Part shown: positions 1 through 64,000 of the stretch, in pieces
Layout: each line of letters starts with the position of its first letter
Numbering within the stretch: the stretch's first letter is position 1
Source: Marinifilum flexuosum
GTDB lineage: Bacteria > Bacteroidota > Bacteroidia > Bacteroidales > Marinifilaceae
Direction: 5' to 3'
Length of the DNA stretch: 64,000 nucleotides
Assembly (NCBI RefSeq): GCF_003610555.1
Contig: NZ_RAPQ01000008.1
Coordinates: 2,224,490 to 2,288,489 of the forward strand
Translations under genes and position numbers: made by a program
Notes under the pieces: generated by a model
Databases searched by the model: none
Told to the model about the DNA's origin: nothing
What the model saw: the letters and a program-made list of their open reading frames with translations, nothing else

Positions 1-176
1 CGTTCTAGCATATTTAGTATGCTTCCTTGAAATCTTCGGTGGATTATAAAATCCATCCCTTACCGCGATCCTTATATTTTTTGGGTCCGTTTTTCCTATA
101 CACAATATTTTGTAACTGAGTTTTTGAATTTGAAGTGTTTTTTCTTCAAATCGTAATATCACATCTCTCACATACC

Positions 177-193
177 TGCAATTTTATATTGCA
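177..193. promoter_or_regulatory. Short perfect palindrome upstream of iorA
   Basis: TGCAAT-5 nt-ATTGCA forms a perfect 6-bp inverted repeat about 45 bases before the iorA start codon, in an otherwise gene-free 238-base leader. It could be an operator or a small hairpin in the 5' UTR. I see no good TTTG/TAnnTTTG promoter pair nearby. Confidence 0.3.
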
Positions 194-238
194 AGTTGTC
201 TGAACACATAGAGAACTAAATAGTTAAACAAATATAAC

Positions 239-1864
239 ATGCAAAAGTCTTTACTATTAGGTGTAGAAGCCATTGCACAAGGTGCAATCGATGGCGGAAT
301 GTCTGGAGTTTATGCTTATCCGGGAACACCTTCAACCGAAATTACAGAGTACATTCAGCACTCTAAGCAAGCACAACAATTAAATATTCACAGAGACTGG
401 GCAGCAAATGAAAAGACTGCTATGGAATCTGCTTTAGGAATGTCATATGCCGGAAAGCGTTCTATGGTGTGTATGAAGCACGTAGGTTTGAACGTTGCAG
501 CTGACTGTTTCATGAATGCAGCTATTACTGGTGCTAATGGTGGTATGTTGATCGTTGTTGCTGATGATCCATCAATGCACTCTTCTCAGAACGAGCAGGA
601 TTCACGTGTCTACGGTAAGTTCGCCATGATGCCAATCCTGGAACCATCGAACCAACAAGAAGCATACGATATGGCTCGTTTCGGATTCGAATTGTCTGAA
701 GCTTGTGAGATTCCAGTGTTAATGAGAATCACAACCCGTTTGGCTCACTCTCGTGCAGGTGTTACACGTGCTGCTGAAGTTGTTGCTCAAAACGACATGA
801 AATTACCAGAAGACAAAGTACAGTTCGTATTGTTGCCAGGTATCGCTCGTAAGCGTTACAAGTTGTTGTTGAACAACCAGGCAAAATTCGAAACTGCTTC
901 TGAAGAATCACCATATAACACCTATACGGATGCTGCTGATAAGTCAATGGGTATCATCGCTTGCGGTTTAGGATACAACTATTTAATGGAAAACTATCCT
1001 AACGGAGATTGCCCATACCCAGTTGTTAAAATTAGCCAGTACCCAATTCCTCGCACAATGATTCAGAAAATTACCAGCGAGTGTGATAAGGTAATGGTAT
1101 TGGAAGAAGGATATCCTGTAGTTGAAGAAATGTTGAAGGGATATTTGGAAAAAGAAGCTGTAATCGGTCGTTTAGATGGTACTCTTTCTCGCGATGGTGA
1201 GTTGAAGCCTGAAATGGTTGGTAGAGCTTTAGGTTTTGATGTTGAAGAAGGTGCTGAAGTTCCTAACTTGGTATCTGCTCGTCCACCAGCATTGTGTGTT
1301 GGTTGTTCTCACATCGATGTTTATACTGCATTGAATGAAGTTGTTGCTGAATATGGCGAAGGACGTGTATTTGCAGACATAGGTTGTTATACTTTAGGTG
1401 CATTGCCTCCATTCAACGCGATCAACTCTTGTGTTGACATGGGTGCTTCTGTAACCATGGCTAAAGGTGCTGCTGATGCAGGATTGATTCCATCTGTTGC
1501 AGTAATTGGTGACTCTACATTTACTCACTCAGGTATGACTGGTTTATTGGATGCTGTTAACGAAAAGACTCCAATTACAGTAATTATTTCTGACAACGAG
1601 TCTATTTCGATGACTGGTGGTCAGCATTCATCTGCTAAAGGTAAATTGGAAGCTATTTGTGAAGGTTTAGGTGTTGAGCCGGAACATTTACATGTATTAA
1701 CTGCTGTACCTAAGAAGCGTGATGATTTAAAAGATCTTCTTCGCAAAGAATTCGAATACCAGGGAGTATCAGTAATTATTCCTCGTCGTGTTTGTGTTCA
1801 GAAGAACGTTCGCGATCAGAAAATCAAGAAAGCCGCTAAAGCAAAAGCAGCTGCTAAAGCATAA
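239..1864 (+). CDS. iorA: Indolepyruvate ferredoxin oxidoreductase, alpha subunit
   Basis: 541 aa. Oxidatively decarboxylates aryl pyruvates (indolepyruvate, phenylpyruvate) to aryl-CoA with ferredoxin as electron acceptor, as in anaerobic amino-acid fermentation; cytoplasmic. The N-terminus has the pyrimidine-binding half of a ThDP enzyme, with YPGTPSTE near residue 27 and the catalytic-type Glu at about 58. The PP-binding half carries PPALCVGCSH around residue 350 and GDSTFTHSG around 423. It ends in a Lys/Ala-rich tail with no CxxCxxC clusters, so the C-terminal ferredoxin domain found in archaeal IorA is absent. The ATG at 239 gives the family N-terminus directly. iorB follows 32 bases later. 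Arginine codons are mostly CGT, unlike many neighbours, which suggests high expression. Family assignment is firm; substrate is inferred. Confidence 0.93.
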   Translation: MQKSLLLGVEAIAQGAIDGGMSGVYAYPGTPSTEITEYIQHSKQAQQLNIHRDWAANEKTAMESALGMSYAGKRSMVCMKHVGLNVAADCFMNAAITGANGGMLIVVADDPSMHSSQNEQDSRVYGKFAMMPILEPSNQQEAYDMARFGFELSEACEIPVLMRITTRLAHSRAGVTRAAEVVAQNDMKLPEDKVQFVLLPGIARKRYKLLLNNQAKFETASEESPYNTYTDAADKSMGIIACGLGYNYLMENYPNGDCPYPVVKISQYPIPRTMIQKITSECDKVMVLEEGYPVVEEMLKGYLEKEAVIGRLDGTLSRDGELKPEMVGRALGFDVEEGAEVPNLVSARPPALCVGCSHIDVYTALNEVVAEYGEGRVFADIGCYTLGALPPFNAINSCVDMGASVTMAKGAADAGLIPSVAVIGDSTFTHSGMTGLLDAVNEKTPITVIISDNESISMTGGQHSSAKGKLEAICEGLGVEPEHLHVLTAVPKKRDDLKDLLRKEFEYQGVSVIIPRRVCVQKNVRDQKIKKAAKAKAAAKA

Positions 1865-1896
1865 TTCAATTAATAACCTGAAAAACTAAAAAGACG

Positions 1897-2481
1897 ATGA
1901 AAACAGATATGGTCATAGCAGGTGTTGGTGGTCAAGGGATTTTATCCATTGCTGCTGCTTTAGGATCTGCTGCTCTAGATAATGATTTATATATGAAGCA
2001 AGCTGAAACTCATGGTATGAGTCAGCGTGGTGGTGATGTTCAGTCATTCATGAGAATTTCTGACAAGCCTATTTATTCAGATTTGATTCCTCGTGGTGGT
2101 GCTGATATCATTTTATCAGTTGAGCCAATGGAAGCACTTCGTTACCTTCCTTATTTAAAGCAAGGTGGATACGTAGTAACCAACTCAACTCCATTCGTAA
2201 ACATTCCTGATTACCCAGAAATGGAAGAGTTAGAGAAGACAATTAAAGATCTTCCAAACTATGTATTGATTGATGCTGATCAAATTGCTGAGGAAACAAC
2301 TGGTTCTAAGCGTGCTTTCAACTTCGTAATGTTGGGTGCAGCTTCACCATTTATCGATGTTCCTTTCGAGTACCTAGAAGAAGGTATCCGTAAGATTTTC
2401 GAAAGAAAAGGAGAGGAAGTAATCGAGATGAATATTAAAGCACTTCACGCAGGACGTAAGTTCGCTGAAGAAAATAAGTAA
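1897..2481 (+). CDS. iorB: Indolepyruvate ferredoxin oxidoreductase, beta subunit
   Basis: 194 aa, usual length for the family. It is the gamma-type (POR-gamma/KOR) partner of IorA, contacting CoA and the ThDP site. Visible signatures are GVGGQGIL at residues 9-16 and HGMSQRGGDVQSF at 39-51, both typical of IorB. It lies 32 bases after iorA and is followed by a strong terminator, so the two form a bicistronic operon. Codon use is biased like iorA. The complex would be alpha2beta2; the iron-sulfur domain missing from IorA is not supplied here, so electrons must pass to a separate ferredoxin (inference). Confidence 0.92.
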   Translation: MKTDMVIAGVGGQGILSIAAALGSAALDNDLYMKQAETHGMSQRGGDVQSFMRISDKPIYSDLIPRGGADIILSVEPMEALRYLPYLKQGGYVVTNSTPFVNIPDYPEMEELEKTIKDLPNYVLIDADQIAEETTGSKRAFNFVMLGAASPFIDVPFEYLEEGIRKIFERKGEEVIEMNIKALHAGRKFAEENK

Positions 2482-2515
2482 TCTTTGTATCTAACCTAGA
2501 CTATTTATAACTCAG

Positions 2516-2552
2516 AATCCCCGTCAGGAATTTTCCTTTCGGGGATTTTTTT
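2516..2552 (+). terminator. Rho-independent terminator of iorAB
   Basis: AATCCCCG and CGGGGATT form the outer stem, AGGAA and TTCCT an inner stem, and a run of seven T follows. It is a strong canonical intrinsic terminator 35 bases after the iorB stop. Confidence 0.9.
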
Positions 2553-2616
2553 ATTGCAATTGCACTAATTGTATGTTTTTTAGGCCTTACTCCCAAACAT
2601 TTTTCACGTACTAGTC

Positions 2617-2712
2617 CGAGTCTTTCCCTGCCTAGAGGGAAAAGTTCTGCCTGTATGCAGGGAAATGCTCTGTCTGTATGCAGGGAAAATTTCTGCCCTT
2701 ATAGGGGAAATG
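2617..2712. repeat. Degenerate 23-bp tandem repeat, four units
   Basis: GGGAAA occurs at 2637, 2660, 2683 and 2705, i.e. with 23, 23 and 22 base spacing. The units read roughly CTGCCTGTATGCAGGGAAA and each holds a short inverted repeat (TTTCCCT/AGGGAAA or CTGC/GCAG). It occupies most of the 330-base gap between iorB and the next gene. No reading frame of interest covers it. Confidence 0.65.
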
Positions 2713-2811
2713 GTTTATTGGATAGAATTTTCGTTCAAAAAGAAGTAAGGAAGGCGAAACTTGCATTGAATTGTATATAATAATGTTTTACTTTGCGCAA
2801 AAATTAAAACT

Positions 2812-3861
2812 TTGGCAAGAAAGAAGAAAAATAAACTGTTAAGTTGGATATGGTACTTTGTTGTGGTGCTAATTGTTTTGGGCATTGGCTTCAACCTTCC
2901 ATCCTTAAATTGGTTAGAATTCAATTTAAAATTAGCCTTACAAATAATCATTACCACAAGTATTGCCAGCTTTATCGGTAATCTTATCGAGGAGAGAAAC
3001 TGGTCACAATTGATCAAGCGATTTACCAGTCCAATTACCCGATGGGCCAAACTTCCAAATGTTTCTGCTACTGCCATATTTAGTTCATTTTTCTCTTTGG
3101 TTACTGCAAATAGTATGCTCACATCTGCTTACGAAAACAATCTGATGAGTCGCAAACAACTTCGAGTAAGTGCCATGTGTACTTCCTTTATGAGTTATTT
3201 GTATCATAGTCTTCGAATCATGTATCCTACAATTGCAGCCGTGGGAGTGGTGGGAGCCACTTATTTTGGATTACTTTTCGGATTAGGCTTTCTCGTAGTT
3301 TTTATAGCTCTGTTGGCATCGAGATATAGCAAACCGATTCATGATATTCAGAATGATATTCTAGCTGATAAAGAGGAGAGAAGTGCTGATACCTGGAGGG
3401 TGAGCATAGAAAAAGCTCGCAAAAAAACTTACTTAGTTGTAAAAAGAATGTTCCTGATTGCGATTCCGATGTTTTTATTCTTCTCTTTTTTAAATGAAAT
3501 TGGTTTTTTCGATTTATCAGATAGTTTGTTTAAATCTTCAAGTTTAAGAGAGTACTTTCCGCCGGAATCTCTTGCAGTGGCAAGTTCTATGTTGGGTGGT
3601 ATTTTAAGTGCAGCTACAGTTGCAGCAGGCTTTTTAAAAACAGGAAGCTTACAGGCTTCGCATGTGTTGATAGCTTTGTTAATGGGCAATATTATTTCAC
3701 TTCCCATAAGAAGTTTAAGAAGAAGTTTGCCTTCAGCAATGAGTGTTTTTCCTGCTAAAGAAGCACTTGTAATTGTATTGCTAAATCAGGGAAGTAGATT
3801 GTTGAGCAATATATTATTATTAGGTACGATATTACTACTGATGTATTATCATATCATTTAA
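2812..3861 (+). CDS. Polytopic membrane protein, probable nucleoside-recognition (Gate) domain
   Basis: 349 aa with about eight hydrophobic segments (roughly residues 11-30, 38-60, 140-165, 212-230, 255-275, 283-303 and 322-345 are clearest). The Lys/Arg-rich N-terminus (MARKKKNK) points inside. The layout and the Ser/Thr/Asn-rich helices resemble the Gate/SpmA-SpmB-like family, but I cannot match it to a characterised transporter, so substrate is unknown. The start is TTG at 2812; no in-frame ATG lies before the first membrane segment, so this start is provisional. Monocistronic by spacing: terminator and repeat array upstream, convergent gene downstream. Confidence 0.6.
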   Translation: MARKKKNKLLSWIWYFVVVLIVLGIGFNLPSLNWLEFNLKLALQIIITTSIASFIGNLIEERNWSQLIKRFTSPITRWAKLPNVSATAIFSSFFSLVTANSMLTSAYENNLMSRKQLRVSAMCTSFMSYLYHSLRIMYPTIAAVGVVGATYFGLLFGLGFLVVFIALLASRYSKPIHDIQNDILADKEERSADTWRVSIEKARKKTYLVVKRMFLIAIPMFLFFSFLNEIGFFDLSDSLFKSSSLREYFPPESLAVASSMLGGILSAATVAAGFLKTGSLQASHVLIALLMGNIISLPIRSLRRSLPSAMSVFPAKEALVIVLLNQGSRLLSNILLLGTILLLMYYHII

Positions 3862-3906
3862 TAAGCAGATTGCCTGTATTTATTTTGGGAAGTTTAAATG
3901 TTTTTT

Positions 3907-3929
3907 GACTCAGGCCATTCACCTGAGTC
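3907..3929. other. Stem-loop between convergent genes
   Basis: GACTCAGG-7 nt-CCTGAGTC, a perfect 8-bp stem, sits between the convergent membrane-protein and cobA genes. The T run lies on the wrong side for a classic terminator on either strand, so a terminator role is possible but weak. Confidence 0.4.
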
Positions 3930-3943
3930 GTTTGATTGAATCA

Positions 3944-4720
3944 CTAATTAGAATCAGAACATTGATTTAGCAATTCATCAGCCTCTTCGAGCATAGGCAT
4001 TATATTTTCGCCAATAAGCATAATGGTTGGCATTTCAAGAGGATATTGCTCAAGTTTGCTCATGAAATTACTTAAGTTTCCAAATAGCATTTTTTCATCT
4101 GGATAAGATACTTTCGAGATGGCACAAATGGAAGTGTCTGCTTTCACACCATTGCCAATTAGTTTGTCGATGATACTGCCAAGGTTGTTCAATCCCATGT
4201 ATATCATTACAGGAGTTCCCAATTGAATCATGCTTGAAACTGCATCGAACTGTTTCATGTCACCATCAAGAGTAGTACCTGTGCAAAATAATAAGGTGCG
4301 GTTTATCGAACGCTCGGTAATTGGAATTTGACAATGGTTGGCAGCTGCAATTCCAGCAGTAATGCCAGGAACGAGTTCATAGTCAATCTTCTCATTTCTC
4401 AGAAAGCGTACTTCCTCAATTCCTCGACCAAATATTAGTGGATCACCAGTTTTTAAACGAACAACACGTTTGCCTTCTTCAACACCCTCTTTCATTAAAG
4501 CATTGATTCTGCACATTCGTTGTATCTGATCCTGCTTATCCTTATAAGTTTTTCCAACATAGACCTTTTCACAGCTTTCAGGAAGCATTTCAAGAATCTG
4601 TTTTCCAAGTAATGCATCGTATAACACCACGTCTGCTTGCATTAAAACTCTATGTGCTTTTACTGTTAACAAATCCGGATCACCAGGCCCAGCTCCCACA
4701 ATGTACAATCTATGTTGCAT
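3944..4720 (-). CDS. cobA: Uroporphyrinogen-III C-methyltransferase (SUMT)
   Basis: 258 aa. Transfers two methyl groups from SAM to C2 and C7 of uroporphyrinogen III, giving precorrin-2 for siroheme or cobalamin. The SAM-binding loop GAGPGDPDLLTVKA is at residues 9-22, followed by DVVLYDALL, the RLKTGDPLIFGRG block near residue 88 and VPGITAGIAAA near 118, all hallmark SUMT motifs. Length is that of a monofunctional enzyme, with no CysG oxidase or HemD fusion. It is the last of three reverse genes, 89 bases after the epimerase-like gene; no other tetrapyrrole gene is in the window, so the siroheme/cobalamin choice cannot be made. Confidence 0.93.
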   Translation of the reverse strand: MQHRLYIVGAGPGDPDLLTVKAHRVLMQADVVLYDALLGKQILEMLPESCEKVYVGKTYKDKQDQIQRMCRINALMKEGVEEGKRVVRLKTGDPLIFGRGIEEVRFLRNEKIDYELVPGITAGIAAANHCQIPITERSINRTLLFCTGTTLDGDMKQFDAVSSMIQLGTPVMIYMGLNNLGSIIDKLIGNGVKADTSICAISKVSYPDEKMLFGNLSNFMSKLEQYPLEMPTIMLIGENIMPMLEEADELLNQCSDSN

Positions 4721-4809
4721 TTCAGTTCTCTTATATGATCAATTCTATTTCTGTAATTTATAGGATCACAAAAGTAGAATATTCTTAAAGAACCTCAAGT
4801 AAATTCAGT

Positions 4810-5640
4810 TTAAATTGTGTCAAGAGGACTTGTGTAAATAAATTTATAATTCAATCTTTTGATTAATTTGGATGAATCAACCCATTTGTAAGCCATTTGT
4901 TCTTCTTCTAAAAATTCAGGTTCGGGAAGGTTGGCTGCACGAGCTGCTTTTTGGTAAAAGTCTTTCCGAGTTGGGTGCTCAGGACAACAAGCATTAAACA
5001 CTTCACCCCAAACATTTTGTTTGATAATTTCAGATATAATCTTCACACAATCATCCTGGTGGATTAGATTTACAGGTACCGAACCATTTCTTAATTCCTT
5101 TCTGTGGGATAAGAACCTTCCTGGGTGGCGGTCATAACCGATTAATCCACCAAAACGGAGTATGGTAGTTTCAAAATCATCTGATTGAGTGAGTAATTTT
5201 TCCGCCTTCACTAATGCTTTGCCACTGGCTTTTTCCGGACTTAATTGAAGCTCTTCGCTAACCTTGCCAAGCGTGTTCGGATAAACAGAAGTACTACTAA
5301 TGAATAGTACTTTTTTCACACCATGTTTTTGCGCTTCCTGTTTTAGTGAGTCAATTTGTTTGGGATAGTAGCTTTCAATATCATCTCGTCTTTTAGGAGG
5401 AATACATGATACAATAATATCAGTTTCAAAAAAATGATCATCGCTGCAAACTTGTAGATCTGGATTGAATGCAATTTGATATCCTTTTATTCCAAATTGA
5501 TGCAGCTCTTCCAGGTTTTCTTCTTGCATTACTGATCCTTTCACATCATATCCCTTTGATGAAAGATGTTTGGCTAATGCCAGACCAAGCCAGCCGCAGC
5601 CTAATACCGAAATTCGAGGTAAGTTTAATTTATCTGTCAT
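4810..5640 (-). CDS. NAD(P)-binding epimerase/reductase-like protein (SDR, YeeZ-like)
   Basis: 276 aa. The N-terminal Rossmann motif is VLGCGWLGLALAKHL (GxGxxG, about residues 12-26), with later IVSCIPP, VLFISSTSVYP and TILRFGGLIGYDRHP segments typical of extended SDRs of the YeeZ type. The usual catalytic YxxxK is not obvious: the VYP of the SSTSVYP block is where Tyr would lie, and a Lys follows in GKALVKAEKLL. Substrate unknown. It lies 14 bases downstream of a small hypothetical gene and upstream of cobA, so probably co-transcribed. Confidence 0.75.
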   Translation of the reverse strand: MTDKLNLPRISVLGCGWLGLALAKHLSSKGYDVKGSVMQEENLEELHQFGIKGYQIAFNPDLQVCSDDHFFETDIIVSCIPPKRRDDIESYYPKQIDSLKQEAQKHGVKKVLFISSTSVYPNTLGKVSEELQLSPEKASGKALVKAEKLLTQSDDFETTILRFGGLIGYDRHPGRFLSHRKELRNGSVPVNLIHQDDCVKIISEIIKQNVWGEVFNACCPEHPTRKDFYQKAARAANLPEPEFLEEEQMAYKWVDSSKLIKRLNYKFIYTSPLDTI

Positions 5641-5654
5641 GTTCTTAAAAGAGA

Positions 5655-6086
5655 TTAGTTTTGAGTTTTATTTTCATCCAGAATTTCAGTAATGCTAACC
5701 AAACAGTTTGCAATTTCACGTTTAAAAGGATGATTTGGCATAATACCGCTTTCAGCATCCAGGCCATTTAATATTCCCATCCAAATTGCACTAATCCCAA
5801 AACCAACCAAAATATCTTTCTGATAATTTGTTACAAAGATTCTTCGAAACTCTTCAGTAAAATTGTTGAATTTAACCGCGATTTGAAATGCATAACTTGA
5901 ATCGTTGCTTTTTCCATTTTTGGTATGATAATTAATTGCTTCAACAAAAGCTGTTGCAAGTTGACTCGATTCAATTTCAATCTCGTTTCTTTTATCTTGA
6001 TTGATATCCATGTCAATAACTCCTTTCAGAATTAAATCTTTAATATCATTTGTAGTAAGTGAATCCTTTAATAATATAGCGTCCAT
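5655..6086 (-). CDS. Hypothetical protein
   Basis: 143 aa, predicted soluble and acidic, no recognised domain. An amphipathic helical middle (about residues 40-100) is followed by the segment GFGISAIWMGILNGLDAESG. It starts a three-gene reverse cluster (this gene, epimerase-like, cobA) with a 14-base gap to the next gene. The 300-base gap upstream is shared with a divergent gene and presumably holds both promoters. I do not recognise the family. Confidence 0.6.
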   Translation of the reverse strand: MDAILLKDSLTTNDIKDLILKGVIDMDINQDKRNEIEIESSQLATAFVEAINYHTKNGKSNDSSYAFQIAVKFNNFTEEFRRIFVTNYQKDILVGFGISAIWMGILNGLDAESGIMPNHPFKREIANCLVSITEILDENKTQN

Positions 6087-6333
6087 ATTGTATTTGTTTT
6101 TTAATACCGATAGTTAATTTGTAAGCTTATCTGCAAAAATGCATTTCAAAATAATTTAATCTATTTAACTTGTTTGATGTTTTTACCATGGCTAACAAAT
6201 TATATATCGGCATTATATCTAAATTGTATGAGAGTTTTAAGCAAACTCCCGATCTTTAATAAGTGATATAAGAGGATCTAAAATAGTAGAAAAAACTGTG
6301 ACTCGGATATTATTTATATTTCAAATGCTTTAT

Positions 6334-6341
6334 TAATTTTG
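6334..6341 (+). promoter_or_regulatory. Possible -7 promoter element
   Basis: TAATTTTG matches the Bacteroidota -7 consensus TAnnTTTG, 45 bases before the DUF885 start codon. No clear TTTG -33 box lies 19-21 bases upstream. The rest of the 6087-6386 divergent intergenic region shows nothing else I can name. Confidence 0.35.
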
Positions 6342-6386
6342 GTTCATACTTAAAATAAACACTATCATAACCTTTAAAATTCACAG

Positions 6387-7685
6387 ATGAAGAAACTATT
6401 ATCACTTGTTATATTAGGCGGAATCATTGCTGCTTGTGCACAAAAACCAGATGAAAATTTGGTCATGAACCAAGTTGCGGAAAGTTACGCTAAAACCGTT
6501 TTGGAAATTGGTCTTTACGATCCATTGTATGTTGATGCTTATTATGGGCCAAAAGAATGGAAGACAGAAGTGGAGCAACGAAAATTGGATGAAATTCCTT
6601 CTGCTGAACTCTTGAAACGCATGGATGAATTAAATGAAAAAGTGAAGGCAATAGATGTTTCTGAAAAAGAGGAAATGTTGAAATTGCGTAAGCTATATCT
6701 CTTAAAACAATTTGTTGCGGTAAAAGCCAGAATAGAGATGTTATCCGGAAAGAAATTTACATTTAATGAAGAATCGGATGCATTATATGATGCTGTAGTT
6801 CCTGATTTTGAAGATGAGCATTTTGCAGAAATTATTAATGAGCTGGAAAAACTTGTGCCTGGAAAAGGAAGTTTAATTGATCGTTTGTCCAAATTTCAAA
6901 AAGATTTTGTAATTCCCAAAGACAAAGTTGATGCTGTCTTTAGAGCTGCAATTGAAGAATCGCGCAAGAGAACAAAACAGCATATTACTTTACCTGAAAA
7001 TGAAAATTTTGAATTGGAATATGTTACCGATAAAGCCTGGGCTGGTTACAATTGGTATAAAGGGAACAACTTTAGCTTGATCCAGGTTAATATCGATTTT
7101 CCGATTCTTATCGATAGAGCCATTGACTTGGCAAGTCATGAAGGATATCCGGGACATCATGTATACAATTCGCTGTTAGAAAGTAATTTGGTGAAGAAAA
7201 GAGGATGGGTTGAGTTTTCGGTGTATCCTTTGTTTAGCCCTCAATCATTAATTGCCGAAGGAACTGCTAATTATGGTATTAATGTTGTTTTTCCTCGCGA
7301 GGAGAGAATGAAATTCGAGAAAGAAGTTCTGTTTCCTTTGGCAGGATTGGATACTGAGAAAGTTGATTTGTACTATCAAATTCAGGAATTAACTCATGAG
7401 TTGACTTATGCCAGAACTTCTGCCATGAGAAACTATCTGGATGGCAAATGGTCGAAAGAAGAAACAGGCAAATGGATGGAAAAATATGCTTTAAGAAGAG
7501 CGCATGAGTCTACTTTCAGGTTTCCTGAAACCTATCGTAGCTATATCATCAACTACAATTGGGGACAAGATTTGGTGAAAGAATACGTAGAGAAAAGAGG
7601 AGATGTTGAAACCAATCCTGACAAACGTTGGGAGATTTTTACACATCTGATTTCTACGCCTCAGGTTCCAACAAACTTGAAATAG
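6387..7685 (+). CDS. DUF885 family lipoprotein, probable zinc metallopeptidase
   Basis: 432 aa. Signal peptide with lipobox IIAAC (lipidated Cys at 17), so it is an envelope lipoprotein. The DUF885 hallmark HEGYPGHH is at residues 251-258 (HExxxGHH zinc motif), with downstream Glu-containing IAEGTANYG near 291 as a likely third ligand. C-terminal LTYARTSAMRNYLDGKWS also fits the family. It is shorter than the usual 550-600 aa because the N-terminal region is reduced. Peptidase activity is inferred from the family. A hairpin terminator follows, and it stands alone between divergent and downstream genes. Confidence 0.85.
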   Translation: MKKLLSLVILGGIIAACAQKPDENLVMNQVAESYAKTVLEIGLYDPLYVDAYYGPKEWKTEVEQRKLDEIPSAELLKRMDELNEKVKAIDVSEKEEMLKLRKLYLLKQFVAVKARIEMLSGKKFTFNEESDALYDAVVPDFEDEHFAEIINELEKLVPGKGSLIDRLSKFQKDFVIPKDKVDAVFRAAIEESRKRTKQHITLPENENFELEYVTDKAWAGYNWYKGNNFSLIQVNIDFPILIDRAIDLASHEGYPGHHVYNSLLESNLVKKRGWVEFSVYPLFSPQSLIAEGTANYGINVVFPREERMKFEKEVLFPLAGLDTEKVDLYYQIQELTHELTYARTSAMRNYLDGKWSKEETGKWMEKYALRRAHESTFRFPETYRSYIINYNWGQDLVKEYVEKRGDVETNPDKRWEIFTHLISTPQVPTNLK

Positions 7686-7703
7686 ATGTAAAAGAATATT
7701 TAA

Positions 7704-7740
7704 AAGACGTCATTGAAAGAAGTTCAATGGCGTTTTTTTT
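7704..7740 (+). terminator. Rho-independent terminator
   Basis: ACGTCATTGAA pairs with TTCAATGGCGT (one G-T wobble) and is followed by eight T, 20 bases after the DUF885 stop. Confidence 0.88.
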
Positions 7741-7823
7741 GATACTCCCTATAAGTAGGTATTTGAACGTTTGGTTTTTAGTATTAGTTTTGATGTTATT
7801 AAGAATTAATTTAGATAAGACTT

Positions 7824-8177
7824 ATGAATTACCAGAATGAAGAATTACCAAAAGGTGCAATCAAAGTAGGCAGTACGCCTAGCATGACAGAGGAAACTGT
7901 AAAGCCAGCTATTTTAAAATCTCATTTGGCTCCCAAAGGAAAAATCGGTTTATTGGTTGTAGAAGAAGGGCATTGTCAGTATGTGTGGGAAGATGAGGAA
8001 GGACCTGCATTGGATGCCGATCCGGAACATCCGATTGTGATTTTTCCAGAGCGATATCATCATGTTGTGCTAACCGGACCCGTTAAGTTTAGAGTAGAAT
8101 TTTACACCATACTTGATAAGGTGATTGAGGTAAAGCACCCGGAAGAAAAGAAACGACCTGGACAAGATTTTCTATAA
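7824..8177 (+). CDS. DUF1971 / TehB-like cupin-fold protein
   Basis: 117 aa. Single-domain match in layout to DUF1971, the small cupin-like domain also found at the N-terminus of some TehB tellurite-resistance proteins: LPKGAIKVGSTPSMTEETVPA-like start, then KIGLLVVEEG, HPIVIFPERYHHV and GPVKFRVEFYT. The conserved HHV pair could bind a ligand. Cellular role unknown; tellurite resistance is only a family association. Stand-alone gene between two terminators. Confidence 0.75.
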   Translation: MNYQNEELPKGAIKVGSTPSMTEETVKPAILKSHLAPKGKIGLLVVEEGHCQYVWEDEEGPALDADPEHPIVIFPERYHHVVLTGPVKFRVEFYTILDKVIEVKHPEEKKRPGQDFL

Positions 8178-8192
8178 TCAAAAGGCAAAAGG

Positions 8193-8226
8193 AAAGCCAT
8201 TAAATCTCGTTTAGTGGCTTTTTATT
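8193..8226 (+). terminator. Rho-independent terminator
   Basis: AAGCCATTAAA pairs with TTTAGTGGCTT (one wobble) and runs into a T tract, 15 bases after the DUF1971 stop. It lies between convergent genes and may serve both. Confidence 0.8.
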
Positions 8227-8229
8227 TAT

Positions 8230-10374
8230 CTATTTTTGATGTAATGGGAGAGAAAATGCAAAGCAGGCACCCTTCTGAGATTTATTACAAAACCATATTT
8301 CTCCTCCGTTCATTTCTATAAATTCTTTACAGAGAACAAGACCTAGTCCTGATCCTTTTTCCTGATTGGTTCCTGTTGACGTATAAGTTTCACCGCTTTT
8401 AAAGATTTTTTCGGCAGCTTTATCCGAAAGACCAATACCTGTATCTTTTACTTTTACAACTGCATTATCATTTTGTGTTTCGCTTGAAATGCTTATGGAA
8501 CCTCCCAAAGGAGTAAATTTTATGGCATTGCTAATAAGATTCCCTAGTATCAATTCTATAGAATATTGATCTGTATGAACATTTATCAAATCATTGTATT
8601 CATAAGTCAATTCAATATCTTTCAATTTTGCCGAGCTTATGTAATTGTTAACAGATGCTTCGATTAGCTTGTTTAATGGTAAAGTTTCAGGTTCTACCTT
8701 TATGCTTCCTTGTTGTATTCTGGCCCAGGTTAAAAGATTTTCCAGTAGATTATATGCGCTATGAGAAGAATTTTTAATATCTGATATCTGTAATTTTCTT
8801 TCCTGATCATTTAAGCTATTGTATTCACTATGGAGAAAATCACTAAACCCAATAATCGTATTAAATGGGGATCTTAAATCGTGTGCAATAATTGAAAATA
8901 GCTTGTCCTTTGTTTTATTGGCGATCTCAAGCTCATTTTTTTGTTGTTCAATGATTTGATGTGATCTTTTCTTAATTCTTGCTCTATTAAGAAGGATGCC
9001 TATTAAAACCATTACAAGTAAGGCAAACGCAATTAGAAAGTTTCTAATTTGTGTTTGTTTGGCAGTGTTTAATTGCTGTAATGATAGATCTTTTTTTAGG
9101 TTATCATTCTCTTTTTCTTTCAGCTGAGTTTTAAATTTGGTTTCCAGTTCAGTTATTTGCTTTTGTTTACTTTCATTGAAAACGCTGTCTCTGTGAATCA
9201 ATTCAAGCTCTTTATACTCTAAGGCTTTTTCAAATTTATTTATGCTGGAATAATAATAACTGTAAGCTTTTAATAAATCACTTTTATTGTAATTGATATT
9301 ATATGTTTTGCTTAGTTCGTTGGCTTCTTGCAATGATTCTTTTGCCTTGGCAAACTCCTTTTTATTAATTTGTAAGCGGGCCAGAATAATTAAATTGACA
9401 ATAAGCTGGTTGGATAAATTGTTTTCCCGGTTAATCTTAACAGCTTCATTTAGGTAATAATTTGCATCCTCTACATTATTTAAAAGGTAGTTAGATTGAC
9501 CCAGGTTTGCATATGTTTGAGCAATTTGAAAACGATTATTAATTTTTATGAATGCAGGCAATGCTTTTTCGAAGTAACTTATGGCTTTTTCATGATCTGC
9601 CATTCGACTATAGCATGCTCCAAGATTATTGTAGGCAGTAGCATAGGCAATTGAAATGTCAGTTGAATCTGATAAGGAGATCACCTTCTTGAAATAGTCT
9701 ATTGCACGATTCAGATCTTCATTGTAAAGTAGAGTTGTTCCAATATTTAGAGATAGATTGGTAAGTTGCTTTTTATTATTAGTACTATCCGCAATGTTGT
9801 AGGCTTTTGTGAAATTGGCCAATGCTTCGTTATAATTCCCTTGATTTAAGTAGTTGGCCGCTATGGAGTTTAAACATTTAAGTTGTAAAGCTGCATTCTT
9901 AATATTCAGTGCTCCCTTATATGCTTTGTTTAGATAGAAAAGGGAACTATCACTTACACCTCCCGAGTAATAATAATATCCTTTAAAGAAGGTTGTATAT
10001 AACATTTCTTTTTTCAAACCAGTCTTCTCTGATAGGATGAGTGCCTTATTATTACATTCTATTGCCTTTTTCCTGTTTCCTGAATTAATATAGGCGTAAC
10101 ACAAGTCATTAAGTGCTTTTATTCTTGTGGAATCTATTTCATATATTGCAGCCAAAGAATCAGCTTTTTTAGCATAGAATATTAGCTTGTTCAAATCTTT
10201 GTAATAATATTCTTTAGCTAACTGGCTGTAGATGTGAGCTTTTTCTTCGTCATCCTTTGTAAAGGAGAGAAGCTTACTCAGGCTATCAACTTTATTTTGA
10301 GCTTCGCTAAAATTTGAAAAGCTTAATCCTATAAAAAGAAACAGTAGTAATAATTTATTCATAGAAACCAGCAT
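8230..10374 (-). CDS. TPR-containing sensor histidine kinase
   Basis: 714 aa. N-terminal signal peptide, then a periplasmic array of about seven to eight TPR-like helical pairs (residues ~30-380), a coiled coil, one membrane segment (about 445-463, FLIAFALLVMVLIGILL), a HisKA domain with phospho-acceptor His498 in SIIAHDLRSPF, and an HATPase_c domain with N box (LGNLISNAIKF), G1 (DTGIGL) and G2 (GSGLGL). It should autophosphorylate in response to an unknown periplasmic signal or partner read by the TPRs. No receiver or response regulator is adjacent, so it is an orphan kinase. ATG at 10362 would give a cleaner signal peptide and is a plausible alternative start. Confidence 0.9.
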   Translation of the reverse strand: MLVSMNKLLLLFLFIGLSFSNFSEAQNKVDSLSKLLSFTKDDEEKAHIYSQLAKEYYYKDLNKLIFYAKKADSLAAIYEIDSTRIKALNDLCYAYINSGNRKKAIECNNKALILSEKTGLKKEMLYTTFFKGYYYYSGGVSDSSLFYLNKAYKGALNIKNAALQLKCLNSIAANYLNQGNYNEALANFTKAYNIADSTNNKKQLTNLSLNIGTTLLYNEDLNRAIDYFKKVISLSDSTDISIAYATAYNNLGACYSRMADHEKAISYFEKALPAFIKINNRFQIAQTYANLGQSNYLLNNVEDANYYLNEAVKINRENNLSNQLIVNLIILARLQINKKEFAKAKESLQEANELSKTYNINYNKSDLLKAYSYYYSSINKFEKALEYKELELIHRDSVFNESKQKQITELETKFKTQLKEKENDNLKKDLSLQQLNTAKQTQIRNFLIAFALLVMVLIGILLNRARIKKRSHQIIEQQKNELEIANKTKDKLFSIIAHDLRSPFNTIIGFSDFLHSEYNSLNDQERKLQISDIKNSSHSAYNLLENLLTWARIQQGSIKVEPETLPLNKLIEASVNNYISSAKLKDIELTYEYNDLINVHTDQYSIELILGNLISNAIKFTPLGGSISISSETQNDNAVVKVKDTGIGLSDKAAEKIFKSGETYTSTGTNQEKGSGLGLVLCKEFIEMNGGEIWFCNKSQKGACFAFSLPLHQK

Positions 10375-10424
10375 TTGATATTAATATAGCTATACGCAAA
10401 TATCGACAACTGGTTTAAGTATTT

Positions 10425-10487
10425 TTAAAGAAAATCTAACATGCAATCTTCAATGACAGGATTATTGTTTCCCAGAAGATTGCATGT
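10425..10487 (-). terminator. Probable terminator of the thiamine operon
   Basis: ACATGCAATCTTC (10439-10451) and GAAGATTGCATGT (10475-10487) form a perfect 13-bp stem with a 23-base loop just after the thiF stop. On the reverse strand the stem is followed by a T-rich stretch (AGATTTTCTTT). The loop is long for a classic terminator. Confidence 0.6.
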
Positions 10488-10495
10488 ATCAGGCA

Positions 10496-11200
10496 TTAAT
10501 TTGAAAACTGTATGATGTTAGTATCGTGTGTTAGTGCATCGTAAACCAATAATTTTCCAGAAAGAACTTCTCCAATTTCCAGGATGATTTTAATTACCTC
10601 GCAGGCTTGCATACTCCCGATTATTCCTGGTAAAACTCCAATAACACCCAATGGTAAATTGGATTCATTGGGAGTGTCAGGGAACAAATCGAAATAGGAA
10701 GGACCATTTTTGTAATTAAAGACAGCAATCTGTCCTTCGAATTCTCCAATTGATCCATGAACGAAAGCTTTGTTTTGAGCTTTTGTGATTTTATCGATGC
10801 ATTTTCTGGATTTGAAGTTGTCTGTAGCACCAACTACAATATCATATTTAGAGATGATTTCATCTGCATTATCATCATCCAGCATGAATGGATAGTATGA
10901 TATTTTCACATCGGAATTCAATTGATTTAATGTTGCTTTGGCTTGCTTAGCTTTTGATTTACCAACTTCATTTTCACGGTAAAGGATTTGTCTTTGCAGA
11001 TTGGATAAACTAACCGTATCGGCATCAACAATGCCAATGTTTCCAATGCCTGCAGCAACAAGGTACTGGAGAATGGGAGCACCCAATCCACCTGCTCCAA
11101 CCACCAATACTTTTGCATCCAGCAATTTCTTTTGACCTTCTTCGCCAATTTCTGACAAAATGATGTGCCTGTTGTATCGTTCTCTTTGAATTTCGTTCAT
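10496..11200 (-). CDS. thiF: ThiF/MoeB/HesA-family adenylyltransferase
   Basis: 234 aa. Adenylates the C-terminal glycine of ThiS so that sulfur can be loaded for the thiazole ring. The ATP-binding motif GAGGLG is at residues 35-40, followed by VDADTVSLSNLQRQ and VGATDNF, all typical of the E1-like fold. The zinc-binding cysteine pairs of ThiF/MoeB are missing: the usual YxCLFP reads YFDLFP (169-174), the Cys-containing segment before GVIGVLPG reads NLPLG (181-185), and the C-terminal CxxC tail is absent; the only cysteines are at 134 and 200. Last gene of the operon, 4 bases from thiH. Context makes the ThiF role likely. Confidence 0.85.
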   Translation of the reverse strand: MNEIQRERYNRHIILSEIGEEGQKKLLDAKVLVVGAGGLGAPILQYLVAAGIGNIGIVDADTVSLSNLQRQILYRENEVGKSKAKQAKATLNQLNSDVKISYYPFMLDDDNADEIISKYDIVVGATDNFKSRKCIDKITKAQNKAFVHGSIGEFEGQIAVFNYKNGPSYFDLFPDTPNESNLPLGVIGVLPGIIGSMQACEVIKIILEIGEVLSGKLLVYDALTHDTNIIQFSN

Positions 11201-11204
11201 ATGG

Positions 11205-12326
11205 TTACAGTTGCATAAAATTATCCCAGTCCTTCCAAACTACTTCATATCCTTTGGATTGAATCATTTCTGCAATTTCAGAAGGGCTACGATCATCATT
11301 GATTGAGAATTGCTCTAATGATTCTTCCTTGTTCGAATATCCACCCGGATTGGTTTTAGAGCCGGCACTAAATGATGTAGCACCCAGTTGTAGCATATTG
11401 TCCCTGAACTCTTCGCTTTCACGTGTCGATAATGAGATCTCCACTTGATGGTTAAAGAGGCGATAGGCGGTTATCAGTTGTACCAAATCTTTTTGCCTTG
11501 TTTCGTAATTGGGCTGAAATCCACCTGCATGAGGACGAAGTCTTGGAAAAGAAATAGAATACTTACTTTTCCAATAGCTTCTCTCCAAATATTGAAGGTG
11601 AAGGGCTGTGAAGAAAGTATCAACACGCCAATCTTCCAATCCCAAGAGGCAACCCAATCCCACTTTGTGAACTCCGGCCTGACCTAATCTGTCTGGCGTC
11701 TCCAATCGATATTGATAGTTCGATTTTTTACCAGCAGGGTGGTATTTTTTGTAATTCAATTCGTTATAGGTTTCCTGGTAGATGTATACCGTATTCAATC
11801 CTTTATGAGTTAATTTCTTGTACTCATCAGTTGACAGCGGTTGTGCTTCAAGCGAAATCAACGAGAATTGATCCTTAATGTTATCCATCATTTCCCCTAT
11901 GTAATCGCACCCGCAGTTTTTCTGATCTTCGCCACTCACAAGCAAGATATGTTCGAAACCCAGCTTCTTGATTTCCTTGACTTCCTGCTTTATTTCTTTC
12001 GAGTTAAGTATTTTGCGATCAAATTTGTTCTTGTGATTGAATCCACAGTAAACACATGTGTTGGTGCAGGAATTCGAGATATACAATGGAATGTACATCT
12101 GAATACATTTGCCAAATCGCTTTTGTGTAAGCTGCATGCTTTTTTGTGCCATTGTCTCCAAATAAGCAGATGCAGCAGGGGAGATGAGTGCCTGAAAATC
12201 ATTTAAATCTATTTTTTCCTTTTCCAAAGCTTGTTTTACATCTGCTTCGGTTTTGGAATAGATTTGATTTTTTACTTCATCCCAATTGTATTTTTGTATT
12301 TCGTTGTAGAAACTCATTTTAAGCAC
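11205..12326 (-). CDS. thiH: 2-iminoacetate synthase (tyrosine lyase), radical SAM
   Basis: 373 aa, normal length. Cleaves tyrosine to dehydroglycine and p-cresol using SAM and a [4Fe-4S] cluster, providing the glycine-derived part of thiazole; an oxygen-sensitive route that fits an anaerobe. The CxxxCxxC cluster motif is CTNTCVYC at residues 87-94, with VSGEDQK, SLEAQPLS and SFPRLRPHAGGF further on, as in ThiH. The first ATG is used; Met4 is an alternative. It lies 8 bases after thiG and 4 before thiF. Confidence 0.94.
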   Translation of the reverse strand: MLKMSFYNEIQKYNWDEVKNQIYSKTEADVKQALEKEKIDLNDFQALISPAASAYLETMAQKSMQLTQKRFGKCIQMYIPLYISNSCTNTCVYCGFNHKNKFDRKILNSKEIKQEVKEIKKLGFEHILLVSGEDQKNCGCDYIGEMMDNIKDQFSLISLEAQPLSTDEYKKLTHKGLNTVYIYQETYNELNYKKYHPAGKKSNYQYRLETPDRLGQAGVHKVGLGCLLGLEDWRVDTFFTALHLQYLERSYWKSKYSISFPRLRPHAGGFQPNYETRQKDLVQLITAYRLFNHQVEISLSTRESEEFRDNMLQLGATSFSAGSKTNPGGYSNKEESLEQFSINDDRSPSEIAEMIQSKGYEVVWKDWDNFMQL

Positions 12327-12334
12327 TTAATAGG

Positions 12335-13111
12335 TTAATCCAAATTTTCAAGGAAAGCAGTTAAAGGGCTGCTGGCATTGGCACCAACTGATTGTTCCGC
12401 TAATTTTGCTTCATAAGCCATTCTACCAGCTTCAACTGCCATTTTAAAAGCTTTAGCCATTTCAACTGGATTTGGAGAAACAGCAATTGCGGTATTTACC
12501 AGTACTGCATCGGCACCAATTTCCATAGCTGCAGCAGCATGCGATGGAGCCCCAATTCCCGCATCAACCACCACGGGAACATTGCTTTGTTTAATGATGA
12601 TTTTTAGGAAATCGATGGTTTGCAGACCATTGTTTGACCCAATTGGAGACCCTAAAGGCATTACAGCTGCAGTTCCAACCTCTTCCAGTTTTTTACAAAG
12701 AACAGGATCAGCTTGTACATAGGGTAAAACATGAAATCCTAGTTTTACCAATTCTTCGGCTGCTTTTAAAGTTTCTTCTCCATCGGGAAGTAAGTATTTG
12801 GGATCGGGATGAATTTCCAATTTAAGCCAGTTGGTTTCCAGCGCTTCTCGTGCCAATTGAGCTGCAAATATGGCTTCCTTTGCATTTCGCACTCCAGAGG
12901 TGTTTGGCAGTAAATTAACTCCAGGAATATTTAAATGCTGTAACATGTTGTCATTAGCATCTTCAATATCTATTCTTTTTAGTGCCATGGTTACCAGTTC
13001 CGATCCGGAAGCTGTAATGGCTTGTTTCATGATTTCGTTTGAGCTGAACTTTCCGGTTCCTGTGAACAAACGAGATTTGAATATTTTATCTCCTAATTTT
13101 AAATTATTCAT
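12335..13111 (-). CDS. thiG: Thiazole synthase
   Basis: 258 aa, full length. Condenses deoxyxylulose phosphate, dehydroglycine and ThiS-thiocarboxylate into thiazole phosphate. The Schiff-base lysine is Lys45 in MALKRID, and the phosphate-binding stretches [24 protein letters not shown] and [11 protein letters not shown] are all present. Its start overlaps the thiE stop by 8 bases, implying translational coupling. Confidence 0.95.
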
Positions 13112-13712
13112 GAGTTTGGTTGTTTAGTATTTTTAATAAAGCTCCAGAAATGGCAACTCCATATAGTCCTTCCTTGCTTAGCATTTCAATTTCATCCAAT
13201 AGGATTCCACCAACGGCAATTATTGGAATATGGATCTTCTTTTCATTCATCTGTTTGATGATTTCTTTGTATCCATCAACTCCCACTATAGGACTTAAAT
13301 TCTTTTTGGTAGTGGTGTGTCTGTATGGGCCTAGTCCAACATAGTCTGCACCACGAGATTTTTGCAAAAGGATATCCTCGAATGTATTGGCAGTTCCTCC
13401 AATGATGATATCATCACCTAAAATTTGTCTAGCTTCATCAATAGACGTATCATTCAGGCCAAGATGAACAGCATGAGCACCAATTTCCTTTGCGATTTCT
13501 ATGGAATCGTTAATGATTAAAGTGCGATCGAACTGCCCGGCATATTGTAGAGCCAATGTAGCTTCCTTTAATATGTCATTCGAACAACTATCTTTCATTC
13601 TGATTTGAACAGCTTCCATGCCTTGCTCAAAAGCCAGGCGCGCTTGATCAGAATGAGATAATTTTGAATGATCTTGTGTTATGTATTGAATTTTAGGAAT
13701 TGCTCTTTTCAT
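13104..13712 (-). CDS. thiE: Thiamine-phosphate synthase
   Basis: 202 aa. Joins HMP-pyrophosphate and thiazole phosphate to thiamine phosphate. Typical ThiE blocks are QIRMKD near residue 36, [10 protein letters not shown] near 70, HLGLND near 87, and [16 protein letters not shown] near 122. It overlaps both the upstream tenI-like gene (20 bases) and thiG (8 bases). Of the two ThiE-like proteins in this operon, this one keeps the motifs expected for catalysis and is the likely synthase. Confidence 0.92.
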
Positions 13713-14319
13713 ATAAATTATGGATTGTTGAATGTATTTCTCTGAAATTTGATGATATCAAATCTTGATTTTTAAATGGATCTCTCGTCCAAACTGCTCC
13801 CAATACAACAAGCCCATCGAATTGTAATTCTTTTATTGTTGATACATTGCTTGTTTCTATACCTCCAAGTGCATAGATTTGGATTGGTCTGGATTCTTTC
13901 AGAAACATTTTAATTTCTTCCATATTCAGATTTCCCTGGTATCCTGGTTTTGAAATGCTTTCAAAAATCGGACTCAAATAAACATAGTCGAATACCTTGC
14001 CTAAGGATTTGATTTCCCGAATGGAATGACATGAGGTTCCTTTTCGGATACCTGTTGCCAATTGTTTTGCATGCTCTCTTTTTGCTCCCGAGAAATGTAT
14101 TCCCTTCAGCTTGAAGTTTGAAAAGACTTCTATTTCGTTGTGCAATACAATTTTTGCATGCAACGCTTCCGGGATTTCATCCAGGTAATCAATCAATTCC
14201 TGTTCCGAAGCTTTAGGTTTACGAAGATGAAAGGTGAAGTTATAACGATCCAGTAAAGAGGAAACAATTACGGTTTCCCCTTTAAAAAAATCAGGATGTG
14301 AAATCAAAATTAGCTCCAT
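13693..14319 (-). CDS. Second ThiE/TenI-like protein
   Basis: 208 aa with the TIM-barrel layout of ThiE/TenI: FHLRKP, KIVLHN, GIHFSGAKREHA, GTSCHSIREIKSL, DYVYLSPIFESISKPGY and IYALGGIETSNV. The HFSGAKR and CHS segments are closer to TenI/ThiE2 than to synthase ThiE. TenI-type proteins can aromatise the thiazole product; that role is inference. I chose ATG at 14319, 4 bases after the thiC stop; the frame is open farther upstream but only inside thiC. Confidence 0.82.
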   Translation of the reverse strand: MELILISHPDFFKGETVIVSSLLDRYNFTFHLRKPKASEQELIDYLDEIPEALHAKIVLHNEIEVFSNFKLKGIHFSGAKREHAKQLATGIRKGTSCHSIREIKSLGKVFDYVYLSPIFESISKPGYQGNLNMEEIKMFLKESRPIQIYALGGIETSNVSTIKELQFDGLVVLGAVWTRDPFKNQDLISSNFREIHSTIHNLYEKSNS

Positions 14320-14323
14320 TGTA

Positions 14324-16138
<1,815 letters not shown>

Positions 16139-16215
16139 TTAATTGTTCTTCTTGCATTAGAAGAGGCAATTAAGCGACAGAAGAATATTGAAAGTTTAAG
16201 CAGTGAAACCTGGAA

Positions 16216-16419
16216 TCATCCACCTTTTGTAGCCGAAACAATCAAAACTTTGTCGTTTTCCTGAAGTTGGTGAGATTCCCAATCCTGTTTTTTCACTACA
16301 CAATTGTTTACTGCTACTGCAATACCTTTTTGATCCACGTATTCAGTCACCGATAAAAGTGTAAACAACGAAGCACAATCATCCAAAGCAATTGGATTAC
16401 CATTACAAAAAATGTTCAT
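16216..16419 (-). CDS. thiS: Sulfur carrier protein ThiS
   Basis: 67 aa ubiquitin-like protein ending in the obligatory Gly-Gly (ATKGG) that is adenylated by ThiF and thiocarboxylated for ThiG. The fold pattern MNIFCNGNPI, ALDDCASLFTLLS and VAVNNCVVKKQDWESHQLQENDK-type strand/helix order fits ThiS. I chose ATG at 16419, which gives the family N-terminus; the open frame reaches 16461 only into the riboswitch region. First gene of the operon, about 42 bases after the TPP riboswitch. Confidence 0.92.
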   Translation of the reverse strand: MNIFCNGNPIALDDCASLFTLLSVTEYVDQKGIAVAVNNCVVKKQDWESHQLQENDKVLIVSATKGG

Positions 16420-16458
16420 TTCAAAAAAGATTACAGGAGTAGAAACAGGAGATACATA

Positions 16459-16526
16459 CATCCCTTGGCAGCATTACTTGCCCAGGTTCATAGGGTATAA
16501 TCTCAGCCGTTACAGGCACCCCTTGT
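16459..16526 (-). promoter_or_regulatory. TPP riboswitch (THI element)
   Basis: On the reverse strand the conserved elements occur in order: GGGGTGCC, GGCTGAGATTATACCC, GAACCTG, GTAATGCTGCC and AGGGATGT. These are the P1, J2/J3 pyrimidine-binding CTGAGA and pyrophosphate-binding ACCTG...GTAATGC parts of the TPP aptamer. It precedes thiS by about 42 bases and should repress the whole thi operon when thiamine pyrophosphate is abundant. Confidence 0.95.
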
Positions 16527-16538
16527 TAATAATGTTGA

Positions 16539-16546
16539 CAAACTTA
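16539..16546 (-). promoter_or_regulatory. Possible -7 promoter element of the thi operon
   Basis: TAAGTTTG on the reverse strand matches TAnnTTTG exactly and would start transcription roughly 10 bases before the riboswitch. The -33 box is not evident. Confidence 0.45.
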
Positions 16547-16636
16547 AATGAAATATTTTGAATTTCTACTGTAAACGATTGAAAAAATTATTGAAGTGAT
16601 TTTATTATGGTGATATTCAGAAGAATAAAATGTTAT

Positions 16637-17356
16637 TTATTTTATTCTTTCCTCTTCTTCAATTTCTCTTGCTTTGGATAAGGATGTAGCTACCAAACCA
16701 GCCGGAACCGTAACAACACCTACACCAATTAGTAATACAAAAAATGTAAAAATCTTACCTCCTGCAGTAATCGGGTAAACATCTCCATAGCCAACTGTGG
16801 TAAGAGTAACAATGGCCCACCACAAGCTATGAAATACCGAAGCGAATACTTTGGGTTGGGCCTCGTTTTCGAAAAAGTATATGCCTGCTGCAGATAAAAA
16901 TATTAAGATACCTGTTACGATAAAGAACAGAATGATTTCTTCTTTTACAATTTTAGCTGCAATATGAAATCGGTGTAAAGCTCTATTGTATCGTATCAAC
17001 TTTAATGTTCGGAACACTCTAAAGATTCTGAATGCACGAATTGCTCTAAAATCCAAAGTTCCTCTAAGGTAAAAAGGTAGTATGGCTAATAGATCAATAA
17101 TTCCATAGAAACTGAAGATGTAAGAAAGTGGTCGTTTCGAAACCAAAATTCTAAGGATGTATTCAGCCGAAAATATAATGATACAGAAGATCTCAAAATA
17201 TTCCAGAAACTTTACTACATGAGGAGAATTGTTAGGCAATGTTTCCACTGAAAATGAAATCAGCGAAAGCATAATTAGAGTTTGAATAAAATAGTCGAAT
17301 ATTTTTCCCCGTTTGCTTGTGTTATCTTCTACAATATTTCTAATTGTTTCCTTCAT
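16637..17356 (-). CDS. Voltage-gated-type potassium channel
   Basis: 239 aa six-transmembrane channel subunit. Segments S1-S3 span about residues 18-100; S4 carries regularly spaced arginines (RAIRAFRIFRVFRTLKLIR, about 104-122); the pore helix is followed by the selectivity filter TVGYGD near residue 190; S6 ends before a short charged tail. It should form a tetrameric inner-membrane K+ channel gated by voltage. I chose ATG at 17356 (MKETIRNI) rather than the far start at 17437, which adds an atypical hydrophobic leader. Monocistronic, divergent from the following receptor gene. Confidence 0.9.
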   Translation of the reverse strand: MKETIRNIVEDNTSKRGKIFDYFIQTLIMLSLISFSVETLPNNSPHVVKFLEYFEIFCIIIFSAEYILRILVSKRPLSYIFSFYGIIDLLAILPFYLRGTLDFRAIRAFRIFRVFRTLKLIRYNRALHRFHIAAKIVKEEIILFFIVTGILIFLSAAGIYFFENEAQPKVFASVFHSLWWAIVTLTTVGYGDVYPITAGGKIFTFFVLLIGVGVVTVPAGLVATSLSKAREIEEEERIK

Positions 17357-17629
17357 TATGAAATAGAATTTTTTACCAGATGATGATTTAATTTTGAGAA
17401 GAGGAAGATATGCAAAATAATAAAAGAAACAGTTCAATTCCAGGAAATCATACTGCGCAAATCATGTTACAATTGCTTAACTTAGGTATTTTTCGTTATG
17501 CTATGAACAAACAGCAAAGAAAAACTGTTTTATCAGATAGTACAATCGGTTAATATGTCCAAATGAAATAAGCATGATTATTTTGATATTGCGGCTTTTA
17601 TTTGACAACTAAAAGAAAATTATAAACAG

Positions 17630-19975
17630 ATGAAACGGATCCTAAGTTTACTCTTTTTTCTAATCTCTTTCGACTTGTCTGCTCAACTTTTTGTGGAACT
17701 TACAGGATATGTTACAGATGAAACAGGAATGGTACTAATTGGTGCATCAGTTTATCTTGAAAATACAACGCAAGGTGCTATTACCAATGAGAATGGATAT
17801 TACCAGATTACCAAAGTAAAGCCTGGATCCTATAACTTGGTGGCAAGTTATTTGGGATACAAAGGGCAAACGCGTTACAATATTGATATCAAATCAGTAG
17901 GAAACCAGGAGTATAATTTTATTCTGGAAGAGGCCTTAACCAATCTTTCGGAAGTAACGGTTTCCAATCAGAATAAGATTACACGCCCCAGGGAAACCCC
18001 ACTTTCCACACAAACTTTATCAGCGGTTGAAATTGCCACCTATCCAGGAGGAAACAATGATGTGGTGCGTGTTGCACAAACATTTCCCGGCATATCTCCA
18101 TCGCCGGGAGGTTTTCGAAATGATCTGATCATTCGCGGAGGAGCACCCAACGAATCGGTTTATTATTTGGATGGAATAGAGATTCCCAATATCAATCACT
18201 TTAGCACACAGGGAAGCTCGGGCGGTCCGGTTGGCATGTTGAATGTATCCTTTATTGATGATGTAATGCTTTCGACCTCGGCATTTGGCAGTCAGTACGA
18301 CAATGCACTATCCGGAGTACTGCAATTCAGTCAGCGGGAAGGAAGCCGATCTTCCTATCACACCAACTTTCGCTTGAGTGCCAGCGAGGCTGCCTTAACT
18401 CATGAAGGTCCATTGTTTAAAAAGGAAAAAGATCAGAGTAAAACCAGTTACATGATCTCAGTACGAAGGTCTTACCTTCAGTTTTTATTCGAATTGATAG
18501 GATTGCCAATACGTCCCGACTATTGGGATTACCAATACAAAGTCACACACAGAATTGACAAATACAATACCATAAATTTGATTGGATTGGGATCGATTGA
18601 CGATTTTGCTGTAGATGACAGTGGAGACATTGAAGGAGATGAATTATCGATACTGGAGCAAGCTCCTTTTATCGAGCAGCAAAGCAACACCATTGGATTA
18701 AGTTGGAGACAGCGATTTAAGACAGGCAAAGGCTTTATGCAGACCAGTATCAGCAATAATGTCTTAAAGAACGATTTCTCGCGTTATGAAGACAATCGAA
18801 ATCAAAGCGGTCTGTACTTTAGAAATGATTCGCGCGAGCAGGAAACCAAACTTCGTTGGGCGGTAACAAGCTTTAAAAAGGATTGGAAGTTTCAAACTGG
18901 TTTGAATCTGCAGTACAGCGATTACGAAAACAAAACCTTTGATTTGAACGACAATTATGCCTACGAAACCGAAATTGATTTCATGAAGTATGGTGGATTT
19001 GTCAACATTACGCGAAGCTTTCTTGATGAACGAATGGATCTTTCTTTCGGCTTGCGCATGGATGGAGACAGTTTTACCAAAGGAAACGCTTTGCTTTCGA
19101 CCTTATCGCCTCGAATGGCTTTATCTTACGAGTTTGTGGATGATTGGAAATTGAAAGCTTCGGTGGGAAGGTATTACAAAATTGCACCTTATACCATACT
19201 GGGATACCAGGAAAATGGAAACTTTGTGAACAAAGATGCAGACTACACCAGAAGCGATCACTTTGTGCTTGGACTGGAAAGAATACTAGGACCAGCAGCC
19301 AGTATTAGTTTAGAGGCATTTTACAAGAAGTATGAGGATTATCCGGTATCCATAGCAGATCAGGTATCCTTGGCCAACAAAGGTGCCGATTTTGAGGTAT
19401 TGGGTAACGAAGCGGTTGAAACAGTAGGAAAGGGCAGAAGTTATGGACTGGAATTGCAGTTTCAGCAAAAGCTGAGCAAGCGCTTCTATGGATTGTTTGC
19501 CTATACCTTTTTCTATAGTGAGTTTACAGGATTCGATCGCAGTAAATATTTGCCATCAGTTTGGGACAGCCGTCACTTGTTGTCATTTACAGGAGGATAC
19601 AAACTCAAGAAAAACTGGGAAATTAGTGCGCGTTACCGTTTTGCAGGCGAAACACCAATTGTGCCAACCAATTTGGATGAAACATTGAATCGCTATCCCG
19701 AAATAGTTTTGGATTACAGTCGAATGGGAGAGGACAAATTGGGTGTTTTCAGCGAGTTGGATGTACGAATCGATAAAAAGTACAACTTCAAGAAGCTATC
19801 CCTTGAATTTTTCCTGGAGATACAAAACCTTCTAAAGCATAAAACACCCGAAGCACCTGAGTACATTCTGGCAAGAGATGAGAATGGAGAGATCGCAGAT
19901 CCAAGAAGTTTGGAGCAGGTGGTAGAAGAGGAAGGATCACCAATTCCTACCATTGGTATTGTGATTGATTTTTAA
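17630..19975 (+). CDS. TonB-dependent receptor with CarboxypepD-regulatory-like domain
   Basis: 781 aa outer-membrane receptor. Signal peptide to about residue 18, a carboxypeptidase regulatory-like beta-sandwich (about 25-110, GYVTDETGMVLIGASVYL), a plug domain (about 120-245, with RVAQTFPGIS and LIIRGGAPNESVYYLDGIEI), then a beta-barrel of alternating aromatic strands. No SusD-like partner follows, so a polysaccharide system is not indicated; the substrate is unknown. No cobalamin riboswitch is visible upstream. Confidence 0.9.
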   Translation: MKRILSLLFFLISFDLSAQLFVELTGYVTDETGMVLIGASVYLENTTQGAITNENGYYQITKVKPGSYNLVASYLGYKGQTRYNIDIKSVGNQEYNFILEEALTNLSEVTVSNQNKITRPRETPLSTQTLSAVEIATYPGGNNDVVRVAQTFPGISPSPGGFRNDLIIRGGAPNESVYYLDGIEIPNINHFSTQGSSGGPVGMLNVSFIDDVMLSTSAFGSQYDNALSGVLQFSQREGSRSSYHTNFRLSASEAALTHEGPLFKKEKDQSKTSYMISVRRSYLQFLFELIGLPIRPDYWDYQYKVTHRIDKYNTINLIGLGSIDDFAVDDSGDIEGDELSILEQAPFIEQQSNTIGLSWRQRFKTGKGFMQTSISNNVLKNDFSRYEDNRNQSGLYFRNDSREQETKLRWAVTSFKKDWKFQTGLNLQYSDYENKTFDLNDNYAYETEIDFMKYGGFVNITRSFLDERMDLSFGLRMDGDSFTKGNALLSTLSPRMALSYEFVDDWKLKASVGRYYKIAPYTILGYQENGNFVNKDADYTRSDHFVLGLERILGPAASISLEAFYKKYEDYPVSIADQVSLANKGADFEVLGNEAVETVGKGRSYGLELQFQQKLSKRFYGLFAYTFFYSEFTGFDRSKYLPSVWDSRHLLSFTGGYKLKKNWEISARYRFAGETPIVPTNLDETLNRYPEIVLDYSRMGEDKLGVFSELDVRIDKKYNFKKLSLEFFLEIQNLLKHKTPEAPEYILARDENGEIADPRSLEQVVEEEGSPIPTIGIVIDF

Positions 19976-19997
19976 TGCTATCATCCTGTATCTACAT

Positions 19998-20540
19998 TTA
20001 TGCTCCTTTCAGACATAGCCATTCCTCTCTTGTAATCTCGTAAACATACACCTCCAAGCCATGGTAAGAAACTTGAGAACCTCTTTTCATGCCATTTTTC
20101 TCAGCCACTTTTTGCGAAGCAGTATTCCTGATATCAATAATGGAAACCAAGCCTTCGCACAAATTGGATTCAAATGCATAATCCCTAAATTTTATGGCTG
20201 CTTCGGTAGCAAATCCATTCCCCCAGTACTTGGGTAGAATGTGATAACCAATTTCGAGAACCTCTTCGCCATTTATTTCTTGAGTGAGCAATCCACATTG
20301 GCCAATAAACTCACCAGATTCCTTCTTTAGCAAGACATGATGACCATATCGTCCCGATTCATACCTGTCCAGCTGATATTGTATCCAGCTTTTGGCTTGC
20401 TCTTCGGGTGTTAGACTTAGGTCGATACCCAGAAAAGGAAGAGATGGGTTGTTGATAAAAAATGCTTCCCATTTTCTGTCATCTTCATGACTAAGAGCTT
20501 TTATTTGCAGGCGTTTTGTTAGTGAGTTGTTTAAGTACAT
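19998..20540 (-). CDS. GNAT-family N-acetyltransferase (RimJ/RimL type)
   Basis: 180 aa. Acetyl-CoA-binding features of RimJ/RimL-like GNATs: GQCGLL, EIGYHILPKYWGNGFATEAA (about residues 95-114), and ASQKVAEKNGMKR near 139. Substrate unknown. It converges with the receptor gene 22 bases away and is the last gene before the left ~250-bp inverted repeat that opens the accessory region. Confidence 0.88.
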   Translation of the reverse strand: MYLNNSLTKRLQIKALSHEDDRKWEAFFINNPSLPFLGIDLSLTPEEQAKSWIQYQLDRYESGRYGHHVLLKKESGEFIGQCGLLTQEINGEEVLEIGYHILPKYWGNGFATEAAIKFRDYAFESNLCEGLVSIIDIRNTASQKVAEKNGMKRGSQVSYHGLEVYVYEITREEWLCLKGA

Positions 20541-20629
20541 AAGAGCTTTAGGTTCTATATTGAATACTATGGGTAATCAAATCAATCGCAAAATAAAATG
20601 ATAATATTATTCATTATCTAAACTTTATA

Positions 20630-20878
20630 TTTGCTCAAGCCGCATGGCTCATCCTTTTTCCATTGATGAAAAAGGATGCAAAAAATCTAGGGCGTGTAAG
20701 CTCAAACTATTTATACTTGAAAACTTTAAGTGCGTCGGGGTGATCTTCTCCCGATTATGATTTTTGTTGCATTTGCTTCTCAAATGCTTACAAAATCGAT
20801 TTCGGGATCAGCTACCCCGTCTTACTAAAAATTTTTCCGCGTCTAACCAGCTTGACCTTCCAATGCCCACTTTGGTCA
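20630..20878 (+). repeat. Left copy of ~250-bp inverted dispersed repeat
   Basis: This stretch reappears, reverse-complemented and about nine-tenths identical by eye, at 34976-35225. It holds several internal hairpins: CATCCTTTTTC...GAAAAAGGATG, GCATTTG...CAAATGC and GACC...GGTC. No protein-coding frame is evident. It fills most of the 430-base gene-free gap 20541-20970. Confidence 0.85.
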
Positions 20879-20970
20879 GTAGAATAAGCTAAAGGTAGAT
20901 AATAATTAATTACCCACAATAAATCGTACAGAGCCGAGCTTTAGAATTTTATCCTTTGTTAGAATCAATA

Positions 20971-21348
20971 CTATTTCTTCTCTTCTCGCAGAATTTTCTC
21001 CATTTTACGACCTTTGGCCAATTCATCAATCAGCTTTTCCATACGTCTGCATTGTCTATACACTTCAAATTCATCCTCTATTTCTTCAATTCGATAGCCA
21101 CAAACAACTCCTTTAATCATGTGTGCATTGGGATGTATTTTAGCTCTTTGAAAAAAGGTTTCAAATGTTACCTTCTCATCAATAAGTTCTTGCAGTTTCT
21201 GTTCATCAAAACCAGTAAACCATTCTATTACCTGGTTGAGTTCTTCTTTGGTTCGGCCATTCTTCTCCAACCTGTTCAGGTAAAGTGGATAAATGGATGC
21301 AAAAATCATTTTGGCAACTTGTTCATTCTTTTTGGCGGTGACTTTCAT
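20971..21348 (-). CDS. DUF2200 family protein
   Basis: 125 aa from the chosen ATG at 21348 (MKVTAKKNE), which is where the family begins; an ATG 27 bases upstream is possible. Characteristic DUF2200 blocks: FASIYPLYL, KNGRTKEELNQVIEWFTGF, KVTFETFFQRAKIHPNAH and ELAKGRKMEKIL. Predicted soluble and helical; function unknown. First gene inside the left inverted repeat. Confidence 0.85.
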   Translation of the reverse strand: MKVTAKKNEQVAKMIFASIYPLYLNRLEKNGRTKEELNQVIEWFTGFDEQKLQELIDEKVTFETFFQRAKIHPNAHMIKGVVCGYRIEEIEDEFEVYRQCRRMEKLIDELAKGRKMEKILREEKK

Positions 21349-21484
21349 GTGTTTCAATTTTCTTTTAGTTGTCACATGGAACTCTCAAGAAATTTTAATC
21401 ATTAGCCTATGTGTAATTTTTAAGATTAAAATTTACATGTTCGTTTCATATTAAGGGATTTGTATTTAAATCAATAACTATTTG

Positions 21485-21630
21485 TGCGAATATTGCCTGT
21501 TAATTTACAAAACAATAGGATCACTGCAAAGGCATCATATCCTGTGGTAAAATTTTATAGGTGGAGTGCGAAAGAATCTTGCATTAGCAGGGACAATATG
21601 GAGGTGCGAAAGTGAGAATCTCAAAAATAC
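21485..21630. repeat. Degenerate cassette-spacer repeat (copy D)
   Basis: Contains TTTACAAAACAATAGGATCACT and GCAAAGGCATCATATCC, mosaic fragments of the longer repeat at 22587 and 28403, then GTGGTAAAATTTTAT resembling the 3'-flank motif at 23341, 24046 and 28578. It lies between the DUF2200 and small hypothetical genes. Confidence 0.5.
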
Positions 21631-21639
21631 ATTTTCGTA

Positions 21640-21888
21640 TTAGTCGATTCTAATAATTTGATAGATGGCTTGATTTTCTTTTTCGAGTATTCTTACTACT
21701 TCTGGAATTTGTTGATTGCATATAAAAAGATTGAATCCATACTTTACCTTAGTGATTTGTTCTTGGCTTATAAAATCTAATTGGCTAAGAATGTAATTTG
21801 ATGCAATGTCTTTACTTCCTCCTAATTCGAAGTATACCCAAATCCGATTATCTGAATAATCCAGTGGTGTATTTTGTATGTTTGTCAT
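21640..21888 (-). CDS. Small hypothetical protein
   Basis: 82 aa, predicted soluble alpha/beta protein with no motif I recognise (segments SDNRIWVYFELGGS, ISQEQITKVKYGFNLFIC, VVRILEKENQAIYQIIRI). It lies in the cassette-like region between a degenerate repeat and the acetyltransferase gene, on the same strand as its neighbours. Coding status rests on an uninterrupted frame and plausible composition only. Confidence 0.5.
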   Translation of the reverse strand: MTNIQNTPLDYSDNRIWVYFELGGSKDIASNYILSQLDFISQEQITKVKYGFNLFICNQQIPEVVRILEKENQAIYQIIRID

Positions 21889-21945
21889 ATTGTTTGTAGT
21901 GTGTTGGCGCTTGTTGTTATCTCATTTTTAGCTCTTCAATTACTT

Positions 21946-22518
21946 TTACGGAACCCAAGAGTAGAGATACAATTCAAAATCATCCATTGGGAGTTTTACT
22001 GTTTTGTAGAGCTTAAATCCATTTTTTTCGTAAAACTTTAAGTTATCCGGATTTGATGTTTCCAAATAAATCGGTAGTCCTTTTTCCTGACATGTTTGTT
22101 TTAAAAACTTTATCATTTTTGTTCCGATACCACTTCCTTGAGAAGAATTTTCAACACCAATAAACCACAAATGACAATAATCTGATTTTGGATGTAATTG
22201 CTTCAACATTTTCTCACGTTTTAAAAGTTGCAGACCTAACTTTAATCCAGAAACTTTAAATATAAAATATAGATCATCCAAAATATTAGCCTTCTTGCCA
22301 TTTGATAAATTACATAACACTACACCTGTCTTTGTAGTGTTCACAAAAGCAAAATTATTTCTGATACTAATTTTACTGATATATCTTATTTGATTCTCAA
22401 TCCGCTGCAATCTTTTGTCATCTTGCTTTACGCAACGATTTACACTTAGGTTAGCAGAAAAAGGAGGAGTTAAAATTTTTATTAACAGGGGAATATCATT
22501 TCTTCGAGCATTTATCAT
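21946..22518 (-). CDS. GNAT-family N-acetyltransferase
   Basis: 190 aa. The acetyl-CoA loop reads ENSSQGSGIGTKMI (about residues 132-145, QxxGxG), preceded by YCHLWFIGV and followed by IYLETSNPDNLKFYEKNGFKL, the classic GNAT beta-4/alpha-3 and C-terminal strands. Substrate unknown. Its upstream flank is copy A of the dispersed ~160-bp repeat, which may supply its promoter. Confidence 0.85.
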   Translation of the reverse strand: MINARRNDIPLLIKILTPPFSANLSVNRCVKQDDKRLQRIENQIRYISKISIRNNFAFVNTTKTGVVLCNLSNGKKANILDDLYFIFKVSGLKLGLQLLKREKMLKQLHPKSDYCHLWFIGVENSSQGSGIGTKMIKFLKQTCQEKGLPIYLETSNPDNLKFYEKNGFKLYKTVKLPMDDFELYLYSWVP

Positions 22519-22586
22519 TGAAATGGTAGTTTAGTATTGTTTTTATTCTTGCTCATTTATAATAACCACTAATGTATAAATAGATG

Positions 22587-22744
22587 CAATTGTACTTATT
22601 ACGATTATATCTTTGAAATAAAATGTATTGATCTACCCAAATTGAAAAGTATTTTACACTTATTATGTTTCTGCATGTGAATGTACAAAACAATAAAGCC
22701 ATTCCAAAGGCATCCTATTTATTTAAGCTGGGTGAGGGGAGAGA
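22587..22744. repeat. Dispersed ~160-bp repeat, copy A
   Basis: Starts CAATTGTACTTATTACG and runs through TTATGTTTCTGCATGTGAATG to AAGCTGGGTGAGGGGAGAG. Nearly the same sequence occurs in the same orientation at 28403-28560 (copy B) and 30091-30211 (copy C). Each copy lies just upstream of a reverse-strand gene. Confidence 0.8.
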
Positions 22745-22763
22745 GGCGCTACTGCAAGAGTCT

Positions 22764-22800
22764 CCTCATGTGGTTAAAATTTACCAATGGAATCTCAAAT
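22764..22800. repeat. 3'-flank cassette motif (copy at DUF-less membrane gene)
   Basis: On the reverse strand it reads ATTCCATTGGTAAATTTTAA then CCACATGAGGA, immediately 3' of the gene ending at 22812. Related copies lie 3' of the genes ending at 23396, 24109 and 28655. Confidence 0.6.
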
Positions 22801-22811
22801 CAGCTAAGGGA

Positions 22812-23261
22812 TTATCCATTCCAACCGTACCAATAATATCTACCAATACCCAATTCCCCAAACAATTCTAAATGTAAGTAGATAATTAATGGAAACAGTA
22901 AAATAGCTATTATCTTATTTAATATTGAGGATTCTTTATCTTTTACAATACTCGTTATAAGTATTATAAATGTAGGAATCAATCCAATAAAAAGTATCCC
23001 ATGAATAAATCCTAATCCTTCATAATCGTGCTGACCTCCTGCAAACAATTTTATACCAATGTCATGTATAGCAATTAATGAGGTTAGAATTAGACTCTTT
23101 AAAATTGGATTTAATCCCTTATTCTTGAGGCAAATTAGAATAGCAAGTATGCTAACTACAATAGGTGTTAAAATTATTCCATAAGGAGCAAAAAAATGTC
23201 CTATCAAGTTGTTCAGGATGACAATACCCAATGAAACTAATATTGTTTGCTTACTATTCAT
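22812..23261 (-). CDS. Small integral membrane protein, hypothetical
   Basis: 149 aa with about five hydrophobic segments (residues ~7-25, 30-46, 53-72, 83-105 and 115-135) and short loops. No recognised family. Lies in the cassette-like array; the 3'-flank motif begins right after its stop codon. Function unknown. Confidence 0.6.
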   Translation of the reverse strand: MNSKQTILVSLGIVILNNLIGHFFAPYGIILTPIVVSILAILICLKNKGLNPILKSLILTSLIAIHDIGIKLFAGGQHDYEGLGFIHGILFIGLIPTFIILITSIVKDKESSILNKIIAILLFPLIIYLHLELFGELGIGRYYWYGWNG

Positions 23262-23340
23262 CTTATTAATTGCTCTTTTTTTAATACTTACACATTGGTT
23301 CTATTATAGATTTGCATAAAACTGCTAACGCAAGATTATC

Positions 23341-23388
23341 CTTTTGTGGTTCAATTTTACAATGGAATGCGATAGGATCACTCCATCA
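23341..23388. repeat. 3'-flank cassette motif
   Basis: On the reverse strand: AGTGATCCTATCGCATTCCA, TTGTAAAATTGAACCACA and AAAGGA. It lies directly 3' of the gene ending at 23396 and resembles 28578-28622 and 24046-24090. Confidence 0.6.
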
Positions 23389-23395
23389 GGGAAGC

Positions 23396-23989
23396 TTAGC
23401 TCTCACTAACCACTATGGTCTCAATTATTTTCCATTTTTGCTTTATCCTTCTCATTAAAACCAATTCACCCCAACCACACAAAAAACCGCAATGAGTCCA
23501 ATATTCAACAATTGCATACGATCCATTTTGTGAGAATACTGGCTTGTAAAAATAACAGATACCACCTTTGTTGTAATATCTTTCAACGTAATACAATATT
23601 GGAGATTGGAATGGATCAATTCCCTTTTTAAGGCAGGTATCGACTTCAAACTCTAGGTTGTTGTATTTAAGCAATGAATCCTGTTCAATAAGCTTGAAGT
23701 ATTTATTGCTATTTATCAGTAGCGTGTCAATCGGCTTTTTTATGAATTGTTCTTCACAAAAATCATATTTCTCGACAAGATACGGAATGTCCAGGTCCGA
23801 AAAACTGATTGGTTGTGTGACCAAAGGGGAGATAACGAATGAAATGCTTGTATCTCGAAATGTAGAGCTTAAATCATTAATCAAGCTTTGTTGCATTGCG
23901 TTGACCGATTCAAACTTCGCATTCTGTCCAAAAGAATTAATGCTAAACAGAAGACTCAAGAACAAGAGTGTAAGTATGCTTTGCTTCAT
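23396..23989 (-). CDS. Secreted hypothetical protein
   Basis: 197 aa with a signal peptide (MKQSILTLLFLSLLFSINSFGQ-type, cleavage near residue 22). The remainder is a mixed alpha/beta domain ending in GGICYFYKPVFSQNGSYAIV and WKIIETIVVS, a pattern seen in small periplasmic proteins of Bacteroidota, but I do not recognise a named family. Located in the cassette-like array between two 3'-flank motifs. Confidence 0.6.
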   Translation of the reverse strand: MKQSILTLLFLSLLFSINSFGQNAKFESVNAMQQSLINDLSSTFRDTSISFVISPLVTQPISFSDLDIPYLVEKYDFCEEQFIKKPIDTLLINSNKYFKLIEQDSLLKYNNLEFEVDTCLKKGIDPFQSPILYYVERYYNKGGICYFYKPVFSQNGSYAIVEYWTHCGFLCGWGELVLMRRIKQKWKIIETIVVSES

Positions 23990-24045
23990 GGTTTTTTTAA
24001 TAAATTTCGAATTGGGGGAGTGGTTTTTTCGCTATGATATGACTG

Positions 24046-24090
24046 TCCTCGTATGCTTAAATCTTACCAATGGATTGCTATAGAATCGAG
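24046..24090. repeat. 3'-flank cassette motif
   Basis: On the reverse strand: TCGATTCTATAGCAATCCAT, TGGTAAGATTTAAGCATA and CGAGGAC, just 3' of the gene ending at 24109. Confidence 0.6.
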
Positions 24091-24108
24091 CCAGTTGCAG
24101 TCGGAATA

Positions 24109-24735
24109 TTATTCTATTACTATATGTATTGGAATTGTAAAGTGTTGTCTAATTCTCTTTCCATATAAATAAGCTGGCTGCCAATTGGGCATTTTTTTAG
24201 CAACTTCAATAACTCTACTATCGATCTGTTTATTAATTCCTCTCATTATTTTTGGCTTTATAACTTTTCCTGTTGAATCGATCTCAATTTGAAGAATTAT
24301 CCTAGTTTTTATTGTTTCAAGATTGATTGAATCTATGCTTAGGTTTGAATAAATAAACTTGAAAAGTTCTTTTTGACCACCAGGGTAGCTAGCATCTCTT
24401 TTCCAGTTTTCGGTCTGATCTAAACTATCTGCAATTGCTTTTGCTTTATCAAGGAAATCTAATCCATATTTATCCTTTAGTAGTTTTATCATTACAGAAT
24501 CATAGCAATTGTAGTAATCCAAAGAATCTGTGAAATACCATTCTATATTATAATATTTACCAAGAACATAGGTGTAAGTATTTTCTACGGGTAAGAATTC
24601 TAAAGAATGAAAAGAATATTCAGATTTGGCAAAATCATTTTTCGCATTCCTAATTGCTTTTTCTCTTAATGTTTGTGAAAAAGAAGAGGAAAGGTTTATA
24701 AGCAAAGCCAATATTATTAGTATTACTGTTTTCAT
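24109..24735 (-). CDS. TonB C-terminal-domain-like periplasmic protein
   Basis: 208 aa. Signal peptide (about residues 1-20), a ~90-residue unassigned segment, then a TonB-C-like domain: ASYPGGQKELFKFIYSNL, RIILQIEIDSTGKVIKPKIM and VAKKMPNWQPAYLYGKRIRQHFTIPI. This domain occurs in many energy-transducer relatives that lack the membrane anchor. A partner is unknown. It lies just 5' of the RAYT element (transcribed away from it). Confidence 0.72.
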   Translation of the reverse strand: MKTVILIILALLINLSSSFSQTLREKAIRNAKNDFAKSEYSFHSLEFLPVENTYTYVLGKYYNIEWYFTDSLDYYNCYDSVMIKLLKDKYGLDFLDKAKAIADSLDQTENWKRDASYPGGQKELFKFIYSNLSIDSINLETIKTRIILQIEIDSTGKVIKPKIMRGINKQIDSRVIEVAKKMPNWQPAYLYGKRIRQHFTIPIHIVIE

Positions 24736-24744
24736 TGATTTGGT

Positions 24745-24762
24745 GTTGTTTGAGGCTAAGGT
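24745..24762 (+). repeat. 18-bp direct repeat, left of RAYT
   Basis: GTTGTTTGAGGCTAAGGT, repeated exactly at 25545-25562. The two copies bracket the RAYT gene and its inner REP palindromes. Confidence 0.75.
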
Positions 24763-24823
24763 GTTGCTTCTTTGTTGTTAATAGTTCTTTCGTTCTGTTT
24801 TTCTCCACTACCGCCCCTACGCT

Positions 24824-24847
24824 GCCGCACGAATCCTTTCGTGTGGC
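24824..24847. repeat. REP palindrome 1 (3' of RAYT)
   Basis: GCCGCACGAA and TTCGTGTGGC arms around TCCT. It ends two bases before the RAYT stop codon and is the inverse of the copy at 25516. Confidence 0.85.
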
Positions 24848-24848
24848 T

Positions 24849-25403
24849 TTACATCACAACAATTACATTTTCCAATATTCCTTTTTCGCCTCTATAATCT
24901 TTAGCACTGCTATAGATGTATTCTTCCGGATAGCTCACCAGTGCTTCGTCAACAGGATTGTTATGGATGTAATTTATTTTTTCATCAATCACTTTGTTGC
25001 TCCACAATTCAATAGGTTTGTTATCATGCCTCCAGAATTGATAATGCTTAACATTGCAGGACTGTGATGCTGCTAATTTAAATCTCTCAAGCAGCCACTC
25101 TTTTCTACTTTCTTTAGGGTTTTCCTTTATTGTTTTAACCAGAGCATTACTGGTAAATCGCTTAAAATCTCCTAGTAAAAGTTCTGGTTTTTGTTCATTG
25201 ACACTTCTGAATATTAAATGAACATGGTTTGTCATTATACACCATGCAAAAATTTCCATTCCTTTATTTTGCTGACAATAACGCAGACTATCTAGTAAAA
25301 TTTCTTTGTACTCTAGCCTGGTAAACACCTCAATCCATTCAACTACTGCAAAGCTAACAAAATAAAGTCCTTCGGGATTTTTGAACTTATAATTTCTACT
25401 CAT
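24849..25403 (-). CDS. REP-associated tyrosine transposase (RAYT, Y1/IS200-like)
   Basis: 184 aa, domesticated HUH-type transposase. The metal-binding HUH motif is HVH at residues 60-62 (TNHVHLIF) and the catalytic tyrosine is Tyr145 in INYIHNNP, the order expected for Y1 enzymes; CNVKHYQFWRHDNKPIE also fits RAYTs. RAYTs nick and may mobilise the REP/BIME palindromes around them. Here inverted REPs lie immediately on both sides and further REP pairs occur within 2.5 kb. The gene looks intact. Confidence 0.92.
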   Translation of the reverse strand: MSRNYKFKNPEGLYFVSFAVVEWIEVFTRLEYKEILLDSLRYCQQNKGMEIFAWCIMTNHVHLIFRSVNEQKPELLLGDFKRFTSNALVKTIKENPKESRKEWLLERFKLAASQSCNVKHYQFWRHDNKPIELWSNKVIDEKINYIHNNPVDEALVSYPEEYIYSSAKDYRGEKGILENVIVVM

Positions 25404-25515
25404 GACATGAATTGGTTTGGTAACAATTTAGAGTATTAATGTAAGATAAAATCATGAATACAAAAAAGCCTGACATTTCTTTCAAGCTGTATTTTCTGTT
25501 TTACTTTTGTTATTA

Positions 25516-25538
25516 CCACACGAAAGGATTCGTGCGGC
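25516..25538. repeat. REP palindrome 2 (5' of RAYT)
   Basis: CCACACGAAAGG and ATTCGTGCGGC: the reverse complement of REP 1, followed by AGCGGGG, which mirrors CGCTG outside REP 1. With REP 1 it forms terminal inverted repeats about 715 bases apart. Confidence 0.85.
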
Positions 25539-25544
25539 AGCGGG

Positions 25545-25562
25545 GTTGTTTGAGGCTAAGGT
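25545..25562 (+). repeat. 18-bp direct repeat, right of RAYT
   Basis: Exact copy of 24745-24762. May be a target duplication or an element boundary. Confidence 0.75.
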
Positions 25563-25631
25563 TCCGCTGGTATGGCGTCGTGCCACCTATACCACAGGTC
25601 AGTAGATTATGGTGTTGATATTCCCCTTGCT

Positions 25632-25716
25632 ACCGCACGAGTCCTCTCGTGTGGTTTTGTTTTAGAAATGGAGCCACACGAAGGGATTGATTTCATCGAA
25701 CTTCGTTTCGTGCGGC
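25632..25716. repeat. BIME (REP pair) 1
   Basis: ACCGCACGAG/CTCGTGTGGT hairpin, 17-base spacer TTTGTTTTAGAAATGGA, then a second REP whose loop is enlarged (GCCACACGAA...TTCGTGCGGC, 44 bases). About 57 bases are shared with the pair at 27348. It lies within the 338-base gene-free gap 25404-25741. Confidence 0.8.
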
Positions 25717-25741
25717 AGTGGGGGCTGTTAGGGCAAGTAAT

Positions 25742-27298
25742 TTATTCATTCTTAATTATTCCTTTCAAGTCAACACTTATAAAGCTTTTATCTCGCTTAT
25801 CATACAATGTTTCTCCAATCAAAAAGGCATTGGTAGTTGCTTCAATCTCAGCAACTCTTTTTCCTTTAGCATTGATAATTAAGCTTTGTTTATCGTTTGC
25901 TATAAATTTATAATCTGCTGTTTGTAAATAAGAAATACTTAAATTTTCATATTCTATGGTGTCTGTAACATTCAACTGCGTATCAACTGATAATGTTTTC
26001 CCTTTATTTGTAAAAACGAACAGCTTAGAAGTATCGGATTGAGGGAGACTTACCAAATCATCATTTTCATTGGCTACAAAAACCTGGTCCCCAACAAAAT
26101 ACTTTAAGTCTCCATAATTCTCGTCGAGAAATTCTTTTTCAAGAATCTGGTTTCCAGTTTCAGTCGAATATTTTTCAATCCGGTTTTTAAACACTAAGTA
26201 CATTTCATCATTCAGTAATTTAAATCCAAGAATTGGGTCTTTTTTTACATTTATTATTGCCAAATATTTCTGTTTACCCGTTTCTCTATCAAATGCAGCG
26301 ATAAAAGGTTTACCAAAGTTCAATTGTCTTTGCCCCATAAAAGCATAACCTTTATTAACCATAAACACAAGGCTGTCATTCATAAAAATCGAGGATTTGC
26401 TTGATAAACCATTCGGCAATGGATACTTCCATGCAATATTTCCTGTTTCCTTATCAATTTTTGATAATTGTTCTTTGGATGCTAAATAAATGAATGAACT
26501 GTCAACAAGGCTATTTGAAACAACATCTCTTACTAAATTATGTCCTGTTGATGTAACAAAAGTTCCTGTTAACAATCCAGCAGCTATACCAACAGCATTC
26601 TTTGCAACTGTTCCAGTGTAATCCTTTTTACCAGTAACCGTATTGTAATCCCATCCTTTCCCATTATTTATATTAATTGAATGTAGTCCTGCAGCAACTA
26701 CAATCATTGTTGAATCGTTGGTGTAAAATATGTCATTCCAACCGAATTCTCGGTTTAAATCTCTTTTCCATATTACTTTTCCATTTTTCAAGTTGATTCC
26801 TTCAAGTTCATTAGTGTAACCAGTCGAACTTTTAAATTTATACCCAATTCCAATATTATCTATTGGATCAACATAGTAGATATGGTTTTTTACCTGCCAG
26901 GTCTCATTGCCAGTACTAATGTCTAAACAGGAGCTTTTATTTGCAACAGTAAAAATCATCGTATTACTAAACTGCTGTAGGCTGCTTACTTGATAAGCAA
27001 TCTTTTTATTCCATAATAAACTTTTCTTGTTTAAGTCATATTGTATGATGTTTCCGTTGTTTTTGAGCCATTTGCCATTCTTGCTTAATCTGCGAGTCTG
27101 CACTGTTAAGTATCCTGATGTTGTGTCAAGAAAAGTTCTATGAATTCTCTCAGGAAAAATGTATTCAACACCAATAATTTCTGTGCTATCAATTAAACTT
27201 TTTCCTACAACTTTCTTATTGTGCAATACCTGTAAATTTTTTTGTCCAAAAGCCAGGCTTGAAATTAAAAGCAAGAATCCTATAATTATCTTTTTCAT
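25742..27298 (-). CDS. Secreted PQQ-like beta-propeller protein
   Basis: 518 aa. I chose ATG at 27298 (signal peptide MKKIIIGFLLLISSLAFG); the frame stays open upstream only through REP DNA. The body repeats an outer-strand pattern of the PQQ-like/quinoprotein propeller: TGNETWQVKN, LKNGKVIWKRDL, KETGNIAWKYPLP, RETGKQKYLA and ETGNQILEKEF, about 60-90 residues apart. No cofactor motif is clear, so a non-enzymatic scaffold or BamB-like role is as likely as an enzyme. A BIME sits 50 bases upstream of its start. Confidence 0.78.
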   Translation of the reverse strand: MKKIIIGFLLLISSLAFGQKNLQVLHNKKVVGKSLIDSTEIIGVEYIFPERIHRTFLDTTSGYLTVQTRRLSKNGKWLKNNGNIIQYDLNKKSLLWNKKIAYQVSSLQQFSNTMIFTVANKSSCLDISTGNETWQVKNHIYYVDPIDNIGIGYKFKSSTGYTNELEGINLKNGKVIWKRDLNREFGWNDIFYTNDSTMIVVAAGLHSININNGKGWDYNTVTGKKDYTGTVAKNAVGIAAGLLTGTFVTSTGHNLVRDVVSNSLVDSSFIYLASKEQLSKIDKETGNIAWKYPLPNGLSSKSSIFMNDSLVFMVNKGYAFMGQRQLNFGKPFIAAFDRETGKQKYLAIINVKKDPILGFKLLNDEMYLVFKNRIEKYSTETGNQILEKEFLDENYGDLKYFVGDQVFVANENDDLVSLPQSDTSKLFVFTNKGKTLSVDTQLNVTDTIEYENLSISYLQTADYKFIANDKQSLIINAKGKRVAEIEATTNAFLIGETLYDKRDKSFISVDLKGIIKNE

Positions 27299-27347
27299 TA
27301 TCTGTGATTGGTTTATTCTAATAGTGTTGGTTTTATGGGCCCTTGCT

Positions 27348-27412
27348 ACCGCACGAGTCCTCTCGTGTGGTTTTGTTTTAGAAATGGAGCCACACGATGG
27401 GATTCGTGCGGC
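27348..27412. repeat. BIME (REP pair) 2
   Basis: ACCGCACGAG...CTCGTGTGGT, the same 17-base spacer as BIME 1, then GCCACACGAT...ATTCGTGCGGC. It abuts the truncated 3' end of the acetyltransferase fragment. Confidence 0.82.
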
Positions 27413-27419
27413 AACGGGG

Positions 27420-27569
27420 GGTATCTGATACCTCTTTGGTAAACTCCACAAATGGAAGCCATTTCCCTAAGTATTCCCTTTGGCTGTCAATCGTTTCAAA
27501 AATAGCTTTCGAATCAGATAACTCAATTTGTTTTAGTTCAATTTCTGTATCAATTTTTATTATTATCAT
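27420..27569 (-). pseudogene. N-terminal fragment of a RimJ/RimL-type acetyltransferase
   Basis: The first ~49 codons (IELKQIELSDSKAIF, IDSQREYLGKWLPFVEFTKEV) read like the start of RimJ/RimL-type GNATs. Homology-like sequence stops at VSDT exactly where BIME 2 begins, and the frame then runs into palindrome-derived residues. No downstream remainder is present, so this is a remnant cut by REP insertion or associated deletion. Confidence 0.75.
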
Positions 27570-27647
27570 GATGTGTTTTTTTTTACGCGACGGTCTTTGT
27601 TGTAAGTGGTTGCAGAGTAATTGCTTATAGCTATTGTTGTTCTTTCG

Positions 27648-28358
27648 TTATTTATTTATCAATTTTTGATTTAATTCTTTTCTAATTCGTCCCATATCAA
27701 TTTGAAAGCTCTTTAAAACATTCAAATAATCAACATATACATCCACAAAATGGTAAGCGATTTTATTTCTATAATCCTGGCTATTTAAAAAATAATCAAT
27801 CGCTTCTTTATTTAAATCACCACTGACAAATTCTGGAAACCAGGCATAATTATCACGCCAATCTTTTAAAGTATTATACATATTAGAAGTAATGGCGAGT
27901 TCTAATCGCTCGATATATTTTGAGTAATAGTTGTGTTTTTTTAAAACAATTATTGAAAGACTATCATTTGCGTTCATTTGTGCTAATTCTTGAAATCCTG
28001 ACTTTTCAATACTTAATTCTTGATAACCAGTTAATAAGTATGCCGCTCTACCATTAATCACATCATCTTCAACTAGTGAATCCTGCATAACTTTATCAAA
28101 CATTTCTGAATTTGACTCTATAAAATCTATAACCTTTTGAACTCCATCGATATTAGTTGTTATATCGTTTATTACATTCAAATAAATCTCATTCAATTTA
28201 TTTTTCTGTTTTTGTTTTTCATTCCAGTTATTAATTGATAAAGCAATCAATATCCCAATGACGACAAGAATAATTTCTCCGATCGCGTAAATTAAATATT
28301 TGCTGAATTTATTTTCAGAAAGTAGTTTTATCCTAATTTTTTTAAAGAATTTTATCAT
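27648..28358 (-). CDS. DUF6090 family membrane-anchored protein
   Basis: 236 aa. N-terminal basic helix then one membrane segment (about residues 22-43, YAIGEIILVVIGILIALSINNWNE), the hallmark of the DUF6090 family common in Bacteroidota; the rest is a periplasmic alpha-helical domain. Function unknown. The dispersed repeat copy B lies immediately upstream and its gene starts 45 bases from it. Confidence 0.85.
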   Translation of the reverse strand: MIKFFKKIRIKLLSENKFSKYLIYAIGEIILVVIGILIALSINNWNEKQKQKNKLNEIYLNVINDITTNIDGVQKVIDFIESNSEMFDKVMQDSLVEDDVINGRAAYLLTGYQELSIEKSGFQELAQMNANDSLSIIVLKKHNYYSKYIERLELAITSNMYNTLKDWRDNYAWFPEFVSGDLNKEAIDYFLNSQDYRNKIAYHFVDVYVDYLNVLKSFQIDMGRIRKELNQKLINK

Positions 28359-28402
28359 TGATTAGTGGTTGATTATGATGAATATCAAAGTAAAAATAAA
28401 CA

Positions 28403-28560
28403 CAATTGTACTTATTACGATTATATCTTTAAAATATAGTGTATTTATCTACCCCAATTGGGAAGTATTGTACACTTATTATGTTTCTGCTTGTGAATGT
28501 ACAAAACAATAAAGCCATTACAAAGGCATCCTATTTATATAAGCTGGGTGAGGGGAGAGA
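28403..28560. repeat. Dispersed ~160-bp repeat, copy B
   Basis: Same orientation as copies A and C. The CAATTGTACTTATTACG...GGGTGAGGGGAGAG stretch is almost colinear with copy A. Confidence 0.85.
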
Positions 28561-28577
28561 TTCGCTTCCGCACTAGA

Positions 28578-28622
28578 ATTCTCATGTGATTAAATTTTCC
28601 CAATGGATTGCAATAGGATCAC
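28578..28622. repeat. 3'-flank cassette motif
   Basis: On the reverse strand: CGTGATCCTATTGCAATCCA, TTGGGAAAATTTAATCACA and TGAG, 33 bases 3' of the gene ending at 28655. Directly joined to copy B, showing that the two motifs form one spacer. Confidence 0.65.
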
Positions 28623-28654
28623 GTGCTGCTGAGTGAGTAAAAGCACTCAAGCTT

Positions 28655-29092
28655 TTAATCGATTTCAATTATTTTTTCATTTTCATAAATAACGGAAAGC
28701 CCCTCAGTGTCATCTGACATGAATTCGTAAGACAATTCAAAATTATTTCTGGTTTCATCCCAAGGATTTATACAAGCTAAGCGTAGCTCTTTTAAATCGA
28801 ATTTTTTGAACTTTTCATTTAAACCAGAATTATCTTGGATTTTAGTTCTTAGTTTGTTGTCAAATTGTTCAATGTTCTCAACAATTGGAGTGACATGTTC
28901 TATTTGTTTGGTAAATGGCCCACTTGAATTGCCATCAAGAATTATCACAATTTCATCAGAATATCCTTCTATTCGAATCGTACTTAACCAAGTTTTTACT
29001 TTTTGACTGTTGGCTTTAAACCTAGCTTCGAATGTTCCCAGTTTTTCTGTTGGTATGTATTTCTTTTTCCCAAATAGTAAGTCTTTTATCAT
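28655..29092 (-). CDS. Hypothetical protein
   Basis: 145 aa, predicted soluble alpha/beta domain. Segments FEARFKANSQKVKTWLSTIR, SDEIVIILDGNSSGP and INPWDETRNNFELSYEF suggest a small globular protein of the sort found as immunity or DUF cassettes in Bacteroidota, but I cannot name the family. Bordered on both sides by spacer repeats. Confidence 0.6.
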   Translation of the reverse strand: MIKDLLFGKKKYIPTEKLGTFEARFKANSQKVKTWLSTIRIEGYSDEIVIILDGNSSGPFTKQIEHVTPIVENIEQFDNKLRTKIQDNSGLNEKFKKFDLKELRLACINPWDETRNNFELSYEFMSDDTEGLSVIYENEKIIEID

Positions 29093-29126
29093 CTTTATTG
29101 TCTATTGTTCAAACTAAGCTGGTATA

Positions 29127-29310
29127 TAACGGATGGGGCTATGTAACGCAGGTGCCTTAGTTGATTTATGTTTTAAATTTTATAAAAAGGCAAGGTAGCT
29201 ATTTTAGGATTGCATTTAACTATAACTATTCTAAGGTGGCTACCTTGCCGTTGCTCATTAAAAGCACTAAACCTACGAAAACCTGCTACCCGCCTATGGT
29301 ATATAGCGTG
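29127..29310. repeat. Cassette-boundary-like inverted repeat with central hairpin
   Basis: The outer halves are imperfect inverted repeats (GGTATATAACGGATGGGG and GCAGGTGCCTTAG on the left; CTAAACC, CCTGCTACCCGCC and TATGGTATATAGCG on the right). The centre (29189-29249) is a long hairpin: GGCAAGGTAGC...GCTACCTTGCC plus about ten further mostly paired positions. No gene lies here. Confidence 0.6.
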
Positions 29311-29374
29311 TGTTGTAAACAGTGTTTTTTGTATTCAGTTCATTCTTAATTTATTCAAATTATTCGGTAAAAAT

Positions 29375-30034
29375 TTACCCCAACATGTACACTAAAAAAA
29401 ACAATGTTCCATAAAGCATTAATAGATTTATCGTAACAAAAAGAAAACGTTTGAGTTTAGTCAATTCGAAAGCTTTCGAGTTCCAAATAATAATCAATAT
29501 ATGAAATGGGGTGCTAAAGCATCCTTCAATGGAATTATTATTTACTGTTAAGCTCAAAATTACTGATATTGGAAAGAAAACAATTATCCATAAGCTTACA
29601 TTATAAATATTTAAAATTAGATGCTCAAAAAAATTTTTCTTGAATTGTATATATAGTAAAAAACTTGAAAAAGTTAACAAGAGAATATTCGATAATAAAA
29701 TTATAAATTGTGAAGAAATATCACCCGTTACTACAGTACCCAGAAAATCATTCGCAATTGAATAGTGTAATACAAGAAATAAGGATGCTATTGTGAAGAA
29801 TTTTCCAGGACTGTAATAAAATTTTCGAAATCCATTCCAATAGTTCAAAACTAATGCTTTGGGTTGGCTTAATCCTATTCGAATATTTCGGAGAAAAGAT
29901 TTTTCCAATGAAAAAATACTCTCAAATAAATCTCCTAAAAATGTTGTCAAATTAATTCTTTCACCTTTATAATATTGTCCACACTTTGAGCAATATTTTC
30001 CATTTATTTCACTTAAACATACAGAACATTTCAT
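29375..30034 (-). CDS. DUF3667 family membrane protein with zinc ribbon
   Basis: 219 aa. N-terminal zinc ribbon with cysteines at 3, 6, 15 and 18 (CxxC...CxxCGQYYKGERI), then five or six membrane helices (about residues 80-97, 105-125, 138-160, 168-185, 195-217). The ribbon plus the segment RKFYYSPGKFFTIASLFLVLHY is the DUF3667 pattern. Function unknown. Copy C of the repeat lies upstream. Confidence 0.82.
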   Translation of the reverse strand: MKCSVCLSEINGKYCSKCGQYYKGERINLTTFLGDLFESIFSLEKSFLRNIRIGLSQPKALVLNYWNGFRKFYYSPGKFFTIASLFLVLHYSIANDFLGTVVTGDISSQFIILLSNILLLTFSSFLLYIQFKKNFFEHLILNIYNVSLWIIVFFPISVILSLTVNNNSIEGCFSTPFHILIIIWNSKAFELTKLKRFLFVTINLLMLYGTLFFLVYMLG

Positions 30035-30090
30035 ATTCTCTGTGGTTTCATTTGTGGTGTGTTAACATTGTTTACAACAATTGCTAAGTA

Positions 30091-30211
30091 CAATTGTATT
30101 TGTTTCCATTATATCTTTAAAATAAAGTGTATTTATCTACCCCAATTGGGAAGTATTGTACACTTATTATGTTTCTGCATGTGAATGTACAAAACAATAA
30201 AGCCATTACAA
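30091..30211. repeat. Dispersed repeat, copy C
   Basis: CAATTGTATTTGTTTCC through ATGTTTCTGCATGTGAATG to AAAGCCATTACAAAG, colinear with copies A and B but ending about 40 bases earlier. It sits 57 bases upstream of the DUF3667 start. Confidence 0.8.
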
Positions 30212-30340
30212 AGAGATTATGAAATTCATACCAGTTGGCTTACTTTTTAATTTAACATCGGATTTATTTCTTTATTGATTTGTTTTTCATAAATTCGAAC
30301 TTTACTTACTAAAATCCAATATTCTATAAAGTTTGTTTCA

Positions 30341-33300
30341 ATGAAGCCTATAAAAAAGTTAATTCTACCATTACTTTTATTATTCCTGTTGTTTGGAGCT
30401 ACTCCTCTAATTTTTGATCTTATCTACGAATATCCAGTTAAGTATATTTTTGATAAAATAGTTTGGAATAATCCTGTGAAAGCATTATTTGTGATAATCG
30501 CATTCCTATTATTATGGGTACAAATCAGATGGATTAAGATTGGATATAAGGCTTCGTATAATCAATGGTTTGCTTTTGGTTTTGTAATGGGGCTATTGTT
30601 TTTTGCAAGATTTGGAGATGATTGGTCGTTTTTGAAGATAGAAGCTGGTAATGGAATAGTAAAATGGTATTGGCAACCTTTAATTTATAATATCAAGCTG
30701 ATTGATATTTTATGGCTTAGTTTGCTCTATCCTTTGCTTTTAATAGTCAAACGTGTTTTTCCTAAGTTATATGGCAGACTATACTCAAGGTATGTTAAAA
30801 TTTATGACTCCATTTCAGAAAAATACCCAGATTTTAGTAAGAAAGAAACACCACAAAATGAGAATGCCTTTTTCGAAGAAGATATTGCTCTAAAGGATTC
30901 TGATGAACAGAAATTCTCTACTGACTATGAAAGCCCGCAATATAAAAAACTTACTGATGTTTTAGTGCCAAAACTAGAAAATCAAAAATTTAAAAAGGCT
31001 TTTAGTATTGGCATAATAGGTCCTTATGGTAATGGAAAATCGAGCTTGGTAAATTATTTGAAAGATGAATTTTTAGATAAATTGAAATATCAAAGGGTCG
31101 AGATCATAGAGTTCTTACCTGCTTATAGTCATAATCCGGAACAGATTACTACAGATTTTTTTACTTTATTGGCTTCCAAATTAAAGAAATATCATGGTAG
31201 GTTAAACCAAAGTATGCTTACATATGCTGCAAAATTACTTGAAGTACGATTTAACGGGACAAAGGATATTCAAGGGTTATTAAAACCCGGTAATTGGTTT
31301 TCTGAGAATAAATCAGCAATTCAAGCTTACCAAGAATTGGAAAAGATATTTACTCAAATAGATATTAAAACCATTGTTATTATCGATGATGTAGATCGAT
31401 TGGGTAAAGAAGAAATATTACAAGTACTCAAGATTATTCGAAATACAGCCAATTTTCCCAATACCATTTTTATTGTTGCTTACGATAAGGATTACGTTAT
31501 AAAAACCATTGAACAAGATTTGCTGTATTTGGATAAATATTTTCAATACGAACTATTTGTGCCTCCACACAGGAGGGAAGAGTTAATTCAAGTTTTTTCA
31601 GAACTAGTTTTGAATAAGGAAACAGGTATTGAATCTAGCAGATTAGAAAAGGTTATCAATCTTGAGATATTGAATAAGACGCTACTGGATAAATTCGTGT
31701 TCAATTATAGGGATGTTAAAGTTTTAACCAACATATATTGTACTAACCTTAACCTTTTGACTGAAGAAGTAGATTATATCGACTTGTTACATTTTACTCT
31801 TTTGAATAGGAACTTCCCAAAACAAGTTAGATACATTTATAATAACCTTGATGAAATATTTAAACTTGATACTCGTGATAAAGAGCTTACCAGATTTATT
31901 GAAATTAAAATAGAAAAAGCTTTTGATGAAGAAAATAAGGACAACTTATTTAAAAAGCTCGAAATAGAGAGTGATTTAAGTAAAAAGCAGTTTGAGACCT
32001 TGTTTAGATTTTTGTTTGAAGATAAAGGTGATACTCATAAATCGCCTAGGATAGAAGGTGATTATGAATCTGGATACGCAACAGATTTTGAAAACGCCAA
32101 GAACAAAGCAACTTATTCTCCTAATAAAGAATTTACAATTCGAAACTATGAAAGGTTTTTTCTCTATTTTGAATTATTACTTAGAGGTGATAACATATCG
32201 AATAAAGATTTTTTGGATAAGATAGAAACCGATGACTTTGAGAAATATATTTCAGATATTTTAAGTCCTCTACCAGACTTAAAGAATAAAATTCTACAAA
32301 AGAAAATAGAACAGAAACTAAAGAATTATAAAAAAATAGACAACAAAACTAAAATCAAAAACGCAATTTGGGCTTGCCACAAAGTTCGAGGTGCGTATTT
32401 AGAAAGCAACCTTATTGATGTATTAGCTACTAAGTTGATAGTAAACTATCCGAATGCCCTTGCGGATATATTTGGTGGAGATAATGATGCTTTTGCCGCT
32501 TTCTTTAAAAAGAACTTATGGGATAATCCTGAAATCGATTTGCCGTATAAAATTGTTGAAATTATTAAACTATCGGATATCAGTAGTAATGATGAAGGGA
32601 AGCCACTATATTTTGGTAGCAGCAAAGAGCAGATAAAAGAAATTCTAATCTCAAAAACAAAGGAATTTATAAAAGAATTTGGAATAAATATACAAGTGCT
32701 TCGAATTTTAGCTGCTGTATTAGATAGTTCATTAAATGTAACGGATGGTGATATCGAGTTTAGTGATTATTTGTATACTAACCAAGATCAACTATTTGAG
32801 TATTTAAAAATAGTTGAAAAGTTTTACCATGAAGGATTTGAATTTAGTTCAGCAATCTTTAAAGTTTTTACCCCTAAAGACTTTAAGGATAAATGTTTTG
32901 GAACAGAAGGATCAAGTGAGCTTAAAATATTGATCAGAGAGTTTCATCATTTATTGGAATTGCACGATTTAAGGAAAGATAATAAAAGGATTAATAGTTT
33001 TACACCATTTTATTTCTCTAAATACAAAAACGCTGATAGTTCTAATTCTGAGAATCAATCGGTATATGTTGATTGTAAAAAGGGCGGTCTGATTGGCATA
33101 GTGTCTACGGAAATAGGCTCGGTTGATATTGCCCCTAAAAAAATTACTGATACTATTTATCTTTTAGAAGGAAAGCTATCATATCTTGACTTAATTGAGA
33201 AGCTAATGCCAAACTTCAATCATTCTAACATTGTCAATTATCTCGAAGCAAATAAAGATAATTTTGAAATTTTATCAATTCAAACCAATAAAAAACTAGA

Positions 33301-33397
33301 TCAGTCAATTATATCCTGCAGCAAGTATAATAAAATGATAGCAGATCTTAAAGAAAAAACAATGAGTGTAGAGCCTGTAAGCTTAAAACAAGTTTGA
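30341..33397 (+). CDS. Membrane-anchored KAP-family P-loop NTPase
   Basis: 1018 aa. Four N-terminal membrane segments (about residues 5-25, 44-63, 76-92, 120-137), a KAP NTPase domain with Walker A GPYGNGKSS (227-235) and Walker B TIVIIDDVDRL (344-354), then ~600 residues of mainly helical sequence with no recognised domain. KAP NTPases include F-plasmid PifA, which excludes T7-like phages, so a phage-defence or membrane-scaffold role is plausible but unproven. It is the only large forward gene in the accessory region and has no obvious operon partner. Confidence 0.88.
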   Translation: MKPIKKLILPLLLLFLLFGATPLIFDLIYEYPVKYIFDKIVWNNPVKALFVIIAFLLLWVQIRWIKIGYKASYNQWFAFGFVMGLLFFARFGDDWSFLKIEAGNGIVKWYWQPLIYNIKLIDILWLSLLYPLLLIVKRVFPKLYGRLYSRYVKIYDSISEKYPDFSKKETPQNENAFFEEDIALKDSDEQKFSTDYESPQYKKLTDVLVPKLENQKFKKAFSIGIIGPYGNGKSSLVNYLKDEFLDKLKYQRVEIIEFLPAYSHNPEQITTDFFTLLASKLKKYHGRLNQSMLTYAAKLLEVRFNGTKDIQGLLKPGNWFSENKSAIQAYQELEKIFTQIDIKTIVIIDDVDRLGKEEILQVLKIIRNTANFPNTIFIVAYDKDYVIKTIEQDLLYLDKYFQYELFVPPHRREELIQVFSELVLNKETGIESSRLEKVINLEILNKTLLDKFVFNYRDVKVLTNIYCTNLNLLTEEVDYIDLLHFTLLNRNFPKQVRYIYNNLDEIFKLDTRDKELTRFIEIKIEKAFDEENKDNLFKKLEIESDLSKKQFETLFRFLFEDKGDTHKSPRIEGDYESGYATDFENAKNKATYSPNKEFTIRNYERFFLYFELLLRGDNISNKDFLDKIETDDFEKYISDILSPLPDLKNKILQKKIEQKLKNYKKIDNKTKIKNAIWACHKVRGAYLESNLIDVLATKLIVNYPNALADIFGGDNDAFAAFFKKNLWDNPEIDLPYKIVEIIKLSDISSNDEGKPLYFGSSKEQIKEILISKTKEFIKEFGINIQVLRILAAVLDSSLNVTDGDIEFSDYLYTNQDQLFEYLKIVEKFYHEGFEFSSAIFKVFTPKDFKDKCFGTEGSSELKILIREFHHLLELHDLRKDNKRINSFTPFYFSKYKNADSSNSENQSVYVDCKKGGLIGIVSTEIGSVDIAPKKITDTIYLLEGKLSYLDLIEKLMPNFNHSNIVNYLEANKDNFEILSIQTNKKLDQSIISCSKYNKMIADLKEKTMSVEPVSLKQV

Positions 33398-33538
33398 CTT
33401 TCTGTGGCTTATATTTTTTGTCGAACTCGGGTTATTAATACATCAGGTTGAGCCACCTGCTCAGCCTTTTTCTTGCCCAAAAACCCGTATTTTCCACCCA
33501 TTTCAATCAATTTTCTGCCATTTTCACCCAAATTTCTG

Positions 33539-33664
33539 TCTCCTGCAAAACATATCGGGTCTCCTGCAAAACATATTGGGTCTTTTACAAATGTTATTGG
33601 GTCTCCTGCAAAACTTATCGGGCGTTTTACAAAGCATATTGGGTCTCCTACAAAACTTATCGGG
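33539..33664. repeat. 21-bp tandem repeat, six exact-period units
   Basis: GGG recurs at 33557, 33578, 33599, 33620, 33641 and 33662, exactly 21 bases apart; a seventh partial unit follows. Two unit types alternate, TCTCCTGCAAAACATATYGGG and TCTTTTACAAAnnTTATTGGG. Frames are open on both strands because the period is a multiple of three, but no real protein is indicated. The 770-base gap 33398-34167 otherwise holds a hairpin at 33847-33880 and a promoter near 34088. Confidence 0.85.
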
Positions 33665-33846
33665 TCTTTTACAATTTGTAAAAAACTCCTGCAAAACTTA
33701 AAATGAGCCAATTAGTGCCAAAAATAATTAACAGGCTATTTTCTGTGTTTGGGATGTAATGTTTTGGTATTTAGCGTAAAATATGGGGTTGGTGAATATT
33801 CTTGACTTATTTGTGACTTAACAAAAAAGATGAATTCTTGAAAAAC

Positions 33847-33880
33847 GTCATTTTTTAGGTGTAAACCCCAAAAAATGATG
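33847..33880. other. Intergenic stem-loop
   Basis: CATTTTTTAGG and CCCCAAAAAATG form a near-perfect stem with a short loop, followed by a second small inverted repeat (ATCCTA/TAGGAT at about 33881-33900). Possible terminator or transcript-end structure; role unknown. Confidence 0.4.
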
Positions 33881-34087
33881 TATCCTAATAAATATAGGAT
33901 GTTGGGCTACTTCGCTTGATGTGTAAAAGCTGGCCAATCTCCCAAAATACGTTTTTGTTCAAATCAACATAATGATCTCCTGAAAAAGAATATGATAAAA
34001 TCGACATAAAAACAGAGGTAAGTGCATGGTCTGTAAAGCCTTAAAACACTGGCTCAGGAGAAAATATTAAAAAAAATTAAACAAAAG

Positions 34088-34120
34088 TTTGAAAATTATA
34101 AATAAGTCGCCATAACTTTA
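34088..34120 (+). promoter_or_regulatory. Predicted Bacteroidota-type promoter
   Basis: TTTG at 34088-34091, a 21-base spacer, and TAACTTTA at 34113-34120, one base off the TAnnTTTG consensus. It would give a leader of about 40 bases before the start at 34168. Confidence 0.5.
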
Positions 34121-34167
34121 ATATACAATCAACAATCAAATTTTATAAATCAAAAAAACTTTTAGAT

Positions 34168-34800
34168 ATGGCTACAATAACAGATACCATTGATTTTATT
34201 GATCCTAAAGAAGAAGGATTTGCAGGAAGAGGTGATAATTACATTGAAAAATCTCCTAAATATGTTGATGCTGGCATTTTGAACAAAGAGGAAAATGATG
34301 AGATCATACTGGAGTTACAAGAGCTTGAGGCCTTGCGGAAGGCCAAAAATGAGGCTCGGAAAGTGGCTGCCGATATGCGCAAGGCTTATGCGGAGAAAAG
34401 GAAGTCACTAGAAAAGAAATTGCGTTTGCAAAAAAAGAAGGTAGATGCAAATCCTTTGGCTACTCCTGAAATGAAACGTGAATTGTATTTGGTGAACGAA
34501 AAGAAAACGGATACCACCAATAACAAATCTCCAAACTTGCATGGTCGTGTTGTAGGTGGGGTACCAAAAATTTCTTACGTGAAAAAACCAATGCAGGGGA
34601 TCAAACTCTATGGGAAAATTAACGGTGGAGAGTATGATTTTGAGACCACGGTAAATGGATCCTTCTTTGAGGATACCAGGCCGCGAATCAATCCAAAAGC
34701 GGTTGAGGTAAGAGAGTACTATGCCTACTATATGTATGAAAACAAAAGAGTGGGCCGAAAATCGGAACCTCTTCGAATTGTATTGCCGCCGATAGAGTAG
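34168..34800 (+). CDS. Hypothetical protein with coiled-coil and Fn3-like C-terminus
   Basis: 210 aa, no signal peptide. Residues ~45-105 are a charged coiled coil (ELQELEALRKAKNEARKV, KRKSLEKKLRLQKKKV). The C-terminal ~80 residues (MQGIKLYGKINGGEYDFETT, VEVREYYAYYMYENKRVG) have the strand pattern of a fibronectin-III-like sandwich. I do not recognise a named family. Good promoter and terminator indicate a monocistronic, probably well expressed gene just inside the right inverted repeat. Confidence 0.7.
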   Translation: MATITDTIDFIDPKEEGFAGRGDNYIEKSPKYVDAGILNKEENDEIILELQELEALRKAKNEARKVAADMRKAYAEKRKSLEKKLRLQKKKVDANPLATPEMKRELYLVNEKKTDTTNNKSPNLHGRVVGGVPKISYVKKPMQGIKLYGKINGGEYDFETTVNGSFFEDTRPRINPKAVEVREYYAYYMYENKRVGRKSEPLRIVLPPIE

Positions 34801-34879
34801 GTGTATACATTTAAATGATACGGCTGTCGTAATTCAATATATAGCGAATCGCCACCAATAAAAGGATGACGATTCCTCA

Positions 34880-34908
34880 ATGCCACTCGAATTTCGAGTG
34901 GCATTTTT
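34880..34908 (+). terminator. Rho-independent terminator
   Basis: ATGCCACTCGAA and TTCGAGTGGCAT form a tight stem followed by TTTTT, about 80 bases after the hypothetical gene. Confidence 0.88.
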
Positions 34909-34975
34909 AGGCTCTGTATCATTTATAGTGGGTTATTCTTTAGAAGTATCACTTGTGACCTTTATTTTGTTCCAG

Positions 34976-35225
34976 TGACCAAGGTGGGCATTGGAAGGTC
35001 TAGCTAATTAGACGCAGAAAAATTTTTAGCAAGACGGGGAAGCTGATCCCGAAATAGATTTTGTAAGCATTTGAGAAGCAAATGCAACAAAAATCATAAT
35101 CGGGAGAAGATCACTCCGCCGCATTTAAAGTTTTCAAGTATAAATAGTTTGAGCTTACACGCCCTAGATTTTTTGCATCCTTTTTTATCAATGAAAAAAG
35201 GATGAGCCATGCGGCTTGAGCAAAG
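34976..35225 (-). repeat. Right copy of ~250-bp inverted dispersed repeat
   Basis: Reverse complement of 20630-20878 with scattered substitutions. Hairpins are conserved (CATCC...GGATG; GCATTTG...CAAATGC), and several differences preserve pairing. It occupies the gene-free stretch 34909-35313. Confidence 0.85.
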
Positions 35226-35313
35226 TAAAGTTAAAATAAAGGATGATAGGATAATTTTTTCATCAAATATTGATTGTTTTAGTTACCCACTAAATTTCAT
35301 ATAGAACCTATTT

Positions 35314-35784
35314 TTAATTCTCTTTCACTTTTAATTCATAGAAAGTGGTTTCCGGATCTTTTTCGCGGGTAAACTCGATGTTGCTGTTGTTTAAAAGTAC
35401 AATCTCGGCAGTGGTGTAAATCAGGTTTCCATCCACCAAATGTCCGCCAATGGTGTAACCGGTGCTATCGGATACCGAAATGTGAATGTGATTGTGTTCG
35501 CCTTTGTCGGCAAAAGTTCCGGTAAGTGAAACAATTTCGAAATGTCCTTTCAAATGCAACAATTCTTTTTGATTGGCAGGACGAATGTTCAACTCTCTTA
35601 AGCTTCCCACACAAGTAGAGATGGATGCCGATTGCAATTGCTTGTTCTTTACAAATTGTGCCATTTCCTGCTTTAAATCCATTCCTGGCTTTAATCGCAG
35701 TGCGTAGCTTTCTACATGATTTTGCTGACAGGAAAACAAAGCAATAAAAGCTACAAGAACAAGGGTGCTGTATAATTTCAACAT
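35314..35784 (-). CDS. PPC/DUF296-domain lipoprotein
   Basis: 156 aa. Lipobox LFSC with lipidated Cys at 19. The remainder is a PPC (plant and prokaryote conserved, DUF296) domain: YALRLKPGMDLKQEM, SISTCVGSLRELNIRPA, HIHISVSDSTGYTIGGHL (about residues 100-117) and TAEIVLL. Most bacterial PPC proteins are cytoplasmic, so the signal for lipidation is notable. Function unknown. Confidence 0.85.
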   Translation of the reverse strand: MLKLYSTLVLVAFIALFSCQQNHVESYALRLKPGMDLKQEMAQFVKNKQLQSASISTCVGSLRELNIRPANQKELLHLKGHFEIVSLTGTFADKGEHNHIHISVSDSTGYTIGGHLVDGNLIYTTAEIVLLNNSNIEFTREKDPETTFYELKVKEN

Positions 35785-35867
35785 GCTTGATTATTTTTTG
35801 AAAGTTTAGGATGCAGTGGGAATTCCAAATTCCATAGCTATGTGCGATGATGATATCGGTAAATAGC

Positions 35868-35903
35868 AAAAAAAAATCGCCACCGGATGAAGGGTGACGA
35901 TTT
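35868..35903 (-). terminator. Terminator of tRNA-Arg copy 1
   Basis: Reverse strand AAATCGTCACC pairs with GGTGGCGATTT and runs into nine T. It differs from the copy-2 terminator at stem positions that still pair. Confidence 0.85.
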
Positions 35904-35953
35904 CTTAACCTGGAAGGGTGGAAGCCCCTTTGCTCCAAGAAAGATTTTTAGAG

Positions 35954-36027
35954 TGAACACGGAGGGAGTCGAACCCCCAACCTCCACAGCCGTAATGTGG
36001 TGCACTATCCAGTTATGCTACGCGTCC
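35954..36027 (-). tRNA. tRNA-Arg (anticodon ACG), copy 1
   Basis: 74 nt. Acceptor GGACGCG pairs with CGTGTTC (two G-U). The anticodon stem is CCACA/TGTGG with loop TTACGGC, giving anticodon ACG. The T arm holds GGTTCGACTCC. CCA is not encoded. It reads CGN arginine codons, probably after A34 to inosine editing. Confidence 0.95.
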
Positions 36028-36131
36028 GTTGGTCTCTTAAAAAAGAGGCTGCAAATATAGCAGTTTAAAATTTAGTTATGCAAATGAATTTGCATTTTTT
36101 TGTCGTCAACATTTCTGCGATGACTTCTTTC

Positions 36132-36174
36132 AAAAAAAAATTAAAAATCGTTACCGGATGAAGGGTAACGATTT
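36132..36174 (-). terminator. Terminator of tRNA-Arg copy 2
   Basis: Reverse strand AAATCGTTACC pairs perfectly with GGTAACGATTT, followed by a T-rich run. Confidence 0.85.
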
Positions 36175-36224
36175 CTTAACCTGGAAGGGTGGAAGCCCCT
36201 TTGCTCCAGGAAAGACTTTTAAAG

Positions 36225-36298
36225 TGAACACGGAGGGAGTCGAACCCCCAACCTCCACAGCCGTAATGTGGTGCACTATCCAGTTATGCTACGCGTCC
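36225..36298 (-). tRNA. tRNA-Arg (anticodon ACG), copy 2
   Basis: Identical 74-nt gene to copy 1, offset by 271 bases within a ~157-bp tandem duplication that also carries the downstream terminator. The 330 bases after it (36299-36630) hold no gene that I can see. Confidence 0.95.
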
Positions 36299-36630
36299 GT
36301 TTTCCTTAAAGGCGCTGCAAATATAGGGGTTTTAGCTTGGTTTATGCAAGCCTTTTTTCTCTTTTTTTTGAAAGTTTTGGTCGGAATTATTCTAAGCGGT
36401 TTGTAAGTAGAAACTTACAAAATAATTTTTTTTTGAGTTTCACAGGATATTCTTTGTCCAGCTTCATTTTTAACATGGCTTTAACAAGAATTCATAACAA
36501 TTGCTAAAGAATATTTCCTTAAATTTATTTGGAATAAAAACAAATAGCGTATCGAGATTGTATTCCATACTGTGAATCTCTCATTCAAATCGATTCAAAA
36601 ATCTTAAATTATTAAATAAAAAACGGAATT

Positions 36631-37230
36631 ATGAAACGAACCATTTTAAGAAAAACAGCATTCCTTGTGGTATTGGCCTTTGTTTTTACACTTAGCGCTA
36701 GTGCAGATGGTGGAAACAAGAAATTAAATAGCGAAAAGAGCAAAGTAGAGTGGTTGGGTAAGAAAGTAACTGGTGAGCACTCTGGAACCATAAAGGTATC
36801 GGAAGGAAGTTTGATGCTAAATGGAGACAAGCTTGAAAAAGGAAGTTTTGTGGTAGATATGGGTACAATTGTTTGTACGGATATCAAAGACGACGGGTAC
36901 AGAGCGAAATTGGAAGGACATCTAAAATCGGATGATTTCTTTGGAGTAGAGAAATATCCAGAAGCAAAATTTGAAATGCTTAAGGCTAAGAATTTAGGTG
37001 AAGGAAACTATGAAATACATGGCAATATTACCATTAAAGACATTACCAAGCCAATTAGCTTTAAGGTAAATATGCATCAGCATGGCAACGATTTGCATGT
37101 AAGTGGTAAAATTGTGATTGACCGAAGCCAATTTAATGTGAGATATGGATCGGGTAGTTTTTTCGATAATTTGGGAGACAAAACCATATATGATGATTTT
37201 GAGTTGACCTTAGACTTGTATCTGCAGTAG
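36631..37230 (+). CDS. YceI-family periplasmic lipid-binding-like protein
   Basis: 199 aa. Signal peptide to about residue 25 (FVFTLSASADG). The YceI lipocalin-like barrel follows: SKVEWLGKKVTGEHSGTIKV, DMGTIVCTDIKDDGYRAKLEGHLKSDDFF, YPEAKFEML, ITIKDITKPISFKV and IDRSQFNVRYGSGSFFD. Relatives bind isoprenoid or fatty-acid ligands. Single gene with its own terminator. Confidence 0.93.
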   Translation: MKRTILRKTAFLVVLAFVFTLSASADGGNKKLNSEKSKVEWLGKKVTGEHSGTIKVSEGSLMLNGDKLEKGSFVVDMGTIVCTDIKDDGYRAKLEGHLKSDDFFGVEKYPEAKFEMLKAKNLGEGNYEIHGNITIKDITKPISFKVNMHQHGNDLHVSGKIVIDRSQFNVRYGSGSFFDNLGDKTIYDDFELTLDLYLQ

Positions 37231-37249
37231 GTAGGTTGATAAGGAATTG

Positions 37250-37279
37250 AAACCGGATTCGAACAGAATTCGGTTTTTT
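37250..37279 (+). terminator. Rho-independent terminator
   Basis: AAACCGGATTC pairs with GAATTCGGTTT (one wobble), followed by TTTTC, 19 bases after the yceI-like gene. Confidence 0.85.
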
Positions 37280-37394
37280 CTTGATAATAAGTCTGTGTTG
37301 GTCATATTAAAATGCGTGTTAATAAAGGATTGTTTTTTTTATATTGTAAATAATTGTATTTTAATAAGGTTAAATCCACTTAAACCCTACTTGT

Positions 37395-38579
37395 ATGAAG
37401 CGAAGTATTTTTGCTACATTATTATTGATTTTTTGTGTGAGTAGTTTATTTGCAAAGGTTAATCCCAAAAACCTTATTAATGCCAATGTTTATTCTACAA
37501 TTTTAAAGGAAAAAAGAGATTTGAGAATTCTATTGCCCAATGAATTCAAAGATACTTATTTCAGTTACCCGGTTATTTATTTGCTGGATGCAGAGTCTAA
37601 CTTTGCCACAGGAGTTGAGGTGTTGAGTTTTCTGATGGACAATCATTTTATTCCTCCTCATGTGGTTGTTGGCATTCCCAATACCGATCGATTTAGAGAT
37701 ATGACACCAGTTGATTCGGTTTTGAATAAAACCATATTTCCAACAAGAGGTGGGGCCGATACTTTTTTACAAGTTCTGGAAACGGATATCTTTCCATTTG
37801 TAGCGAAACAGTATCGAGGCAGCTCTCGTCGTTTGGTAATGGGACATAACTATAGTGGATTGTTTGTAATGCACGCATTCCTTTCACGTCCCGAATTGTT
37901 TGACCGTTACATGGCTTTTAGTCCCATTTTATGGTGGAACGATACGGCCATGCTTCATGATATGGACCTGTTCCTGACAAAAAACTCAAGCGTACGCAAG
38001 CATTTGTTTATGAGTTTTGCCAAAGAAGCTAAAAACATGCTGGAGGCTTGTAAAGAGCTTGCCAAATTATTGGAAGAGAAAGCTCCTATGGATTTAAAGT
38101 GGAAATATGAATGGATGCCCGATGAAGATCATTACAGTTTGTATAGAAAAAGTTTAATGAGTGGAATGGAAGTGATCTTTAGGGATTACAAATATCCGAG
38201 CGTTGAGGATTTGGCAAAAGGTGGAGTAGGAAGTGCAAATGGCTTTTTACGAGATATCATGCTGAATTATGGTAGAAATGAAAAATTGCCATACTCATTG
38301 TTGGAAAGTGTTTGTTTGCAATTAAAGCAAGAAGCAAGATATGATGAAGCCATAAAGTTTTTGACTTACACATCGGTTAATTATCCTGAAAGGGCAGAGC
38401 CATACTTTTATGCAGGTGAAATTTATGAATCCACCGATAAACCGAAACAGGCATTCAAGTTTTATGAGGCAGCGCATCAAAAGGATAAGGGAAGATGGGA
38501 TTATGAGCAGAAGTACCTGGCTATGCAGAAGTTATTGGAAGAAATGCGCAATAAAGAACAAAATAAAACCCCACTTTAA
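37395..38579 (+). CDS. Esterase-D/Fes-like alpha/beta-hydrolase fold protein with TPR tail, nucleophile replaced
   Basis: 394 aa, signal peptide to about residue 20. Residues ~25-270 follow the esterase-D/enterochelin-esterase fold (VIYLLDAES, VVVGIPNTDRFRDMTP, LVMGH, and a C-terminal DEDHYSLY His box). At the nucleophile elbow, where the family has GHSxGG, this reads GHNYSG: Asn152 replaces Ser. A TPR-like tail (about 285-385, ARYDEAIKFL, AEPYFYAGEIYESTDKPKQAFKFYEAAH) follows. It may be a non-catalytic relative. Confidence 0.82.
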   Translation: MKRSIFATLLLIFCVSSLFAKVNPKNLINANVYSTILKEKRDLRILLPNEFKDTYFSYPVIYLLDAESNFATGVEVLSFLMDNHFIPPHVVVGIPNTDRFRDMTPVDSVLNKTIFPTRGGADTFLQVLETDIFPFVAKQYRGSSRRLVMGHNYSGLFVMHAFLSRPELFDRYMAFSPILWWNDTAMLHDMDLFLTKNSSVRKHLFMSFAKEAKNMLEACKELAKLLEEKAPMDLKWKYEWMPDEDHYSLYRKSLMSGMEVIFRDYKYPSVEDLAKGGVGSANGFLRDIMLNYGRNEKLPYSLLESVCLQLKQEARYDEAIKFLTYTSVNYPERAEPYFYAGEIYESTDKPKQAFKFYEAAHQKDKGRWDYEQKYLAMQKLLEEMRNKEQNKTPL

Positions 38580-38607
38580 TACTTTGGATCATAAAAAATA
38601 GGATTGA

Positions 38608-39162
38608 ATGAAAGGGATATTTTTTACTGAATTGCTGGAAATGGCAGAAAGAGAGTATGGCTCTCAGGTGGTAGACAAAATCATTCCATTTTTGGAAGTT
38701 GGAGATCATGGTGTGTTTAATGCCAATATGGATTATCCTTATACACAATTTCACGAGTTAATTAATCGTCTGGCAGATGAAGTTCGAATTGCACCATCAG
38801 ATTTGACCAAGCTTTATGGAGAGTATCTTTTTAGTCGTTTGATTATAATCTATCGTCCACATTTTGCAGGAAATTCGGATATTTTCGCATTCCTGGAGCA
38901 AATCGACTATTTTATTCATGTAAAACTTCAAGCCGATTTTCCTCACAAAGGCATTCCGGGTTTTAAGGCTGAAAGAATCAATCAAAACACATTTGCCCTA
39001 AGTTACCAGTCGAAATATGATCTTATCGATTTGGCTATCGGTTTGTTTATGGGGTGTCAAAAATTCTTTAATGAAGATTTAACGGTCAATGCCGAAATCA
39101 AAACAGAATTCGATAAGGAATGGGTCTGTATCACCTTGAATAAGTCAAGAGTATTAGTTTGA
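38608..39162 (+). CDS. H-NOX (heme NO-binding) domain protein, atypical
   Basis: 184 aa, the size of stand-alone bacterial H-NOX sensors. Starts MKGIFFTELLEMAEREYG as in the family. The proximal heme His is His104 in FIHVKLQADFPHKGIPGF. The YxSxR heme-propionate motif reads YQSKY (133-137), so the Arg is replaced by Tyr. Usual partners (histidine kinase, diguanylate cyclase) are not adjacent. It starts 28 bases after the esterase-like gene and converges with the COG3014 gene, overlapping its stop by 9 bases. Confidence 0.83.
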   Translation: MKGIFFTELLEMAEREYGSQVVDKIIPFLEVGDHGVFNANMDYPYTQFHELINRLADEVRIAPSDLTKLYGEYLFSRLIIIYRPHFAGNSDIFAFLEQIDYFIHVKLQADFPHKGIPGFKAERINQNTFALSYQSKYDLIDLAIGLFMGCQKFFNEDLTVNAEIKTEFDKEWVCITLNKSRVLV

Positions 39163-40566
39163 TTCCATATTGTGGAAAGTATAGAAGCTGGTTTTTCCCG
39201 CTTTTATAATTACCTGAACGTTCTGATTGCTCATAGAACCATTGGGAGAGCTAACTTGTAGGTTTAAGTTGTTCTCACCTTCTTTCAATTTTATCCTTTT
39301 GTAATGTATGCTGTGAGGCAAAGTTTGCCAGTTTCTGGTATCGGCTTTTTCGGTTACGGCATTTAAAAGACCAACAAACATTCCTAATGTGTCATCTTTG
39401 CTGCGGGCATAATTTTCCAAAGCCTTTTTAGTTGCCAGGCGCAATAAGGAGTTTGCCATTTCTCTCAGCATTCTGTCGCGAAGAGACTTAAAGGCAATGG
39501 CATTAATATCCTCTGCTTTTTCCAATTGATAATGGATGGTATCATTCACCAGGATAGAAGCATTGGTAAATATTGGCATTCTTTCACGGTATTTTGGGAA
39601 AGCGACTCTAACAAATTCCAAATCGTTTAATGAACTTCTCTTGTCACTGTCCATATCGCCAACGTAGAAAGGAAAACTAACATCTTCACCTTCGTTTACC
39701 ATGGTAAGGTATCCATCTCTGCTATTTAACGCGCTAAAATTAATGCTCCATTCATCTTTTACCGGACCTAAACCTGTAAGCCAAATAAAAATTAAATCTC
39801 CTTCATCTTTACTGCTCTTCATATAGTCGAAGCCAAATTTGTCTTTGTAAAATTCGTATTCCTGATTTAATCCGGTTAGGGACGCAGTTCTTAGCATGTC
39901 CTCTTTAAGTTGCTGAGGAGCGGGAGTTCCAAAGTTTTTGGTGTAATTCTCTTCGTAAATCTTAAAAGCATTTCGATATGCGATAAAGGCGTTGTTATAA
40001 TCTTTGGAAGAATCATAAATTAAGCCCATCAAAATGTGAGCAAAAGCATCATCGCTATAGCGATTTTTATAGTTCCTCGGGTACTTGTCATTTAAAGCAT
40101 AAAGCTTTTCGTTTACCCTTCGGCATTCAATTAATGCAGATTCTGTATTGCCCAATTCCAAATAGCTTAAAGCTTTGTAGAAATTCAGCATTACATTTTC
40201 AAAATCTTCGGGAACATATGGTTTTGTTGCCGGATTCGTAAGAAGTGCCAAGGCTTCGTTGGCAATGTTTTTTCTCTGGTCTTCAATAAACAAGTCGGCT
40301 TCGTTGAAATAATTTGTAGCCTTTTGGTAATCTTGTTGCATCCAGGCAAGGGTACCCTTATTTAAAAGATATAAAGAACGGTTTTTATTTCTTTTGTTTT
40401 TTGGATCCTGATCAAGCATTTTTTCAGCATTGACAATATCTCCGTTAAGGAAATACTGATTGAATGCCTCATTTTGTGCATAGTAAGTTGCACATCCTGA
40501 TAAGAATAAACTGCTAACAAATAGAATTAAAATAAAGGCCTTGTTTTTAGGAAGCATATAGTTCAT
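39154..40566 (-). CDS. COG3014-family TPR lipoprotein
   Basis: 470 aa. Lipobox LSGC with Cys at 25. TPR-like helices span about residues 30-235 (KGTLAWMQQDYQKATNYFNEAD, FYKALSYLELGNTESALIECR, IAYRNAFKIY), followed by a beta-rich domain and a C-terminal alpha-helical segment. The order fits COG3014, which often neighbours LpoB/CsgG-type lipoproteins, as here. Probable envelope scaffold; precise role unknown. Last gene of the reverse ligA-dapA cluster. Confidence 0.82.
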   Translation of the reverse strand: MNYMLPKNKAFILILFVSSLFLSGCATYYAQNEAFNQYFLNGDIVNAEKMLDQDPKNKRNKNRSLYLLNKGTLAWMQQDYQKATNYFNEADLFIEDQRKNIANEALALLTNPATKPYVPEDFENVMLNFYKALSYLELGNTESALIECRRVNEKLYALNDKYPRNYKNRYSDDAFAHILMGLIYDSSKDYNNAFIAYRNAFKIYEENYTKNFGTPAPQQLKEDMLRTASLTGLNQEYEFYKDKFGFDYMKSSKDEGDLIFIWLTGLGPVKDEWSINFSALNSRDGYLTMVNEGEDVSFPFYVGDMDSDKRSSLNDLEFVRVAFPKYRERMPIFTNASILVNDTIHYQLEKAEDINAIAFKSLRDRMLREMANSLLRLATKKALENYARSKDDTLGMFVGLLNAVTEKADTRNWQTLPHSIHYKRIKLKEGENNLNLQVSSPNGSMSNQNVQVIIKAGKTSFYTFHNMESN

Positions 40567-40584
40567 TGCCGAAGTAGAGAAGAG

Positions 40585-40606
40585 AAGGGAAGACGAATCT
40601 TCCCTT
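40585..40606. other. Intercistronic stem-loop
   Basis: AAGGGAAGA-CGAA-TCTTCCCTT: perfect 9-bp stem with a 4-base loop, no T tract, between lpoB-like and COG3014 genes. Could stabilise or attenuate the transcript. Confidence 0.5.
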
Positions 40607-40614
40607 ATTAAACT

Positions 40615-41199
40615 TTATCGATTAACGTATTTCTTGATTTTCTTATCACCAATCCAAACCAATTCGTTGGTTTCAAGATTGGTTAATTCAAGATTTAGTT
40701 GGTAATATCTTACCTTTTCTTTCTTGTAACTATCAATAATTGAGGTGATGTCTCCTTGAAGGATAAAGTCAGCTCCCAATTCACGTCCCCATTTTTTAAT
40801 GGTTTCCTTAGAAGCGAAATCTTGTTGATCTGCTCTTTCTTGTCTCAATTCTTCTCTTTTGGCACCAGCCTGAACCAAGCGCACACGGCCGTCGTTCAAA
40901 ATTGCTTTTTCAATGTCTTTGATATAAGTATCAGCATCGATATGCTCAGAGCTTTTGTTCATGATTAAACCAACGGTTACCACTGGTTTTTTATTGAACT
41001 CTTTTTGATAATCAGAAATCCAACCTTGATTAAGAACCTGATCAATTAAAGCTTCGGCAGCCAGTTTGGAATCGGTATCGTTCCAACGACCACTTAAATC
41101 AATTTGTTGATCTGGAGAAACTCTTGTTACTTGTCTTGAACATGAAGCAAAACTTACTACTGCAAGAGCGAAAACAAATAGGCGAAATGAGTGTTTCAT
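40615..41199 (-). CDS. LpoB-like penicillin-binding-protein activator lipoprotein
   Basis: 194 aa from the chosen ATG at 41199, which gives a clean signal peptide and lipobox FASC (Cys20). The body matches LpoB: DLSGRWNDTDSKLAAEALIDQ, PVVTVGLIMNKSSEHIDA, YIKDIEKAILNDGRVRLV and GADFILQGDITS. LpoB activates PBP1b in enterobacteria; whether it does so here is inference. A longer frame to 41265 is unlikely. It sits between dapA (69-base gap) and COG3014. Confidence 0.85.
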   Translation of the reverse strand: MKHSFRLFVFALAVVSFASCSRQVTRVSPDQQIDLSGRWNDTDSKLAAEALIDQVLNQGWISDYQKEFNKKPVVTVGLIMNKSSEHIDADTYIKDIEKAILNDGRVRLVQAGAKREELRQERADQQDFASKETIKKWGRELGADFILQGDITSIIDSYKKEKVRYYQLNLELTNLETNELVWIGDKKIKKYVNR

Positions 41200-41268
41200 A
41201 TAACTAATCATTTTTGTTTGTAAATTCAATTTAAGTGTAACTATTAAACTTTTTAGAGTAAGCAATAT

Positions 41269-42162
41269 TTATGCCATACTATTAATCTCTTCCTTTAAAT
41301 TATGTAATTTTTTGTAAAGTGATTCACTTACGGGAACTAGAGGAAGTCTTAAGTTGTTCAGTATAATTTCTTTTTGATGAAGGATGGCTTTTACACCTGC
41401 AGGATTGCCTTCTTCAAAAATAGCTTTAATGATATCGAAAAAGTGATAATGGATTTGTAAAGCTTCGCTTTTTCGTTCTAATGCTTGTGTTACCATGCTG
41501 CTAAATTCATTCGGAAAAGCATTGCCAATAACCGAAATCACTCCTGAAGCACCCAATTGAATCATTGGATAAGTAAGCGCATCATCGCCTGAGATTAGCA
41601 TGAAATGATCAGGTTTGTCTTTGATGATTTGCATGATCTGTTCCATATTACCAGAAGCCTCTTTTACGGCAATAACATTATTCAATTCATTGGCAATACG
41701 AATGGTCGTATCGGCATTGATGTTAACACCAGTTCTGCCAGGAACATTGTAAATGATTACAGGTACCGGGCTTGCTGAAGCGATTTCTTTGTAATGCTGG
41801 AAAATTCCTTCCTGGCTTGGTTTGTTATAGTAAGGCGCAACCGATAAAATTGCATCGATCTTATCAAAGGAATTGAATTGATTGATTTGTTCAACAACTT
41901 CTCTGGTATTGTTGCCTCCAAATCCTACCACCAATGGTACTCTATTGTTATTGGTTTCAATTATAGCATTGATAACAGCTGCTTTTTCATCTTTGGATAA
42001 GGTAGCTGCTTCTCCTGTAGTTCCCAAAACTACCAAATAGTTTACGCCATTGGTAATCTGAAAATCTACAAGCTTGTGTAAAGAATCGAAATCAACATCA
42101 CCATTGTCGAGAAATGGGGTAATAATGGCAATTCCTGTTCCTTCAAATTTATTAAGTGTCAT
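41269..42162 (-). CDS. dapA: 4-hydroxy-tetrahydrodipicolinate synthase
   Basis: 297 aa, typical length. Condenses pyruvate with aspartate semialdehyde in lysine/diaminopimelate synthesis. GTTGEAATL at 47-55, Tyr138 in IIYNVPGRTG, Schiff-base Lys167 in VIAVKEASGN. It starts 1 base after the DUF6913 gene, implying coupling. Supplies DAP to the peptidoglycan served by the adjacent LpoB-like protein (inference). Confidence 0.96.
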   Translation of the reverse strand: MTLNKFEGTGIAIITPFLDNGDVDFDSLHKLVDFQITNGVNYLVVLGTTGEAATLSKDEKAAVINAIIETNNNRVPLVVGFGGNNTREVVEQINQFNSFDKIDAILSVAPYYNKPSQEGIFQHYKEIASASPVPVIIYNVPGRTGVNINADTTIRIANELNNVIAVKEASGNMEQIMQIIKDKPDHFMLISGDDALTYPMIQLGASGVISVIGNAFPNEFSSMVTQALERKSEALQIHYHFFDIIKAIFEEGNPAGVKAILHQKEIILNNLRLPLVPVSESLYKKLHNLKEEINSMA

Positions 42163-42163
42163 T

Positions 42164-42706
42164 TTAGTCTTTTTTTATTAGTGATAGGTAGTTAAGGCTT
42201 TCTGTTATTAAATTATCAATGGATTTATTATTTCCCTGATTAATCATTAAATCCAAACGACCACTTTGGTCCGATGCAGCACCCACTTTACAAGCTGCTG
42301 CTGACAATTCTGCCAGGTATCTAAATGAAATGTGATCCGAATCTGATAAGATAAATAGCAGATCGAATCTTTGCTTCATAAAGTTGATTATCTCTTCAGA
42401 AATGGGTTGCCCCGACCATTTTACATCCTTATTGGTATAGAAAATGATTTTTTGAGCTACACCAAAATCAGGTAATTCATTTGCATTTATCCAACCAACA
42501 GCTTTAACATTATATCCTTTTTTGCTTAAGTCATCCGAAAACTTTTTCACCCTTGGGTAATTCTTATCATCGAGAGTATCGAATAGAATTCCAATGTTTT
42601 TTGCACTTTGCAAGTTGTGAAACTCCTTTTTTCTGGGATTTTTGCTTAGTTTATTATTAATAATGCGATCAGCAAGCTTTTGTTTGATGTTTTGGATAAA
42701 ACTCAT
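42164..42706 (-). CDS. DUF6913 family protein
   Basis: 180 aa, predicted cytoplasmic alpha/beta protein. The segments IGILFDTLDDKNYPRVKKF, YNVKAVGWINANELPDFG and FDLLFILSDSDHISFRYLAELSAA match the DUF6913 pattern seen next to dapA in Bacteroidota. No catalytic motif evident. It ends 1 base before dapA. Confidence 0.75.
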   Translation of the reverse strand: MSFIQNIKQKLADRIINNKLSKNPRKKEFHNLQSAKNIGILFDTLDDKNYPRVKKFSDDLSKKGYNVKAVGWINANELPDFGVAQKIIFYTNKDVKWSGQPISEEIINFMKQRFDLLFILSDSDHISFRYLAELSAAACKVGAASDQSGRLDLMINQGNNKSIDNLITESLNYLSLIKKD

Positions 42707-42812
42707 TTTCAGAATAATAGTTTAAATTCAGACTTGTCGTCAAGAGGCTTTTTATTGCAAACTCATTTGAATTGACAAGTTATGAAAAATTTTTAAGCCT
42801 AATTTATGTAAT

Positions 42813-43400
42813 CTATTTATATTTTTTAGGAGATTGATAACCTCCGTTAAAAACTTTGCCAGGCTTTATCTTTATCTCATTTGCAAGATCATTCATGTTT
42901 TTTGCACTAATGCTTTCGCAAGCTTTAATTGCAATTTTCGCACAAGCTAAAGTATCCTCAAGTGCATCGTGATGCTTCAAGGGAATATCAAAAAGATGTG
43001 CCAATGTGTTGAGCTTATGATTGGGCATGCTTGGCCACAAATTCTTGCTAATTTGAACGGTACACATGTAATCAAAATCTGGATTAGGAATTCCATAAGT
43101 TTCCAAACAGGCACGCAGCACAGAAACGTCGAAACTTGCATTGTGAGCAATTACCATACTGTCTTGTAAATAATCCTCCACTTCATCCCAAATGTAATTG
43201 AAACTTGGCTGGTTGGCTACATCATCTTCAGTAATGCCATGTATGCTCACATTAATTGGGTGAAAATACATTTCAGGAGGTGAGATCAACCATTCGCGAC
43301 TGTCAACAATTACTCCATTTTCAACTTTAACCAAACCAAGCGAACAGGCTGAATTTCTTTTGCCATTTGCGGTTTCAAAATCAATTGCGGTAAAATTCAT
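42813..43400 (-). CDS. DEDDh 3'-5' exonuclease (DnaQ-like)
   Basis: 195 aa. ExoI AIDFETAN (Asp7, Glu9), ExoII AHNASFDVSVLR with its Asp near 94, and ExoIII with His and Asp in HHDALEDTLACAKI near 150, the DEDDh arrangement. Residues such as PEMYFHPINVSIHGIT fit the stand-alone epsilon-like family. It follows ligA after 14 bases, suggesting a shared role in DNA repair or replication. Confidence 0.92.
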   Translation of the reverse strand: MNFTAIDFETANGKRNSACSLGLVKVENGVIVDSREWLISPPEMYFHPINVSIHGITEDDVANQPSFNYIWDEVEDYLQDSMVIAHNASFDVSVLRACLETYGIPNPDFDYMCTVQISKNLWPSMPNHKLNTLAHLFDIPLKHHDALEDTLACAKIAIKACESISAKNMNDLANEIKIKPGKVFNGGYQSPKKYK

Positions 43401-43414
43401 ATGTAATTTTTTAC

Positions 43415-45427
<2,013 letters not shown>

Positions 45428-45722
45428 CTAATTGTGATCAATTCGTGAATAGACTTGAAGAATAAATCATCTTCAGGAATTGTAAAAATAGTAAACCTTA
45501 AGCTTAATTTTACATGCTTTTGGTGGAATCTTTTATTGGTTTAATTAATGAATTGATGCACAGTTGGGAATAATGCCAAATTTATAGACTCAATTAAATT
45601 ATCTGAAATGTCATTTACCGATTCACGTGTTCCGTTAACCGATTTGCCATGTAATTAAAAAGACATTTGTAATAATTTAGTGATACAATAAAATTATTGA
45701 TGTGAAACCTTAATCAAACAAT

Positions 45723-46061
45723 ATGGATGAACATAGAAGAAATAAAAGCCTTTTTGTTGGCATTGGATTAATAATAGTTGGAGTAGTTGTTATGCTTGAG
45801 CGACTAAATTTTCATTCTGATTTTATTTGGACCTGGCTGTATCGTTGGGAGTCTATACTGATTTTAGTAGGCTTGCTATCAATTGTTATTAAAAGGAAAA
45901 TTTTAGGTGGTTTTGTAGCTATTTCAGTTGGGGCTTATTTTCTGTTGGATGAAATGATTTTTATGCCAGTTAATTGGGAAATTTGGTTTTTGCCGATAGC
46001 TTTAATTGTAGCAGGAGTGGCGTATATATTCCAACCTGTCTCAAAAGAATGTAAGAAATAA
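45723..46061 (+). CDS. LiaI/LiaF-like transmembrane protein
   Basis: 112 aa with three or four membrane segments in the LiaI-LiaF-like TM pattern: SLFVGIGLIIVGVVVMLERL, a middle WLYRWESILILVGLLSIVIKRKILGGFVAISVGAYFLL-type block and WFLPIALIVAGVAYIF. Likely a small membrane partner of the cell-envelope stress module. First gene of a four-gene operon; 31 bases to the next gene. Confidence 0.8.
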   Translation: MDEHRRNKSLFVGIGLIIVGVVVMLERLNFHSDFIWTWLYRWESILILVGLLSIVIKRKILGGFVAISVGAYFLLDEMIFMPVNWEIWFLPIALIVAGVAYIFQPVSKECKK

Positions 46062-46092
46062 AGTATAAATTAACAGTTTAAAATATAAAGTC

Positions 46093-46815
46093 ATGAAACA
46101 TCATTATAAAGATCAAGAATCAAGACAAAATAACAGAATAATTTTTGGTATTTTTTTAATCCTGTTTGGCTGTCTTTTGGTATTGAAAAATCTGGATATC
46201 TTTCCTTATTACATGAAGGATATTATTTTTTCATGGCCAGCATTGTTATTTGGACTAGGAGCACTCTTTTATGCTGGGAAAAAGGATAAGACGACTGGAT
46301 TAATTTTAATGGGTGTAGGAGGAGTTTTTCTATTGCCAATTATCTTCGATTGGGGATTCCACTGGAAGGGATTATTCTGGCCGGTAATTCTGATTGTTGT
46401 AGGAATTTTTATCATCAGAAAGAGAAACGATTGTTTGCCTGAAGGTAGAAAAATTGATAGTAACGATTCTGGATATATTGATGAATTGAATGTGTTTGGA
46501 GGAGGCGAGAAGATGATTAATACCAAAAACTTTAAGGGTGGAAAGATTACTTGTTTGTTCGGTGGATCGGAAATAAACCTTACGAATGCAGATTTAGCAG
46601 AAGGAACAAATGTGATAGATGTTTTTGCCATGTTTGGAGGCTGTGTTTTAATTGTGCCTTCCGATTGGGATGTTAAAGTGGAAGTTTCGGCAGTTTTAGG
46701 AGGAGTTGCAGATAAAAGAATGCCAACTGCAAATTATGTGGTAGAACCTAAAAAGGAATTGGTTATTAAAGGCTTGGTTGCTTTGGGAGGTTGCGAAATT
46801 AAATCGTATAAATAG
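46093..46815 (+). CDS. LiaF-like cell-envelope stress regulator
   Basis: 240 aa. N-terminal LiaI-like membrane region (four segments up to about residue 113), then a cytoplasmic LiaF-type beta-helix domain: IDELNVFGGGEKMINTKNF, GGKITCLFGGSEINLTNADL, VDVFAMFGGCVLIVPSDWDVKV and VSAVLGGVADKR. In Firmicutes LiaF restrains LiaS; a similar brake on the next gene's kinase is inferred. Ends 5 bases before the kinase. Confidence 0.85.
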   Translation: MKHHYKDQESRQNNRIIFGIFLILFGCLLVLKNLDIFPYYMKDIIFSWPALLFGLGALFYAGKKDKTTGLILMGVGGVFLLPIIFDWGFHWKGLFWPVILIVVGIFIIRKRNDCLPEGRKIDSNDSGYIDELNVFGGGEKMINTKNFKGGKITCLFGGSEINLTNADLAEGTNVIDVFAMFGGCVLIVPSDWDVKVEVSAVLGGVADKRMPTANYVVEPKKELVIKGLVALGGCEIKSYK

Positions 46816-46820
46816 TAAAG

Positions 46821-47870
46821 ATGAGGCATCCTTTATTACGTAATTTTTATGGAATACCAATCTATATTGGTGCGTGGATTTTATTCGTGTTGCTTCTCTT
46901 TATAATTGGGTGGTATTTTGATGGTAATGATCTATATTCCTCCTTTGTAAACTCATTTAGCTTCTCGTTGCCTCTATTTATTTTAGGAGCATGTGTTTGG
47001 TATGTAGTTCGTTACATCAGTATGGATGAATCCGGAATTTTGGGTTTTATACTTCATCATTTAACTGCAGGTGCGATTGTAGTTGGAATTTGGGTTTCTG
47101 CGGCATATCAAATTCGAATTGGCTTTTTTGGTGAAGATCCAGATGGAATTAACTATTTTATACCATTACATTGGCAGGTGTTTTTTGCATTCTGTGTTTA
47201 CGATTATCTAATATTGGTTTATTATCTGATAATTTATTACCGAAACTTTCAGGATAAAACCATTCAGGAATCGGAACTAAAAAACTTGGTGAAGGAAGCT
47301 GAATTAAATGCTCTAAAATCTCAAATTAATCCTCATTTTCTGTTTAATAGCTTAAATTCGGTTAGTTCACTTACATTATCAAGTCCGGAACAATCGCGGG
47401 AAATGGTTGTTAAATTGTCTACTTTCTTAAGGTATTCTTTGGGGCAAGATTTAAAGGAGTTAAATAGTTTATCAAACGAATTGAATAACATTCGCTTGTA
47501 TCTTGATATTGAAAAGGTGAGGTTTGGTGAAAGATTAGTATTAAAATTCAATTCTACTTCAGATTGTGATAATTTGAAGATCCCAAATTTAATCTTACAG
47601 CCAATTTATGAAAATGCAATTAAGTATGGGGTTCATGAAAGTCTGGAACCAGTAACGATTAATACCAATTGCGAATTGGTAAACCATGTACTAAAAATTA
47701 CAATTAGCAATAATTTTGATCCGGAATCCATTCCGCCAAGAGGCAATGGTATTGGATTAAGAAACATACAGGAACGATTAAGTTTAATTTATGGAAGAAG
47801 CGATTTGATGAAGATTGTTAAAACCGAAAATCAGTTTACCGTACATTTAGAATTCCCACAAAATATATAA
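46821..47870 (+). CDS. LytS/YehU-type sensor histidine kinase
   Basis: 349 aa. Four membrane segments (about residues 14-33, 45-65, 76-100, 117-138), then a His_kinase domain with His172 in INPHFLFNSLNS, and an ATPase region with LILQPIYENAIKYGVHE and GNGIGLRNIQERL. Phosphorylates the LytTR regulator that follows 2 bases later. With LiaF next door, the pair looks like an envelope-stress module with LytTR replacing LiaR. Confidence 0.92.
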   Translation: MRHPLLRNFYGIPIYIGAWILFVLLLFIIGWYFDGNDLYSSFVNSFSFSLPLFILGACVWYVVRYISMDESGILGFILHHLTAGAIVVGIWVSAAYQIRIGFFGEDPDGINYFIPLHWQVFFAFCVYDYLILVYYLIIYYRNFQDKTIQESELKNLVKEAELNALKSQINPHFLFNSLNSVSSLTLSSPEQSREMVVKLSTFLRYSLGQDLKELNSLSNELNNIRLYLDIEKVRFGERLVLKFNSTSDCDNLKIPNLILQPIYENAIKYGVHESLEPVTINTNCELVNHVLKITISNNFDPESIPPRGNGIGLRNIQERLSLIYGRSDLMKIVKTENQFTVHLEFPQNI

Positions 47871-47872
47871 TC

Positions 47873-48619
47873 ATGATAAAAGCAATTATTATAGATGATG
47901 AATCCTTGGCTAGAGATTTGGTGTCTAACTATTTGGATTCTGAAAACGATATTGAAGTTATAGGAGAGTATTCGAATGGTTTTGAGGGATTAAAGGCGAT
48001 TAATGATTTACATCCAGACTTGGTGTTTTTAGATGTACAAATGCCTAAACTAACTGGATTTGAATTGCTAGAATTACTTGATAAACCTTGTAATATCGTA
48101 TTTACTACAGCTTACAACGAATATGCAATAAAAGCATTTGAGCACAATGCCATTGATTACTTATTGAAACCATTTTCAAAAGATAGATTTCTTACAGCTT
48201 TGGACAAAGCAAAAGAGAGAATTTCGAATTCTACTGACAATCAGGATCAAATTGATAAAATTAAATCACACAATGATGAATCGGAAGAATTAATCAATAG
48301 AGTTGTAATCAAATCCAGAAACAAGATTGATGTAATTGCAGTTGATAAAATCAAATATTTCGAAGCACAAGATGATTATGTAATGATATATACTGCTGAT
48401 GGGCGATACCTGAAGCAAAAGACCATGAAGTATTTTGAGTCGCACTTAAATCCCAATGAGTTTTGCAGAATACACCGATCCTATTTGGTTAAAATAGATC
48501 AAATTTCACAATTGCAACCATATGAGAAAGACAATTGGGTGGTTGTCTTAAAATCAGGAGAAAGTTTAAAGGTTAGCCGTAATGGATTCAAACTTCTTAA
48601 GAAACAATTGGAAATTTAA
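47873..48619 (+). CDS. LytTR-family response regulator
   Basis: 248 aa. Receiver domain with acidic DDE at 8-10, phospho-acceptor Asp54 in VFLDVQMPKLTGFELL and FTTAYNEYAIKAFEHNAIDYLLKPF; C-terminal LytTR DNA-binding domain (about 140-248; YFEAQDDYVMIYTADGRYLKQKTMKYFE-type strand order and FCRIHRSYLV). Probably controls envelope genes, possibly the receptor gene downstream. Confidence 0.93.
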   Translation: MIKAIIIDDESLARDLVSNYLDSENDIEVIGEYSNGFEGLKAINDLHPDLVFLDVQMPKLTGFELLELLDKPCNIVFTTAYNEYAIKAFEHNAIDYLLKPFSKDRFLTALDKAKERISNSTDNQDQIDKIKSHNDESEELINRVVIKSRNKIDVIAVDKIKYFEAQDDYVMIYTADGRYLKQKTMKYFESHLNPNEFCRIHRSYLVKIDQISQLQPYEKDNWVVVLKSGESLKVSRNGFKLLKKQLEI

Positions 48620-48638
48620 TCGGAACTGGCATTGAGAA

Positions 48639-48676
48639 ATTCGTTATTACATAATTGTAGTAACGATTTTTTTTTG
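48639..48676 (+). terminator. Rho-independent terminator
   Basis: TCGTTATTAC pairs with GTAGTAACGA (one wobble) and is followed by nine T, ending the Lia-like operon. Confidence 0.86.
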
Positions 48677-48839
48677 CTCAAAGATGACAAAAAAACAGTA
48701 AGAATAGGCATTGGTTGTAGAAATTGGGATTTTATAAATTTTAAGTGAAATGATTTAAATGATGGATCAGTGGATTTATTTTTATTATAAATATTCGAAA
48801 TATTTTTGAAATAGTATTCCTATTCTCAACATAATCATA

Positions 48840-48847
48840 TATATTTG
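48840..48847 (+). promoter_or_regulatory. Possible -7 promoter element
   Basis: TATATTTG matches TAnnTTTG exactly, 37 bases before the receptor start. No clear -33 box. Confidence 0.4.
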
Positions 48848-48884
48848 TGTTGCCCAACTAGAGTTAACTAATCTAATTACTACA

Positions 48885-51326
48885 ATGAACCTAAAATTAA
48901 CTTACGCCAAGAGTGCGTTCATTATTATTTTGACATGCATTTTCTCTTCTCATGTGGCTTTTTCAAATAACCATTTAAATGAAAAAGGGAGTTCTTCACT
49001 AAAGGGGAAAATCGTTGAAAAACAATCAAACAAACCACTTGAATTTGCCACGATTTCAATTTATTCTTCTAATAATTCAAAGCTTGTAAAGGGAACAATT
49101 ACAAATAAGAGAGGGGATTTTGCACTAGAAAAATTATGTTCTGGATCTTATTATTTTAAGGTTGAGTATATGGGATATACCACTTACAATAGTAATCAGT
49201 TCGAGATAAAGAATGGAGAGAGTAAAGTACTTACCAATCCTGTGAAGCTTGAGGTTGACACTAAAACCATTTCCGAAGTAAAGGTTGAAGGAAATAGAGA
49301 ATTTTCTAAGGTGGAACTTGGTAAAACGGTTTACAATGTTTCCAAATCTCCAGTTGCCGATGGAGGAACCATAAATGAAGTTTTAAATACCCTTCCTAGA
49401 TTAAGTGTAGATGCTGAAGGAGCAATTCAATTTAGAGGGAGTTCTGATGTTAAGATTTTGATTGATGGTAAAATCAGTGGTCTTTTGGGGATGAATCCAG
49501 CTGAAGTTTTAAATAGCATGTCTGCCCATGATGTTGATCGTGTTGAAGTGATTAGTACATCTTCTGCTAGATATGATGCTACAGGAGCAGGAGGAATCAT
49601 TAACATTATCTTGAAAAAAGACCGAGTAAAAGGGTTTAATGGTAGTGTTGCAGCAACTGTTGGTACCAAGGATAAAAAGTCAGGTGGTTTTAGTGGTAAT
49701 TATCGTACCGGAAAAGTGAACTTCTTTGGTTCTTACAATTATAAAGATGACTGGGCAGGGCGTGATTACAATGTTCAGAGAGAAATCAAGAAAGAAGATG
49801 TTCATACTCTTTTATCAGAAAATGCGGATGTTGATTTTGGAAATCGATACCATATTGGAAAATTGGGTTTGGATTATCTGATTAATGATAATAACACTTT
49901 TACTTTTTCAGCCAAGTATCGTGATATACTTCAAAATTGGAACGGAAGCTACGATTATACTCGTACAAATGTTGTAAGTAGTGCGATGCCAACCATTGAT
50001 TATAGATTCAGTGAAGTTGATTTAGATCTGGAATCATGGATCTACAATGCATCTTACATCCATAAATTCGCTAAGAAAGGAGAAACTCTTTCGATAGATT
50101 TGGCTTATACTGATAATGCAGCAAATAATTCTGGTAATTATGCAGAGTATCTTAATATCCAATCTTTTGGACAGGATGTATTATTTGGATCAGATGTAAA
50201 CGCGACTAACTTGTATTCAGATTATTACAAAACCGCAAGAAAAGAAGCTGTAGCGCAAGTAGATTATGTGCTGCCTGTTGGGGATAAAGGCAAGTTTGAA
50301 ACTGGTTATCTATATCGAAATAATGAAATTGATTATAAGGTTGGTTCACTTGCTGATGATTTTAATTACGAAGAAAATATCCATGGTTTGTATGCTATGT
50401 ATTCTGGCTCAAAAGGAAAGTTTGCATACGAATTAGGTCTTCGTGCTGAATATTCTGACATTAATACCAACAAAGAATTTAAGGATGATTATTTAGATCT
50501 TTTTCCAAGTGTTCACTTGTCTTATCAGTTTTCGGATAAGAAGCAATGGCAATTGGCTTATAGCAGGATGATTTATCGACCAAATTCAGGAATGTTAAAT
50601 CCTTTCCAAAATCTTCGTGATCCGGAAAATCAAAGATTGGGTGCGCAGGATATTGAAGCTTATTACAATCACAATATAGAAATGTCGATGGCTTTCGATA
50701 GAGAAAAGGCTAGTTACAAGACAACTTTATATGTGAATTATCAAAAGAATTTGATCAATCAATACCGATTTATTGAAGATGAAACCAATAGATCCATAGT
50801 TCAATATGGTAATTTTGATTCGAAATTTTTCTCAGTATTAGAGTTTGAAGGATCAACCAAACTAAATAAATGGTGGAGTTTGAGTGGATATATAGCAGGT
50901 ATTTATGAGGAAACAAAACCTGGAGAAGGATATAAGTTTGGGACACGAGATATGTGGGAAGTTACTGGAAAAGTCACTTCAGTTATGAACTTCAAAAAGT
51001 GGTTTAAACTTCAGGCAAGCTTCCGTTATCAATCGGAAATATTGGTTGCACAAGGAAAGTATCAGAACTTGTACTATGTAGATTTAGGATTAAGTAGAAA
51101 AGTATTAAAAGGAAGAGGTAGTTTGTCTTTTACTGCTAATGACATATTCAATACTTTCAGATTTAAGATTCATACTTCAGATCCTGAGTTCTATAATAAG
51201 GAAATTAAATACAGAGAAACTCAAATTGCCAAATTAAGTTTTCGATACTTTTTTGGTAAGCGATATAGAATCATGAGAGCTAAACCTAAAAAATCAGGAA
51301 TCCGACATTCCGAAAATGATATTTAA
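48885..51326 (+). CDS. TonB-dependent-type outer-membrane beta-barrel protein
   Basis: 813 aa. Signal peptide to about residue 28, a CarboxypepD-reg-like domain (about 38-125, LKGKIVEKQSNKPLEFATIS), a plug-like domain (LNTLPRLSVDAEGAIQFRGSS, VKILIDGK, TSSARYDATGAGGIINIILK) and a long barrel of the OMP_b-brl_3 kind. Such proteins resemble TonB-dependent receptors but often lack a TonB box; transport substrate unknown. Ends with its own terminator. Confidence 0.87.
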   Translation: MNLKLTYAKSAFIIILTCIFSSHVAFSNNHLNEKGSSSLKGKIVEKQSNKPLEFATISIYSSNNSKLVKGTITNKRGDFALEKLCSGSYYFKVEYMGYTTYNSNQFEIKNGESKVLTNPVKLEVDTKTISEVKVEGNREFSKVELGKTVYNVSKSPVADGGTINEVLNTLPRLSVDAEGAIQFRGSSDVKILIDGKISGLLGMNPAEVLNSMSAHDVDRVEVISTSSARYDATGAGGIINIILKKDRVKGFNGSVAATVGTKDKKSGGFSGNYRTGKVNFFGSYNYKDDWAGRDYNVQREIKKEDVHTLLSENADVDFGNRYHIGKLGLDYLINDNNTFTFSAKYRDILQNWNGSYDYTRTNVVSSAMPTIDYRFSEVDLDLESWIYNASYIHKFAKKGETLSIDLAYTDNAANNSGNYAEYLNIQSFGQDVLFGSDVNATNLYSDYYKTARKEAVAQVDYVLPVGDKGKFETGYLYRNNEIDYKVGSLADDFNYEENIHGLYAMYSGSKGKFAYELGLRAEYSDINTNKEFKDDYLDLFPSVHLSYQFSDKKQWQLAYSRMIYRPNSGMLNPFQNLRDPENQRLGAQDIEAYYNHNIEMSMAFDREKASYKTTLYVNYQKNLINQYRFIEDETNRSIVQYGNFDSKFFSVLEFEGSTKLNKWWSLSGYIAGIYEETKPGEGYKFGTRDMWEVTGKVTSVMNFKKWFKLQASFRYQSEILVAQGKYQNLYYVDLGLSRKVLKGRGSLSFTANDIFNTFRFKIHTSDPEFYNKEIKYRETQIAKLSFRYFFGKRYRIMRAKPKKSGIRHSENDI

Positions 51327-51343
51327 TACGATTAAAATTCAAT

Positions 51344-51378
51344 TAAAAAAGCTTCATCATAAGGTGAAGCTTTTTTTA
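51344..51378 (+). terminator. Rho-independent terminator
   Basis: AAAAAAGCTTCA pairs with TGAAGCTTTTTT, ending the receptor gene; T tract present. Confidence 0.88.
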
Positions 51379-51490
51379 TAAATACCTTTAATCAAAATTT
51401 ATTTATACTCAATAAAAATAAACTTACTTTCTACTTGACATTCAGCTCTGTCTTTCTTAATTTCTATTCTATTGGATAAATCGGAGGGAT

Positions 51491-54400
51491 ATGAGCTTGA
51501 AAATATTGGATATTAAGAAGCTGAAAAAAGCTAGAAGTATTGGCAGTAACAATAAACCCAGGTCAGGAAGTAGAAGAAATTTTCTAAAAGGATTGGGGTT
51601 TGGATTTCTTGCTTTTCAGCCTTCTTTAAAGGCTTTGGGAAAAGCTTTTGGAAATGATATTCAATATAGAAAGAGGGGAAAAAACATTACGTTTTACTCT
51701 CAGGAAGGAAATTCATGGAATATCAATTTGAATTCCTTTGATGGTAGTCCAAAATTAATTTTTCGTAAAAAACAGGAAGATTATCATCTAATTCTGCGAA
51801 ATGCTTTTTATCCTGGAACTACTTTGCCAATGGATTTTAAAGCCATTCTCTACAATGATTTATCCTGGAGAATAAAAATCACTTTTACCAAGCTGGATAT
51901 ATCGAAAGATCTTAATCTGGCAGATTGGATTAATGGTAATGCTCAGCTGAACTCATTTGTTTATTTGCAGGAGGGAATAGAATTGAATAATCGGTATTCA
52001 TTGGATATTGAAGATCATTATCATTTTATCATTGATAAATTTTGGAAAATAACTTTACAAGGAAAAGATCTTGCTAATTACAAATTGAATAATATTTCTG
52101 GGCTTGCTGAACAAATTTGTTTCAGCTTTCCTGTTGAGAAAGATCTTACATTTTGTAACTCCAATTTTGAACCAAAACTAAAATTGAGTATCACAACTCA
52201 AAATGTAGAACCATTCCTTTCAAATTGGAAAATTATGAACGGTTCAGAATTGAATAGTTGTAGTGAGGTACAGCATCAGGTTCAAATATTAAAATCTGAG
52301 AGACTCTCAGGGATGTGTTCATCGGTAGTATTGGTTGATGAAAAGGATGTTAAGGATAGAAAAGGCTTTTTATTTCATAAGAAAATTAATGAAGATCTGG
52401 AAGAAACACTTAAGCTTTATCGTTCACAACTTGCAATTGAGCTAAATCAGCAATCAGAAAAGTTTATTTTTATTGCCAGTATTGCAAGTAATGGTATTTG
52501 GACAAATTCTTCCGAAGTTTCATACCAGTTAATCAATTCAAAGAAAAATGCCGCTTTTGAAATGCATGGTACAAATGGTAGAATAAATTCTGTAAACGGA
52601 TTGGCACAGGTTGCTGCTACCAAATACCTGTTACCCGATGCCATTAGTTTGGCAGTTGAGTATCCTGAGAAACCTGCCATTGAAATTGAATATCAGGATC
52701 AGAAATTGCAATCTAAGAAGAAGCTTGTAATTGATTCCCGATTGGGAAAGATTAAAATTAAGGAGAAGGAAATTATAAGATTGAGTGTGCTTAGACCTGA
52801 GGACATGTTATTTCTTCAGTTTGAGTTCTACAATTTCAAATACATAAAAAAAGATCAACTAAGCTATTTAGAAATTAACAATACCAAGAAGCCGGCAACT
52901 ATGGTGGTTGTGTTTCCACCTCAACATACATTGGAGCAAGCCTTTTGGGAAAACAATTCATTGCCAGGAGGTGAGGGGAATGAAAATGTAATTCTACCTG
53001 CAAAATACATTCGTAGTGGAAAAAGCAGATTGGTGTATTCGGTTCCTTCCAGTTTTAAGGGAATGCCAATTATTATGGAGGAATTGTTAAACTGGTCACG
53101 TTTTAAGTTGAGGGTAAATTATCGTGCCAGGGTTTTGGAGCCAGTTAAAGTAGTAGTTAATAAATTTCAGAATCTGGGTTCTTTTATCAATAAGAAAAGT
53201 ACCAGTCAACCCAAAACCATTAGTAGACAAAGTTTAAGTATTGCGAAATATTCAAAGAATCGTTTAAGTAGCAGATCCCTTTACAATAAAGATCAGTTAT
53301 CGAAGAATTTACCTGCTGAAGTAAGCGGACAGCTGTATGTAAAGATCAACTATGCAGCTTTGAAAGCCAATTTGTTGGAGATGAGAAAACCGAATCTATT
53401 GGAAACCTCTATTGAGGCACCGACTAGGCTATTCATTTCACCGAATCAATTGGCAGGTTTTGCTCATCAACAGAAGATTCACTTAAAGGATCATAAGGAA
53501 ACGCCAAAGGGAAATATTCAGAACCTGCAATATAATAATCCATTAATTACCAATAAAGGGAAGTTATCGGAATTGTGGCATTCACGTATGGGAGTTCGTT
53601 TAAAAAATGGAGAAATTGATGAAGAGGGGATGGAAGGATTTAGAAGCATTCGTGCACTTTGGGCTAGGGATGCATTCAAAAAATTAACTCCTAAGCCACC
53701 AAGAAATAAGCCGTTTCGAACCGCCTTAGATGGAAGAGATCGACACAATATCGTTCATCAAACTTCGAATTTTACAATTAAGTCCTACACACCAAGAGCT
53801 GTGCAGGCCAAACGATTCATGATGTCTTCCTTAGGAGCATGGATTGATTTTAATGCAAACTTTAATTATCCGGATTTTCATGCACAACCTGATTTGGAAC
53901 TTTTGGAATGGGAACACCTATCAACTTTAGGTAGAGATCACTATGTAAAAGTAGTTGAAGCAGGATTTCTGTTTCCCTTCGGACATACGGCGGCATTGGT
54001 GAAGATTACAGAACGAAAACCTGATAAGACAACAAGAGCTGCCGTGAATCGCCAAAGAATCTACATTGTGATTCTTGAGCCTGTTGTATATTATGAGATG
54101 AGGGATCAACAAAATGGGTATATTCCGTTTCCTTTCCAAACCGTTGAAATGCCAGCTACACGAACGCCAGATTTGGATGCCCCCGTTGATCTGGTGAATA
54201 TGGGTGGAGATTACAACTTCTTGATTCGAAGTGGTGGCACGGATTTGATCTTTGATTTACTATTGGTGGATCAGGAAGGGCGTGAGCAAAAGATAAAACT
54301 GCCTTTGATATTTATAGGAAAATCGGCTGCCTATGATGAAGCCAAATCAGAGCAATTGGTGAATGTTTACAATGCTGAGATGAATCGATTCAAGGCTGAT

Positions 54401-56152
54401 TTTAATTTGCAAATGGTGGCCTATTCTCCATCATTGATTGAAGATGATACAACTTTCGAGACCTCTTTGATTGATTTCGGAGCATTGTCTCTTGAAAATA
54501 AAGCTGCTACAGTACTGAAGTTTCATCCCAAGGTGAAGACTGCTTCGGTTAAAGTGAAGGCAATAGAGGAATTAACAGGAAATCCTGATCCTGTGAATAT
54601 TGAATTACAGGATGATGAAAATGCGGCCAAGGTATTTGCCAAGGTGTTGGACAATCTGAAAGCCGATTTTTCAAGTGAATCAGATAAGTCAGGAGGTTTC
54701 ATGAGCCCCAATACCCAGGTTACTTCACTTTCGAAGTTGAAAGGACCATTGGGTGGAGCAGTGGATAAATTGCAAAATCTGGAATTCGATCCATCAGAGT
54801 TCTTTGCCTCTTCGGGCGATATGCCGGTAGCCAAGTTGTTTGGTGTGGTGTCCATTTTCGATTTACTATTGGGCAATTTGAACTTTGGGGATCAAGGAAA
54901 TCAGCAGTCTGAAGCCTTAAGTGGAATCAGTCAGCAAATGGAATCCCTAAAGGAAGATATTCTGGAACAACAAGCCATTTTGGAAACCGCGGCTGAGGAT
55001 GCCCAGACAGCGATTGAACAGGAGATTCAGAATTTGAGAAATCAATTGGAGTCGAAAGTCAATGAATTGGAACAGCAATTGACCAGTCAGATTCCTCGAA
55101 TCCCAAACTTTAATGCATACAAAACCGATAAGGCATTTGTGGTAGAATATCGTTGGATACCGGAAATGGAAGCCAGTAAGTCTTTATTTGGAGGATTTCT
55201 AACGGTGAATGTTCAAAAACCAAATGAAGCATTACAGGTTCTAAGTAAATTGAGTAGGCCTTTCGACACTTCGCAAAAAACACAGTTTGGTGTAAATGCA
55301 TCTTTCACTGATTTTTCGGTTGAGATCAAAGAATTGATTCGGGTAAGTTTTAAATCTCTGAAGTTTGGAGGAGGATCGGGTAAGAAAGCCGATGTGAAAG
55401 TGGAAATGGCGGAAGACGATTCAATTCTCTTTCTGGGTCCATTGAGTTTTGTAAATCAATTGCAGAATTTGATTCCTTCCAATGGATTTGCTGATGGACC
55501 ATATATGAAATTATCACCTGCAGGAGTTAAAGCTGGCTTCGATTTGGCTATACCGAGTGTAGAGGTCGGTGTTTGTACCATTGCAAATATGACACTGGGA
55601 GCTGGAGTTCATCTGCCATTTACAGGAGCTCCACTTACCCTTTCCTTTAATTTCTGTAAGCGTGAATCACCATTCCTATTAACGGTTTCTGCATTTGGTG
55701 GTGGAGGTTATTTCTTGATGAAAACCAGCGTAAAAGGATTTGTTGGAATGGAGGCGGCTTTCGAGTTTGGTGCAGCCTTATCCATGAATTTTGGAGTAGC
55801 AAGTGGAGGTGTATCTGTAATGGGAGGTTTCTATTTCAGTATGGAAATCGTGGATGATCATACCGAAACCATACTAACAGGTTACATCCGTTTTAACGGA
55901 TATTTATCGATACTTGGAATCATAAGTCTTTCCTTGGAAATTTATTTGGCTTTTGTCGCCATGTTCCAGAATGGAAAGGTTGAAAAATTATATGGTGAAG
56001 CCATTGTAAAAGTGAAGATTGAAGTGTTATTCTTCAGCAAAACTGTGACTTTAACAGCTCGAAGAGAATTAAAGGGAGCCGATGCGGATCCAACCTTCCA
56101 AATGATTATGGAAGAAAACGATTGGTTGGAATACTGTCAAGCATACGCATGA
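51491..56152 (+). CDS. Giant protein of unknown function, Tat-like N-terminus (pair member 1)
   Basis: 1553 aa. Residues 27-33 read SRRNFLK and are followed by a hydrophobic stretch (34-42), a twin-arginine-type signal with a long n-region and no clear AxA cleavage site. Segments stand out: LFISPNQLAGFAH near 642, LWHSRMGVRL near 694, DGRDRHNIVHQTS near 746, MMSSLGAWIDF near 776, GRDHYVKVVEAGFLFPFGH near 814, a coiled coil at about 1138-1198, and a Gly-rich alternating beta region at about 1340-1510 (SAFGGGGYFLM, FGVASGGVSVMGGFYFSME). From memory similar blocks occur in large uncharacterised actinobacterial proteins; not checked. Pairs with the next giant gene. Function unknown; I see no catalytic motif. 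Confidence 0.9.
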   Translation: MSLKILDIKKLKKARSIGSNNKPRSGSRRNFLKGLGFGFLAFQPSLKALGKAFGNDIQYRKRGKNITFYSQEGNSWNINLNSFDGSPKLIFRKKQEDYHLILRNAFYPGTTLPMDFKAILYNDLSWRIKITFTKLDISKDLNLADWINGNAQLNSFVYLQEGIELNNRYSLDIEDHYHFIIDKFWKITLQGKDLANYKLNNISGLAEQICFSFPVEKDLTFCNSNFEPKLKLSITTQNVEPFLSNWKIMNGSELNSCSEVQHQVQILKSERLSGMCSSVVLVDEKDVKDRKGFLFHKKINEDLEETLKLYRSQLAIELNQQSEKFIFIASIASNGIWTNSSEVSYQLINSKKNAAFEMHGTNGRINSVNGLAQVAATKYLLPDAISLAVEYPEKPAIEIEYQDQKLQSKKKLVIDSRLGKIKIKEKEIIRLSVLRPEDMLFLQFEFYNFKYIKKDQLSYLEINNTKKPATMVVVFPPQHTLEQAFWENNSLPGGEGNENVILPAKYIRSGKSRLVYSVPSSFKGMPIIMEELLNWSRFKLRVNYRARVLEPVKVVVNKFQNLGSFINKKSTSQPKTISRQSLSIAKYSKNRLSSRSLYNKDQLSKNLPAEVSGQLYVKINYAALKANLLEMRKPNLLETSIEAPTRLFISPNQLAGFAHQQKIHLKDHKETPKGNIQNLQYNNPLITNKGKLSELWHSRMGVRLKNGEIDEEGMEGFRSIRALWARDAFKKLTPKPPRNKPFRTALDGRDRHNIVHQTSNFTIKSYTPRAVQAKRFMMSSLGAWIDFNANFNYPDFHAQPDLELLEWEHLSTLGRDHYVKVVEAGFLFPFGHTAALVKITERKPDKTTRAAVNRQRIYIVILEPVVYYEMRDQQNGYIPFPFQTVEMPATRTPDLDAPVDLVNMGGDYNFLIRSGGTDLIFDLLLVDQEGREQKIKLPLIFIGKSAAYDEAKSEQLVNVYNAEMNRFKADFNLQMVAYSPSLIEDDTTFETSLIDFGALSLENKAATVLKFHPKVKTASVKVKAIEELTGNPDPVNIELQDDENAAKVFAKVLDNLKADFSSESDKSGGFMSPNTQVTSLSKLKGPLGGAVDKLQNLEFDPSEFFASSGDMPVAKLFGVVSIFDLLLGNLNFGDQGNQQSEALSGISQQMESLKEDILEQQAILETAAEDAQTAIEQEIQNLRNQLESKVNELEQQLTSQIPRIPNFNAYKTDKAFVVEYRWIPEMEASKSLFGGFLTVNVQKPNEALQVLSKLSRPFDTSQKTQFGVNASFTDFSVEIKELIRVSFKSLKFGGGSGKKADVKVEMAEDDSILFLGPLSFVNQLQNLIPSNGFADGPYMKLSPAGVKAGFDLAIPSVEVGVCTIANMTLGAGVHLPFTGAPLTLSFNFCKRESPFLLTVSAFGGGGYFLMKTSVKGFVGMEAAFEFGAALSMNFGVASGGVSVMGGFYFSMEIVDDHTETILTGYIRFNGYLSILGIISLSLEIYLAFVAMFQNGKVEKLYGEAIVKVKIEVLFFSKTVTLTARRELKGADADPTFQMIMEENDWLEYCQAYA

Positions 56153-56421
56153 TAACAGTTATCAATTAACAGTTATCAATTAATAATGAGTAATTAATAA
56201 TAAATAATGCGAATTAAGAGAGGCTAAGGATGAAAGTAAGTTGGGTATATCTAGGGGCGTTAGCCCCGTTATCTTCGTAGCGAAATGTTTAATGGGAAAA
56301 AATAGGGGCTTTAGCCCTGATATCTGAAAAGGGATAATTAACAGTTAACAATTAATAATGAGTAATTAAAAATATTGGCTTAGAAGAACTAGAGCTAATT
56401 AATATCATAACTACTTAAACA
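56153..56421. repeat. AT-rich intergenic repeat block with GGGGC hairpins
   Basis: TAACAGTTATCAATTAA occurs twice at 56153-56190, a variant TTAACAGTTAACAATTAA at 56338-56355, each followed by TAATGAGTAATTA. Between them are two hairpins, GGGGC-GTTA-GCCCC (56254-56267) and AGGGGCTTTAGCCCT (about 56304-56318). A third copy begins at 60581. The block starts at the stop codon of the first giant gene. Confidence 0.8.
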
Positions 56422-59400
56422 ATGAAACAAAAAATCATATTCACCTGTTTGCCACATCGAATTGAGGAAGAAAAACTTCGATTTTCGGTGCAGGTAAGTT
56501 TGCGTCTCGAAAATGCGAGTTCAACTACTTTAGTGAGTTTTCCGGACATGGAGAATTGGCCTGAAAAGTTAAAAAACTCTAGTTTTCAACTAAGGCTAAA
56601 GAATGGAAAAGAATATGATATTGATCTGAATTCAAGTGTGATGGATGAGGATTTGTGGGGGAAGTTAATGCATAATGATATACGGGTGGATGGATTTCAG
56701 CAGGAAGATTTAACGCATAGCAGAATTCATTCCTATCCAATCAAACATGTACAGACTTTTGTGTTAGATACCTATAAAAGGCTTGGTGTGCAGAATCCTG
56801 ATCGTTTAATAGATCCAAAGGATTTGAGTGATCCGAAAAGTTTGGGACAGATTTCAAAATTTAAGAAACGAGATACCCCAAAGTCCCCAGAAAGTAACAC
56901 AACAGCTGCAGGAAGAAGGGTGGTTAAGGAATCTGATTTTTTAGATGTGGATGAATCGACTTCCAAACGATTGGAAGAGCTAAGAAGAAAGAATGGATTT
57001 GTTCCTTTCCAGCAACAGGCCAATCCTAAAATGGATTTCGCACAGTTTAGGGATTTTCACAAGACTGATCGTCCAACGCGTTACGAACCTTTGGCTAAAA
57101 TCAAGAAGCCTGAATTCGAGTTTCATGATATTCTGGCGGTGGTCAGCACTTATCCGCAAATACAGAGAAAACTGGGTGTGGTATTGGATTTTTCTATGGA
57201 TATCCCCAATGGATTTCCTGCTGATCATTCTATGCGATTGATTATTCAGAACATTGATTTTACAACAGATACGGAAGTCTTGGTTCCTTTGACGGCTTAC
57301 CGCTACACCGAAAAAGGATTCTATGCAAAATCAAAGGAAGGGTCTGATGTCAATTTGGGATTTGTGAAAATCAATACCGATAAGTTTACTGCTTTTCAGA
57401 TAGATGCCGATGGGGTGGCCATGAAGGTAAACCAGATGGTGGATAATAAGATACAGGAAGAGGTAAAGCTAAAAATTGTGGAACTGGATCTGGGTAAAAG
57501 TAAACGATTTAAGAATGGAGTCATCCCGGCTGATGAACCTGAAAAGGAAGGACTGCCAAGTTTGCGATCGGCAGGTATTGGAATTGCCCGTAATGGAATG
57601 GGGCAGCATTTAAATGCCAGGTTTGTTAAAGCAAAACAATTGCAAGCCAAGATCATCGATTCATCGAAAATGGATGACAGTTTACAGCTCATTCTTTCCG
57701 ATGAAAAACTATATGCCGAGGATTTGGTGCAAGGCTACAGAATGGATGTGGCTTATTCAACAGAACCTGAGAAGTGGCTTTCTTTGCACATGAGAAAGGA
57801 ATCCTATTCCTACTTCGATTCTGGTAATGTAGAAGAATTCATAGATGATATTAAGACTGATGAGGGATTCATACAAACCGCAGCTGCCGAGGATACAGAG
57901 AATGCCAATGAGCTATTCGTTGGAGAAAATATGATTCGTTGGGAAGGATGGAGTTTATCGGTTCCTAAGCCTGGATTCGCCATTAATGAAGCCGAAGATG
58001 ATAATGTTGATCCATCAAAACAAGTGGACTATGTGAACAAATCAAAGAATGTTGAGGTGAAGAAGTACCAGTTTGATACCACCAGGGAGTTCAGGTTGCA
58101 TACCAAAACAAAAACGGTGAAGGGAACATTGCCACGATTACGTTTTGGAAAGGATTATATGCTTCGTGTGAGAACGGTGGATTTGGCAGGCAATAGTGTG
58201 CCTCTTGACTCTCAACCAGAGAAAGTTTCTGAAGCAGTTATTCGTGGATTTAGATATTACAGGTATGATGCTTTAATGAATCCGGTATTGCTATTGGGAT
58301 CGGAATTGAAAGATGGAGAGGCCTTGGAAGAATTGGTAGTTCGCAGCAATTACAATATGAGCACCGAGGAGTTTCAGAAAAGATATGGGAATGTAGATTC
58401 AAGTGAGAATACAGAAGCAACAAGACATTTTCTACCACCAAGAAATTCCCAATTGATTGCTGAGCAACATGCCAAGTTTGATAAGGCTTTTGGGAACAAT
58501 CCTGAAGTGGCCAAGGCGTTGTATGAACTGATTAGCTCGAAGGAAGTACAACTGGAAAAGGGTAAGAATGGAAAGGAAAAAGTGTACAAGGGAGATCAGG
58601 TGGATTTGATTTACTTGCCTGATCCAGCAGCAGCAGGTTTGGCTCTCTTCTTAGCTGATGGATATGATGATACGCATTCACAAACTTTTGAACCTAGATT
58701 GTTTAGTTTCTTTGGCAATGATGAATTAAGTCCGAATAATACTCATATCAATCTCTCTGATGATGAATGGTTCAAAGCAAAATCTTTGCGTGTTCAGTTG
58801 GTAGAAGGAAATACAGCCTTTAATTGGAATGCTTCTGCCCGAGTTTTAATTGTATCGCTGCCAAAGGGAGAAAGAATTAAGCTGAGGTTTTCTACTTTTT
58901 GGAAAGAGAAGGATATGGAGGAACTTTCTGGCATGTGGCAACTGCTTCAGGAGGACAATCCAGGGAATATTACAAAGCTTAAAGAGCTGGCAAAAACCGG
59001 AAGACATTGGATGATTAGTCCGGCACGAGAAATAGAATTGACTCATGCAGTTCAACAACCTGTGGATGCTCCTCAAATCGAAATCATTAATCCTGATAAG
59101 AATTACGGCAATACGCATGCATGGCTACACACCAGGTTTTCGGTACACGGATTCTCTACCCACAAAGTTGAGTATAAAGCGCGATGGAAGGACAGAAGAG
59201 ATGATCCAAGAGCGGTTGAGCCGGATTGGGTTGATCATTCGGATAGTGTAGAAGAAATTGACATACAATATCACGATAAAACTGTAGACAAAGGAAGTCT
59301 TCCTGAGAAGAAAGATCCTTCCAAACAAATTGCCATTCAGGGACAGGCCAATCAGGTAAAGCCACAATTAAAGGTGAGTTTGGCAAGTGAGTTCAGTGGA

Positions 59401-60585
59401 GCACTAAAGCACAAGTTTGGAGATACCAAGCATCGATATGTGGATTATCATCCTGAAGCTACAACAAGATATGCTGAGCATTTCGACAAGCTAATCAAAT
59501 CGGAAGGATTGGAAATTACCAGGGATGGAGAAAGGTTCGAAAAGGTGAATATCTTAAGTTCCGATCGTCCGAAATTACCATTTGTTGATTATGTGATTCC
59601 AACATTTGAGTGGAGAAAGACAAAAACAGCTATGGTCATGCGTCAGCATCGTTTGGGTGGCGGATTGCGTGTATACTTGAAACGTCCTTGGTTTTCAACG
59701 GGTGAAGATGAGATGTTGGCGGTAGTATTGCCGGGATCAGATCCATCGAAGATATCGCAGACCATTGCAGCATTGGGAACGCCGGGGTTCAATACCATGT
59801 TTACCCATTGGGCACAAGATCCTATACGTCCATCGAAACCTGGAAGTATGAATTATCCGGGCATCAATGATTTTAGGCACAATCCAAGTATTGACAAGGG
59901 ATTGGTATATCCCGGCAAGGAGAATGTAAAAGTAAATGCAATTTGTTATCCTGTAGCGTTTGACAAGGAAAGAAAGTTATGGTATGCCGATTTTGCCCTT
60001 AATCATGGCAAGATGTATTTTCCATTCGTAAAATTGGCTTTGGCCAGATATCAAGAACACTCGGTTCGTAAGGCGGGGCGTGATGTGTGCTTGTCGTCCA
60101 TTGTGATGGCCGATTACATTCAATTGGTACCAGAGCGAATTGCAACGCTTACCTTTAAAAAGGACAATATGAATTCCCGATTTACCCTTCAGGTTGAAGG
60201 AGTAATATCCAATGCATTGGATCGAAATGGGAGTACGGGAAACTATTTAGACATTAGCTTCCTAGATCCGGAATTGGTTCAGCCTGTTTACGGAAGTGTG
60301 AGTGATGGTAGAAATGAGGAGAGTTTGGAGGATGAGGGAGTGAGAATTGCAATATCAGGCAGTGTGGTGAAAAACAACTATTTCACCATTGTTCGTGAAT
60401 TTAAGTTGAGCAGAAAGTATAAAGACCAGCCTTTGCAGGTAATTGTACAAGAATTTGAAGGAGCACCTCCAGTCAGTAGAAATATAAGAAGTATTGCAAG
60501 TGGAGTAAATGAAGAAAATCAAGCACGATTGGTTTATGCGGATGTGTTTAAAATAAACGCACCGAATAAATCAATCGACAATTAA
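56422..60585 (+). CDS. Giant protein of unknown function (pair member 2)
   Basis: 1387 aa, no signal peptide. N-terminus (MKQKIIFTCLPHR, LRFSVQVSLRLENA) is a beta-rich domain; Lys/Arg-rich low-complexity linker about 150-200; LRFGKDYMLRVRTVDLAGNSVPL near 570-595 looks Fn3-like; GGGLRVYLKRPWFSTGEDEML near 1078-1098, YPVAFDKERKLWYADFALN near 1176 and LALARYQEHSV near 1206 form the most distinctive C-terminal block. From memory the GGGLRVYL-RPW block recurs in uncharacterised actinobacterial proteins next to homologues of member 1. Its stop codon falls inside a copy of the ATTAACAGTTATCAATT repeat. Function unknown. Confidence 0.9.
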   Translation: MKQKIIFTCLPHRIEEEKLRFSVQVSLRLENASSTTLVSFPDMENWPEKLKNSSFQLRLKNGKEYDIDLNSSVMDEDLWGKLMHNDIRVDGFQQEDLTHSRIHSYPIKHVQTFVLDTYKRLGVQNPDRLIDPKDLSDPKSLGQISKFKKRDTPKSPESNTTAAGRRVVKESDFLDVDESTSKRLEELRRKNGFVPFQQQANPKMDFAQFRDFHKTDRPTRYEPLAKIKKPEFEFHDILAVVSTYPQIQRKLGVVLDFSMDIPNGFPADHSMRLIIQNIDFTTDTEVLVPLTAYRYTEKGFYAKSKEGSDVNLGFVKINTDKFTAFQIDADGVAMKVNQMVDNKIQEEVKLKIVELDLGKSKRFKNGVIPADEPEKEGLPSLRSAGIGIARNGMGQHLNARFVKAKQLQAKIIDSSKMDDSLQLILSDEKLYAEDLVQGYRMDVAYSTEPEKWLSLHMRKESYSYFDSGNVEEFIDDIKTDEGFIQTAAAEDTENANELFVGENMIRWEGWSLSVPKPGFAINEAEDDNVDPSKQVDYVNKSKNVEVKKYQFDTTREFRLHTKTKTVKGTLPRLRFGKDYMLRVRTVDLAGNSVPLDSQPEKVSEAVIRGFRYYRYDALMNPVLLLGSELKDGEALEELVVRSNYNMSTEEFQKRYGNVDSSENTEATRHFLPPRNSQLIAEQHAKFDKAFGNNPEVAKALYELISSKEVQLEKGKNGKEKVYKGDQVDLIYLPDPAAAGLALFLADGYDDTHSQTFEPRLFSFFGNDELSPNNTHINLSDDEWFKAKSLRVQLVEGNTAFNWNASARVLIVSLPKGERIKLRFSTFWKEKDMEELSGMWQLLQEDNPGNITKLKELAKTGRHWMISPAREIELTHAVQQPVDAPQIEIINPDKNYGNTHAWLHTRFSVHGFSTHKVEYKARWKDRRDDPRAVEPDWVDHSDSVEEIDIQYHDKTVDKGSLPEKKDPSKQIAIQGQANQVKPQLKVSLASEFSGALKHKFGDTKHRYVDYHPEATTRYAEHFDKLIKSEGLEITRDGERFEKVNILSSDRPKLPFVDYVIPTFEWRKTKTAMVMRQHRLGGGLRVYLKRPWFSTGEDEMLAVVLPGSDPSKISQTIAALGTPGFNTMFTHWAQDPIRPSKPGSMNYPGINDFRHNPSIDKGLVYPGKENVKVNAICYPVAFDKERKLWYADFALNHGKMYFPFVKLALARYQEHSVRKAGRDVCLSSIVMADYIQLVPERIATLTFKKDNMNSRFTLQVEGVISNALDRNGSTGNYLDISFLDPELVQPVYGSVSDGRNEESLEDEGVRIAISGSVVKNNYFTIVREFKLSRKYKDQPLQVIVQEFEGAPPVSRNIRSIASGVNEENQARLVYADVFKINAPNKSIDN

Positions 60586-60597
60586 CAGTTATCAATT
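60581..60597. repeat. Third copy of the AT-rich intergenic repeat
   Basis: ATTAACAGTTATCAATT; its TAA is the stop codon of the second giant gene. GCTTGCGGCTTGAAGCTGATTG-like sequence follows to about 60645, also repeat-like. Confidence 0.7.
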
Positions 60598-60710
60598 GGG
60601 AGGAATAAGCTTGCGGCTTGAAGCTGATTGCTGGAGGCTTGATAAATTGGTAATTGCCATCAATAAACCTCGATCAAACGTATACCTCAAGAAATAAAAT
60701 TAACAATACA

Positions 60711-61418
60711 ATGACCAAAGAAGAAGTTTTCAAAGAGTTGGAATCTTTCGGAAACGAAGGAACCAAAAATGTTCTCATAAAACATGGAGCTCGTGAGCCA
60801 TTTTATGGTGTAAAAGTTCAGGATTTGAAGAAAATTGTAAAGAAGATTAAAAAAGATTATCAGCTCTCATTGGAATTGTATGATTCAGGAAATTCTGATG
60901 CCATGTATTTGGCAGGATTAATTGCGGATGAGAAAATGATGAGCAAAGAGGATCTTCAAAAGTGGGTAAAAGGAGCATATTGGTACATGATTAGTGAATA
61001 CACTGTGCCTTGGATTGCGGCAGAGTCTGAATTTGGTTTTGAGTTGGCTTTGGATTGGATTGAATCCAAGGAAGAAAATACTGCAGCTGCAGGTTGGGCT
61101 ACATTATCGAGTTTAGTGGCTATAAAAAACGATGAAGAATTAGATGTAATTTTGCTTAAAAATTTGATTGGGAGAGTTGAAAGGGAGATTCATACTTCAT
61201 CGAATCGGGTAAAATATACCATGAATGGTTTTGTAATCTCAGTAGGTGCTTATGTTTCTGCATTAACGAATTTGGCGATGAAGCATGCCGAGAAGATTGG
61301 CAAAGTAGATGTATACATGGGAAAAACATCATGCAAAGTACCTTTTGCTCCGGAATACCTGCAGAAAATAATTGATAAAGGAAGGGTAGGAAAGAAGAAA
61401 AAAACAGCTAGATGCTAG
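60711..61418 (+). CDS. DNA alkylation repair / HEAT-repeat protein (AlkD superfamily)
   Basis: 235 aa from ATG at 60711 (MTKEEVFKELESFGNEG); upstream in-frame codons from 60654 are unlikely. Helical HEAT-like repeats throughout: YGVKVQDLKKIVKKIKKDY, AMYLAGLIADEKMMSKEDLQKWV, WIAAESEFGFELALDWI, AAGWATLSSLVAIKN. The family includes 3-methyladenine glycosylases but many members are non-catalytic; the SWWDxVD motif is not present here. A second AlkD-type gene follows 35 bases later. Confidence 0.8.
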   Translation: MTKEEVFKELESFGNEGTKNVLIKHGAREPFYGVKVQDLKKIVKKIKKDYQLSLELYDSGNSDAMYLAGLIADEKMMSKEDLQKWVKGAYWYMISEYTVPWIAAESEFGFELALDWIESKEENTAAAGWATLSSLVAIKNDEELDVILLKNLIGRVEREIHTSSNRVKYTMNGFVISVGAYVSALTNLAMKHAEKIGKVDVYMGKTSCKVPFAPEYLQKIIDKGRVGKKKKTARC

Positions 61419-61453
61419 TAGAATAATTAAGCTTTTGCGAAAATAAGTTTATC

Positions 61454-62113
61454 ATGCAAACAAAAACCATCCTAATAGTAGAACAGTTTAGAAAGAATTC
61501 TAACGAGGTCAATGCCAGAAAAATGTCGGCATATATGAAAAATCATTTCCCTTTTCTGGGTTTGCCAAAACCACAAAGAGTTGAATTGAGTAAAGATTTT
61601 TTGAGAGAAATTACCAAAGAGAAAATGATTGATTGGAATTTGGTCAACTACTTGTGGGAACTTTCTGAACGAGAATTTCAATACCTGGCTTTGGAATATC
61701 TTGCGAAATTAAAGAAGCAGCTTGAAAAATCAGATATTTCGAACTTGGAGCAATTGATTGTTACAAAATCGTGGTGGGACTCGGTTGATGTCTTGGCTCC
61801 GCTGGTAGGTGTATTGTGTAAAAAATATCCTGAATTAAAGACTGAGGTTCTGGATGATTGGATCATTAGTTCGAATATTTGGTTGAAACGTGTATCCATT
61901 CTATTTCAATTAAAATACAAGAATGATGTAGATACAGAATTTCTTTCAAAGACAATTATAGCAAATAACCTGAGTAATGAGTTCTTTGTGAACAAAGCCA
62001 TAGGTTGGGCATTGCGACAGTATTCAAAATTTAATCCCGATTGGGTCAAAGAATTTATCTCCAGGTATCCTTTGTCGCCGTTAAGTATTCGCGAAGGCAG
62101 TAAATATTTGTAA
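61454..62113 (+). CDS. AlkD-type DNA alkylation repair glycosylase
   Basis: 219 aa. HEAT-repeat DNA glycosylase that removes bulky or positively charged alkyl-purines without base flipping. SWWDSVD at 106-112 matches the AlkD Trp/Asp active-site motif, and NKAIGWALRQYSKFNPDWV near 183-201 the distal Trp helix; HFPFLGLPKPQR near 31 also fits. Likely catalytic, unlike the upstream relative. Confidence 0.9.
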   Translation: MQTKTILIVEQFRKNSNEVNARKMSAYMKNHFPFLGLPKPQRVELSKDFLREITKEKMIDWNLVNYLWELSEREFQYLALEYLAKLKKQLEKSDISNLEQLIVTKSWWDSVDVLAPLVGVLCKKYPELKTEVLDDWIISSNIWLKRVSILFQLKYKNDVDTEFLSKTIIANNLSNEFFVNKAIGWALRQYSKFNPDWVKEFISRYPLSPLSIREGSKYL

Positions 62114-62142
62114 ATTTCCGGCAAATTTAAAACTTATTTCAA

Positions 62143-62475
62143 ATGCAAGACATCTATCCGGAAATGATTAAAAATTTGCCTGAAGCTGATATTCCTTTTA
62201 ATGGAGTTCGCGGTTGGGTAGCGCAAGGAGAAAACCATCAGATTGTATTTTTTGATATTGAACCAATTGGAGAAGTGCCTCGCCATTCGCATGGAGCACA
62301 GTGGGGAATGATGATTGATGGAGATATGGATCTAACGATTGATGGTGAAACCAAAAAATATAGAAAAGGCGATCATTATTTTATACCAGATGGGGTTTTA
62401 CATTCAGCTAAATTTAATCGAAGAACCATTGTAATGGACTATTTCGCGGAAAGCGATCGATATAAGCTGAAATAA
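62143..62475 (+). CDS. Cupin-domain protein
   Basis: 110 aa single-domain cupin: VPRHSHGAQWGMMIDGDMDL, YRKGDHYFIPDGVLHSAKF carry the two His-containing cupin motifs, so metal binding is plausible. Substrate unknown. It starts 30 bases after alkD and may be co-transcribed. Confidence 0.82.
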   Translation: MQDIYPEMIKNLPEADIPFNGVRGWVAQGENHQIVFFDIEPIGEVPRHSHGAQWGMMIDGDMDLTIDGETKKYRKGDHYFIPDGVLHSAKFNRRTIVMDYFAESDRYKLK

Positions 62476-62521
62476 TTCTTTAAAGCTTGATATTTTTTTT
62501 GATTTAACTTTTCTCGCATAA

Positions 62522-62556
62522 GTTTACAGGCAATCAGGGGCTTTTTGCCTGTAAAC
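62522..62556. other. Perfect 12-bp stem-loop upstream of MATE gene
   Basis: GTTTACAGGCAA and TTGCCTGTAAAC around an 11-base loop, no T tract afterwards. It could be a regulator site or leader hairpin of the transporter gene, or a weak terminator of the cupin gene. Confidence 0.5.
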
Positions 62557-62641
62557 AAATACCACTTATCGACTTTTGATAAATTTTACTTGGAATTAGT
62601 CTTTGTTGCCAGGCATTCTTGGTACATTTGTCCCACTTTCT

Positions 62642-64000
62642 ATGGATAAAAACAGCCAAAACGTATACGAATTAGAGAATGCCAAAGTAAGCAGCTTGCT
62701 GTGGAAATATTTTTGGCCTGCATTTACAGGAGTTGTAATTAACTCACTGTATAATGTGGTTGATCGTATATTTATAGGCCAAGGTGTTGGATCAATTGCA
62801 CTTTCGGGATTAAGTGCGGTATATCCTATCATGCTTATTCTTATGGCATTTGGCATGCTAATAGGGTTGGGAGCAGGTGTTCGAATCTCAATAAACCTTG
62901 GTAAGAAAGACTTTAAAAGAGCAGAATGGGTTTTGGGTAACTCTTTTATCCTAATGCTTATTGTGTCAGCCATAATTACCATTTTGGGTTTTGCCATTAA
63001 AGATCCACTTTTGCAATTGTTTGGAGTTTCTGTAGACACCAAGGATATAGCAAATGAATACTTGAATATCATTTTATATGGTGCTGTTTTTAACGTGGTT
63101 GGTTTTTCTTTGAACAATTTGATTCGTTCTGAAGGGAATGCAAAAATTGCCATGTACTCCATGTTAATTAGTGCAGGAACCAATATAGTTCTCGATCCAA
63201 TATTCATCTTTCTTTTGGATATGGGAGTTGCTGGAGCAGCTTATGCGACCATTATATCTCAACTAATCTTGTGTATTTGGGTGATCAAACACTTTAGAAG
63301 TAATCGATCTGTAATTAGATTGAGTGCCACTAATTTTAAGTTGAATCCTCAAATTATTTGGTATATCATTTCCATTGGATTTGCACCGTTCTCTATGCAA
63401 ATTGCAGGTAGTTTTGTGCAAGGATTGTATAATGTACAGTTGATTAAATTTAGCAATGATGTTGCCATAGCAGCCATGGGAGTAATCAATTCGGTTGCCA
63501 TGCTAATTGTGATGACTATTGTTGCCATTAATATGGCGGCACAACCAATTTTCGGATTTAGTCATGGAGCCAAACATTTCGATAGAGTTAAAGAGACTTT
63601 AAAAATTTGTATGATTGCTGCAACAGGTATTGCTGTATTTGGGTGGATAATGGTTCAAATATTTCCTGAAACCATGGTACTAGCTTTTAATAGCACCGAC
63701 AAGGAATTATTGGAGGTGGGTGCCAAAGGACTTCAAACCTTTCTAATCGCTCTTCCGGTGGTTGGATTTCAAATTATTGTAGGAAATTACTTTCAATCCA
63801 TAGGAAAAGCAGGAGTTTCAGCATTGCTTACCTTAATGCGACAAGTAATTCTGTTGATTCCTATTCTTTTTATACTACCCAATTATTTAGGACTTGATGG
63901 AGTTTGGTTTGCAGGACCAATTTCAGATGTTGGTTCAGCTATGGTGGCAGGAATCTTTATCATCAGAGAGTTCAGAAAGCTGAATAATCAAATTGCTTAG
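62642..64000 (+). CDS. MATE-family efflux transporter
   Basis: 452 aa from ATG at 62642 (MDKNSQNVYELENAKVSSLL); a TTG-started extension from 62603 is less likely. Twelve membrane helices in two six-helix halves, with FWPAFTGVVINSLYNVVDRIFIGQGVG, RSEGNAKIAMYSMLISAGTNIVLDPIF and the second-half FAPFSMQIAGSFVQGLYN typical of MATE proteins. Probably Na+- or H+-coupled drug export; substrate unknown. The stop codon is the last three bases of the window. Confidence 0.93.
   Translation: MDKNSQNVYELENAKVSSLLWKYFWPAFTGVVINSLYNVVDRIFIGQGVGSIALSGLSAVYPIMLILMAFGMLIGLGAGVRISINLGKKDFKRAEWVLGNSFILMLIVSAIITILGFAIKDPLLQLFGVSVDTKDIANEYLNIILYGAVFNVVGFSLNNLIRSEGNAKIAMYSMLISAGTNIVLDPIFIFLLDMGVAGAAYATIISQLILCIWVIKHFRSNRSVIRLSATNFKLNPQIIWYIISIGFAPFSMQIAGSFVQGLYNVQLIKFSNDVAIAAMGVINSVAMLIVMTIVAINMAAQPIFGFSHGAKHFDRVKETLKICMIAATGIAVFGWIMVQIFPETMVLAFNSTDKELLEVGAKGLQTFLIALPVVGFQIIVGNYFQSIGKAGVSALLTLMRQVILLIPILFILPNYLGLDGVWFAGPISDVGSAMVAGIFIIREFRKLNNQIA

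Follow-up and report, generated by a model that had tools for sequence, protein, structure and literature searches.

Results and Discussion

Architecture of the P1-P2 locus

The window analyzed in this work is a 64,000-nt stretch of the Marinifilum flexuosum genome (assembly GCF_003610555.1, contig NZ_RAPQ01000008.1, positions 2,224,490-2,288,489 of the forward strand). Two intact ORFs lie in tandem on its plus strand, P1 (51491..56152; 1553 aa, 175 kDa) and P2 (56422..60585; 1387 aa, 158 kDa), which correspond to the adjacent giant proteins that a first-pass annotation had proposed as a candidate two-gene system. They are separated by a 269-nt spacer containing small repeats (56153..56421), and the possibility that they are paralogues was discarded (hhalign probability 0.2%). 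Genes for a histidine kinase, a LytTR regulator and an OMP_b-brl_3 outer-membrane protein are located upstream of P1 on the same strand (46821..51326); this set is kept in the Marinifilum and Labilibaculum loci L011-L016 and was considered as lineage context only.

All the protein features described here are on the plus strand. An export-type N-terminus had been noticed in P1, and it corresponds to a putative Tat signal, assigned by motif only, that combines the twin-arginine motif SRRNFLKG with a hydrophobic stretch (aa 27-50; 51569..51640). It is followed by an N-terminal extension defined by alignment (aa 55-426; 51653..52768), which is absent from shorter homologues such as those of L006 and L010, and by a beta-rich core (aa 427-1115; 52769..54835). 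The coiled coil mentioned in the first-pass annotation is present as a hairpin (aa 1133-1199; 54887..55087), but the stretch around it varies in length and it does not count as a core feature; in the distance analysis of the coiled coil, done with 76 proteins, 26 were not measurable. An amphipathic beta module comes next (aa 1206-1530; 55106..56080), with several hydrophobic faces along strands of 14-19 residues, and the predicted fold of its aa 1332-1530 matches outer-membrane barrels; the module is predicted to be barrel-like. After the last strand, P1 ends in the conserved tail DWLEYCQAYA (56120..56149), of the family type W..YC.AFA, which a loose pattern recovered in 75 of 78 P1 C-termini, the plasmid giants ending differently.

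No Tat motif is present in P2, the N-terminus of which is a conserved core stretch (Sec signals were assessed by eye only). It contains an Fn3-like segment (GTLPRLRFG...VDLAGNS, aa 568-592; 58123..58197) and the signature RLGGGLRVYLKRPWFSTGEDE (aa 1077-1097; 59650..59712), the latter within a region that the predicted fold suggests to be Ig/Fn3-like (aa 876-1381, model residues 689-1194; 59047..60564), although its likeness to Fn3- and Ig-domain proteins, compared by VIA only, is below the level of a trusted match and much of P2 falls outside any assigned domain. The predicted folds start after aa 1-426 of P1 and aa 1-187 of P2, and the lists of fold matches are dominated by the barrel and Ig-like parts.

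Searches against known families

The initial impression that neither protein contains a nameable domain was borne out, since no convincing match to P1 or P2 was obtained in Pfam, NCBIfam, PHROGs, PADLOC or the sequences in the PDB, where no relatives of either protein were detected. For the proteins of the window nothing was above the curated cut-offs of Pfam and NCBIfam, and when 18 members of each family were scanned no family appeared in more than two of them, the best E values being 0.00015 (P1) and 0.01 (P2), both obtained with a single protein. With PHROGs, aa 318-376 matched a family without known function (E 0.0016) and the coiled coil a virion structural family (E 0.013), while the best PADLOC anti-phage model, also on the coiled coil, gave an E value of 0.42, with no match to P2. 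Weak matches to apolipoprotein, OmpH and similar proteins were dropped, being mostly coiled-coil matches. In the libraries used, toxin, Rhs, eCIS and T6SS families matched neither protein, and a contractile injection system (eCIS, T6SS or phage tail) found no support, as no sheath, tube or baseplate genes and no widely recurring gene were seen around the loci, with 92 of 138 listed neighbors scanned. A phage origin was rejected, with no confirmed relative in a viral contig scan or in phage records. Among the papers listed for Tat cargo size, giant genes, the genera concerned and dedicated Tat systems, none appeared to deal with this pair. What is new here is thus the pair of proteins, which has no name or domain in the libraries searched, and not the export route.

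Conservation and distribution of the pair

The loci were searched in a single round with profiles from A1/A2. P1 immediately precedes P2 in 73 of the 79 genome loci fetched (in the other six, P2 is cut by the start of the contig) and in 5/5 plasmid loci first examined, with P1 split in L008. The median gap between the genes in the family is 25 nt, with ORF starts assigned mechanically. In a sample of 395 Bacteroidota genomes strong P2 matches were present in 18, and the identical 18 have P1, so that the lack of co-occurrence that would have spoken against a two-gene system was not observed; P2 matches in two other genomes (G132 and G217) were dropped, as they covered no more than 44-67 residues, all in the Fn3-like part. 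There are exceptions to this general adjacency: a divergent P1 relative without P2 was found in one genome of that sample (G287), and truncated P2 remnants exist on three rhizobial plasmids with no P1 match in the flanks fetched. Taken together, these data indicate that the pairing is real and old.

The pair is carried by ten named phyla, and one scan yielded 458 stretches encoding a P2 relative. Its presence is patchy (5/57 genomes in a first sample, the window's own included; 18/395 in Bacteroidota; the centre genome and one other among 249 Pseudomonadota), which, along with the plasmid copies, is consistent with the horizontal spread suggested in the first-pass annotation. The link to Actinobacteria mentioned there was also correct, with P2 relatives on three Streptomyces plasmids.

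Twin-arginine motifs and neighboring genes

A strict twin-arginine rule was satisfied by 49 of 69 P1 proteins, 0/78 P2 proteins and 15/662 neighboring ORFs. The motif of the window P1 is identical in its close relatives L011-L015, and Tat motifs are also present in the Streptomyces P1 of L006 and in five divergent plasmid or giant versions (L096-L098, L099 and L102). Where the P2 tree has its main split, Tat motifs occur on both sides. Eleven of the 69 P1 proteins have no convincing motif (L007-L010, L066, L071, L077, L079, L082, L085 and L086; six from Pseudomonadota, two from Acidobacteriota and one each from Myxococcota, Bacillota and Actinomycetota), and that of L078 is doubtful even though it satisfies the rule, which indicates that Tat export is not universal in the family.

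Genes of the TatA family, all above the Pfam cut-off, adjoin five loci, preceding P1 in L067, L068 and L072 and following P2 in L096 and L104, the latter a truncated P2 remnant without P1; a rough estimate of the number expected is ~0.13. These cases span two distant lineages, three of them belonging to one P2 clade in which L054 and L081 have no TatA-like ORF. In the M. flexuosum genome one match to TatC and two to TatA/B were detected, all located away from the pair.

No third gene recurs widely around the loci, and the idea of a larger conserved operon was abandoned; among the 92 of 138 listed neighbors that were scanned, no Pfam family was common to more than three. Individual loci do have lytic enzymes nearby: a trypsin-domain protein and a lysozyme+M23 protein are encoded downstream in L099, an adjacent M15 match in L094 is weak and below cut-off, an M35 peptidase lies four genes downstream in L097, M23 is found beside the P2 remnant of L103, a Tle1-like lipase is upstream in L089 and a patatin-like protein is nearby in L008. 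They were too varied to be regarded as partners.

A candidate exported complex

We consider the chances about even that P1 and P2 form a giant complex that is exported by Tat and resides outside the cytoplasmic membrane, with P2 riding on P1. The two proteins would be subunits of a self-contained complex without a name; P1, bearing the signal, would fold in the cytoplasm, and P2 would cross the translocase with it as a folded hitchhiker. Once outside, P1 might provide the beta-rich core, a coiled-coil stalk that is optional and differs in length, and the barrel-like or sheet module ending in the conserved tail, and P2 the Ig/Fn3-like domains, in what could be an envelope or secreted machine. 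In the lineages lacking the motif, another export route would have to be used, or the pair would stay inside. Adjacency, co-occurrence, the short gap, the absence of a third gene, the Tat counts, the TatA neighbors and the precedent of hitchhiker export through Tat were counted in favor of this reading; the 11 P1 proteins without a motif, the size above 150 kDa, the small number of TatA cases, the P2 remnants and G287 were counted against it.

The arrangement resembles that of the E. coli oxidoreductase PaoABC, for which hitchhiker export via Tat has been described (PMC4273604), in that a twin-arginine signal is present in P1 and not in its partner, although neither protein matches an enzyme family. 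Tat cargo of up to 150 kDa is quoted in a review (PMC6708511), and both P1 without 48 residues (169.7 kDa) and P2 (158.5 kDa) are individually larger, as are the plasmid versions of P1 (329-363 kDa), which have Tat motifs. The pair is thus a candidate for unusually large Tat cargo and, if exported as a complex by this route, would exceed the quoted size and offer a direct test of Tat with giant folded loads, including the extra TatA linked to some loci. In cultured environmental bacteria, it may also represent an assembly of a new type, in the envelope or secreted. The broadest version of this reading, an ancient module of the ten phyla exporting folded P1-P2 (~330 kDa, and >500 kDa in the versions on rhizobial plasmids), accompanied in certain lineages by a TatA of its own, to build an extracytoplasmic barrel-and-stalk machine, is possible but rather doubtful.

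Alternative explanations

One alternative concerns the C-terminal module of P1. This could form a sheet, either closed or folded, with a hydrophobic interior in which lipid or some other hydrophobic compound would be transported across the envelope, a role we consider unlikely; the long hydrophobic faces are compatible with it and no outer membrane would be required, while the Foldseek matches that suggest it (microsomal triglyceride transfer protein, P47, ApoB100 and LptD) are weak, with TM <=0.17 and E >0.001.

There is also a small chance that the two proteins are secreted as an antagonistic weapon that has spread by means of plasmids and has variable lytic partners. The plasmids of three giant versions (L096, L098 and L102) were typed as conjugative, and the lytic enzymes near L099, L094, L097, L103 and L089 and the patatin-like protein of L008 could be understood in this way, but the diversity of the neighbors, the lack of toxin-related matches noted above and the fact that the Bacteroidota copies of P2 form one clade argue against it.

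That P1 is a true outer-membrane beta-barrel, with the C-terminal module inserted and the rest of the protein and P2 either surface-located or periplasmic, seems quite improbable. The top Foldseek match was SlpA (PDB 8ae1; E 3.7e-4), a trimeric outer-membrane protein joining a coiled coil to a barrel, as P1 may do with its coiled coil and predicted barrel-like module, but with a TM of 0.10 and an rmsd of 31.6 an overall similarity is not established. The proteins delivered by Tat are folded, while those destined to become barrels use Sec and are still unfolded when they reach BAM; compared with OmpG, CymA and autotransporter domains, P1 has a Tat motif in place of a Sec signal, and its conserved tail extends beyond the last strand, which in barrels is C-terminal and acts as the BAM signal. 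In addition, strands of 14-19 residues exceed the usual membrane span, and homologues are found in Streptomyces and Paenibacillus, which have no outer membrane.

Finally, an ancestral cytoplasmic role with later addition of the Tat signal in some lineages, which the scattering of the 11 P1 proteins without a convincing motif over five phyla might suggest, is very improbable, given the motifs on both sides of the P2-tree split, in Streptomyces and in the divergent giants, and the TatA genes adjacent to the pair in two distant lineages.

The P1-P2 pair and its distribution

The two giant ORFs of the window, P1 (51491-56152, 1553 aa) and P2 (56422-60585, 1387 aa), are intact and lie in tandem on the forward strand, as the first-pass annotation had described. 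Its remark that neither contains a nameable domain was borne out as well: no convincing match was obtained in Pfam, NCBIfam, PHROGs or PADLOC, whose weak matches fell mostly on the coiled coil, and single-protein and profile queries of PDB sequences returned none at E < 0.5. The pair appears to be undescribed in these resources and in the literature searched.

One scan of genome contigs gave 458 stretches encoding a P2 relative, the closest being from Marinifilum (Bacteroidota), and 79 loci (L011-L089) were taken from the best 80 of them; this best-scoring subset is consequently tilted toward the kin of the window. In 73 of these 79 loci, P2 is immediately preceded by a P1 homologue in the same orientation, while in the remaining six (L030, L031, L035, L037, L041 and L075) P2 itself is cut by the contig start. 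This count supports the earlier proposal of a paired system present across phyla, and the same arrangement was found in the five plasmid loci examined first (5/5). The median gap between the genes is 25 nt, negative values being unsure because ORF starts were set mechanically. In a set of 395 genomes from the phylum of the window, P2 matches were present in 20 (18 strong, two limited to short Fn3-like stretches) and P1 matches in 19, namely the 18 with a strong P2, including that of the window, and G287. In the phylum of the Bradyrhizobium locus L066, matches among 249 genomes were restricted to its centre genome and G702, and P1 and P2 adjoin each other in both. Three rhizobial plasmids (L103, L104, L105) carry a truncated P2, with no P1 match within the fetched flanks; an M23 protein adjoins the remnant in L103. 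Recurring neighbours are chiefly common to near relatives, reaching a maximum of 10 of 84 loci, and no Pfam family was common to more than three of the 92 neighbour proteins scanned.

Five of the 57 genomes queried as relatives, including that of the window, contain P2, and tblastn located a relative on 11 plasmid records, among them plasmids of Streptomyces, Rhizobium and Cupriavidus. No confirmed relative was detected in the viral contigs scanned, nor any in the phage records searched. The named phyla in a FastTree phylogeny of P2 (58 rows, leaving out the Streptomyces and giant plasmid versions) are Bacteroidota, Armatimonadota, Pseudomonadota, Aminicenantota, Acidobacteriota, Balneolota, Chlorobiota, Myxococcota and Bacillota, to which the Streptomyces plasmids add Actinomycetota. 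Bacteroidota form one side of a fully supported branch, Pseudomonadota require three changes, and Bradyrhizobium is grouped with Acidobacteriota MAGs. The horizontal spread previously proposed is thus suggested by the tree but not proven, given the long branches and mixed bins of which the tool warned.

Features of P1 and a possible route of export

The N-terminus of P1 contains the motif SRRNFLKG and a hydrophobic stretch. Under a strict twin-arginine (Tat) rule, an RR motif in residues 1-90 and then a charge-free hydrophobic window, 49 of 69 P1 proteins scored positive, versus none of 78 P2 proteins and 15 of 662 neighbouring ORFs (mechanical ORFs of at least 150 aa). In the 20 P1s that failed, the RR motif is visible in nine and no convincing motif was found in eleven; a looser motif picked up 56 of 70, including spurious ones. 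P1 has a beta-rich core (aa 427-1115), and its coiled-coil hairpin lies within a stretch of variable length. In the window, core and anchor are 304 residues apart. This distance was measurable in 50 of 76 proteins and not in the other 26; 20 of the measured ones have 181-210 residues, and the Sinorhizobium meliloti giant has 1007. From the model and alignments, we infer that the coiled coil accounts for the differences in this distance. The C-terminal module consists of long strands with one hydrophobic, nearly uncharged face and one polar face, and a W..Y-type tail (loose pattern) closes 75 of 78 P1 sequences, the end being unlike it in the giants L096-L098.

A TatA-family gene is located upstream of P1 in L067, L068 and L072, and downstream of P2 in L096 and of the P2 remnant in L104, all five above Pfam's cut-off. 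The scan covered loci L001-L105, with some places represented twice, and revealed no such gene in L054 or L081, which fall in one clade with L067, L068 and L072. Whole genomes behind these last three have 3, 2 and 2 TatA/B matches, and the plasmid records of L096 and L104 one each. With the TatA/B content set at three per 3,500 genes, and with 64 flanks upstream and 78 downstream for 84 loci and ten more for the giants, the expected number of such neighbours is 0.13 (P ~0.008 for at least two, ~3e-7 for at least five; rough, post hoc estimates). The genome of the window encodes TatC and two TatA/B matches, none close to the pair.

P1 is likely to be exported in lineages that carry the Tat motif. 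In the simplest reading, P1 and P2 would assemble while still cytoplasmic, fold jointly and be exported via Tat, with P2 as a hitchhiker, a mode of export described for Escherichia coli PaoABC (PMC4273604). A review quotes Tat cargo of up to 150 kDa (PMC6708511), which is exceeded by both P1 without its first 48 residues (169.7 kDa) and P2 (158.5 kDa), so that either Tat carries more, or P2 is not co-exported, or export is non-Tat. The pair is therefore well suited as a test case.

Giant versions of the pair

Plasmids of Sinorhizobium, Ruegeria and Agrobacterium encode divergent P1s of 3039-3311 aa (329-363 kDa) with N-terminal Tat motifs, and P2s of 1766-1899 aa where unsplit. The motif is also present in Rhizobium L102 and in G702 (L099, P1 of 2275 aa), where a trypsin-domain protein and a phage-lysozyme/M23-domain protein follow the pair. 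The divergent relative in G287 (L094, G287:C11), a giant protein longer than 2,100 aa that lies at the edge of a contig, has only the C-terminal module and a core stretch in common with P1, and could be a remote branch; a weak M15-peptidase match adjoins it.

Surroundings of the pair in the window

The spacer between P1 and P2 (56153-56421) contains a 39-nt repeat present twice and two AGGGGC[G/T]TTAGCCC units, a pattern with 8 occurrences across the genome (5.17 Mb) and 0 when reversed as a control; in the Marinifilum loci L011-L015 the spacer measures 17-368 nt. Upstream of P1, on the same strand, are a histidine kinase/LytTR pair and an outer-membrane protein of the OMP_b-brl_3 family (46821-51326), found likewise in L011-L016; TAnnTTTG appears twice before the OMP_b-brl_3 gene and is absent from the gap preceding P1 and from that preceding P2. 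There may thus be a regulated unit here in the window's lineage. P2 is followed by two neighbouring genes of the DNA-alkylation-repair family (60654-62113), which are kept in L011-L018. At the gathering threshold of Rfam, the window's sole matches are two tRNAs on the reverse strand (35954-36298), of equal score and with starts 271 nt apart.
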